The notes under the pieces: model-generated
What the model was told of the DNA's origin: nothing
The model's database searches: none
The model's input: the letters and a program-made list of their open reading frames with translations, nothing else
Part shown: one piece after another, positions 1 through 33,473 of the stretch
Layout of the letters: every line of letters begins with the position of its first letter
Position numbering within the stretch: the first letter of the stretch is position 1
Source of the DNA: Synechococcales cyanobacterium bin31.maxbin.ball.101
GTDB taxonomy: Bacteria; Cyanobacteriota; Cyanobacteriia; Leptolyngbyales; Leptolyngbyaceae
Direction: 5' to 3'
Assembly (NCBI GenBank): GCA_013298165.1
Contig: JAAFJU010000042.1
Span: 1 to 33,473, forward strand
DNA: 33,473 bases
Position numbers and translations under genes: made by a program

Positions 1-26
1 TCGTCACCCGATCAGACTAACCAAGA

Positions 27-461
27 GTGGAGTCCAGCGTGTTGAGAGGTTTTACGGATCGATTCAGCGAGGGTGAGGTTCAGAAATCGGTTCAAAACTG
101 CCGACTGCTTTTAGTTCAGTTTCAGGTCGCGATCGCAGCGGCTGCGGACCCACGATCGGCAGCGGTGATTCAAGCTTGGAAAGATTTGCAAACAACGGCG
201 ATCGATGCTCTGATCCCCGAGTTAAACCATGCCCTCGAAACCCAGGAAGCTCAAAGTTCAAATCCCGCGCTGGAGGCCAAGCTCCGATCGCTCAACCCTG
301 AAGTCACCCGTCTGATTAAGCTTCTGCAAATTGACTGGCAGTTTTGGCAGGCGGCAAGACAGCCCGATCGGACCCTGCAACGTCAACAGCAGTTACTCAC
401 CCATCTAAAACAGTTGGATCAACTCTTGGAGGCGATCGGTCATCACCTCAGTTCAGAATGA
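27..461 (+). CDS. patD: PatD-like heterocyst frequency control family protein
   Basis: A 144-residue, mostly alpha-helical cytosolic protein. The C-terminal block WQFWQAARQPDRTLQRQQQL resembles the conserved (F/W)LQAARQPxTxxQRxxQ block of cyanobacterial PatD-family proteins as I remember it; the N-terminal half is poorly conserved. In Anabaena PatD influences heterocyst frequency and interacts with the cell-division machinery, but homologues also occur in cyanobacteria without heterocysts, so the role here is open. The start is GTG at 27. A second in-frame GTG at 39 is an alternative. The true start could also lie upstream of the window, although the frame before 27 is very short. It lies about 180 bp before the DUF4230 gene on the same strand. 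Confidence 0.65.
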   Translation: MESSVLRGFTDRFSEGEVQKSVQNCRLLLVQFQVAIAAAADPRSAAVIQAWKDLQTTAIDALIPELNHALETQEAQSSNPALEAKLRSLNPEVTRLIKLLQIDWQFWQAARQPDRTLQRQQQLLTHLKQLDQLLEAIGHHLSSE

Positions 462-638
462 CCCCTGTTTTCGGCGTTAATTTAAAGTATATTTGAACTA
501 CTATTAAATCTATTCGATGCGATAGAAAGCCGTGCAAAGCTTGGGAAAGTCGTTACAATGCACTAGTTTTCGTCACACTTCTAGACTGCTTTTACGCCGC
601 TAATCTTCAACCTCTCGTTCTCTAAACTAGTATTTACC

Positions 639-1580
639 ATGCGATCCCCAAGACCCATCCGAATCACCACGCACCGGGATAATCAATCAAAATCGTCGCT
701 TCAGTCCAGTTTTGGTTTTTTGTTAAAACTCTTGGGTGTCGTGACATCGGGTGGGACATTTTTGTTGGGGTTGATGATTTTGTTGACGATCGGCAAGTCT
801 GGTGATTGGCTTTGGAAGCAGGTGACAAGTTGGACGACGCAGCCGCAGCCTGCGCCGCAGGTGGACGTGCGATCGGTAGTGGTGAAGCAGGTTCAAGACT
901 CTAGCGAACTAACGACAGCTCTATTTACCATGGAAGCCGTGGTGCCGACGCAGCAGGATTCCACCATGGGCGGCATGGTGATTGGCTCGACCAAGTTGCT
1001 CTACATTGCCCATGGAGAAGTCCGGGCTGGCATTGACTTAAGCAAGATTGCGCTGACGGATGTGCAAGCGCAGGGGGATGCCCTCACCGTCCGCCTGCCT
1101 ATGCCAAAACTCTTGGATAGCAAAATCGATGTCAGCCGATCGAGCGTCTACGACTACAGCCGAGGCGCACTGGGGTTGGGACCTGATGTCGCGCCCCAGC
1201 TTCAAAGTCTCGCCCAGCAGAAAGCGCTGCTCAAAATCACCGATGCTGCCTGCGAAAAAGGCATTCTGACCCAGGCGAACGATCGGGCCAAACTCGTCCT
1301 CGGACAACTCCTCAAGTCCCCCGCCTACAAAACCATCACCGTCACGGTCCAAGCCCCCGATGTCGCAACCTGCAAAGCCTCTGCCGCCCAGCTTGCCCCT
1401 CAGTCTGTTCCCAGTCCCGCCCCCAGCATGAATCCCACGCCTAATCCTGTCGCCACAACCAGTCCTGCTGCACCCCCAAATCCGATCGCACCGCCAAATC
1501 CGATCGCACCATTGAATCCATCTCCCCTGCCAAGCCCTCAATCTGAAAATTCTCTTCCTAGCTTTAAAATTAAAGGATAA
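639..1580 (+). CDS. DUF4230 domain-containing membrane-anchored protein
   Basis: 313 residues. A single hydrophobic segment at about residues 27-50 follows a basic N-terminus, so the protein is probably anchored with the rest outside the cytoplasm. Residues about 85-250 match the DUF4230 pattern: a beta-rich opening (SELTTALFTMEAVV), an internal YIAHGEVRAGIDLSKI segment and a VSRSSVYDYSRGALGLGP segment. The last ~60 residues are a Pro/Ala/Asn-rich linker with PNPIAPP-type repeats, likely a disordered or wall-spanning tail. Biochemical function is unknown for the family. The stop is followed by two hairpins (1646-1671 and 1680-1715) that probably end the transcript. The ATG at 639 is the first start in a long open frame. 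Confidence 0.75.
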   Translation: MRSPRPIRITTHRDNQSKSSLQSSFGFLLKLLGVVTSGGTFLLGLMILLTIGKSGDWLWKQVTSWTTQPQPAPQVDVRSVVVKQVQDSSELTTALFTMEAVVPTQQDSTMGGMVIGSTKLLYIAHGEVRAGIDLSKIALTDVQAQGDALTVRLPMPKLLDSKIDVSRSSVYDYSRGALGLGPDVAPQLQSLAQQKALLKITDAACEKGILTQANDRAKLVLGQLLKSPAYKTITVTVQAPDVATCKASAAQLAPQSVPSPAPSMNPTPNPVATTSPAAPPNPIAPPNPIAPLNPSPLPSPQSENSLPSFKIKG

Positions 1581-1597
1581 ATGGCGCAATTAAATCA

Positions 1598-1623
1598 GCC
1601 AAATGATCAGGCCAAATGATCAG
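1598..1623. repeat. 13-bp tandem duplication
   Basis: The 13-mer GCCAAATGATCAG occurs twice head to tail (1598-1610 and 1611-1623), 18 bp after the DUF4230 stop codon. It looks like a local slippage duplication. Confidence 0.8.
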
Positions 1624-1645
1624 GAAATCCTAAAACCTCAAAAAT

Positions 1646-1671
1646 AATTCTGTAGAGCTAACTACAGAATT
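1646..1671 (+). terminator. Upstream hairpin of a double terminator
   Basis: Perfect 10-bp inverted repeat AATTCTGTAG / CTACAGAATT with a 6-nt loop. It lacks its own T-run but sits 8 bp before the stronger hairpin at 1680-1710, so the two may act together. Confidence 0.5.
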
Positions 1672-1679
1672 CTAAAAAA

Positions 1680-1715
1680 CTGGGATCGCTCTTCACGAGA
1701 GCGATCCCAGTTTTT
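1680..1715 (+). terminator. Rho-independent terminator after the DUF4230 gene
   Basis: Perfect 13-bp stem CTGGGATCGCTCT / AGAGCGATCCCAG with a 5-nt loop (TCACG), followed by TTTTT and preceded by AAAAAA. It can therefore also work on the opposite strand. The stem carries the HIP1-like core GCGATC, common in cyanobacterial hairpins. Confidence 0.88.
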
Positions 1716-2043
1716 GTCAAAACCAAAGATAGTATAAATTTTTCACAGGTTTGGAATCAGTAACCGCAATAATGAAGTCCGATTACGTAGGGATCGTTAC
1801 AACCACTGAGTCAATACTCACTCATAATGAAAGTGATCGGGTTTGAATAACCTGTCGTTATCTGTCGCTATCAGTGACGGGGATCGACAAACCATTCCAG
1901 CTTGACGATCGTTCTAGTTAGTACCGCCCCTTTAATTCCTTTGTCTAATCGTTAATCTCATTGCATTGATCTTGCCCAGATCGTTCGTGAGCCTTGCGAA
2001 AGACCTTTTATTAACCACTCATTAACACTGTCGAGAATCGCTC
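1716..2043. other. Intergenic region, no gene seen
   Basis: About 330 bp between the double terminator and the zinc-ribbon gene. It contains no open frame with coding character. A short direct repeat (CTGTCGTTAT / CTGTCGCTAT, near 1852-1872) and AT-rich stretches suggest it holds the promoter and leader of the zinc-ribbon gene. I could not identify a convincing -35/-10 pair. Confidence 0.4.
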
Positions 2044-2298
2044 ATGACTGCTGACTTCTGCTTAAGCTACGGACTTCCCTGCCCAAATTGCGGTTCTGCG
2101 GCTGAGCGCCACACGATTCCCAGCCGTCAATTGGTCCGTACTCAATGTGCCACCTGCGACTACCTATTAATTGCCTGCCAAAAAACAGGCCGCATTATTG
2201 AGTGCTATGCACCAGGTGTGCGGGAAATCAGCGTCAGAGAGCGGACTCATGCAACGGTTTCCGCTGGCTTTAGGGCTGAATCGTTAGAACTGGCGTAG
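2044..2298 (+). CDS. Small zinc-ribbon protein (cyanobacterial 'PriA-like' small protein)
   Basis: 84 residues with two CxxC knuckles: CPNCG at residues 13-17 and CATC at about 36-39. The segment PCPNCGSAAERHTI...RTQCATCDYLL is typical of a small conserved cyanobacterial protein often mislabelled 'replication restart DNA helicase PriA' because it resembles only the zinc-binding part of PriA. There is no helicase domain, so that name should not be taken as function. It most likely binds zinc and perhaps nucleic acid or a protein partner. The C-terminal ~25 residues after YAPGV are variable. It converges on rlmN with only 20 bp between the stop codons and no terminator hairpin. Confidence 0.75.
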   Translation: MTADFCLSYGLPCPNCGSAAERHTIPSRQLVRTQCATCDYLLIACQKTGRIIECYAPGVREISVRERTHATVSAGFRAESLELA

Positions 2299-2323
2299 TG
2301 ATTTACGGGCGTAGTGATTTACG
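2292..2323. repeat. 16-bp tandem duplication at convergent gene ends
   Basis: The 16-mer GGCGTAGTGATTTACG occurs at 2292-2307 and again at 2308-2323. The first copy carries the TAG stop of the zinc-ribbon gene and the second carries the rlmN stop (TTA on the plus strand). A duplication here may have created or moved one of the two stops. Confidence 0.85.
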
Positions 2324-3464
2324 CAGGCGTGGCGAGTTGCTCTAGTTGATTCGCCCGCAGTTGACCACAGGCGGCGTTCGCGTCTAACCCCCGCGATCGT
2401 CGCACACTCACCGCTACATTTTTGGCCTTGAGGGTACTCATAAAGACTTGCAGTTGCCGATCGTTCGGGCGCTGATAGTCCACTTCAGAAATCGGGTTAT
2501 AGGGAATGAGATTGACATGGCTCTGAAATCCTTTCAGTAAGTGAGCCAGTTCATGGGCGTGCTGCGTATGATCGTTCATGCCCGCCAACACAATATATTC
2601 AAACGTCACCCGTCGTCCGGTGATGTTGACGTAGTCACGGCATTCGTCTAGCAAGGCTTCTAGAGGGTACTTTGTCGCAGAAGGAATGAGTTGCTCCCGC
2701 ACTTCTTGATTCGAGGCATGGAGACTGACGGCGAGGGTGGATTGAAGATGCCGATCGGCCAAGCGTCGAATTTGTCCGGGAATGCCCACGGTGGAAATGG
2801 TCATCGATCGTTGACCAATGCCAATGTCTTGGTTCATCGATCGCACCGCTTCCGCCACATTTTCTACATTCAACAGCGGTTCGCCCATGCCCATGAACAC
2901 GACGTTGCTGACTCGTTCTTGGAAATCAGCCTGCACCGTGAGAATCTGGTCCACAATTTCGTGGCGCTCTAGATTGCGTTTAAATCCGCCTTTGCCCGTG
3001 GCGCAGAAGTCACAGGCCATGGGGCAACCTACTTGAGATGAGACACAAACCGTGAGCCGATCGAGCTTGTTGCTGCCTGTTTTATAAGCCGGGATGCCGA
3101 CGGCTTCGATGATCTGGCCGTCCACCATTTCGAGCAAAAACTTGACCGTGCCGTCACGGGAGGGCGATCGCAGGGCAATGCGCGATCGGCCAATATTCAC
3201 ATTTGTCACCGTCTCTCGCCAAGCCTTCGGAAAGACCGTCACTTCCGCCAAGGACTGAATGCCCCGTTCATAAATCCACTGGTGCAACTGCTTGCCGCGA
3301 TAGGCAGGCTGTCCCTGCGTCTGAATCCAATCCGTCAATTCTGTAACGCTCGCTCCTACGAGCGGGACTACGATCGTTGCATCGGGTGTCGCATCTGTCG
3401 CATCTGCATCTGTCGCATCTAAATCTGTCGCATCTACAGTGGGAGCGGAGAATTCAGGATTCAT
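2319..3464 (-). CDS. rlmN: Dual-specificity 23S rRNA / tRNA adenine-C2 methyltransferase RlmN
   Basis: Radical-SAM enzyme that methylates C2 of A2503 in 23S rRNA and of A37 in some tRNAs. The CxxxCxxC cluster motif (CPMACDFC) is at residues 147-154 from the chosen start. The GEPLLN motif (MGMGEPLLN) and the C-terminal [14 protein letters not shown] block are present, the latter with the second, methyl-carrying cysteine (C366). I chose ATG at 3464 (MNPEFSAP), giving 381 residues. The frame stays open 13 codons further upstream to 3503, but that extension is not conserved in character. The first ~30 residues contain a low-complexity Asp-Ala-Thr repeat not seen in typical RlmN, encoded by reiterated GTCGCATCT units at about 3389-3437. 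It is transcribed toward the zinc-ribbon gene. Confidence 0.95.
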
Positions 3465-3856
3465 GGAAAAATCCCATTCATTAGGAATGGCGATAAAAAG
3501 CAAGCTTCTATACTAGCCTGTCCCGCGAGGCTCATTTCGGTTCACCCAGTCAGAGGAAGCCGTGAGTTTAGTCTGAGACCTAAAGTAGACCATGATAGTT
3601 AGATTCTCCATCTCTAACGTTCAATTTCTAACGTTCAACGTCTAACGTTAAATGTCTCAAATTGCCATCATCTTTTGAAAGACTGTTTTTTCTTCTGAAC
3701 TCATGCTATTTGTAGTGAAGCGAGTGAGCTAGGTTGAATGAACGCTCTGCCATGTGACCTCCCGAATGTGTTTCTGTAAAGTTGATGATGGCAGTTGTCC
3801 TTGAGTTTTTGGCATTAGAACCCTCAGTAAAGTTCTAGCCCCTTGGCTTCTACATC
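3465..3856. other. Divergent intergenic region between rlmN and the histidine kinase
   Basis: About 390 bp with no gene. It should hold divergent promoters. The notable content is the 14-bp repeat array at 3613-3654, listed separately. Confidence 0.5.
3613..3654. repeat. Three 14-bp tandem repeats with AACGTT palindromes
   Basis: Consensus TCTAACGTTCAAnn repeated at 3613-3626, 3627-3640 and 3641-3654 (the third reads TCTAACGTTAAATG), with a degenerate fourth start (TCTCAAA) after it. Each unit carries the palindrome AACGTT. It lies in the divergent promoter region, about 150 bp upstream of rlmN and 200 bp upstream of the kinase, so it could bind a regulator. Slippage is the simpler explanation. 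Confidence 0.75.
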
Positions 3857-5077
3857 GTGTGCCTTATGTCTTTCAACCTCAGTCCTCAGTCCGTGTTTCC
3901 TGTTTCGTCCCTTCCTTCTGCCATGATTGCGGCGGCTATGGATCTGGTTCCTGAGCCGATCGTCCTCACCACGATTGATGGCGTGATTACCTATTTCAAC
4001 CGAGCGGCCCAAGATTTGTTTCAAGGGGCTGGTAATTTGCAACCCTCTTCTAATTTGCTCGATGTGTTCATGTCGCAATGGATCTCGACTGCGGACTGGA
4101 CTCAGATTTTATATCGAATGCGATCGGGACAGTGTGACTTAGAGGTGCAATTGAATCTGAGTGATTCGCCGAAAATTGTCTCGATCGCTCTGCGGCAGAT
4201 TTCCCAGGAGTCGGTTGGTCGTACGCTGGATAGCAGCCCTGAGCTATGGCTGTGGCGGTTCCAAGATCTCACCCCTCAACAACGGCAGCAGGCGGAATGG
4301 ATCGAGCGGACGGCTGCGCTAGAGCGATCGAGCCGCCATATGTCTGAGTTTTTGTCGAATATGTCCCATGAGTTGCGGACGCCGTTGACCTCGATTTTAG
4401 GGTTTTCGTCGATGTTGAAGCAGCAGATTTTTGGGGAGTTAAATGAGAAACAATCGGTTTACATTCGACAAATTCATCGCAGTGGTCAGTATTTACTGGC
4501 GTTGATTAACGATATTCTTGACCTGTCTAAGATTGAAGCGGGCCAGATGACGTTGGAATGTACGCCGCTCTCGGCGATTCGGCTCTGTGAAGAGGCGATC
4601 GAGTCCGTCCAGCAGCAATCTCAGCTCAAACAGCTCTCCGTGCGGACTCAGTTTGAGCCGTCGATCGCGCAGCTTTGGGCGGATGAGTTGCGGGTGCGAC
4701 AGATGATTTTGAATTTGCTGTCGAATGCGATTAAGTTTTCATCGGAGGGTGGGACGATCGAGGTCCGATCGCAGCAGCAAGGTGAGCAGATCTGGATCGA
4801 GGTTCAGGACTATGGCATTGGCATTGAAGCGGAGAAGCAACATTTAGTGTTCAAGCCGTTCCAGCAAGTGGATAATTCCATCCAACGACGACGGCAGGGA
4901 ACCGGGCTGGGGTTGGCCTTGACGAAACATTTGGCGGAGTTACATGGTGGAACGGTGAGTTTTACTTCGGAAATGGGGATGGGCAGTTGTTTTGTGCTGA
5001 AGTTGCCGATGGTCGAAGACCGACCTGAGGTCATCGAATCAGAGTTTCCAATCAAATCAGAGTATCGTAAAGAGTGA
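3857..5077 (+). CDS. Soluble PAS-domain sensor histidine kinase
   Basis: 406 residues, no transmembrane segment. An N-terminal PAS-like domain (about residues 22-135, LVPEPIVLTTIDGVITYFNRA) precedes a HisKA dimerisation domain with the H-box FLSNMSHELRTPLTSILGF (phospho-accepting His171). The HATPase domain follows with N-box LNLLSNAIKFS, G1 box DYGIGI and G2 box GTGLGLALTKHLAELHGG. It is a complete kinase and presumably phosphorylates a response regulator encoded elsewhere; none is adjacent. The GTG at 3857 starts the listed frame, and ATG at 3866 three codons later is equally possible. It ends 21 bp before lgt, so co-transcription with lgt is possible though functionally unrelated. Confidence 0.9.
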   Translation: MCLMSFNLSPQSVFPVSSLPSAMIAAAMDLVPEPIVLTTIDGVITYFNRAAQDLFQGAGNLQPSSNLLDVFMSQWISTADWTQILYRMRSGQCDLEVQLNLSDSPKIVSIALRQISQESVGRTLDSSPELWLWRFQDLTPQQRQQAEWIERTAALERSSRHMSEFLSNMSHELRTPLTSILGFSSMLKQQIFGELNEKQSVYIRQIHRSGQYLLALINDILDLSKIEAGQMTLECTPLSAIRLCEEAIESVQQQSQLKQLSVRTQFEPSIAQLWADELRVRQMILNLLSNAIKFSSEGGTIEVRSQQQGEQIWIEVQDYGIGIEAEKQHLVFKPFQQVDNSIQRRRQGTGLGLALTKHLAELHGGTVSFTSEMGMGSCFVLKLPMVEDRPEVIESEFPIKSEYRKE

Positions 5078-5098
5078 TTTGGTTAGTGGTTGACATCC

Positions 5099-5929
5099 AT
5101 GGACTTTCTTTTAGCTGCCTTTGAATTTACGTCACCGGGTCCGATCGCTCTGGAGTTGGGACCGCTGCGAATGTATTGGTATGGCATTTTTATTGCATCG
5201 GCGGTGTTGATCGGGGTGCAGTTGTCCATGGCGTTGGCTCCTAGGCGGAACATTGACCCGGAACTCATGGGAGATTTGGCCTTTGCGTTGGTGTTGGGGG
5301 CATTGCCCGGTGCGCGGCTCTATTATGTGCTGTTCCAATGGCGGGATTATGTGGGTCATCTGGAGAAGATGATTGCCATTTGGGAGGGGGGCATTGCGAT
5401 TCATGGGGCGATTTTGGGTGGGATGTTGGCGGCTTGGGGGTTTGCGAGGTGGAAAAAAACCTCGTTTTGGCAATTAGCCGATCTCGTTGCGCCGTCGTTG
5501 ATTTTGGGGCAGGCGATCGGTCGGTGGGGAAATTTTTTCAATTCGGAAGCCTATGGATCGCCCACGGAGTTGCCTTGGAAGTTATTGATTCCGGTGTCCA
5601 GACGAATGCCAGGGTTTGAATCGATCGCTTACTATCACCCAACCTTTCTGTATGAATCGCTGTGGAATTTGGGGGTGTTTGGGATTTTGATGACGCTGTT
5701 CTTTAAAGTGGGGCATCGGTTGAAACCGGGGATGCTCTTCTGCGTCTATGCGATCGCCTATAGCGGGGGACGGCTTTGGATTGAGGGGCTGCGGACGGAT
5801 AGCTTGATGGCGGGTCCGTTGAAGATGGCGCAGTTGGTGAGTTTGACGGCGATCGCCCTAGGCTTTGTGGGTTTGTGGTGGTTCTCAAAAATGGAAAACC
5901 CCCAAAGGGCGAACCTTCGGGGGAAGTAA
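5099..5929 (+). CDS. lgt: Phosphatidylglycerol-prolipoprotein diacylglyceryl transferase
   Basis: Inner-membrane enzyme that moves diacylglycerol from phosphatidylglycerol onto the lipobox cysteine of prolipoproteins, the first step of lipoprotein maturation. The sequence has about seven hydrophobic segments and the Lgt signature [13 protein letters not shown] (residues 141-153) together with HGAILGG (102-108). Length 276 is usual. I prefer ATG at 5099 ([10 protein letters not shown]) over the TTG at 5090. The last codons contain an imperfect inverted repeat CCCCCAAAGG / CCTTCGGGGG (5899-5923), so a repeat-derived tail ([10 protein letters not shown]) may have been appended to the C-terminus. 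Confidence 0.95.
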
Positions 5930-6044
5930 GTCAGGGTGCATCTACCATTCCTCTCTTCTCTCTAGGGGAAGCGATTCCGGACAGTTTCGTTAAATTTAGT
6001 TTTTTTGGGATTAATCTCCCTCTTCAGGATTGTGGAATGTTTCT

Positions 6045-6851
6045 ATGGCCTTTCCTAAGATCTATATCGTGGGAGTGGGTCCGGGGGATCCGGAGCTACT
6101 GACGGTGAAGGCTGATTCGTTGATTCGATCGGCGGATTTGATTCTCTATACCGACTCGTTGATTCCGCCGGAGATTGTGGCGATCGCTCGTCCTGAGGCG
6201 ACGGTGCTGCGGGCGGCGGATAAGAATTTGGAGGAGCTTTTAGCGGTGATGATTGAAGCGGCGAAAGCCGGGAAACGAGTGGTGCGGCTGCATGATGGCG
6301 ATCCTTGTTTTTACGGGGCGATTCAGGAGCAGATGGTGGGGTTGTTAGCGGCGGGGCTTGAGTTTGAGGTTGTGCCTGGGGTCAGTGCGTACCAGTTGGC
6401 GGCGGCGCGGTTGCGGGTGGAGCTGACGGTGCCGGAGCGGGTGCAGACGATCATTCTGTCGCGCCTGACGGGACGGACGGTGGTGCCGGAGTCGGAGGAG
6501 TTGGCGAGTTTGGCGGCGCACCGATCGAGTCTATGTCTATATCTCAGTGCGAAACATGTGGTTCAGATGCAGGCGCGGCTGCTATTGCATTATCCGCCCC
6601 AGACTCCGGTGGCGATCTGTTATCGGTTGGGGTGGGTGGACGAGCGGATTTTGCTGGTGCCGTTAGCGGAGTTGGCGGTGCGAAGTGAGGCGGCGGGCTT
6701 TGTCCGATCGACCCTCTACGTCGTCAGTCCAGCATTGATGGCGGAGACGGTTCCGACGGAATATGGCTATCCGGAGCGGTTGGCGTTTTGTGAGGAGTCC
6801 GGACGATCGCGCTTGTACAGTCCTGGGCACGATCGGTTGTTTAAGCCCTGA
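6045..6851 (+). CDS. cobM: Precorrin-4 C11-methyltransferase (cobalamin biosynthesis)
   Basis: SAM-dependent tetrapyrrole methylase acting at C11 of (cobalt-)precorrin-4, also called CbiF in the anaerobic route. The P-loop-like SAM motif VGVGPGDPELLTVKA is at residues 9-23, followed by DLILYTDSLIPPEI, the LHDGDPCFYGAIQEQ block and VVPGVSAYQLAAARL, all typical of CobM/CbiF. The Thr-rich SRLTGRT block is also present. Length 268 is normal. ATG at 6045 (MAFPKIYIVG) is preferred to the upstream TTG at 6030. The 3' end overlaps the convergent HNH nuclease gene by 11 bp, which marks the boundary of an accessory insertion. Confidence 0.93.
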   Translation: MAFPKIYIVGVGPGDPELLTVKADSLIRSADLILYTDSLIPPEIVAIARPEATVLRAADKNLEELLAVMIEAAKAGKRVVRLHDGDPCFYGAIQEQMVGLLAAGLEFEVVPGVSAYQLAAARLRVELTVPERVQTIILSRLTGRTVVPESEELASLAAHRSSLCLYLSAKHVVQMQARLLLHYPPQTPVAICYRLGWVDERILLVPLAELAVRSEAAGFVRSTLYVVSPALMAETVPTEYGYPERLAFCEESGRSRLYSPGHDRLFKP

Positions 6852-7617
6852 AGAAGTTACTGACAATTTGGTTCAACAAATCATGGGGATTGATTCGATC
6901 GATCGCCGCAGTTTGTCTAAGTCTAGAAATGTTATCTGAAGATAAGCGTAAGGGAGCATATCTTTCAGGAAAAGCCCAACTGCATTGCGCACAGTCTAAT
7001 TGGCATCCACGACAGGACGTACTTTTGAAGTTGTTGCATTCATCACAGAGCGGTTGAAAATTACTCAATTCATTCCCGCCGCCTCTAGTTCTTGGAACCT
7101 TGTGGTCCTGCTGAAATCGAACGTCCGGTTCCGATCGGCTACAAATACAACATCTCGATTGATGTGTTTCCAAGATCTGCTGCCAGTCAGTATCAGATAA
7201 CTTAATCCGTGGCACTCTCTTTTCACTCAACGCTAGGCTGATGAGTTGGTATAGTTTGCCTTCTCGTCCAATTCCTGTGACACCTTCCTCGCCTTGTAGT
7301 TCACGCAACCGTCGAAATACATCGACATAGGGTTTATAGGGTTTGCTATCTGAATGTTGATTTCTTCTAAAACGGTCAATCGATTCTCGCAAATCGCTCT
7401 CTTTTACCTGAGGCCCTGGAATTCCATGACCGTCGGGCCATAGTTTTTCCAACAGGACTCGATAGTAAGACTTATTGGCTTCGCTGGGACAGATAAAGTT
7501 TTGAGAGACGTTATTCAACCAAATTTCTCGAATGATGTTGTCTGGAACCTCTTTTTCACTGACAGGTGCAAGGGATGAAAATTTCTGTCGTCCACGACTT
7601 TTTCGTTCATTGGCCAT
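6841..7617 (-). CDS. HNH endonuclease, probable restriction enzyme of the R-M locus
   Basis: 258 residues. The C-terminal half carries a beta-beta-alpha-metal HNH core. It begins CCICSRSEPDVRFQQDHKVPRTRGG, continues NELSNFQPLCDECNNFKS, and has further zinc-binding CxxC pairs (CRGCQLDCAQC). The D-H pair in QQDHKVP and the N of CDECN are the expected catalytic or metal residues. The N-terminal ~130 residues have no family I can name and may provide DNA recognition. ATG at 7617 is preferred; a TTG at 7623 overlaps the stop of the upstream XRE gene. Gene order XRE-HNH with a divergent C5 methyltransferase is the classic layout of a controller-regulated type II R-M system. The cut site cannot be predicted. 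Confidence 0.82.
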   Translation of the reverse strand: MANERKSRGRQKFSSLAPVSEKEVPDNIIREIWLNNVSQNFICPSEANKSYYRVLLEKLWPDGHGIPGPQVKESDLRESIDRFRRNQHSDSKPYKPYVDVFRRLRELQGEEGVTGIGREGKLYQLISLALSEKRVPRIKLSDTDWQQILETHQSRCCICSRSEPDVRFQQDHKVPRTRGGGNELSNFQPLCDECNNFKSTSCRGCQLDCAQCSWAFPERYAPLRLSSDNISRLRQTAAIDRINPHDLLNQIVSNFFRA

Positions 7618-7619
7618 TC

Positions 7620-7853
7620 TCAATGATCCCCCCGCAGTAGCCAGATGGGATCGATATCCAACACTTTTGAGATGGCATCCAGCTCATAATCTCTCAGAGA
7701 CCTGACTTGACGCTCAATCTCTGAGATATCTGACTGTTCTAGCTTGATTCCATAATCAACATTGAGAGCCGCCGCTAATTCAACCTGCGCTAATTCATGT
7801 TGCAGTCTAGCTTGACGAATTCTCTCCCCGCTGATATTCAGTTTATCTTCCAT
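7620..7853 (-). CDS. XRE-family HTH regulator, candidate R-M controller (C) protein
   Basis: 77 residues with an XRE/Cro helix-turn-helix (RIRQARLQHELAQVELAAALNVDYGIKLEQSDISEIERQ). Its size and its place directly before the nuclease gene match C proteins, which delay nuclease expression until the methylase has protected the host. ATG at 7853 is preferred; an upstream in-frame start at 7874 exists. The stop overlaps the alternate TTG of the HNH gene, so translation is coupled. A 19-bp palindrome at 7907-7925, centred between this gene and the methyltransferase, is the likely operator. Note the residues GIKLEQSDI, which lengthen the HTH relative to the usual form. Confidence 0.75.
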   Translation of the reverse strand: MEDKLNISGERIRQARLQHELAQVELAAALNVDYGIKLEQSDISEIERQVRSLRDYELDAISKVLDIDPIWLLRGDH

Positions 7854-7906
7854 GGTCAAACACCTCAAACGCATGAGGGTGATGTTACGTAAGACTGAAG
7901 CTATTC

Positions 7907-7925
7907 GTAGACGAAAATCGTCTAC
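7907..7925. promoter_or_regulatory. Operator-like palindrome in the divergent R-M promoter
   Basis: Perfect inverted repeat GTAGACGA-AAA-TCGTCTAC. Its edges are 54 bp from the XRE ATG (7853) and 55 bp from the methyltransferase ATG (7981), i.e. symmetrical in the divergent promoter. A possible -10 box TATATT (7928-7933) for the methyltransferase abuts it. A second small palindrome TTACGTAA (7885-7892) lies toward the XRE gene. Best explained as the controller's binding site (C-box analogue). Confidence 0.7.
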
Positions 7926-7980
7926 TATATATTTCGGTGAGTAAATCCTTTATGATTGAGATCTAACATTTAGTCTTGAT

Positions 7981-8871
7981 ATGCTTGTTTCATCGTTCTT
8001 TGCTGGCATTGGTGGTTTTGATCTTGGGTTTGAAAGAGCGGGGATGAAGGTTGCATTTCAATGTGAAATTGATCCGTTTTGTCAACAGATTCTTAAGCGC
8101 CACTGGCCACATATCCCCCTCCATGAAGACATCACAACGCTCCAGCCATCAACTATCCCTACCTCTGACTTGTGGTGTGCCGGATGGCCTTGCCAAGATC
8201 TCAGTACTGCCAATACCGATCGCACCGGACTTGCAGGAAAGCGAAGTGGACTCTTCTTCACGTTTATGGATTTGGTTAGAGAAGTTCATCCAGCGTGGTT
8301 GGTCATGGAAAATGTGCCGGGACTCCTCTCAGCCGAACAGGGAACTGCGCTTGAGTCAGTTATCGACACGATCGAAGCGCATGGGTATTTGGGGGGATGG
8401 GTCTCGTGTAACGCTGTCCATGCGGGCTTACCTCACAACCGAGACAGAGTGTTCTTTGTTGCAAGTTATCGATCAGAACGTGCCTATCACTTCTTTGCTG
8501 ACAGCCGCGAATTGTCTGGGGATACTTCGTCGCGAGAATCGAGCAAAGCGAAAGCTGGATCCGATTTTTGTCAAGGCCCTCTCGGAGACTCTCCGCTTGT
8601 GGTACAACGTCGCGGCGGCTTCGGGTACACCTTGGCCAAAGGCATCTGCCCCACGTTACGTGCCCAAACTGGAGGCCATCAAGGAGGTCATTCAGACCGA
8701 CCCATACTCTGTGGCGAGAAACTTGACGTGGACCGAGTGGGAGAGGCTTATGGGGTTTCCTCCCGGATGGACGGTCGTCGAGGGCGACTCATTGGTAATG
8801 CCGTTGTCCCTGCCATCAGTGAATGGATTGGAAGACGAATCCTAGAGATTGAGCGCGAGTTTGGGCATTAG
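7981..8871 (+). CDS. DNA (cytosine-5)-methyltransferase of the R-M locus
   Basis: 296 residues. Motif I FAGIGGFDLGF (7-17), catalytic motif IV GWPCQDLS with nucleophile Cys71, motif VI ENV (110-112), motif VIII NRDRVFF (153-159) and the C-terminal motif IX/X region RLIGNAVVPAISEWIGRRI (269-287) are all in one frame. The segment CPTLRAQTGGHQGG is also typical of this family. It should methylate cytosine in the site cut by the neighbouring HNH nuclease. Oddity: the +1-shifted frame is open for 264 codons (8051-8845). Near its end it encodes RNLTWTEWERLMGFPPGWT, itself a characteristic C5-methylase motif, overlapping EAYGVSSRMD in the annotated frame. Two compensating frameshifts cannot be excluded. 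The stop overlaps the convergent Uma2 gene by 3 bp. Confidence 0.88.
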   Translation: MLVSSFFAGIGGFDLGFERAGMKVAFQCEIDPFCQQILKRHWPHIPLHEDITTLQPSTIPTSDLWCAGWPCQDLSTANTDRTGLAGKRSGLFFTFMDLVREVHPAWLVMENVPGLLSAEQGTALESVIDTIEAHGYLGGWVSCNAVHAGLPHNRDRVFFVASYRSERAYHFFADSRELSGDTSSRESSKAKAGSDFCQGPLGDSPLVVQRRGGFGYTLAKGICPTLRAQTGGHQGGHSDRPILCGEKLDVDRVGEAYGVSSRMDGRRGRLIGNAVVPAISEWIGRRILEIEREFGH

Positions 8872-9476
8872 AGCAAAATCCGATCGGCTTCGATCGTCAC
8901 AGTGGGAAAACCTGCGATCGTCAGCGTTTGACCTTTGGTGAAAATTTGAATGGATTGATAGACTTTGCCAGATGGATTGCGGTGAACTTCAATTTGATTG
9001 TCTTGTAAATTGACGATCCAGACTTCTGCGACTCCGGCTTCGGCGTAGACGGGGAGTTTGATCGTTCGGTCAATGATTAACGTCGTATCTGAAACTTCCA
9101 CCAATAGGTAAATGTCACTCGGTCTTGGATGATCTGTTAGATAAAAATCTGGACTGAGCTTGAGAATGGCAATATCAGGCTGAGGCTCATTGTATTCATT
9201 CAGTTGAACGGGATCTTGAACACTCACGATCGCCCGATCGGCCAGACAGTGGGACAGGACAAAATTCAGTCGCTTCGTCGCCGTTGCATGACGTTTTCCA
9301 ATACCCATCTCAATCGCCTGATTCAAATTTGGAAAGGGATAGGACTGATAGTCCGTTTTCCGAAGGATTTCGCCATTGATTAACTCATAGGGTTCGCCCT
9401 CCTGGAGAATCCCCGTCTCGATCATCTGTTGGTAATCGGTGACGGTAAAGCGTTTGCGATCGAGTTGGAGAACCAT
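8868..9476 (-). CDS. Uma2 family (DUF820) putative endonuclease
   Basis: 202 residues of the Uma2/DUF820 restriction-endonuclease-like fold, very abundant in cyanobacteria and of unknown substrate. Visible family features are the TDYQQMIETGILQEGEPYELINGEI opening, PQPDIAILK, YLLVEVSDTTLIIDR with the conserved E of the PD-(D/E)xK core, and KLPVYAEAGVAEVWIVNL near the C-terminus. ATG at 9476 (MVLQLDRKRFTV) is the family-typical start; the open frame continues upstream without support. It follows a second Uma2 gene on the same strand, 76 bp away, suggesting a tandem pair. Confidence 0.9.
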   Translation of the reverse strand: MVLQLDRKRFTVTDYQQMIETGILQEGEPYELINGEILRKTDYQSYPFPNLNQAIEMGIGKRHATATKRLNFVLSHCLADRAIVSVQDPVQLNEYNEPQPDIAILKLSPDFYLTDHPRPSDIYLLVEVSDTTLIIDRTIKLPVYAEAGVAEVWIVNLQDNQIEVHRNPSGKVYQSIQIFTKGQTLTIAGFPTVTIEADRILL

Positions 9477-9552
9477 GGGCACAACCTTCTGCGATAAACG
9501 GTTAGCTCTCAATGTAGCAAATTTTCGGGAAGCACTCGATGCGATCGACCCT

Positions 9553-10152
9553 CTACTGGAACGAAGACAACAGCTTGTCCCCCGCTTGAATCCGGGAGGT
9601 TTCCCCAATGAGGATGCACTCGGACATGAGGGACCGATCGATCGGGGCTAGAGCTGGGATTTGGCTACGGTCTGCCTTGTGATATTCAGTCCCATCCAGC
9701 CAGTAAATATCCAGAACCCCATTTTCCCAGATCCAAACCTCATCCGTCCCTAGAACCGCGTAACGCTCTAGTTTTGAAACAGAGCCATGGGTAAAGTCCA
9801 CTTCGATCGCAAGCCGAAACCCCTGGATTTCATAGGATTCGTCTGCCTCTGCTGAAACAATCCCCTCCTTTTCTTGGGTCGCAGATCCGGTGGGTGTGAA
9901 TTCAATTTTCTGGCGAAACAGAAATGCTTCAATGAGAAACCCAATGATGCTCTTGAATAATTCGTGATTCAACCCCAGCATAAGAATTTCGATCGTCCCA
10001 TTGTAGTAAGCCAGCCGGACACCCCGAGTATTCTCAAATCCTTGTTTAAGGGATTTGAAATGCTCCCAGGTTCGATTCGTTTGGATGGTTTTGACATCCC
10101 CATTCGCCATTTGGACTTGGTTTAACGATGGGAGTGCGGCTGCGATCGACAT
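9553..10152 (-). CDS. Uma2 family (DUF820) putative endonuclease
   Basis: 199 residues, a divergent Uma2/DUF820 protein of the same broad family as its neighbour at 8868-9476 but not a close copy. Key segments are FENTRGVRLAYYNGTIEILMLGLNHE, the acidic EADESYEIQ stretch, FRLAIEVDFTHG (candidate catalytic E/D of the PD-(D/E)xK fold) and LERYAVLGTDEVWIWENGVL. The function of the family is unproven; some members resemble HNH/REase-like nucleases. The start ATG at 10152 follows a HIP1-like GCGATCG. It lies 48 bp downstream of the argC stop on the same strand. Confidence 0.87.
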   Translation of the reverse strand: MSIAAALPSLNQVQMANGDVKTIQTNRTWEHFKSLKQGFENTRGVRLAYYNGTIEILMLGLNHELFKSIIGFLIEAFLFRQKIEFTPTGSATQEKEGIVSAEADESYEIQGFRLAIEVDFTHGSVSKLERYAVLGTDEVWIWENGVLDIYWLDGTEYHKADRSQIPALAPIDRSLMSECILIGETSRIQAGDKLLSSFQ

Positions 10153-10200
10153 GTTTCAGTCTCCAGGATGGGTCCTAATTTGTTGATCTTAACTCTCACA

Positions 10201-11262
10201 TTAGGGATAAAACGCCAACTTCGGAAGACCCAACATCTCATCCCAGCCCTGCATAATATTCAGGCATTGAATCGCCTGACCCGCCTGACCCTTCAGCAGA
10301 TTATCAATCACCGACATCACAATCACCCGATCGGTCCTTGGATCTACCTCAATACTGATATAGCAAAGATTCGTCCCAGCGGCCCACTTCGTCTGGGGAT
10401 AGACCCCCGGCGGCAAAATCTTCACCCAAGGCGCATTGCGATAAAACGCCTTATAAATGGTGATCAAATCCTCTCGCACCAGACCCGGATCTCTCAAATT
10501 CGCATAGACCGTCGCCAAAATGCCCCGCACCATCGGCACCAAATGCGGCGTAAATTGAATCGGCACATCTCGCCCCGCCAGATCTCCGCAGATCTGCTCA
10601 ATCTCCGGCGTATGACGATGACGACCGCCCACACCATAGGGTGCGATCGCACTATCCGTCTCCGCCGCCAACATGCCCACCTTCGCCTGACGACCGCCGC
10701 CCGAGGTGCCCGACTTCGCATCAATAATCGCTGTCTCCGGCACAATCAACCCTTGCTTCATCAAGGGAGCCAGCGCCAGCAGACTGGCCGTGGGATAGCA
10801 CCCCGGACAGCCAATCAGGGACGCATTGGCAATCCGATCGCGGTACAATTCCGGCAAGCCATACACCGCCTGCTGATTCGTCTCATCATCAGAGCGATCG
10901 GTGTTGTACCAAGTCTTATAGACCTCCAAATCCTTGAAGCGATAGTCCGCCGACAGGTCCAGCACCTGACAGCCCTGGGCTAAAAGCTGCGGAGCCAAAT
11001 TACAAGCGATCCCGTTGGGCAGAGATAAAAATACCACCTTCGCCCGCGCGGCGATCTCATCCACATCCACGGCCTCAATCCGCTGAGTCACCGCATGGGC
11101 AATGTAGGGATACAACGTCCCAAAATCCTGCCCCACTGTACTGTCGCCCGCAATATAAGCCAGCTCTAAAAGCGGATGGTCCTGAAGCAGACGGACTAAC
11201 TGAACCCCACCATAGCCCGACGCACCCACAATGCCCACCGGAACCCGCACTAACTCACCCAT
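10201..11262 (-). CDS. argC: N-acetyl-gamma-glutamyl-phosphate reductase
   Basis: Third enzyme of arginine biosynthesis; NADPH-dependent reduction of N-acetylglutamyl-phosphate to the semialdehyde. The nucleotide-binding motif [10 protein letters not shown] is at residues 10-19 and the catalytic cysteine lies in [15 protein letters not shown] (Cys155). HRHTPEIEQ and [11 protein letters not shown] are further family blocks. With ATG at 11262 ([12 protein letters not shown]) the protein has 353 residues, the usual size. An extra 15 codons upstream (to 11307) are open but not conserved in type. It lies downstream of ssb on the same strand, but the terminator at 11372-11392 separates them. Confidence 0.95.
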
Positions 11263-11364
11263 AATTCTGAATCTCTTGAGGCAAATGCCCTGAAGGATGT
11301 GATGCATTGTAATGCGTTGGCTCCCACTTTAGTCGCTGACTTTAAGTCGAATTTAAAACCGACC

Positions 11365-11392
11365 AAAAGAAAACCCCCAAATCTTGGGGGTT
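11365..11392 (-). terminator. Rho-independent terminator of ssb
   Basis: On the minus strand, a 9-bp stem AACCCCCAA / TTGGGGGTT with a 3-nt loop is followed by the T-rich run TTTTCTTTT. It lies about 60 bp downstream of the ssb stop and upstream of argC. Confidence 0.8.
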
Positions 11393-11453
11393 CGATCGTA
11401 CAGGCTGAAAACCTAGACGATCGGCTTTGCAGGAGACAAAACCTTAAAAAGAC

Positions 11454-11819
11454 TTAAAAATCGTCAGAATAGCCCGCATTTGAGGACTGACCCATCTCAT
11501 TATCTCGGCGAGATCCCAGCAAATTGAGTTGGTCTACGACGATCACCGGAGCCATGCGATTGGCCCCCGTATTGCGATCGACCCAGGTATCAAATTTGAG
11601 CGATCCCTTCACCCCGATGAGCGACCCTTTATTGACATATTGCTCCGCAATTTGCGCCGTTTTTCCCCAAATCTCCAAGGTAAACCAGTCTGGCTGATCG
11701 TTCTTTGTGCGACGATTTACCGCCAGGGTCAGCCGACATTTCACACTGCCCGACTCAAAATGTCGAACATCGGGTTCTCCGCCAACACGGCCCACAAGAG
11801 TCACTACATTTAGGGTCAT
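11454..11819 (-). CDS. ssb: Single-stranded DNA-binding protein
   Basis: 121-residue OB-fold SSB of the short cyanobacterial type. It opens MTLNVVTLVGRVGGEPDVRHF and has the internal DWFTLEIWGKTAQIAEQYVNKGSLIGVKGSL segment that forms the ssDNA-binding surface. It ends in the acidic tip SDDF, which recruits partner proteins in replication and repair. The linker between the OB fold and the tip is very short. It has its own terminator and is transcribed divergently from mreB. Confidence 0.95.
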   Translation of the reverse strand: MTLNVVTLVGRVGGEPDVRHFESGSVKCRLTLAVNRRTKNDQPDWFTLEIWGKTAQIAEQYVNKGSLIGVKGSLKFDTWVDRNTGANRMAPVIVVDQLNLLGSRRDNEMGQSSNAGYSDDF

Positions 11820-12157
11820 AAGGTCCGATCGCTCTACTTAATACAAACAGTGAATCCAACAAATTTTGCTAGCCGTGGGAGCATCCCCTGCTGCAACTGG
11901 TACGGGTATTCTAGCGTCTAGACCTGAATATTCAACCTCAATTTTTAGTGTAAGGTCCAACAAGATATTACGAAACATTTATTGCGGTCAAAACTTAAAA
12001 TTAACCTCTAGAGAAAATATGTAAAACCTGTGTAGTATCCAATGTTGCTAGACGAGTGGAATAAAACGTAATAAGATTCAGCATTGATTGCTAGGGAATT
12101 CACATAAATTCCTTAATCTTTTCACTCTGTCGGATTAAAATTGCTGAGGATCACGTT
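11820..12157. promoter_or_regulatory. Divergent ssb / mreB promoter region
   Basis: About 340 bp, AT-rich, no gene. It must hold the ssb promoter (left) and the mreB promoter (right). A small inverted repeat GGAATT-CACATA-AATTCC (12095-12112) lies about 45 bp before the mreB start and would be in the mreB leader. No confident -35/-10 boxes were assigned. Confidence 0.45.
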
Positions 12158-13195
12158 GTGGGTTTTTTTAGTCGCTTCTCTTCGTCCCGAGACATGGGTA
12201 TTGACCTAGGTACCGCTAATACCTTGGTGTACGTATCTGGAAAAGGCATTGTGCTGCAAGAGCCGTCCGTGGTAGCCATGGACCAAAAAGAAGGTATTCC
12301 TCTTGCCGTGGGCGAAGAAGCAAAGCGGATGCTGGGTCGGACCCCTGGAAATATTGTGGCCTCTCGGCCTTTGCGGGATGGGGTGATTGCGGATTTTGAT
12401 GTGGCAGAGTTGATGCTTAAGCACTTCATCACTAAGGTTCACGAAGGGCGTCAACTGGTGTCTCCCCGTGTGGTGATTGGGATTCCTAGTGGTGTTACTG
12501 GGGTTGAGCGCCGTGCGGTGATGGATGCAGCCACTCAAGCAGGTGCGCGGGAAGTCTATCTGATCGATGAGCCTGTGGCGGCGGCGATCGGAGCGGGTCT
12601 GCCTGTGCAAGAACCCACTGGGAACATGATTATCGACATCGGCGGTGGGACCACAGAAGTCGCGGTATTGAGTCTTCAGGGCACCGTTTTGAGCGAATCG
12701 GTTCGGGTTGCAGGGGACGAACTGAGTGAATCGATCATGCAATACATGAAAAAAGTTCACAATCTTGTCATCGGGGAGCGAACCTCCGAAGAAATCAAAA
12801 TTGCCGTGGGATCTGCCTATCCCAGCAAGGAAATGGACGAAGAAACCATGGAAGTTCGGGGCTTGCACCTGCTTTCGGGTCTTCCCCAGACTGTGACGAT
12901 CAAGACCCCTGAAATTCGGGAAAGCATGGCTGAACCCCTTGCGGTCATCGTTGATGCGGTCAAGCGCACCCTAGAACGCACGCCGCCAGAACTCGCCTCG
13001 GACATCATCGATCGGGGCATCATGCTCGCGGGCGGTGGTGCGCTGTTGCGTGGTCTGGACACTCTGATCAGCCATGAAACGGGTATCGTTGTCCATGTGG
13101 CGGCGGATCCCCTCAGTTGTGTTGTGTTGGGCACCGGGCGCGTCTTGGAAAACTTCAAAGAATTGGAGCGCGTGTTTAGTAGCCGTCCTCGCTAG
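12158..13195 (+). CDS. mreB: Rod shape-determining protein MreB (actin homologue)
   Basis: 345 residues. The actin-fold phosphate-1 motif [14 protein letters not shown] (13-26), the phosphate-2 motif [15 protein letters not shown] and the adenosine motif [14 protein letters not shown] are all present. MreB forms membrane-associated filaments that guide peptidoglycan synthesis with MreC and MreD. The start is a GTG giving [18 protein letters not shown]; the hydrophobic N-terminal FF fits a membrane-binding segment. It is the first gene of the mreBCD cluster. A hairpin and a dispersed repeat occupy the 193 bp before mreC, so the three genes may not be evenly expressed. Confidence 0.97.
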
Positions 13196-13205
13196 GGAGG
13201 GTTTC

Positions 13206-13232
13206 GCTAGCTGGATGTCTTGTTCAGCTAGC
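13206..13232 (+). terminator. Hairpin between mreB and mreC
   Basis: Perfect 8-bp stem GCTAGCTG / CAGCTAGC with an 11-nt loop, 10 bp after the mreB stop and followed only by TTT. Possibly a weak terminator, processing site or mRNA-stabilising hairpin. Confidence 0.5.
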
Positions 13233-13327
13233 TTTGGATCTTGAATGTCGGTTTTGAGTTTTGGTGATATTTCCTGAATCTCTAGGCGCGAAGGTGAAGG
13301 CTAAGGTATAGGCCCTAGCTTTCATGC

Positions 13328-13357
13328 CGATTCCCGTTCCGGGAGGCTACGCCAACG
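13328..13357 (+). repeat. Dispersed GGAGGCTnCGCCAACG element, copy A
   Basis: 30 bp beginning CGATTCCCGTTCC and ending GGGAGGCTACGCCAACG, in the mreB-mreC spacer. Related copies are at 27145-27174, 27425-27451 and (inverted) 31070-31099. The 5' half can fold through CCCG/CGGG. Confidence 0.8.
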
Positions 13358-13388
13358 CAGACCCGAGTCATCTTTATTTTGTATATAT

Positions 13389-14210
13389 ATGTTTACAGTA
13401 CGCCGCTGGTGGGAACGCTTTGGGACTCGTACGCTCTTAACCGGAGCGGCGATCGGAGTTGCATTGGTGCTTCGACAGACCCAAGGAGCCTTCTTACTCG
13501 AAAGCTATCAACTGATTACGAAACCCTTCCAAGGCAGTCCCGATCGGGCCATCCAACTGGAAAACGCCCAAACCATTGAACTGCAACAGCGCCTCACCGA
13601 GCTGCAAAATCGCAACCAGCGGCTTGAAGAACTTCTAGGCTTTAATCAAACTCAAAAAACAAAAGGCATCCCCGCTCCCGTCATTGGCCGTAGTGCGGAT
13701 CACTGGTGGTCCCACGTCATCCTCGGTCGAGGGAGAAAGGATGGCGTTGAGCTGAATAGTGTGGTCATGAGTCCCGGTGGCGTCGTCGGGCGGGTGAATA
13801 AAGTCACGGATCACGCCAGTCAGGTGATTTTGCTCAGCGATGCCTTCAACCAAGTCGGTGTCACCGTCAGTCGGACCCGTGCGACCGGGGTGATCAAGGG
13901 TCAAAGTGGTGAAAAAGCAGGCAGCCAAGTGATCATGGAGTTCTTCGACAAAAACGTCGATGTCCGCCGAGGCGATACCGTCGTCACCTCATCTTTTAGC
14001 AAAAAACTCCCCGCAGGCTTACCCGTTGGTCGGGTGGAATCCGTGGACATGGGCAAAAGTCCTGCACCGGAAGCAGTGATTCAACTGACTGCGCCGATCG
14101 CCGCCCTAGAGTGGACCTCCATCTTCCCCAATCTCCCCGCCGAACCCGAAACCATTACGCCCGAGGCTCCCCCCTCTCCCGGAACGCTTACCCCCTCCCC
14201 CAAGCCATGA
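13389..14210 (+). CDS. mreC: Rod shape-determining protein MreC
   Basis: 273 residues: one N-terminal transmembrane segment (about 14-30), then a coiled coil (about 55-85, QQRLTELQNRNQRLEELL). A periplasmic beta-barrel pair follows with the typical AHWW-like SADHWWSHVILGRG, SPGGVVGRVNKVTDHASQVILLSD and RRGDTVVTSSFSKKLPAGLPVGRVESV segments. It links MreB inside to wall synthases outside. The tail is Pro-rich. ATG at 13389 lies within ATATATATG. The stop TGA overlaps the mreD start (ATGA), giving translational coupling. Confidence 0.95.
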   Translation: MFTVRRWWERFGTRTLLTGAAIGVALVLRQTQGAFLLESYQLITKPFQGSPDRAIQLENAQTIELQQRLTELQNRNQRLEELLGFNQTQKTKGIPAPVIGRSADHWWSHVILGRGRKDGVELNSVVMSPGGVVGRVNKVTDHASQVILLSDAFNQVGVTVSRTRATGVIKGQSGEKAGSQVIMEFFDKNVDVRRGDTVVTSSFSKKLPAGLPVGRVESVDMGKSPAPEAVIQLTAPIAALEWTSIFPNLPAEPETITPEAPPSPGTLTPSPKP

Positions 14211-14776
14211 TGCAGTTTCCCCGTATTGAGGAGATGGTCCATACCGTCGATCGCTCCCCTGAGTGGCGATCGATCCTAGGTGGGATTTTGACGGTCCTGT
14301 CGGTGTGGGTTTGTCTCATGCTGTTACCCATGCGATTGCCGGGAATGTCCCTGGCAGGTATTTGTCCGAACTGGCTGCTGATCTGGGTCGTGGCCTGGAG
14401 TTTACGCCGATCGGTGTGGCAAGGAATCAGTGCGGGGCTTGTCCTCGGACTGTTGCAAGATGCGATGACAGAAGGGGAGCCGACCCATGCGTTGAGCTTG
14501 ATGGCGGTTGGGTTTCTGACCTCCCGCATCCAGAAGCAGCGCTTTCTCAACGAAGATTTTATTTCGGTCGCCCTTGTCACCTTCGGCATGGCCGTCGTGG
14601 CTGAAACCGTTATGGCGTTGCAATTTAGCCTGGTGGGTTCTCGAACCCTGATGGACATCTGGAAACATCACCAGATTATTGCGCTCAGTTCTGCGATTTT
14701 GAGCAGTCTCTGGGCACCTGTGCTGTACTTCCCGTTGAATAACCTATGGAAATGGTCCGGAATTCCAGAAGACTAG
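14207..14776 (+). CDS. mreD: Rod shape-determining protein MreD
   Basis: 189 residues, integral membrane, with about five hydrophobic segments and the family patterns GICPNWLLIWVVAWSLRR, GISAGLVLGLLQDAM and HALSLMAVGFLTSRI. It completes the MreBCD elongation complex. The start overlaps the mreC stop (ATG at 14207 within ATGATG; 14210 is the alternative). An open extension to 14111 is a shadow of mreC and is not used. Confidence 0.9.
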   Translation: MMQFPRIEEMVHTVDRSPEWRSILGGILTVLSVWVCLMLLPMRLPGMSLAGICPNWLLIWVVAWSLRRSVWQGISAGLVLGLLQDAMTEGEPTHALSLMAVGFLTSRIQKQRFLNEDFISVALVTFGMAVVAETVMALQFSLVGSRTLMDIWKHHQIIALSSAILSSLWAPVLYFPLNNLWKWSGIPED

Positions 14777-14838
14777 CGCCTGTCTCACCAGAGATCCTAG
14801 TACAATAGAAAGATACATTCCTTAACCTTGGTTGGTCC

Positions 14839-16035
14839 ATGTCTCGTATCTGCATTCTCGGCGGCGGCTTTGGCGGTCTATATACTGCGCTACGGTTAAG
14901 CCAATTGCCGTGGACTGAAAAACCAGAAATCACGCTTGTGGATAAGTGCGATCGGTTTGTGTTTTTGCCGCTGTTGTATGAGGTGGTGACGGGCGATCTG
15001 CAAAGCTGGGAAGTTGCGCCCTACTACAGTGAACTGCTGGCCGGGACGGGAATTCGCTATGTTCAAGCCAATGTGGAATCAATCAATCTCCCAGGCCGCA
15101 GCGTTCAAGTGATGCAAAACGGTCAAGTCGAGCATTTGGCCTACGATCGTCTCGTCCTTGCCATGGGCGGCGAATCGGTGATTGGTCGTGTTCCGGGTGC
15201 GGCTGATTATGCGCTGCCGTTCCGCAATCTGAATGATGCGATGCGGCTGAGCGATCGGTTGCAGGCGTTGGAAGCGAGTTCTGCCGATCGGATCCGAATT
15301 GCGGTGATCGGGGCCGGGTATAGCGGAGTTGAATTGGCTTGTAATTTGGCGGAGAAACTGGGCGATCGGGCGAGGATTCGCATTGTGGAGTTGGGCGATC
15401 GGATTTTGCGTCTTTCGCCGGAGTTCAATCGCAAGGCGGCGGAGAAGGCATTGGACGATCGGAAGATTTGGGTGGATTTGAATACGCAGATTAGCAATAT
15501 CACTCAAGACGAGATCACGCTGCAATACAGCGACAAGACTGAAACGCTGCCCGTAGATTTGGTGTTGTGGACGGTGGGGACGAAGATTTCGGATGTGGTT
15601 CAGGCGCTGGCGTTGAACAAGAACGATCGGGGTCAGATTCGCACTCTGGGGACGCTTCAGGTGGAAGACTATCCTGAGGTTTATGCATTGGGAGATTTGG
15701 CGGATTGCCCCGAGGCGGATGGTCAGTTCATTCCGGCGACGGCTCAAGCGGCGTTCCAGCAGGCGGATTATGCAGGTTGGAACATCTGGGCGTCTTTGAC
15801 GAATCGTCCGCTGTTGGCGTTCCGCTATCAGCATCTGGGCGAGATGATGACGTTGGGTTCGGACGATGCCACGATGGCGGGTCTAGGGTTGCAGCTTAAG
15901 GGCACGCCCGCGTATTTGGCTCGGCGGATGATTTATTTGATGCGAATGCCGACGTTTGAGCATCAGGTTAAGGTTGGATTGAATTGGATTACTAAGCCTG
16001 CGGCTGATTTCTTGAAGGCTTTGACGGTGCGATAG
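14839..16035 (+). CDS. ndbB: Type II NAD(P)H dehydrogenase NdbB (demethylphylloquinone reductase)
   Basis: 398-residue flavoprotein with two dinucleotide folds: FAD motif ICILGGGFGGLYTALRLSQL (4-23) and NAD(P) motif RIAVIGAGYSGVELA (153-167). FAD contact EVYALGDLADC is near 290. It is similar along its whole length to Synechocystis Slr1743 as I recall that sequence (FLPLLYEVVTGDLQSWEVAP, LPVDLVLWTVGT, AFQQADYAGWNIWASLTNRPLL, RYQHLGEMMTLG). Slr1743 reduces demethylphylloquinone before the final methylation of vitamin K1. It lacks obvious transmembrane helices and is presumably membrane-peripheral. A possible -10 TACAAT is at 14801-14806, 33 bp before the ATG. Confidence 0.9.
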   Translation: MSRICILGGGFGGLYTALRLSQLPWTEKPEITLVDKCDRFVFLPLLYEVVTGDLQSWEVAPYYSELLAGTGIRYVQANVESINLPGRSVQVMQNGQVEHLAYDRLVLAMGGESVIGRVPGAADYALPFRNLNDAMRLSDRLQALEASSADRIRIAVIGAGYSGVELACNLAEKLGDRARIRIVELGDRILRLSPEFNRKAAEKALDDRKIWVDLNTQISNITQDEITLQYSDKTETLPVDLVLWTVGTKISDVVQALALNKNDRGQIRTLGTLQVEDYPEVYALGDLADCPEADGQFIPATAQAAFQQADYAGWNIWASLTNRPLLAFRYQHLGEMMTLGSDDATMAGLGLQLKGTPAYLARRMIYLMRMPTFEHQVKVGLNWITKPAADFLKALTVR

Positions 16036-16044
16036 TTGGGGGCG

Positions 16045-16077
16045 GGGTTCGGCTCCGCCACCCCTCGATTTCGATCG
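16045..16077. repeat. Dispersed 'GGTTCGGCTCCGC' element, copy 1
   Basis: Begins GGGTTCGGCTCCGCCACCCC and runs into TCGATTTCGATCG, directly after ndbB. A second copy at 16118-16145 shares GGCTCCGC(C/T)(C)ACCCCTCGATTTCGATCG and an inverted partial copy is at 19432-19451. The pair flanks GCTAACGCAACGCTTCGCGAACG, another common cyanobacterial repeat motif. Confidence 0.75.
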
Positions 16078-16117
16078 TAGGACCAGTCGGGGTTTGCTAA
16101 CGCAACGCTTCGCGAAC

Positions 16118-16145
16118 GGCTCCGCTCACCCCTCGATTTCGATCG
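16118..16145. repeat. Dispersed 'GGTTCGGCTCCGC' element, copy 2
   Basis: GGCTCCGCTCACCCCTCGAT followed by TTCGATCG, nearly identical to copy 1. It is followed by GGGACTTTAGGGGGATCGGG, a fragment of the GGGGGATTTAGGGGGAT repeat that is complete at 18255-18287. Confidence 0.75.
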
Positions 16146-16233
16146 GGGACTTTAGGGGGATCGGGTCTAAAGGATGGTCGAACCTCCTGTCAGCGCTAGA
16201 ATGTCAACCACCTTACTGACGATCTGAGGACTT

Positions 16234-16470
16234 ATGAGCCAGAACACCATCACTCTCGACCTTGAACCTGAAAAACGTCAAGCCCTCGACCAAATTGCCT
16301 CCGAACTTCACTGCGATCGCACTGACCTCCTCAAACATGCGATCGATCTCTACCTCCAAACCCATCAGTGGCAAGTCAATCACATCCAAGAAGGAATTCG
16401 CCAAGCTGACGCAGGTGAATTCGCCACTGACGAACAAGTTGCTCAAGCCTTCGCAAAATGGCGTAGCTAA
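16234..16470 (+). CDS. Ribbon-helix-helix antitoxin (CopG/ParD-like)
   Basis: 78 residues. The N-terminal MSQNTITLDLEPEKRQALDQIASELHCDRTDLLKHAIDLYL is a ribbon-helix-helix DNA-binding domain. The C-terminal part (ADAGEFATDEQVAQAFAKWRS) is the usual toxin-wrapping tail of ParD-type antitoxins. It is 12 bp upstream of the ParE toxin gene and should neutralise it and autorepress the pair. Confidence 0.88.
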   Translation: MSQNTITLDLEPEKRQALDQIASELHCDRTDLLKHAIDLYLQTHQWQVNHIQEGIRQADAGEFATDEQVAQAFAKWRS

Positions 16471-16482
16471 CGGGCATCTGAC

Positions 16483-16767
16483 ATGAAAATCATCTGGACA
16501 GAACTCGCCCTATTTGATCTCGACCAAGCCCGCGAATACATCATGGCAACCAGCCCTAATGCAGCCGTTAGAACGATCGATCGAATTGAAAAAAGCCTCG
16601 AAGCTCTTCAAGCATTTCCTAAAATGGGTCGTCTGGGCAGAGTGTCTGGCACCCGCGAACTCGTTATCCCCGAAACCCCATTTATCCTTCCTTATCGCAT
16701 TCAAGATAATCGCATTGAAATCTTAGCGGTCATTCATGGAGCGAAGCAGTGGGACGATCGGTTTTAA
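16483..16767 (+). CDS. RelE/ParE family toxin
   Basis: 94 residues with the ParE pattern: IIWTELALFDLDQAREYI at the start, AVRTIDRIEKSLEALQAFPKMGRLGRV in the middle and a C-terminal ILPYRIQDNRIEILAVIHGAKQW core. ParE toxins poison gyrase while RelE toxins cleave mRNA. Lack of obvious RelE catalytic residues and the GRLGRV motif favour ParE. All family regions are present, so it is probably functional. The stop codon lies in the start of a duplicated promoter module (16766-16812). Confidence 0.88.
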   Translation: MKIIWTELALFDLDQAREYIMATSPNAAVRTIDRIEKSLEALQAFPKMGRLGRVSGTRELVIPETPFILPYRIQDNRIEILAVIHGAKQWDDRF

Positions 16768-16812
16768 GTGAGAATTGGAATGCTGGAAGGATCGAAGCAT
16801 TAGAATAAGAAG
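16766..16812 (+). promoter_or_regulatory. Duplicated promoter-like module, copy 1 (upstream of DUF433)
   Basis: Starts with AAGTGAGAATTGGAATGCTGG, identical over 21 bp to 18720-18740, and stays similar for about 25 bp more, ending TAGAATAAGAAG. TAGAAT could be a -10 box. It lies 65 bp (start to start) before the DUF433 ATG. Confidence 0.55.
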
Positions 16813-16814
16813 AC

Positions 16815-17612
16815 TTAGCGCGAGGTGAAACCATGGTAGAACTCGCAATCGAAACCACCGAATACAAATACATCGCGATCGGCGAAAATCACATTCCCTA
16901 CATCGCTGGAAGCACCATGAAAGTGGTCGAACTCATCACCTCCCATCTCACCTATGGCTGGAGTCCTGCCGAACTTCATTTCCAATATCCCCACCTCACG
17001 CTCGGCCAAATCCACTCCGCCCTCGCCTACTACTGGGATCACAAAACCGAGATTGACACTGATATCGATCGCCGCCTCCAACTTGCCCAACAGCATCAAG
17101 CCGCTGCCGTCTTTTCTCACAACTCGATCCAATGCTCGGGTGACTCGAATAAGGATTCGAGTGATTGATTTGGCATTTGATTGGGTGAGTGTATGGTCAG
17201 ATCCCGATTCTTGTCGAGTGCTTTTACGAGCAGTCCTTGCATTTTTTCGTTCTTGTTTTTCTTGTTCCTTGTTTGCCTGCTGAATACGTTTATGACCATC
17301 TTTCCGCTCACGTCTATATTTTTGTTCTTGACACTTTTCCTCTCGTTTAGCGTTTCTAACGGCGACTTTAATATCTTTTCGTTGTTGTCTCTTCTTATGA
17401 TTTTCTTGCTGAATACATTTATCATTAGCTTTAACTTGAATTAAATGTTGCCAGCGTTGAAATTTCTGTTCTTGTCGGATACGCTGAAGATCAGTATTTA
17501 GCTCTATTTTTCGTTGTTTTTCTTTATGTCGGAGATAGGTTCTCAAGCTATAGCTTGAGAACAGTAGTAAAAGTACCGTCGGCAGTACTATAAAAATTAT
17601 TAGGAAGTTCAT
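16815..17612 (-). CDS. Single-pass membrane protein with long charged coiled coil; C-terminal part doubtful
   Basis: Open frame of 265 codons. Residues 1-20 are a strong hydrophobic segment (FLIIFIVLPTVLLLLFSSYS). About 115 residues follow, extremely rich in Lys, Arg, Gln and Glu (e.g. EKQERKNARTARKS), a predicted long cytoplasmic helix or coiled coil. I recognise no family. From about residue 148 on, the frame runs antisense through the DUF433 gene and the composition changes to Gly/Asp/Phe, so that part is probably not native. The real gene was either about 150 residues long or has lost its 3' end. A perfect 24-bp palindrome (17539-17562) lies inside codons 17-25. The start has no clear ribosome site. 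Confidence 0.45.
   Translation of the reverse strand: MNFLIIFIVLPTVLLLLFSSYSLRTYLRHKEKQRKIELNTDLQRIRQEQKFQRWQHLIQVKANDKCIQQENHKKRQQRKDIKVAVRNAKREEKCQEQKYRRERKDGHKRIQQANKEQEKQERKNARTARKSTRQESGSDHTLTQSNAKSITRILIRVTRALDRVVRKDGSGLMLLGKLEAAIDISVNLGFVIPVVGEGGVDLAEREVGILEMKFGRTPAIGEMGGDEFDHFHGASSDVGNVIFADRDVFVFGGFDCEFYHGFTSR
16833..17168 (+). CDS. DUF433 family antitoxin-like protein
   Basis: 111 residues. Residues about 10-95 match DUF433: YIAIGENHIPYIAGSTMKVVELITSHLTYGWSPAELHFQYPHLTLGQIHSALAYYWDH, which has an HTH-like fold and normally acts as antitoxin to a PIN-type toxin. No PIN gene is adjacent. A good ribosome site (GAGGTG, 5 nt before ATG) supports the start. The last ~20 residues (after QLAQQHQAA) do not look like a normal DUF433 tail. 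The gene end may therefore have been replaced by a rearrangement near 17110; see the coiled-coil gene on the opposite strand. Confidence 0.8.
   Translation: MVELAIETTEYKYIAIGENHIPYIAGSTMKVVELITSHLTYGWSPAELHFQYPHLTLGQIHSALAYYWDHKTEIDTDIDRRLQLAQQHQAAAVFSHNSIQCSGDSNKDSSD
17539..17562. repeat. Perfect 24-bp palindrome inside the coiled-coil gene
   Basis: Half-site GTTCTCAAGCTA followed directly by its exact reverse complement, with no spacer. It falls in codons right after the membrane segment. Such a long gapless palindrome is unusual in coding DNA; it could be an operator, a recombination site or a hairpin in the mRNA. Confidence 0.8.
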
Positions 17613-17643
17613 AGGAGAGTCGGAAGAAATCCAGAAAATTGGA

Positions 17644-18066
17644 ATGAATCAACTCAATCATTCCCCGATTTTAAATTCCGTAAAAATGATTCTTGCAAAT
17701 TTAGATTCTGCAAAATCCTCAGTTAAATCACCCATATATTCGATCGTTCTTCCCTCATTTTTCCAATTGACTTCGATCGCTCACCCACCGATCGATCGCC
17801 CATCCTCTAAAAAAGTCAATCAAACACTGATCCGATCGCCTTTCCCAAAGACAAATACTGCAGATCTTACCGGATTTACTACAAATGGGTCAGCCATTAC
17901 AGAAAAAGCGATCGCTAATTCAGAAAACACACCTGCCCGACTAGCTAATGGATCTAAATTAGGTAAAAATTCGATCGCCTTTACTGTTTATGAATGTAAT
18001 CGGCTAGCAAAGGCGGATGGCATAGGTGAAAAGGGCGATTTAGAGGGATGCACCGCTGCTGAATGA
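17644..18066 (+). CDS. Hypothetical protein, doubtful
   Basis: 140-codon open frame divergent from the coiled-coil gene (31 bp apart). The product is rich in Ser, Asn, Thr and Lys, has no hydrophobic segment, no recognisable motif and no clear ribosome site. It lies in AT-rich DNA that also carries several HIP1 cores. It may be a fast-evolving accessory protein or a chance frame; its end overlaps a decayed fragment (18052-18147). Confidence 0.25.
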   Translation: MNQLNHSPILNSVKMILANLDSAKSSVKSPIYSIVLPSFFQLTSIAHPPIDRPSSKKVNQTLIRSPFPKTNTADLTGFTTNGSAITEKAIANSENTPARLANGSKLGKNSIAFTVYECNRLAKADGIGEKGDLEGCTAAE

Positions 18067-18147
18067 AGTGCTATAAACCGAGAGTTTTCCCTGTGGTTTT
18101 GCGTGGGGATTGCGATTATATTACTGATTGCTTGGTTGAAGCGATAG
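18052..18147 (+). pseudogene. Decayed small membrane-peptide gene, copy 1
   Basis: In frame from 18073 the sequence reads INREFSLWFCVGIAIILL and then IAWLKR-stop, a 24-residue single-membrane-span peptide whose start codon is ATA instead of ATG. The surrounding 65-70 bp are repeated in diverged form at 19307-19374, where the ATG is intact. Copy 2 has lost two bases in the hydrophobic part. Together they suggest an ancestral small hydrophobic peptide beginning MNRxFxLWFCVGIAI. Confidence 0.4.
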
Positions 18148-18254
18148 ATGCGATCCCCCTAGCCCGCTTGGAAAGGGTGAACCGAGCCGAAGAGGATTGG
18201 GAAGTTGAATGCTGGGACGATCGCCCTCACCAACTCATTCAACAACGGTTCGGA

Positions 18255-18287
18255 AGTCCCCCTTACCAAGGGGGATTTAGGGGGATC
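18255..18287. repeat. GGGGGATTTAGGGGGAT-type palindromic repeat
   Basis: An 8-bp stem TCCCCCTT / AAGGGGGA with a 3-nt loop (18258-18276), followed by TTTAGGGGGATCGAG. This is a short interspersed element seen throughout cyanobacterial genomes. A fragment lies at 16146-16161. It separates the decayed fragments on either side. Confidence 0.75.
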
Positions 18288-18345
18288 GAGCCTCAAGGGA
18301 CGATCGCAGAGAGATGCTAAACTATAATTAGTTATTGTCAAATAA

Positions 18346-18435
18346 TGGGCAACTGAACACCAAACCGAACTCCTCGACAATTGGGAACTCGCTCGCCTCG
18401 CCAAAGCCTTAGAACCGATCGAACCACTGGAGTAA
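18346..18435 (+). pseudogene. C-terminal remnant of a gene formerly upstream of DUF2442
   Basis: An in-frame stretch without a start codon encodes EHQTELLDNWELARLAKAL and then EPIEPLE-stop, ending 2 bp before the DUF2442 ATG. This composition (LLDxWELA...IEPLE) looks like the C-terminal tail of the small DUF4160-type gene that commonly precedes DUF2442. The upstream part is missing, replaced by the palindromic repeat at 18255-18287. The family assignment is from memory and moderate. Confidence 0.45.
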
Positions 18436-18437
18436 TC

Positions 18438-18716
18438 ATGTTAAAAGACATCACCCACGTTCAAGCACTTCCGAATTATCACCTTCATCTTCGTTTTGAA
18501 GACGACATCGAAGGCACGATCGACCTCACCCAAGTTATCCCCTTCTCCGGCATCTTCGCCCCTCTCAAAGACCCTACCTACTTCGACACCGTTCAAGTCA
18601 ATCCAGAACTCGGAACGATCGTCTGGGCAAACGGAGCCGACCTCGATCCAGATGTCCTATACTCCCTCATCACTCAACACCCGATCCCAGATTTCACAGC
18701 ACTCCAAACTGCATAA
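18438..18716 (+). CDS. DUF2442 domain-containing protein
   Basis: 92 residues from ATG 18438 (ribosome site GGAG 5 nt upstream). MLKDITHVQALPNYHLHLRFEDDIEGTIDLTQVI, the GIFAPLKDPTYFDTVQVNPELGTIVWANGADLDPDVLY core and a short tail are typical of DUF2442. This family is usually coupled with a DUF4160 gene in toxin-antitoxin-like pairs. Here the partner survives only as a 3' remnant. The open frame upstream to 18381 is not the true start. Confidence 0.88.
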   Translation: MLKDITHVQALPNYHLHLRFEDDIEGTIDLTQVIPFSGIFAPLKDPTYFDTVQVNPELGTIVWANGADLDPDVLYSLITQHPIPDFTALQTA

Positions 18717-18719
18717 TTC

Positions 18720-18767
18720 AAGTGAGAATTGGAATGCTGGGACGATCGAGACGCTATGATAGAACAA
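18720..18767 (+). promoter_or_regulatory. Duplicated promoter-like module, copy 2 (upstream of RHH antitoxin)
   Basis: AAGTGAGAATTGGAATGCTGG, identical to 16766-16786, then GACGATCGAGACGCTATGATAGAA. TATGAT is a good -10 candidate. A partial third copy (GAATGCTGGGACGATCG) lies near 18207-18224. It starts 70 bp before the ATG at 18790. Confidence 0.55.
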
Positions 18768-18789
18768 GAGAAATCTAAGGTAAAAACAG

Positions 18790-19179
18790 ATGACCGTTCC
18801 CGTCACTATTAATCTTCCAGATGAAGTCTATCAGCGGGCTGAACGATTTGCAAAACTCGCCAATCGAGATCTCTCTAGCATTATTACAGACACCGTATTA
18901 TCGGCCCTTCCACCGATCGGACCTCACATTGAAACCCTCAGCGCGATCGATGACTTATCTGATGGTGAACTCGTTGCGATCGCAACCTCACGAATGGGAC
19001 CGGAACAGGATTCACGCATGTCCATCCTGTTAGATAAACAACGGGAAAATAAATTAGCGATCGGTGAAGCGAATGAACTTCAAACCTTAATGCAATCGTA
19101 TCAAGAAGGCTGGTTACGCCAGACTGCCGCACTGACCCAAGCCATTAAACGAGGATTGATGGAGCCAATGGAGTCGTGA
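18790..19179 (+). CDS. RHH-type antitoxin-like protein without adjacent toxin
   Basis: 129 residues. The N-terminal VPVTINLPDEVYQRAERFAKLANRDLSSIITDTV is a ribbon-helix-helix DNA-binding unit. The helical C-terminal half (SRMGPEQDSRMSILLDKQRENKLAIGEANELQTLMQSYQEGWLRQTAALTQAI) is typical of cyanobacterial RHH proteins usually followed by an HNH endonuclease gene. Here the next 320 bp contain only repeats and remnants, so the toxin or nuclease partner appears lost. Its promoter region duplicates that of the DUF433 gene. Confidence 0.78.
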   Translation: MTVPVTINLPDEVYQRAERFAKLANRDLSSIITDTVLSALPPIGPHIETLSAIDDLSDGELVAIATSRMGPEQDSRMSILLDKQRENKLAIGEANELQTLMQSYQEGWLRQTAALTQAIKRGLMEPMES

Positions 19180-19327
19180 GTGACTATATCTCTGAAAACT
19201 TGGATGTGTCACCATTAAGGCATTACAAATGAACAACACCTACGCTATGACCGTTCGCTCCGCATGGGTTTCCGTTGGCTGGCATCCACCGGAGGATTAA
19301 ACCTATACCGCTGCTGAATGCAGTACC

Positions 19328-19471
19328 ATGAATCGATCGTTTTTATTATGGTTCTGTGTGGATTGCGATCGTTTGGCCTTTGTAACGCAACGCCTCATGA
19401 ACGCCGCCGCTCAGTCCTCAACATCTTCGGTGGGTGAGCGGAGCCGAACCCAACGCCCCGCCTTCCGGTAA
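19328..19471 (+). pseudogene. Decayed small membrane-peptide gene, copy 2
   Basis: ATG at 19328 opens MNRSFLLWFCV, matching copy 1, but two bases fewer after GTG shift the frame. The predicted 47-residue product continues as hydrophilic sequence through two repeat motifs. The upstream context CCGCTGCTGAATG is shared with copy 1. No ribosome site is obvious. Confidence 0.4.
19432..19451. repeat. Dispersed 'GGTTCGGCTCCGC' element, copy 3 (inverted)
   Basis: GGGTGAGCGGAGCCGAACCC, the reverse complement of the core shared by the copies at 16045 and 16118. The three copies bracket the toxin-antitoxin mosaic. Confidence 0.7.
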
Positions 19472-19503
19472 GCTGATACAAACAAGCTTAGAGGCCCGCC
19501 CCG

Positions 19504-20412
19504 ATGTCAAACTCGACTTCCCAATACAGCATCCAATCCAAAGCCCCCGGCACCGACTCCCGCTACGCCACTCCCGTCTACTGGCTCAAAGACAACACCG
19601 CCGGAAGTGCGATCGCCATCCTGCCCGATCGCGGTGGCATCCTCACCGAATGGACGCACCAAGGCAAAGACCTCTTCTTCATGGACTGGGACCGCTATCA
19701 AGATCCCAAAATGTCCATTCGCGGCGGCAACCCCATCCTCTTCCCCATCTGCGGCAACCTCCCCGACAACCAATACAGCGACAATGGCACGACCTACACC
19801 CTCGCTCAGCATGGGTTTGCGCGGAACATGCCCTGGAATGTTACAGGCCAAAGCACAGAAGGCAGCGCCAGCATCACGCTCAGCCTCAGCCACACCGCCG
19901 AAACCCTGGCCGTCTACCCCTTCAAATTTGACGCGAACTACACCTACACTCTCAAAGGCAACGTCTTAACGATCGTCACCGCCTTCACCAACCTCAGCGA
20001 TCGGCCCATGCCCTTCAGCGCCGGATTCCACCCCTACTTCCCTGCCGCTGACAAATCGAAACTAGAATTCTCGATTCCCGCAGCTACGGCTATGGTGGAC
20101 CAAAAAACTAAAGCCACCCAAGCCTTTACGAACGAATTTGACTTCAACCAGGACGAAATTGACTGGTGCTTTGACACCCTGACGGGCCAAACCGCGACGG
20201 TCATCGATCGTCACGCCAACACAAAGCTCACGCTCAAATACGACGCAGAATACAGCACCCTCGTCTTCTGGACCCTCAAAGGCAAAGACTTCTACTGTCT
20301 AGAACCTTGGAGTGCCGCCCGCAACGCCATCAACACCGGAGCCAACCTCCTCCACATCGCCCCCGGCGCAACCAAAACCCTGCAATTCTCGATGACCTAT
20401 GACGCGATCTAA
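19504..20412 (+). CDS. Aldose 1-epimerase / galactose mutarotase-like protein
   Basis: 302 residues of the galactose-mutarotase beta-sandwich fold, probably acting on the anomeric carbon of a hexose or hexose phosphate. Visible family blocks are GGNPILFPICGNL, YTLAQHGFARNMPW with the substrate-binding His of QHGFAR, AGFHPYFPA with the second conserved His, and CLEPWSAARNAIN with the catalytic-type Glu. No signal peptide, so cytosolic. ATG at 19504 lies just beyond the repeat-rich region. Substrate specificity cannot be decided; glucose-6-phosphate 1-epimerase is an alternative. Confidence 0.88.
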   Translation: MSNSTSQYSIQSKAPGTDSRYATPVYWLKDNTAGSAIAILPDRGGILTEWTHQGKDLFFMDWDRYQDPKMSIRGGNPILFPICGNLPDNQYSDNGTTYTLAQHGFARNMPWNVTGQSTEGSASITLSLSHTAETLAVYPFKFDANYTYTLKGNVLTIVTAFTNLSDRPMPFSAGFHPYFPAADKSKLEFSIPAATAMVDQKTKATQAFTNEFDFNQDEIDWCFDTLTGQTATVIDRHANTKLTLKYDAEYSTLVFWTLKGKDFYCLEPWSAARNAINTGANLLHIAPGATKTLQFSMTYDAI

Positions 20413-20420
20413 CTCATGTT

Positions 20421-20520
20421 CCCCCAGAATTGGGGGTTAGGGGGCCTGACGCAATCACGAATTGATTTGGTATTAGCCGAGATTGTTTTAGCATGGAGTA
20501 AGGGGTTTTACGGCCCCTTA
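20421..20520. repeat. Two G-rich hairpins between epimerase and protease genes
   Basis: CCCCCA-GAAT-TGGGGG (20421-20436) followed by TTAGGGGG, then TAAGGGG-TTTTACGG-CCCCTTA (20499-20520). Neither has a T-run, so they look more like interspersed repeats or leader structures than classical terminators. Confidence 0.5.
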
Positions 20521-20552
20521 CCGCAACCACTGGACTCGAAAGGTTTTTCACG

Positions 20553-22037
20553 ATGACTGCTTTGATTACCGTGCTCATTGGACTGGGAATTTTGGGATGG
20601 GGGTATTGGCGCGCTCGACCCAACGGTAAGCTTGGACTGCTTTCTTGGCTCCAGAGCGTGATGCTCCTGTTGCCCTGGCTGATCTTCTTTGGACTTTTCG
20701 CTGCCGGAGTTTATCTCGATCTCGCAGGCATGTTGGTGCTGTTCGTCGCGACCACGGCGGGCTACGTCGTTATCGGGAACCAAATCCGATCGATCGCCCC
20801 CGAAGAACTCGCCCGCCGCGCTGAAGCCATCATCAAAGCCCGCGCCGAAGTCGATGGACCGGAAACAAACCCAACCACTGGCATTGAACCCAACAGTTCG
20901 GATCTGCCGGAAGCGAACCTCATCGTCCCCATTCCTAGCGAAGACCTCGAACTCATTCGGGGCATTTTTGGTCTTGATACCTTTTTCGCCACCGAAACCA
21001 TTCCCTTCCAAGATGGCGTCGTCTTCAATGGAAACCTCAGAGGCGACCTGGACAAAACCTTTGAAACCTTGACAAAGCGCCTCGAAGAAAAAATTGGCGA
21101 TCGGTACCGCCTCTTCCTGATCGAAAACCAAGAAACCCGTCCCACCGTCGTCGTCCTCCCCAGCAGCAACGATCCAAAACCGCTCACCACAGGTCAAAGC
21201 ATTCTCGCGGTTGTCCTTTTCTTCGTCACCATCACCACTTGTTTAGAAACCGCTGGGATCTTGCAGGGCTTTGACTTTTACAGTGCGCCCGATCGCTACC
21301 GTGAAGTCTTGCCGATCGGGCTGGGTCTAGTGGGTATTTTGGCGACTCACGAACTCGGCCATTGGTTCATGGCCCGTCGCTATGATGTCAAACTCAGCCT
21401 GCCTTTCTTCTTCCCCACCTGGCAAATCGGAGCATTTGGAGCATTGACCAACTTCCAGTCGATTCTCAAAAACCGCAACGTCCTGTTCGATGTGGCGATC
21501 GCAGGGCCTGCGGCTGGGGGATTTCTCTCGCTTGCCATGCTGATTGGCGGATTGCTCATTTCTAATGAATCCAGCCAGTTCAAAGTCCCCACCGAATTTT
21601 TTGAAGCCTCGATTTTAGTGGGAACCTTGGCCCGAGTGATTTTGGGAACCGCCGTGCAAAATGCGATCGTCACTGTCAGTCCCCTCGTCATCCTTGGCTG
21701 GCTCGGTCTCGTCATCACCGCCATCAACCTCATGCCCGCCGGACGACTCGATGGTGGACGCATTGTCCAGGCCATCTACGGTCGCAAAGTCGCCAACCGT
21801 GCCACTACGGCAACTCTAATCGTCCTCGCGATCGTCTCCTTGGTGAATCCCTTATCGCTGTATTGGGCGATCGTCATCATCTTCCTACAGCGCAACCTCG
21901 AACGTCCCAGCCTCAACGAACTCACCGAACCCGATGACACCCGTGCAGCCCTCGGACTCTTGAGCCTGTTTCTGATGGTGGCGGTGTTGTTACCGCTGAC
22001 CCCTAGTTTAGCGGGGAAATTAGGATTTCCTGTTTAG
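20553..22037 (+). CDS. EGY-type site-2 protease (M50 family metalloprotease)
   Basis: 494-residue intramembrane zinc metalloprotease. Two N-terminal transmembrane segments come first, then a soluble domain (about 80-215) with the EGY-like IRGIFGLDTFFATETIPFQDGVVFNGNLRG block. The S2P core follows with HELGH (266-270) inside a hydrophobic helix and NLMPAGRLDGGR (392-403) supplying the third metal ligand D400. GPAAGG at 318-323 is also typical. Such proteases release membrane-bound regulators or act in thylakoid biogenesis and chlorophyll-protein assembly in plants. Its substrate here is unknown. It has no obvious operon partner. Confidence 0.92.
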   Translation: MTALITVLIGLGILGWGYWRARPNGKLGLLSWLQSVMLLLPWLIFFGLFAAGVYLDLAGMLVLFVATTAGYVVIGNQIRSIAPEELARRAEAIIKARAEVDGPETNPTTGIEPNSSDLPEANLIVPIPSEDLELIRGIFGLDTFFATETIPFQDGVVFNGNLRGDLDKTFETLTKRLEEKIGDRYRLFLIENQETRPTVVVLPSSNDPKPLTTGQSILAVVLFFVTITTCLETAGILQGFDFYSAPDRYREVLPIGLGLVGILATHELGHWFMARRYDVKLSLPFFFPTWQIGAFGALTNFQSILKNRNVLFDVAIAGPAAGGFLSLAMLIGGLLISNESSQFKVPTEFFEASILVGTLARVILGTAVQNAIVTVSPLVILGWLGLVITAINLMPAGRLDGGRIVQAIYGRKVANRATTATLIVLAIVSLVNPLSLYWAIVIIFLQRNLERPSLNELTEPDDTRAALGLLSLFLMVAVLLPLTPSLAGKLGFPV

Positions 22038-22168
22038 GGCGTAAAATGGTGAGTCAGTTATTAAACTCCTCTTGCTAAATCGTGATTTTGTGACATCCGA
22101 TAAAAATATGATGTCGTAGACTCCGTGTTTCTGGGTATTCTGCCTATGAAGGCTTTATAAAGTCGCCC

Positions 22169-23884
22169 ATGGATACCAGCCCGCCCGAAAAATTAAAGAT
22201 GCTGATTGTGGACGATGAGCCAGATAACTTAGATCTGCTCTATCGGACCTTTCGGCTGGACTTCCAGGTTTTACGATCGGAAAGCGCCATCTCGGCCCTT
22301 GCCCTTCTGGAAAAACATGGGGAAGTTGCGATCATTATTTCTGACCAACGGATGCCCGAAATGTTGGGGACCGAGTTCTTAAGTCGTACGGCAGAGAAAT
22401 ATCCCGATACCATTCGGATCGTTCTCACCGCCTACACCGACGTCAAAGACCTCGTGGATGCCATCAACTCTGGCAAAGTTTTTAAATACATCACCAAACC
22501 TTGGAACCAGCAGCAGCTCCAAGGCGTGATTCAGCAAGCGACAGAGACCTATCGCGTCCTCAAGCAGCGCACCGAAGAACTGCGGCACTCTCTTCGTAGA
22601 GAATCCCTGTTCAACACCATTACGACGGCCATTCGAGAATCCCTCGACTACCGCAGTATGCTGCAAACGATCGTCTGTACTCTGCGCAATGCCTTCAGCG
22701 CGGATGCTTGTGTGCTCTATCCCGTGGAAAGCGGCATTCAGATTACTCAGCCCATTTTTGACCAAGTCAATCTTGGCGAGGGTGAAGATCCCTCTGTGTT
22801 GACCGATCCGCGCAAGCTGGACTCCAATCTCCAGGACCTTCTCCAAACCATCCTCTACCAGCCCGTTTCCCTCGAAACCAACATCAAATCTTTCAAGCTC
22901 AAAACAGCACCAAGCGAAAGTGCAACGTCGAGCAGCGATCGGATCATTCTTCCCTGCACCTACCAAAGCGATCTCCTCGGGATCCTCACCCTCAGCCGCA
23001 GCCAAACCCTCTGGCTAGCAGAAGATATCAAGCTGCTCGAAATGGTGGTGGAACAAGCGGCGATCGCCATCTCCCAGGCCAAACTCTACCAGCGCACCCA
23101 GCAGCAAGCCGAGCAAATGCGTGCTGAACTCTCCGTCGCTCGACAAATTCAAAACAATCTCCTGCGGCAGACGCTACCGGAAGTTGAAGGACTACGGATC
23201 CAAGCCTGTTGCCATGCTGCCCGTGAAGTGGGCGGGGACTTCTTCGAGGTCTATCACCATCCCCAGGGCGATCTCTGGATTGGGGTGGGAGATGTCTCGG
23301 GGAAAGGGGTTCCAGCGGCCCTCTTTATGGCCAGTGCCATTTCGGTGCTGCGGCGCGAATTGGGCCAAGAGGCTTCGCCGGAACCTCAAGATGTCATGCA
23401 AAATCTCAACCGGATTTTGTTCGATGACTTGGTGAGTACGAACTGCTTTATCACCATGGTCTTGGCGCGCTATCGACCCGAAACGGGACAACTGCTCTAT
23501 GCCAATGCAGGACATCTTTATCCCATGAAGTACTCCTGCAATAATGCCGATCTGTCAGAGCCGGAATATCCGACCACACGCGGGATTCCCTTGGGGATCC
23601 GATCGCGGTGGACGGCAGCTTGCGGAGAGGTTTCCCTAGCCTCAGGTGATGTCTTCCTGCTGACCAGCGATGGGATTACGGAAGCCACATTGCGCGAGGG
23701 AGAAGCCGCCGAGCTATTGCCAGGAACGACGATCGAAAGCATGATGCTACAGCAGTCGGGTCTGTGGAAATTGCTTAAACAAGAAGGCAGTACCATTGAC
23801 CTTCAACACCTCCTCCAACAAATTCGTAATAAAACGATCGCCCAAGAAGATGACCAAACCATCCTTTCTCTGGAGGTGCTGTAA
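22169..23884 (+). CDS. Response-regulator/GAF/PP2C (SpoIIE-type) phosphatase
   Basis: 571 residues in three modules. A receiver domain (10-125) has MLIVDDEPDN, phospho-acceptor D59 in IIISDQRMP, and the conserved T and K in VLTAYT and YITKPW. A GAF-like domain (about 145-305) is followed by a short coiled coil. A SpoIIE/RsbU-type PP2C phosphatase (about 320-571) has AAREVGGDFFEV, GDVSGKGVPAALFMA, YANAGH and LLTSDGITEA. By analogy with RsbU-type proteins it dephosphorylates an anti-sigma-factor antagonist when its receiver is phosphorylated. The HATPase gene begins 2 bp after its stop. Confidence 0.93.
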   Translation: MDTSPPEKLKMLIVDDEPDNLDLLYRTFRLDFQVLRSESAISALALLEKHGEVAIIISDQRMPEMLGTEFLSRTAEKYPDTIRIVLTAYTDVKDLVDAINSGKVFKYITKPWNQQQLQGVIQQATETYRVLKQRTEELRHSLRRESLFNTITTAIRESLDYRSMLQTIVCTLRNAFSADACVLYPVESGIQITQPIFDQVNLGEGEDPSVLTDPRKLDSNLQDLLQTILYQPVSLETNIKSFKLKTAPSESATSSSDRIILPCTYQSDLLGILTLSRSQTLWLAEDIKLLEMVVEQAAIAISQAKLYQRTQQQAEQMRAELSVARQIQNNLLRQTLPEVEGLRIQACCHAAREVGGDFFEVYHHPQGDLWIGVGDVSGKGVPAALFMASAISVLRRELGQEASPEPQDVMQNLNRILFDDLVSTNCFITMVLARYRPETGQLLYANAGHLYPMKYSCNNADLSEPEYPTTRGIPLGIRSRWTAACGEVSLASGDVFLLTSDGITEATLREGEAAELLPGTTIESMMLQQSGLWKLLKQEGSTIDLQHLLQQIRNKTIAQEDDQTILSLEVL

Positions 23885-23885
23885 A

Positions 23886-24335
23886 ATGAAAACCGAACTG
23901 CACCTCCCCAGTGATTTGCTCTTCCTAGGCGTCGCCGAAGAATGGCTGTTTAGTACCTTAAAAGTGGCCCTAGGCGACGAAGTGGACTGGACCCGGCAGA
24001 CAGCAAGACTCAGACTTGCCCTCGTGGAAGCCTATTCCAACGTGGTTCGTCATGCGCACCGAGGACAGCCGAATCTTCCCGTGATTTTGAAGCTGGAACT
24101 TCACGATCGGGACCTGTCGATCGAAATCTGGGATCAAGGGGCTGGGTATAATCCCTCAGACTATCAAGCGCCTTCACCGGAAGATAAGCAAGAACACGGA
24201 TACGGATGGCTGATTTTAAATCGCTTAATGGATCGTGTGGAATATCGATTGCAGGTGGATGGCAGCAATTGTCTAAAGCTAGAGGCGAACCTTCCGGCGA
24301 ACCCACAGATTGCTAACGTAGACTCTGCGGCTTAA
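23886..24335 (+). CDS. RsbW-like HATPase / anti-sigma regulatory factor
   Basis: 149 residues from ATG 23886, 1 nt after the upstream stop. GHKL ATPase features are RLALVEAYSNVVRHAH (N-box), IWDQGAGYNPSDY (G1) and HGYGWLILNRLMDRVEY (G2-like). Its small size and its partner PP2C gene fit a serine kinase that switches between an antagonist and a target such as a sigma factor. No STAS antagonist gene lies in the window. The last residues (ANPQIANVDSAA) look like an unconserved tail. The open frame upstream to 23796 overlaps the phosphatase and is not the start. Confidence 0.88.
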   Translation: MKTELHLPSDLLFLGVAEEWLFSTLKVALGDEVDWTRQTARLRLALVEAYSNVVRHAHRGQPNLPVILKLELHDRDLSIEIWDQGAGYNPSDYQAPSPEDKQEHGYGWLILNRLMDRVEYRLQVDGSNCLKLEANLPANPQIANVDSAA

Positions 24336-24380
24336 GTCTTCCGCTTCGATAATCCCACGGTATTTTTAAGCTGGGGATAT

Positions 24381-24599
24381 ATGGGACGGGCTGGACAGGC
24401 GTTGAAACAGGTTCTCAAGAAGCATGAAATCTCTCAAAGTCAGCTAGCGGATCAAATGGTAGTCGATCGATCGACGATCAATCGCTGGGTGAATGAAAGT
24501 CGCGATCCGACGGCTGAGGCGATCGTGGCCCTAAAGAAAGCGCTCACGGAGATTAAACCCAAGGCTGGCAAGGATTTTATTAAATTCTTTCTGGACTAA
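24381..24599 (+). CDS. Small XRE-family HTH protein
   Basis: 72 residues, almost entirely a helix-turn-helix domain: LKQVLKKHEISQSQLADQMVVDRSTINRWVNESRDPTAEAIVALKKAL. It is probably a DNA-binding regulator of unknown target. It starts 45 bp after the HATPase gene and shares the terminator at 24619-24655, so it may be the last gene of the phosphatase operon. Confidence 0.85.
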   Translation: MGRAGQALKQVLKKHEISQSQLADQMVVDRSTINRWVNESRDPTAEAIVALKKALTEIKPKAGKDFIKFFLD

Positions 24600-24618
24600 C
24601 CAAACTGGCTTCTAAATC

Positions 24619-24658
24619 AAACCGCGTCGTTCAAAATCTTGAACGACGCGGTTTTGGT
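24619..24658. terminator. Strong bidirectional terminator between XRE gene and chlB
   Basis: Perfect 16-bp stem AAACCGCGTCGTTCAA / TTGAACGACGCGGTTT with a 4-nt loop AATC, followed by a T and a T-rich patch on the plus strand. It lies between two convergent genes, so it can stop both. Confidence 0.88.
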
Positions 24659-24673
24659 ATTTATGGGCTGAAT

Positions 24674-26200
24674 CTATGCGCCGACGGATTCTTTGGCGGC
24701 GTAGAGGACTTCGGTGGTGATTTCGAGGAAGCCCCGATCGCGAGCGAATTTTTCCGTATTCCGCTTGACCTTCCCTCGCACAAATCCAGGGATTTTGTTC
24801 AGTTCGGCCATGCCGTCTCGGCTCCAAGTCATGTCCGAGTTACTGGTCATTTCCTTGGTGGTCGCATCTTTCGTGTCATGTCCGCCGAAGATTTCCAAGA
24901 GGTGGTCTTCCATGCCGAGGGTAAAGGAGTTGTAGATCAAGTCCACGAGCTGGTTTGTCCCTTCATAGCCCACCATGGGCTTGTAGCCCACAGGGAAGTT
25001 TTGCACATGGATAGGGGCGGAGATGACGCCGCAGGGGATGTCGAGGCGTTTGCCGACGTGGCGTTCCATTTGGGTGCCGAAGATGGCGGCGGGTTCGCTC
25101 TTGGCGATCGCATCACCCACCACAGCATGTTCATCGGTGATCAAGATTTCGTCGCAGTACGGCCCGACTTCATTGCGGAACCATTCTTCGTCGTTTTTGC
25201 AGAAGGTGCCGGACCAAAGGACGTGAATGCCCATTTCCCGAGAGAGAATCTTGGTAATAGCGGCGGCATGGGTGGCATCGCCGTAGACGACGGCTTTTTT
25301 CCCCGTCAGGTTTTGGCAGTCGATCGATCGGGAGAACCAAGCGGCTTGGGACACAAACCGGGTTTTCTCATCAATGAACGGCTCAAAGTCTGCGGGATGA
25401 TTGGCATCATTCAAGACCTTCTGCACCGCTCGCACAAACCGCGCTGTTTCGACGATGCCCATGGGGGTGATGTCGATGCAGGGCTGGTTGAATTCGGTTT
25501 TGAGGTATTCGGCAGTCATGGGTCCAAGTTCACGGTAGGGCGTGATGTTGAACCAGGCGCGGGGAAGGGTTTTGAGATCTTCGACGGATGCGCCTTCGGG
25601 GAAGACCATGTTGACTTCGATACCCAGTTCGCCCATGAGTTTTTTCAACTCGGTGCAGTCGTGGTTGTTATGGAAGGCAAGAGTGGAGATGCCGATGATG
25701 TTGACGGAGGGCTTTTCACTGCGTTCTGTGACTAGGGTGCCTTTACGCCGCGCTTTGTCAATGTAGTACTGGACGATCTGGTGTAGGGTCCGATCGGCGG
25801 CTTGGAGTTCGTTGACGCGGTAGTGGTTGACGTCGGCTAGGAGGACATCGCATTTGGCATCCAGCGAAGCGCGTTCGACGAAGTTGTGAAGGTCTTCCTG
25901 GAGAATGCTGGAGGTACAGGTCGGAGTCAACACGATCAAGTCGGGATGCTCTTCGGAATCCTTACGAGTGATATTATCGACGACTTTTTCTTGGGACCCG
26001 CGTGCGAGGACGTTACGATCGACGACGCTGGTGGTGACGGGGGTGAAGTTCCGATCGCGTTCGAGCATCGATCGCATGACGTTGAAGTAGTCATCGCCGA
26101 TGGGCGCGTGCATGATGGCATGAACGTTTTTAAATGAGCTTGCGACGCGCAGTGTCCCGATGTGGGCTGGACCTGCATACATCCAATAAGCGAGTTTCAT
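24674..26200 (-). CDS. chlB: Light-independent protochlorophyllide reductase subunit B
   Basis: 508 residues. ChlB pairs with ChlN to form the catalytic NB protein that reduces protochlorophyllide in the dark, receiving electrons from the ChlL ATPase. The unusual aspartate ligand of the NB cluster, D36, is present in HAPIGDDYF, as are the cluster cysteine in [14 protein letters not shown] and the nitrogenase-like folds ([10 protein letters not shown] region, [14 protein letters not shown]). The C-terminal DPOR-specific domain ends [23 protein letters not shown]. Length is normal. chlL and chlN are not in the window, so the genes are split. The enzyme is oxygen-sensitive. Confidence 0.97.
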
Positions 26201-26536
26201 AAAACAGCAATCTCCATGGAGCCGATGTGCCTTTCATTCTCACGGGGGAACGGAAACCACGGGCGATCTCCGTTGAGAATCTTTAGAATCTGATGGCGTT
26301 TGAATGAGGTTATTTGTATTTACGTTTTTGTTTATCAAGTGATTGGTCTAATTATTGCGAAGTGTTGCTTTGGGTTACGATCGTGTTGTGAAGGCGATCG
26401 GTCGAAGGTTGTTTGGAGACCATCGGTTCACTTTCAATATGCTACGATCGATTTTCCCTAGAGCCTGAGGTCATCCTTCATGAGCCAATCCTCCTCGACC
26501 TTAAATCTTCGGTCATTCAAAATGACATGAAGGTGG
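26201..26536. promoter_or_regulatory. Divergent intergenic region chlB / PIN toxin
   Basis: About 336 bp holding the chlB promoter and leader on the left and the PIN gene promoter on the right. A short open frame on the plus strand (26413-26619) overlaps the PIN gene and has no recognisable domain. No antitoxin gene is seen where one is expected. Confidence 0.45.
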
Positions 26537-26971
26537 ATGTGGGTGAGTTTGTATTTTTTCGATACGGATCATGCTTCGATGTGGTTAGAAAATCAACCGA
26601 ATGTTCGTCGCAATGCTGAGATTTTCAGGTCTGAAATTGCCATTACGATCATCACGGTTCAAGAGCTTTTCAATGGTTGGATTGGTAAGCTCAATCATCC
26701 ATCCAGTGCGAATCAGCAGGTTCAACTTTATCGAAAGCTCTCTAGGGTTGTTGCCTATTTGAAAAAGATGTCTGTTTTGGATTTTGATGAGTCTGCGGAT
26801 CAAGTTTTTTGTCAACTCCTATTCGATAATCCTCCTTTGCGGAAGAACCGAATTCAAAAAGATATGCGTATTGCGTCAATCGCACTGGCGAATGATGCCA
26901 TTGTTGTAACCCGTAATCATCGAGATTTTGTTCAGGTTCCTGATTTAAGGATTTTGGATTGGAGTGTGTAA
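26537..26971 (+). CDS. PIN domain ribonuclease (VapC-type toxin)
   Basis: 144 residues. The PIN acidic residues are visible: D9 in FFDTDHASMW, E43 in ITVQELFNGW, D109 in KNRIQKDMRIASIAL and the ATGDAIVVTRNHRDF-like segment (NDAIVVTRNHRDFVQV) with N127/D130. VapC toxins cleave tRNA or rRNA and normally have an upstream antitoxin gene. Here only a 16-codon frame (MSQSSSTLNLRSFKMT) precedes it, so the antitoxin is missing, very short or encoded elsewhere. The start is ATG 26537; GTG at 26543 is possible. Confidence 0.82.
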   Translation: MWVSLYFFDTDHASMWLENQPNVRRNAEIFRSEIAITIITVQELFNGWIGKLNHPSSANQQVQLYRKLSRVVAYLKKMSVLDFDESADQVFCQLLFDNPPLRKNRIQKDMRIASIALANDAIVVTRNHRDFVQVPDLRILDWSV

Positions 26972-27029
26972 TGATTGCTATAGGCCCAAGATATTATGAT
27001 TGAAGCAGTACATGTCAAGGAGAAATGCG

Positions 27030-27413
27030 ATGGAGATTCGCCAAGACCTTCTCAATTTGATTAGTCAATTCTCCGATGAACAGATGGACGATCGCGCTGA
27101 GGTTTCTCAAATGGTGGCGGTGATGAGTTTGGGAATGTGTACAGCGATTCTCCACGGGAGAGGCTCTGCCAACGTAGCGGGAAGTTTGAGTATCGAGGAT
27201 GCAGAGCGGCGATTGTTTAATCCGCAGGTTTTGGCGCGGTTGACGGAGTTAGAGTTGCCGGAAGCGTTGATTGAGATTGTTCATTTAGGAACTGAGTTAG
27301 AGGATGTTCAAAGTCTGATTCCCGATCGACTGGGCGAAAGTCTGGCACAGATGCAGGCGAAGGCATTGGAATTTTTGAATCAGGATATTGGGCGATCGTC
27401 GATTGCTGCATAG
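27030..27413 (+). CDS. DUF3969-like small protein with an in-frame repeat insertion
   Basis: 127 residues from ATG 27030 (ribosome site AAGGAG 6 nt upstream). The pattern MEIRQDLLNLISQFSDEQ...SQMVAVMSLGMCTAIL...LSIEDAERRLFNPQVLARL...EIVHLGTELEDVQSLIPDRLGESLAQMQ resembles DUF3969-type proteins, whose function is unknown. The segment HGRGSANVAGS between AIL and LSIEDAE is encoded by the dispersed 30-bp element at 27145-27174 and a few adjoining bases. Without it the family sequence would join smoothly. The frame is kept, so the gene may still work. Confidence 0.72.
   Translation: MEIRQDLLNLISQFSDEQMDDRAEVSQMVAVMSLGMCTAILHGRGSANVAGSLSIEDAERRLFNPQVLARLTELELPEALIEIVHLGTELEDVQSLIPDRLGESLAQMQAKALEFLNQDIGRSSIAA
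27145..27174 (+). repeat. Dispersed GGAGGCTnCGCCAACG element, copy B (inside a gene)
   Basis: Starts CGATTCTCCACGGG and ends AGAGGCTCTGCCAACG. It sits inside the DUF3969-like coding region without breaking the frame. A TAGCGGGA extension follows. Confidence 0.7.
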
Positions 27414-27424
27414 AATGCAGCGTT

Positions 27425-27451
27425 CGATTCCCAAAGGAGGCTTCGCCAACG
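27425..27451 (+). repeat. Dispersed GGAGGCTnCGCCAACG element, copy C
   Basis: CGATTCCCAAA followed by GGAGGCTTCGCCAACG, 12 bp after the stop of the DUF3969-like gene and about 280 bp from copy B in the same orientation. Confidence 0.8.
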
Positions 27452-27509
27452 GCTAAACGTTTGTTTGATCGCGACATTGTCGCTTTGAAGAAGGGCGTCG
27501 AATTGCTCA

Positions 27510-28655
27510 TCAACTTCCGTATTGGTCGGGTAGGCGGCGCTTGAGTTCGGCGATCGGGAGCAAGAGATTATCTTCGATTTCTTGACGGACTTCTGGGGAA
27601 ACAGCATTTTTAATATTTAATAATTCGACTAAGAATTTGTTAGTATCATAATAGACTTGTAGCCTACACATCTGCTCACTAATCAGTTGCCAGTCATGTC
27701 CAATATTGCGATGTGTGATCATGCTCTGTCGTAGTTCTGTTTTCCAGACTTGACCATCGCTTTTCAGCCATATTGCAAAATCATGTATCTCAGAGGTGTT
27801 CGGTAAACGGTCTTTAAGCTGTTGTAGATGATTTACAAACTCAGGGTCGTTAGCAAGATGGAGTGCTCGGGTGAGAAAATCACGGGTGAGAACAAGATTA
27901 TAGGTGAGATTGCGAGCGAGTATGAGGTTATTGTCGAGAGAGAGATCGAGTTCAAGGCTTAGGTTTAACTTAAAACTAAGACCGAGAGAGTGGGCGAGGA
28001 GAGAGTGGGCACCATATAACGCTTGAATTAAAGATGGCTGATATGGTGGGATGATCAATTGAGCTTTTTCTAGCCCCCAGCAAAGAACTTCTTGCAATTT
28101 TTTATCGTGTTCGATTGAATAATCAATCGCCTGTTTGATCAGCCGTAGTAACCGATCAGATTGGCCTTGAGCCTTAATAAGCTGTTGTACTATTCCTTGC
28201 CATTGTGGATCACTAATTTTCCGGATTAGTTCTTCTGAAGGTAAGCTGATTAGCCATTTGGTTGTGAAATATTCCTGAAACGTCAAATGGGAAAATGACC
28301 ATAATTCATCTGCCCGTTCTACTAGCAATCCATGCTGGGACTCGATCGCTTTCAATATTGCAAGTGCACTGTTTCGATTTAGAAGATTGAGATGTTGAGA
28401 AATTTTCTTAATCAAATCATCTTGATCGAATAAAATAAAATTTTTAGGATACTCAAATTTTTGAGCAGCAATCTTGATAAGTAAATTCTCTTTTTGCTCA
28501 ATATTTAAATTCCGATAAAATTCTGTTCCAATTTCCCAGCCACTAATAGCCTTGTCATCATTCCATTTTCGTAGTAATAGTCTTATTGCACGTTCATAAA
28601 GCAAAGCTGATCGGATCGGAATTTCTCCTTCGTCTTGTAATATTAAACACATCAA
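27510..28655 (-). CDS. NACHT NTPase, C-terminal part (separated by frameshift)
   Basis: About 381 codons continuing the NACHT protein after the frameshift near 28668. It opens with LMCLILQDEGEIPIRSALLYERAI, the expected continuation of the NACHT helical subdomain. The winged-helix motif ELWSFSHLTFQEYF (118-130) follows. A run of leucine-rich short repeats (about 222-256, LGLSFKLNLSLELDLSLDNNL) and the C-terminal NCH2-like region YYDTNKFLVELLNIKNAVSPEVRQEIEDNLLLPIAEL come next. Those features identify it as the sensor and C-terminal half of a cyanobacterial NACHT protein, not an independent gene. The listed start (a TTG/ATG pair) is only where this frame first has a start codon. Confidence 0.8.
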   Translation of the reverse strand: MMCLILQDEGEIPIRSALLYERAIRLLLRKWNDDKAISGWEIGTEFYRNLNIEQKENLLIKIAAQKFEYPKNFILFDQDDLIKKISQHLNLLNRNSALAILKAIESQHGLLVERADELWSFSHLTFQEYFTTKWLISLPSEELIRKISDPQWQGIVQQLIKAQGQSDRLLRLIKQAIDYSIEHDKKLQEVLCWGLEKAQLIIPPYQPSLIQALYGAHSLLAHSLGLSFKLNLSLELDLSLDNNLILARNLTYNLVLTRDFLTRALHLANDPEFVNHLQQLKDRLPNTSEIHDFAIWLKSDGQVWKTELRQSMITHRNIGHDWQLISEQMCRLQVYYDTNKFLVELLNIKNAVSPEVRQEIEDNLLLPIAELKRRLPDQYGS

Positions 28656-29892
28656 CCCTAATAAAACTTGGTGTCACAGTCAGTTCTTTTAAAGCTTGAT
28701 TTTGGTCAATTGCTAATTCAATATTCTGCCACCGTGAACTTATTTCAAGATCATATTGGCCATTTGCCCGAAACCAGTTAAATACGAATCTTTGAACTTG
28801 ATCAATATTAAAGTCCGCTACTTCGACGGATACAAAACCATCAGGAATTCCTTGCATGATTTGAGTTCGACAGGTCATGATATAATGGTTTTTAGAATAT
28901 TTTTTTGTGGCTTGGAAGAGTTGATCTTGAACTTGCGTTCGCAACATCTGAGTAGGTACTTCATCAAATCCGTCCATAAGAATTAAGAGTTTTCCATCTT
29001 TCAATAATTCATTGATATGCCTCTTATCCTGAACATCTAAATTGTCTCCAATTGCATCTAAAAATGACCATTTCTCATCACGGATTTGTCGAAATTCAAT
29101 AAATATAGCAATTAGGTTCGATCGAAACTTGCCACTATACCAATCAACAGCTAAATGTTTCAGAAATGTAGTTTTTCCTGCCCCTGGCTTTCCCAGGATT
29201 AGCAGTTTAGATTCTCTATTAGCAATCTCAAAACCAGGATTTCGTTGAATCCGATCGCCCAACCCTAGCCGATCGTTTCTCAAATCAAATGTCTCCAACA
29301 TCTTGTCTACTGAACGCTGGAATGTTCGCGGCGATCGATTCAATAACCACACATCTACATAAAGCTGATCGACTCCGATTTCCTGACCACTTAGCAACCG
29401 AATCTTACTGTAGTTCTGAAGAATCTTTTCTCGACAGTGTTGCCGAATCTGTTGCTCATCTACTGTTGAAGAAGCAGAAGGTCTGATAGTCGGGACCTCT
29501 TGTTCCGAACCTTGGTAGATATTGACTGTCTGCCCCACGATCGTCGTTTCAGAACCCTTAACCTGAACCCCTTGATCTTCATTGGTATTCTGCTGCAAGT
29601 CCTCCGCTGTCGTTAATCCAGATTTTTCTAATGGTTTGGCTTCCCCAGAATTGGGGGCTGAGAGTCTTCCGAGTTCTGCAACTTGTTCCCAATCTAACCC
29701 CAACGCCCGACAGCATAGAACGAAATTTTGTCGATCGACTCCTTTCTTCCCTGCCCGAAACGTCGTTGCCGTAGCCCGTCCCACGCCAATCCTAGCGGCC
29801 AGATCTTCCGTAGACCAAGCCTTATCCGTCAGCGCACGTTCAACTTGGCGCTTGCCATCTGATGAAAGTTTGAGCGATCGAGGAGTAGCCAT
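28594..29892 (-). CDS. NACHT (STAND) NTPase with N-terminal HTH, N-terminal part (frameshifted)
   Basis: 432 codons. Residues about 10-75 are an HTH domain common at the N-terminus of cyanobacterial NACHT proteins (TEDLAARIGVGRATATTFRAGKKGVDRQNFVLCCRALGLDWEQVA). A linker with ETTIVGQTVNIYQGSE follows. The NACHT domain has Walker A LILGKPGAGKTTFLKHLA (231-248) and Walker B KLLILMDGFDEVP (301-313). After KELTVTP the frame is lost: the remaining residues (SFIRVDVFNITRRRR...) are out-of-frame junk. Removing one base at 28668 restores TPVLLGLMCLILQDEG. Bacterial NACHT proteins of this kind include antiphage effectors. Four phased 11-bp repeats and a TACAAT box precede the ATG. Confidence 0.88.
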   Translation of the reverse strand: MATPRSLKLSSDGKRQVERALTDKAWSTEDLAARIGVGRATATTFRAGKKGVDRQNFVLCCRALGLDWEQVAELGRLSAPNSGEAKPLEKSGLTTAEDLQQNTNEDQGVQVKGSETTIVGQTVNIYQGSEQEVPTIRPSASSTVDEQQIRQHCREKILQNYSKIRLLSGQEIGVDQLYVDVWLLNRSPRTFQRSVDKMLETFDLRNDRLGLGDRIQRNPGFEIANRESKLLILGKPGAGKTTFLKHLAVDWYSGKFRSNLIAIFIEFRQIRDEKWSFLDAIGDNLDVQDKRHINELLKDGKLLILMDGFDEVPTQMLRTQVQDQLFQATKKYSKNHYIMTCRTQIMQGIPDGFVSVEVADFNIDQVQRFVFNWFRANGQYDLEISSRWQNIELAIDQNQALKELTVTPSFIRVDVFNITRRRRNSDPISFAL

Positions 29893-29919
29893 TCGTCAGG
29901 GGATAATCAGGTTCTCCTT

Positions 29920-29971
29920 ATTGTATTCACCTCATCCCCAACTCATCCCGAAAATATCCCAAACTTATCCC
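29920..29971 (-). promoter_or_regulatory. Four phased 11-bp repeats plus -10 box upstream of the NACHT gene
   Basis: On the minus strand, units GGGATAAGTTT, GGGATATTTTC, GGGATGAGTTG and GGGATGAGGTG follow one another without gaps (29971 to 29928). TACAAT (29925-29920) comes 2 bp later. The ATG is only 20-28 bp beyond. The 11-bp period matches one DNA turn, so a protein could bind all units on one face. The repeats cover the -35 region, which suggests control by a repressor or class II activator, perhaps the NACHT protein's own HTH. Confidence 0.72.
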
Positions 29972-30083
29972 AATCTTCCAAAAACACCACTCAATGGGCC
30001 TTACAAAGTCATCCCGATCGGGCGCTGATCTTATTGGTCAATTTCGCGAGGATAGGCTCATACCGAATCAAGGAGCCAAATTC

Positions 30084-30272
30084 ATGAAATCCAAAAACAC
30101 TCTTCTCGCCCTCGCCACAACCCTTACGATCGCCTCCGCCTCCACCAGCTACCACCTCAGTAGCCTTCCGACTCCCACGGAAGCCCAGAAGAATCTGATT
30201 ACGGTGATGAACACCGCAATCGGTGCTGGACTCACGGCGATCTTCGGCTTACTCAATGATGAGGACCATTAA
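30084..30272 (+). CDS. Small membrane protein, unknown function
   Basis: 62 residues from ATG 30084 with ribosome site AAGGAG. A hydrophobic N-terminal stretch (about 6-20, signal or anchor) is followed by TPTEAQKNLITVMNTAIGAGLTAIFGLLND, a second amphipathic or hydrophobic helix near the C-terminus. Similar small proteins are common in cyanobacteria but uncharacterised. It is divergent from the NACHT gene (191 bp between starts), sharing its upstream region, so a linked role such as an accessory membrane partner is possible but unproven. Confidence 0.6.
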   Translation: MKSKNTLLALATTLTIASASTSYHLSSLPTPTEAQKNLITVMNTAIGAGLTAIFGLLNDEDH

Positions 30273-30379
30273 CCAATGAGACAGACTCAACACTTGCTAG
30301 GCCTATCGCCGCCGATCGTTCCGTCACGGAGAAAGCTGGAATGGTAAACTAGGGTTAGAACTTCACTGAGGACGATCGA

Positions 30380-30568
30380 ATGTTAACGACGAAGCAGAGA
30401 GTGGCGACGCTGTTGCAGGAGTTGCCGGATGAGTGTTCGATTGAGGATATTCAGTATCGCCTGTATGTTTTGACGAAGGTGATGGCGGGGCTGGAAGCGG
30501 CGGATACGGAAGGGGTGGTGTCTCAAGACGAAGCGGAGCAGCAGTTAGGGAAATGGCTTATTCAGTAG
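30380..30568 (+). CDS. Antitoxin partner of the RelE/ParE toxin
   Basis: 62 residues, helical and acidic: MLTTKQRVATLLQELPDECSIEDIQYRLYVLTKVMAGLEAADTEGVVSQDEAEQQLGKWL. This matches small antitoxins of the addiction-module type found upstream of RelE/ParE toxins in cyanobacteria. It overlaps the toxin gene by 16 bp, so the two are translated together. Confidence 0.82.
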   Translation: MLTTKQRVATLLQELPDECSIEDIQYRLYVLTKVMAGLEAADTEGVVSQDEAEQQLGKWLIQ

Positions 30569-30834
30569 GTTGGTCGTCAAGGGCGATCGCGGATGTGGAT
30601 GCGATCGCAGGATACATTGCACGAGATTCACCGACTTACGCGAGTACGATCGTGAGCAAGATTTTGGGAGCAACTCGAAATTTAGGAGCATTTCCGCGAT
30701 CGGGACGAGTGGTACCGGAGTTCTCAGACGAAACCATTCGAGAAAAGATCGTGGCGGGTTATCGAGTGATTTATCGTATTGAAGGTGAAGCAATCACGAT
30801 CGCAACGGTGATTCATGGACGACAGATCTTGTAA
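30553..30834 (+). CDS. RelE/ParE family toxin
   Basis: 93 residues: VGWSSRAIADVDAIAGYIARDSPTYASTIVSKIL, NLGAFPRSGRVVPEF and IREKIVAGYRVIYRIEGEAITIATVIHGRQIL follow the ParE fold order. The pattern FPRSGRVVPE is characteristic. It is not closely similar to the ParE at 16483-16767, so this is an independent toxin-antitoxin pair. It overlaps its antitoxin by 16 bp. Confidence 0.88.
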   Translation: MAYSVGWSSRAIADVDAIAGYIARDSPTYASTIVSKILGATRNLGAFPRSGRVVPEFSDETIREKIVAGYRVIYRIEGEAITIATVIHGRQIL

Positions 30835-30958
30835 ATGCGATTTGCGTTGCGGGAAGATTTATGAATGGTCTTGCGCGGAGGTAGATCAATCTTACGATCG
30901 CCTCCATTCGTCCAGCGTTAAGCGGACATTAGAGGGCGATCGTCTGTATCCATCCGGC

Positions 30959-31204
30959 TTATCGATCGGGCGGAATAAACACGACTTCGTAGATTGCATC
31001 TGGCATCAGTCGTTGTAACGCCTGAAGATGGGCGGTGGCGTCGTTGCGTTTTCGAAAACGGGCGACGATCGTTGGCGAAGCCTCCCGACACGGGAATCGT
31101 TTGGAATCAGGCAGCAGTTGCACGACACACCAAGGCATGATCGAGGCTCGATAATTGTCGTGCAGAAACTCCGCCGCAACCAAAGGCTGAGACACTGGTA
31201 TCAT
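30959..31204 (-). CDS. Small conserved cyanobacterial protein with an in-frame repeat insertion
   Basis: 81 residues. The C-terminal part (MPWCVVQLLPDSK...IVARFRKRNDATAHLQALQRLMPDAIYEVVFIPP) has the look of a genuine small alpha/beta protein family I have seen in cyanobacteria but cannot name. The residues RFPCREASPT between the two blocks are encoded by the inverted 30-bp element at 31070-31099, so the element adds ten residues without changing the frame. The start may be ATG 31204 or the internal methionine of MPWCVV. Confidence 0.55.
   Translation of the reverse strand: MIPVSQPLVAAEFLHDNYRASIMPWCVVQLLPDSKRFPCREASPTIVARFRKRNDATAHLQALQRLMPDAIYEVVFIPPDR
31070..31099 (-). repeat. Dispersed GGAGGCTnCGCCAACG element, copy D (inside a gene)
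   Basis: On the minus strand it reads CGATTCCCGTGTC then GGGAGGCTTCGCCAACG, exactly 30 bp. It lies within the 81-residue minus-strand gene. Confidence 0.8.
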
Positions 31205-31237
31205 AATTTTATTACTCCCTGTTATTGGGCAGGAAAG

Positions 31238-31278
31238 CGCGATCGGACCTGTGTTTCCTAGGCAAAAGTCCGATCGCG
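31238..31278. terminator. Long-loop inverted repeat upstream of the small XRE gene
   Basis: 11-bp stem CGCGATCGGAC / GTCCGATCGCG with a 19-nt loop, followed by TTTGTT on the plus strand. It contains HIP1 cores. Possibly a terminator or simply a repeat. Confidence 0.45.
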
Positions 31279-31300
31279 TTTGTTCAATAAAATTATTCTC

Positions 31301-31316
31301 GGTTGCATATGCAACC
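31301..31316. promoter_or_regulatory. Perfect 16-bp palindrome, probable operator of the XRE gene
   Basis: GGTTGCATATGCAACC, gapless and perfect, 15 bp before the XRE ATG at 31332. Its position in the core promoter or leader suggests autorepression by the HTH protein it precedes. Confidence 0.75.
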
Positions 31317-31331
31317 TTGTCAAGTGCGGCA

Positions 31332-31547
31332 ATGGGATATGTTCGTCTAAAAATTCGAGAAGTGGCGATCGCTCGTGGGTGGTCGTTGCGTGAACTGTCC
31401 GATCGCTCTGGTGTGAACTACAACACGATTAAAAGTTATGTGAAACGGGAAGTTTTGAATACGGTCGATTTGTCTGCGATCTATAAAATTGCTAAAGCGT
31501 TTGAGGTATCGATCGAAGATTTGATTGAGGTTTTAGAGGAGGAATGA
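31332..31547 (+). CDS. Small XRE-family HTH regulator
   Basis: 71 residues from ATG 31332 (MGYVRLKIREVAIARGWSLRELSDRSGVNYNTIKSYVKRE...), an XRE helix-turn-helix of the Cro/C1 type ending FEVSIEDLIEVLEEE. An upstream open extension to 31251 is not conserved in type. It is probably an autoregulated DNA-binding protein. The palindrome just before it is the likely site. The pentapeptide-repeat gene starts 80 bp downstream and may be under its control. Confidence 0.85.
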   Translation: MGYVRLKIREVAIARGWSLRELSDRSGVNYNTIKSYVKREVLNTVDLSAIYKIAKAFEVSIEDLIEVLEEE

Positions 31548-31627
31548 GGGGCAGCGGCTTTGCTGATGCTAATCGATCGACCTCCTCCAGTGAAGTTTTG
31601 CTGCGATCTCGCGTCGGCTGAGGTACC

Positions 31628-32857
31628 ATGGGGCCAGTCTTTCACCTGAAATCCGCCTTCATCATGGCTGCAGATCCCAATTCCTCACTCGTCAAAGCAT
31701 TTTCGACACCGTCCACTAAGCTCTCGTCTGAGACGGCTGATTTAGAGTCCTCGCCCAGTCTAAAGACGCTGCTGGTCATTTTGTTGCTGGCGATCGTGAT
31801 TCTCTTCATCGGCATTGTGCTGGGAAACCGTTGGGTGACGATCGGTGGATCGGTGTTGGCGATTTTGATGTCGGGCCGAATTTTTTATCCGTCGGTGCGA
31901 TCGAGTTTGGCGGAGTTGATTTCGCCGAAGGATGGCGGGATTTTGTTGGCGTCCTTTGGGTTGGGGTTGGGATTGATTGGGTTATTGCAATCGATCGGTG
32001 CGGGTCGATGGATTTCGTTTCAACTGGCGGATGCGAATTGGGATGCGATCGGGGCCTTGGGGGAAGTCTTTGGGGCGTTGGGGCAGATTTTGATTGCGGT
32101 GTTGGCGGTGTATGTGGCTTGGCGACAGTATGTGATTTCAAAGGATTTGACCATTCAACAAAACACCATTACGCAACAACAAACCATTGATACTTATTTT
32201 CAAGGCATTTCGGATTTGGTTTTGGATGATGAAGGACTGCTAGAGGACTGGCCGCAGGAACGGGCGATCGCAGAGGGTCGGACGGCGGCGATTTTTAGTA
32301 GCGTGGATGCGATCGGGAAGGCGAAGATTTTGCGCTTTTTGTCACGGGCAAAACTGCTGTCTCCCTTGAAGCGTGACCAGCGATTGGGTCGCCCGATTTT
32401 GGATGGGGTTGGGGGCTATGCGGAGGATCGGGTGAATGGCACCAGGGTGGTGGATTTAGGGGTGATGTTGGCGGGAGCGAATTTGGAAGATAGCGATTTG
32501 CGGTGGGTGGATTTGAGTGAGGCGAATTTGATTCGGGCGAATTTGAGCAATTGCGAATTGGTGAAATGTAATTTGGCCCGATCGATTTTGGTCGGTGCAA
32601 AGCTCAATAATTCTGATTTAAATGGCGCGAAGTTGTTCTATGGAAAATTAGAAACCGCTAGTCCCCGCAGTCGCACGGAGCTACCGAATTACCGAACGGG
32701 TGAGCATACGGGGGCGGTTGTGGAGAATGCTGATTTTACCAATGCGGAGGATGTGTCAGAGGAGCAGCGCTGTTATCTCTGTGCGTGGGGCGGTGAGAAG
32801 ACCCGATCGACGATTCCCGGAGGCTGCCAAGGCATTGAAAACCGATTAGGACGATGA
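31628..32857 (+). CDS. Four-TM pentapeptide-repeat protein
   Basis: 409 residues. Four hydrophobic segments (about 47-66, 70-87, 104-122, 141-165) are followed by a cytoplasmic helix. A pentapeptide-repeat stretch (about 282-345) has the A(N/D)LxX rhythm: LAGANLEDSDLRWVDLSEANLIRANLSNCELVKCNLARSILVGAKLNNSDL. Pentapeptide repeats form a right-handed beta-helix. With an N-terminal membrane domain, such proteins occur widely in cyanobacteria with unknown roles. A few Cys residues (CYLCAWG) lie near the C-terminus. The start could be ATG 31664 (MAADPNSS) instead. The stop overlaps the next gene (ATGA). Confidence 0.85.
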   Translation: MGPVFHLKSAFIMAADPNSSLVKAFSTPSTKLSSETADLESSPSLKTLLVILLLAIVILFIGIVLGNRWVTIGGSVLAILMSGRIFYPSVRSSLAELISPKDGGILLASFGLGLGLIGLLQSIGAGRWISFQLADANWDAIGALGEVFGALGQILIAVLAVYVAWRQYVISKDLTIQQNTITQQQTIDTYFQGISDLVLDDEGLLEDWPQERAIAEGRTAAIFSSVDAIGKAKILRFLSRAKLLSPLKRDQRLGRPILDGVGGYAEDRVNGTRVVDLGVMLAGANLEDSDLRWVDLSEANLIRANLSNCELVKCNLARSILVGAKLNNSDLNGAKLFYGKLETASPRSRTELPNYRTGEHTGAVVENADFTNAEDVSEEQRCYLCAWGGEKTRSTIPGGCQGIENRLGR

Positions 32858-33393
32858 GCATCATGCAGTTTCCTCATGACCACTTCGCCAAAACTTATTT
32901 GACAGAATTGTTACGTCCAATGGGGCAGGCTATTCCTAATCATCCCCTTAAAACTGAAACAAAATTTGCAGATCTATGGTTTAGACGATCGTCTAACGCC
33001 GATGCGTCTGAATTGGGTCTGTTAGGGGAACTGCTGACTCGTGATGCCTTGATTGAAGTCTTCCGAAATCCTGCGACTGACCTGGAAATCCGTACAAGTC
33101 AAAGCAAACTAACGATCGAAGAAACTGATCAAATCAATCGAGCTAAACGAAAAAGGATGACAATTCAAAATGAACAGCTTCCCTGGCTTTGGCTGATCAT
33201 GCCAACGGCCTCTTTAGAAATCCGCGAAGGTTTTTGTGTTCGCGAAACGAATCATCCCGGGGTCTATGATTTTCCTAAAAAGCATCGTACTGGACTAATC
33301 GTTGTTCATCAGCTTGAAAAGACAAATAAGACGCTGTGGCTGAGAGTCCTAGGTGCGATTCGTTCTTGTCTAAAATGGCTGAAAAGCTTATAG
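32854..33393 (+). CDS. Rpn/DUF4351-like hypothetical protein
   Basis: 179 residues. MQFPHDHFAKTYLTELLRPMGQAI...ETKFADLWF resembles the opening of cyanobacterial Rpn-family (PD-(D/E)xK nuclease-like) proteins, in which HDxFAKxxLxxLLxPxG leads into an exVDxxF catalytic segment. Here the acidic D of FADLWF is present, but the rest is divergent and the protein is short, so activity is doubtful. It overlaps the pentapeptide gene by 4 bp (ATGA), indicating one operon and coupled translation. ATG 32854 or 32863 are both possible. Confidence 0.65.
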   Translation: MSIMQFPHDHFAKTYLTELLRPMGQAIPNHPLKTETKFADLWFRRSSNADASELGLLGELLTRDALIEVFRNPATDLEIRTSQSKLTIEETDQINRAKRKRMTIQNEQLPWLWLIMPTASLEIREGFCVRETNHPGVYDFPKKHRTGLIVVHQLEKTNKTLWLRVLGAIRSCLKWLKSL

Positions 33394-33473
33394 GGCAGGG
33401 CTTCTGAGAGATAACCCTTCATGGGTCGAGTTCGCACTTAAATCTCTCTCAGATGACAACTTGATGTTCTTGT
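33394..33473. other. Window end, inverted repeat
   Basis: Contains an inverted repeat TCTGAGAGA (33403-33411) / TCTCTCAGA (33445-33453) with an inner ACCC/GGGT pair. It may be a structured 3' end of the operon; no gene is seen. Confidence 0.35.

Follow-up and report, generated by a model that had tools for sequence, protein, structure and literature searches.

A head-to-tail array of four 11-bp units lies just upstream of an HTH-NACHT gene in the window (the whole 33,473-nucleotide stretch of cyanobacterial DNA that we analysed), and we read it as a putative operator for the XRE-type HTH encoded by that same gene, which would occupy the place of a -35 element and autoregulate the gene (probability roughly 0.55). 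Comparison with related loci supports, at the level of sequence, the view that such arrays are real, that they recur with this HTH family and that they vary with its recognition helix; we infer direct binding, a cooperative assembly on one face of the DNA, the sign of the regulation and a link to NACHT activation.

Read along the minus strand, the array consists of four exact 11-bp GGGAT units (29971-29928), of which GGGATAAGTTT (29961-29971), GGGATATTTTC (29950-29960) and GGGATGAGGTG (29928-29938) were located by sequence and pattern match, and GGGATGAGTTG (29939-29949) fits the family unit KGKATGASTTK fully. They are followed by AA and by the candidate -10 box TACAAT (29920-29925, minus strand), so that 11-bp direct repeats stand beside a -10/-35 region in the SARP-type layout, the -10 box being a sequence match and not a mapped promoter. 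The description of the array in an earlier note, as four gapless 11-bp units with a GGGAT core, was confirmed by the sequence itself, by Tandem Repeats Finder (29931-29973, period 11, 3.9 copies) and by shuffling: the four-unit GGGAT pattern (0 mismatches) occurred at a single place in the window, even with 3 mismatches allowed, and gave 0 matches in 100 dinucleotide shuffles of the window, again with 3 mismatches allowed. Across the 5.39 Mb draft genome the three-unit pattern with 0 mismatches was unique to the array, where it produced two overlapping matches. The array had also been placed directly against TACAAT, about 28 bp before the NACHT start; the two are adjacent but separated by 2 bp, and the distance proved accurate, with 27 bp between TACAAT and the HTH-NACHT ATG (29892). 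That all units share one DNA face is approximately right, an 11-bp unit drifting by about 17 degrees from 10.5 bp per turn. A possible fifth unit, GGGATGACTTT (30005-30015, minus strand), matches the family unit KGKATGASTTK in full and lies exactly 44 bp upstream of the array, in phase, the positions between being degenerate; a single in-phase copy of this kind could be chance. A consensus scan of 29780-30120 found no two-hexamer sigma-70 promoter.

The first part of the HTH-NACHT gene is a 432-aa open frame (P0001, 28594-29892, minus strand) carrying an XRE-like HTH at about residues 20-74 and a NACHT domain (PF05729) at residues 230-376, whose 72 bits, against a Pfam gathering score of 26.7, establish its membership. 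The rest of the gene lies in another frame (27510-28655, minus strand), recognised through Pfam and comparison with the related locus L013, and holds a C-terminal NCH2 domain (99.2 bits versus a cut-off of 27). Comparison with L013, against which each half shows good conservation, places a change of frame near 28667-28669, so that the present assembly contains no intact single NACHT reading frame; a sequencing error, decay or a programmed shift may be the cause. The HTH of the window protein stayed below the Pfam gathering scores (HTH_26, 20.9 bits versus 22; HTH_31, 19 versus 27), and an array-bearing relative, L319, passes the Pfam HTH cut-off (HTH_3, 23.8 versus 23). A profile (A1) built from 25 related HTHs matched C.BclI (5.1e-5) and HipB (1.6e-4), and a single-sequence structure model of the HTH (pLDDT 76.7) had five helices and retrieved, among the Foldseek matches listed, mostly XRE-type proteins by name, none of them at E<=0.001. 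The restriction-modification controller C.BclI was among the closest solved structures, first by profile and fifth by Foldseek; the profile matches, the model and the Foldseek names together point to a five-helix XRE-like fold. The putative "immune" label of the gene rests on its domain content: the best padloc match, PDC-S60, spans only residues 222-349, and the NCBIfam antiphage models scored far below their cut-offs. A peptide-pattern search for P0001 in named genomes matched 13 stretches, 0 of which encode a relative. The N-terminus of L012, which is closely related to the window's NACHT, looks TIR-like by eye and stands in place of the HTH; significant 11- or 22-bp repetition is absent there.

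The evidence that ties such arrays to the HTH comes in the first place from the repetition spectrum of upstream regions. We gathered 208 of these (200 from HTH genes and 8 from NACHT genes without this HTH), 185 of them non-redundant (178 + 7), leaving out redundant upstream regions and the cut locus L052, and compared the best 24-base self-match at each lag from 5 to 30 with 400 dinucleotide shuffles (significance at p<=0.01); presence of the HTH was judged by eye for 30 loci and by profile at 1e-3 in a second draw. Among the 178 HTH upstreams, lag 11 was significant in 15, lag 22 in 13, lag 9 in 8, lag 18 in 5 and the remaining lags in just 0-4. When the HTH genes were divided by helix type, those outside the LKTRQ type reached significance at lag 11 in 11/63 and at lag 22 in 12/63 (10/62 and 11/62 with the window excluded), and those of the LKTRQ type in 4/115 and 1/115, the former count showing no difference from controls (p=0.2). 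Upstreams of other genes gave 1/77 at lag 11 and 0/77 at lag 22, stretches further upstream 2/166 and 1/166, and the 33 non-redundant NACHT genes without this HTH none at either lag. With the window excluded, the non-LKTRQ regions therefore exceeded the pooled controls both at lag 11 (10/62 versus 3/276, Fisher p=4.1e-6) and at lag 22 (11/62 versus 1/276, Fisher p=3.7e-8). The second draw, of 40 NACHT genes and with the redundant region of L272 left out, yielded 13 with this HTH, those without it being joined to the earlier ones to make up the 33; lag 11 was significant in 2 of the 13 and lag 22 in 3, and the lag-11 excess taken on its own fell short of significance (2/13, p=0.075).

The controls used here omit the loci selected by pattern (L001-L008 and L069-L096), L009, and any region that an HTH gene shares; a first control set, with lag 11 in 9/125 other-gene upstreams, was discarded because it still contained loci that had been chosen through an 11-bp pattern. 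Within this HTH family, arrays characterise one section and are by no means general: the majority of HTH genes have no significant array. Arrays of 9 bp are not put forward as a class, since lags 9 and 18 were also raised in the far control stretches (6/166 each); two LKTRQ-type HTH genes (L060 and L061) have three to four upstream 9-bp units TTGTTTGAT/A that are individually striking.

The shared unit of the arrays is approximately KGKATGASTTK (52 hand-picked units), of which the window's GGGAT is, to judge from its sequence, one version. GGGAT itself did not hold up as a conserved motif: exact triple GGGAT occurred in 15/386 genomes, the HTH of this family was absent from all 28 loci examined (L069-L096) among the matches outside the window's own genome, and 36/46 of the matches listed were repeats of genus g46. 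The search for 11-bp GGGAT arrays upstream of homologues that the earlier note had proposed recovered the 11-bp arrays and not the word, so that its refuting condition, a lack of such repeats before homologues, does not hold in the broad sense. Its suggestion that the NACHT protein's own HTH is the binder, making an autoregulated sensor, gains from the recurrence of arrays with this HTH and loses the conserved GGGAT. Numerous 11-bp repeats of type GGGGGGATYAAG are scattered through 7 genomes of genus g46 (L072-L078 and others), and in a 1.7-Mb genome (L080) both strands of a single AT-rich stretch bear GGGATAA-type units, several in all and three of them spaced at 11 bp.

In the 63 non-LKTRQ upstreams, TGANTT occurred 65 times on the gene strand versus 23 on the opposite one, with pair distances of 11 (11 times), 22 (8 times) and 33 (3 times); the corresponding strand counts were 24 versus 19 and 48 versus 40 in the cleaned controls and 27 versus 16 before NACHT genes without the HTH. 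The word itself changed with the recognition helix. Upstream of the five HTHs with an S(R/P)TT helix (L011, L013, L014, L054 and L257), TGTYC was found 18 times on the gene strand versus once on the other, with no gene-strand TGASTT (n=5), and for the SRQP-type and SRST-type groups the counts were 37 versus 2 for TGASTT and 7 versus 3 for TGTYC (word against helix, Fisher 2.6e-10, a descriptive value given that the groups are post hoc, redundancy was kept and sites within a region are non-independent). Units in L011 and L013 are spaced 10 or 11 bp apart, near the helical repeat. In the 132 regions of the LKTRQ group, TGASTT (33 versus 8) and TTTGAWT (58 versus 12) were also rich on the gene strand, so that TGASTT is not specific to a single helix type. 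The recognition helix of the window protein belongs to none of the helix groups compared. The window's best HTH matches form the TSQGL/TSRGL group, in which 0/9 loci examined had a TGASTT pair at 11/22 bp within 600 bp; L354, of this group, has a TGASTT pair 280 bp upstream.

Scans that started from the pattern led back to the same HTH. Three TGANTT at 11 bp were found in 69/291 genomes, many rows being plain tandem duplications or lying beside other genes (126 rows taken up, some overlapping rows omitted). Three TGASTT gave 36 rows, 17 of them with unequal spacers, of which 15 were read (two G488:C81 rows were left out): in 11/15 the gene that follows encodes this HTH (L297, L319 and L321-L329, including several close relatives, L322-L327), more than 300 bp away in L328 and L297; 3/15 adjoined neither an HTH gene nor a NACHT gene, and the exception, L320, precedes a NACHT gene (55 bits) in which the HTH was not found. 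Among 17 further pattern loci that were read, the HTH appeared only in L296, the gene of L241. In named genomes, two consensus units occurred at 22 places, with a gene for such an HTH within 600 bp downstream in 5/7 cyanobacterial and 0/15 other places. The five are from Phormidium sp. FACHB-1136 (whose array is identical with that of L323), Microcoleus vaginatus, Coleofasciculus sp. LEGE 07092, Phormidium sp. LEGE 05292 and Nostoc sp. CMAA1605, and their Pfam partners are NACHT in three (L341, L344 and L354), TPR in one (L343) and, in Phormidium sp. LEGE 05292 (L348, gene 2655-5351), MalT-like TPRs with sub-threshold ATPase matches. In L319 the HTH behind the TGASTT array is fused to AAA_35 (309 bits). 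Since some array-bearing HTH genes carry AAA_35 or TPR in place of NACHT, and since the word varies with the HTH type, the array goes with the HTH.

The layout of the promoter was compared across array loci, defined by at least 2 TGASTT, at least 3 TGTYC, or by hand. A TAnAAT is found after the array in 19 non-redundant loci and is missing in 13 others (redundant loci among the 13 being kept). In 16 regions, TGASTT lay upstream of the -10 box 35 times and downstream once, a ratio that is partly geometry, the scan having covered more sequence upstream than downstream, and to which loci chosen by pattern contribute. At the -35 position the 19 loci matched the consensus no better than shuffled sequence (mean 2.84/6 versus 2.89), with at least 4/6 in 1/19 loci versus 20.6% of shuffles, and TGASTT started 18-22 bp before the -10 in 7/19. 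A fixed register between array and -10 was at best weakly supported and not adopted, the positions being weakly clustered (R 0.41-0.51, p 0.04-0.10). By analogy, this layout, with the array in the -35 place, resembles class-II activator promoters, and would be compatible with repression too.

In the mechanism that we propose, one HTH would sit on each 11-bp unit in a head-to-tail row, which would align several protomers on roughly one DNA face and fill the -35 position just upstream of the TAnAAT -10 box. The protein would thereby govern the gene that encodes it, its likeliest role being that of a class-II type activator or of a dual autoregulator that activates and then limits, and the divergent gene for a small hydrophobic protein may also be affected. 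The occurrence of arrays with the HTH in genes that have no NACHT and not (0/33) with NACHT genes that lack this HTH, L320 of the pattern scan excepted, and the variation of the word with the helix are what this operator reading predicts; we also counted in its favour the lag statistics, the pattern-first scans, the variety of partner domains, the layout and the XRE matches. Against it we counted the missing arrays at most HTH genes, the LKTRQ group at control level, the 0/9 of the TSQGL/TSRGL group, the wide spread of triple TGANTT, the weak register and the 13 array loci without TAnAAT, together with the dimeric binding to palindromes that is usual among structurally characterised XRE relatives.

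The same promoter might instead be repressed, with resting HTH-NACHT protein coating the array, keeping RNA polymerase off the promoter of its gene, perhaps off the divergent one too, and leaving the DNA upon activation, in the manner of HipB/HigA-type antitoxins. The HTH resembles, by profile and by model, HipB, HigA and controller proteins, which regulate their own expression within toxin or restriction systems, and the position of the array against the -10 box and the intergenic region that many loci share with a small hydrophobic gene also fit repression. Nevertheless, a promoter that fires freely when the repressor leaves should have a usable -35 and none above chance was seen, the sites lie nearly all upstream of the -10 (a count with a geometric bias) and they are direct repeats rather than palindromes, so that we regard autorepression as rather unlikely. 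Another host regulator, for instance a response regulator of the OmpR/PhoB type, is an improbable occupant of the array. Such winged-helix regulators typically use direct repeats of about 11 bp near -35, a format that the array shares. SARP regulators likewise have 11-bp direct repeats near -35, according to the passages on them in PMC5930380; however, the single exact triple GGGAT in the genome is unlike a regulon, and arrays track one HTH family, their word varying with its recognition helix. That the array is functionless, a product of chance or of neutral tandem duplication, is very improbable even though plain 11-bp tandem duplications are common in these genomes (e.g. genus g46), given that the spacers vary while the core stays, that 100 shuffles gave no match and that arrays recur at the equivalent place before other HTH genes.

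An operator bound by the gene's own HTH would have parallels among known regulators. SARP/AfsR of Streptomyces joins a SARP domain to an ATPase and TPRs, its DNA-binding domain being of the SARP type as opposed to the XRE-type HTH found here in cyanobacteria, and of the 26 Pfam families that P0001 matched at E<=1, the 25 listed included no SARP domain; activation is established for SARP/AfsR, whereas for the cyanobacterial array it would be our deduction. MalT binds DNA through a C-terminal LuxR-type domain, and no C-terminal LuxR-type HTH was present in P0001 or P0002 among the Pfam matches listed. Unit 4 with the preceding G, GGGGATGAGG, resembles what we take to be the MalT-box consensus; this likeness, seen in one unit only, is probably chance. 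According to passages of PMC4381067, MalT is a STAND ATPase that forms multimers, and these bind cooperatively to MalT boxes and bring in RNA polymerase. By analogy, SARP/AfsR and MalT are functional parallels and not family members. Controller (C) proteins are stand-alone small dimers on palindromic boxes, and we know of no 11-bp arrays for those of restriction-modification systems. C.BclI and C.AhdI, which the excerpts consulted present as autoregulators of defence systems, are, unlike the window protein, not fused to NACHT.

Bacterial NACHT conflict systems are STAND NTPases that occur, like the window gene, in cyanobacteria (passages of PMC7159879 and PMC8195603), and the main text of PMC7159879 contains neither the word operator nor any form of autoregulat-. 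The earlier note's statement that no description was known agrees with the open-access literature examined, in which we found none of such arrays, most subscription papers being outside its scope; among the matches listed there for the unit word, the topics look unrelated from the title or the start of the abstract. The array offers a candidate, testable DNA target for a large cyanobacterial HTH-STAND family for which we found no described HTH site, and, as the word varies with the HTH type, operators might be assigned across genomes. A more far-reaching picture, which we put forward as speculation and consider doubtful, is that of an NLR-like STAND family combining sensor and transcription factor in one piece: a NACHT oligomer that senses an invader would align its XRE heads on the phased array and switch on its own gene and that of a divergent small membrane protein, the DNA scaffold counting active protomers.

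The divergent gene of the window encodes a small hydrophobic protein of 62 aa (P0003, 30084-30272, plus strand; 92 aa if the start is at 29994) with no Pfam match. Divergent small ORFs with a hydrophobic stretch were found at 20/85 non-LKTRQ HTH loci (10/30 with arrays and 10/55 without), versus 6/115 LKTRQ loci (p=0.0002) and 0/31 NACHT loci without the HTH (p=0.0016), counts that are sensitive to the threshold, with look-alikes just below it in L011, L013, L014, L322 and L325. Some stand at loci where no array was detected, so the link between array and small gene is not a strict one. By eye these ORFs are of several sequence types; the one in L029 is PF20712, CyanoTRADDas_TM, which we take to be linked to described bacterial conflict systems. 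CyanoTRADDas is unmentioned in the passages of PMC8195603. Genes of this kind are candidate partners or effectors, and L348 has a divergent small hydrophobic ORF beside its array-bearing HTH gene.
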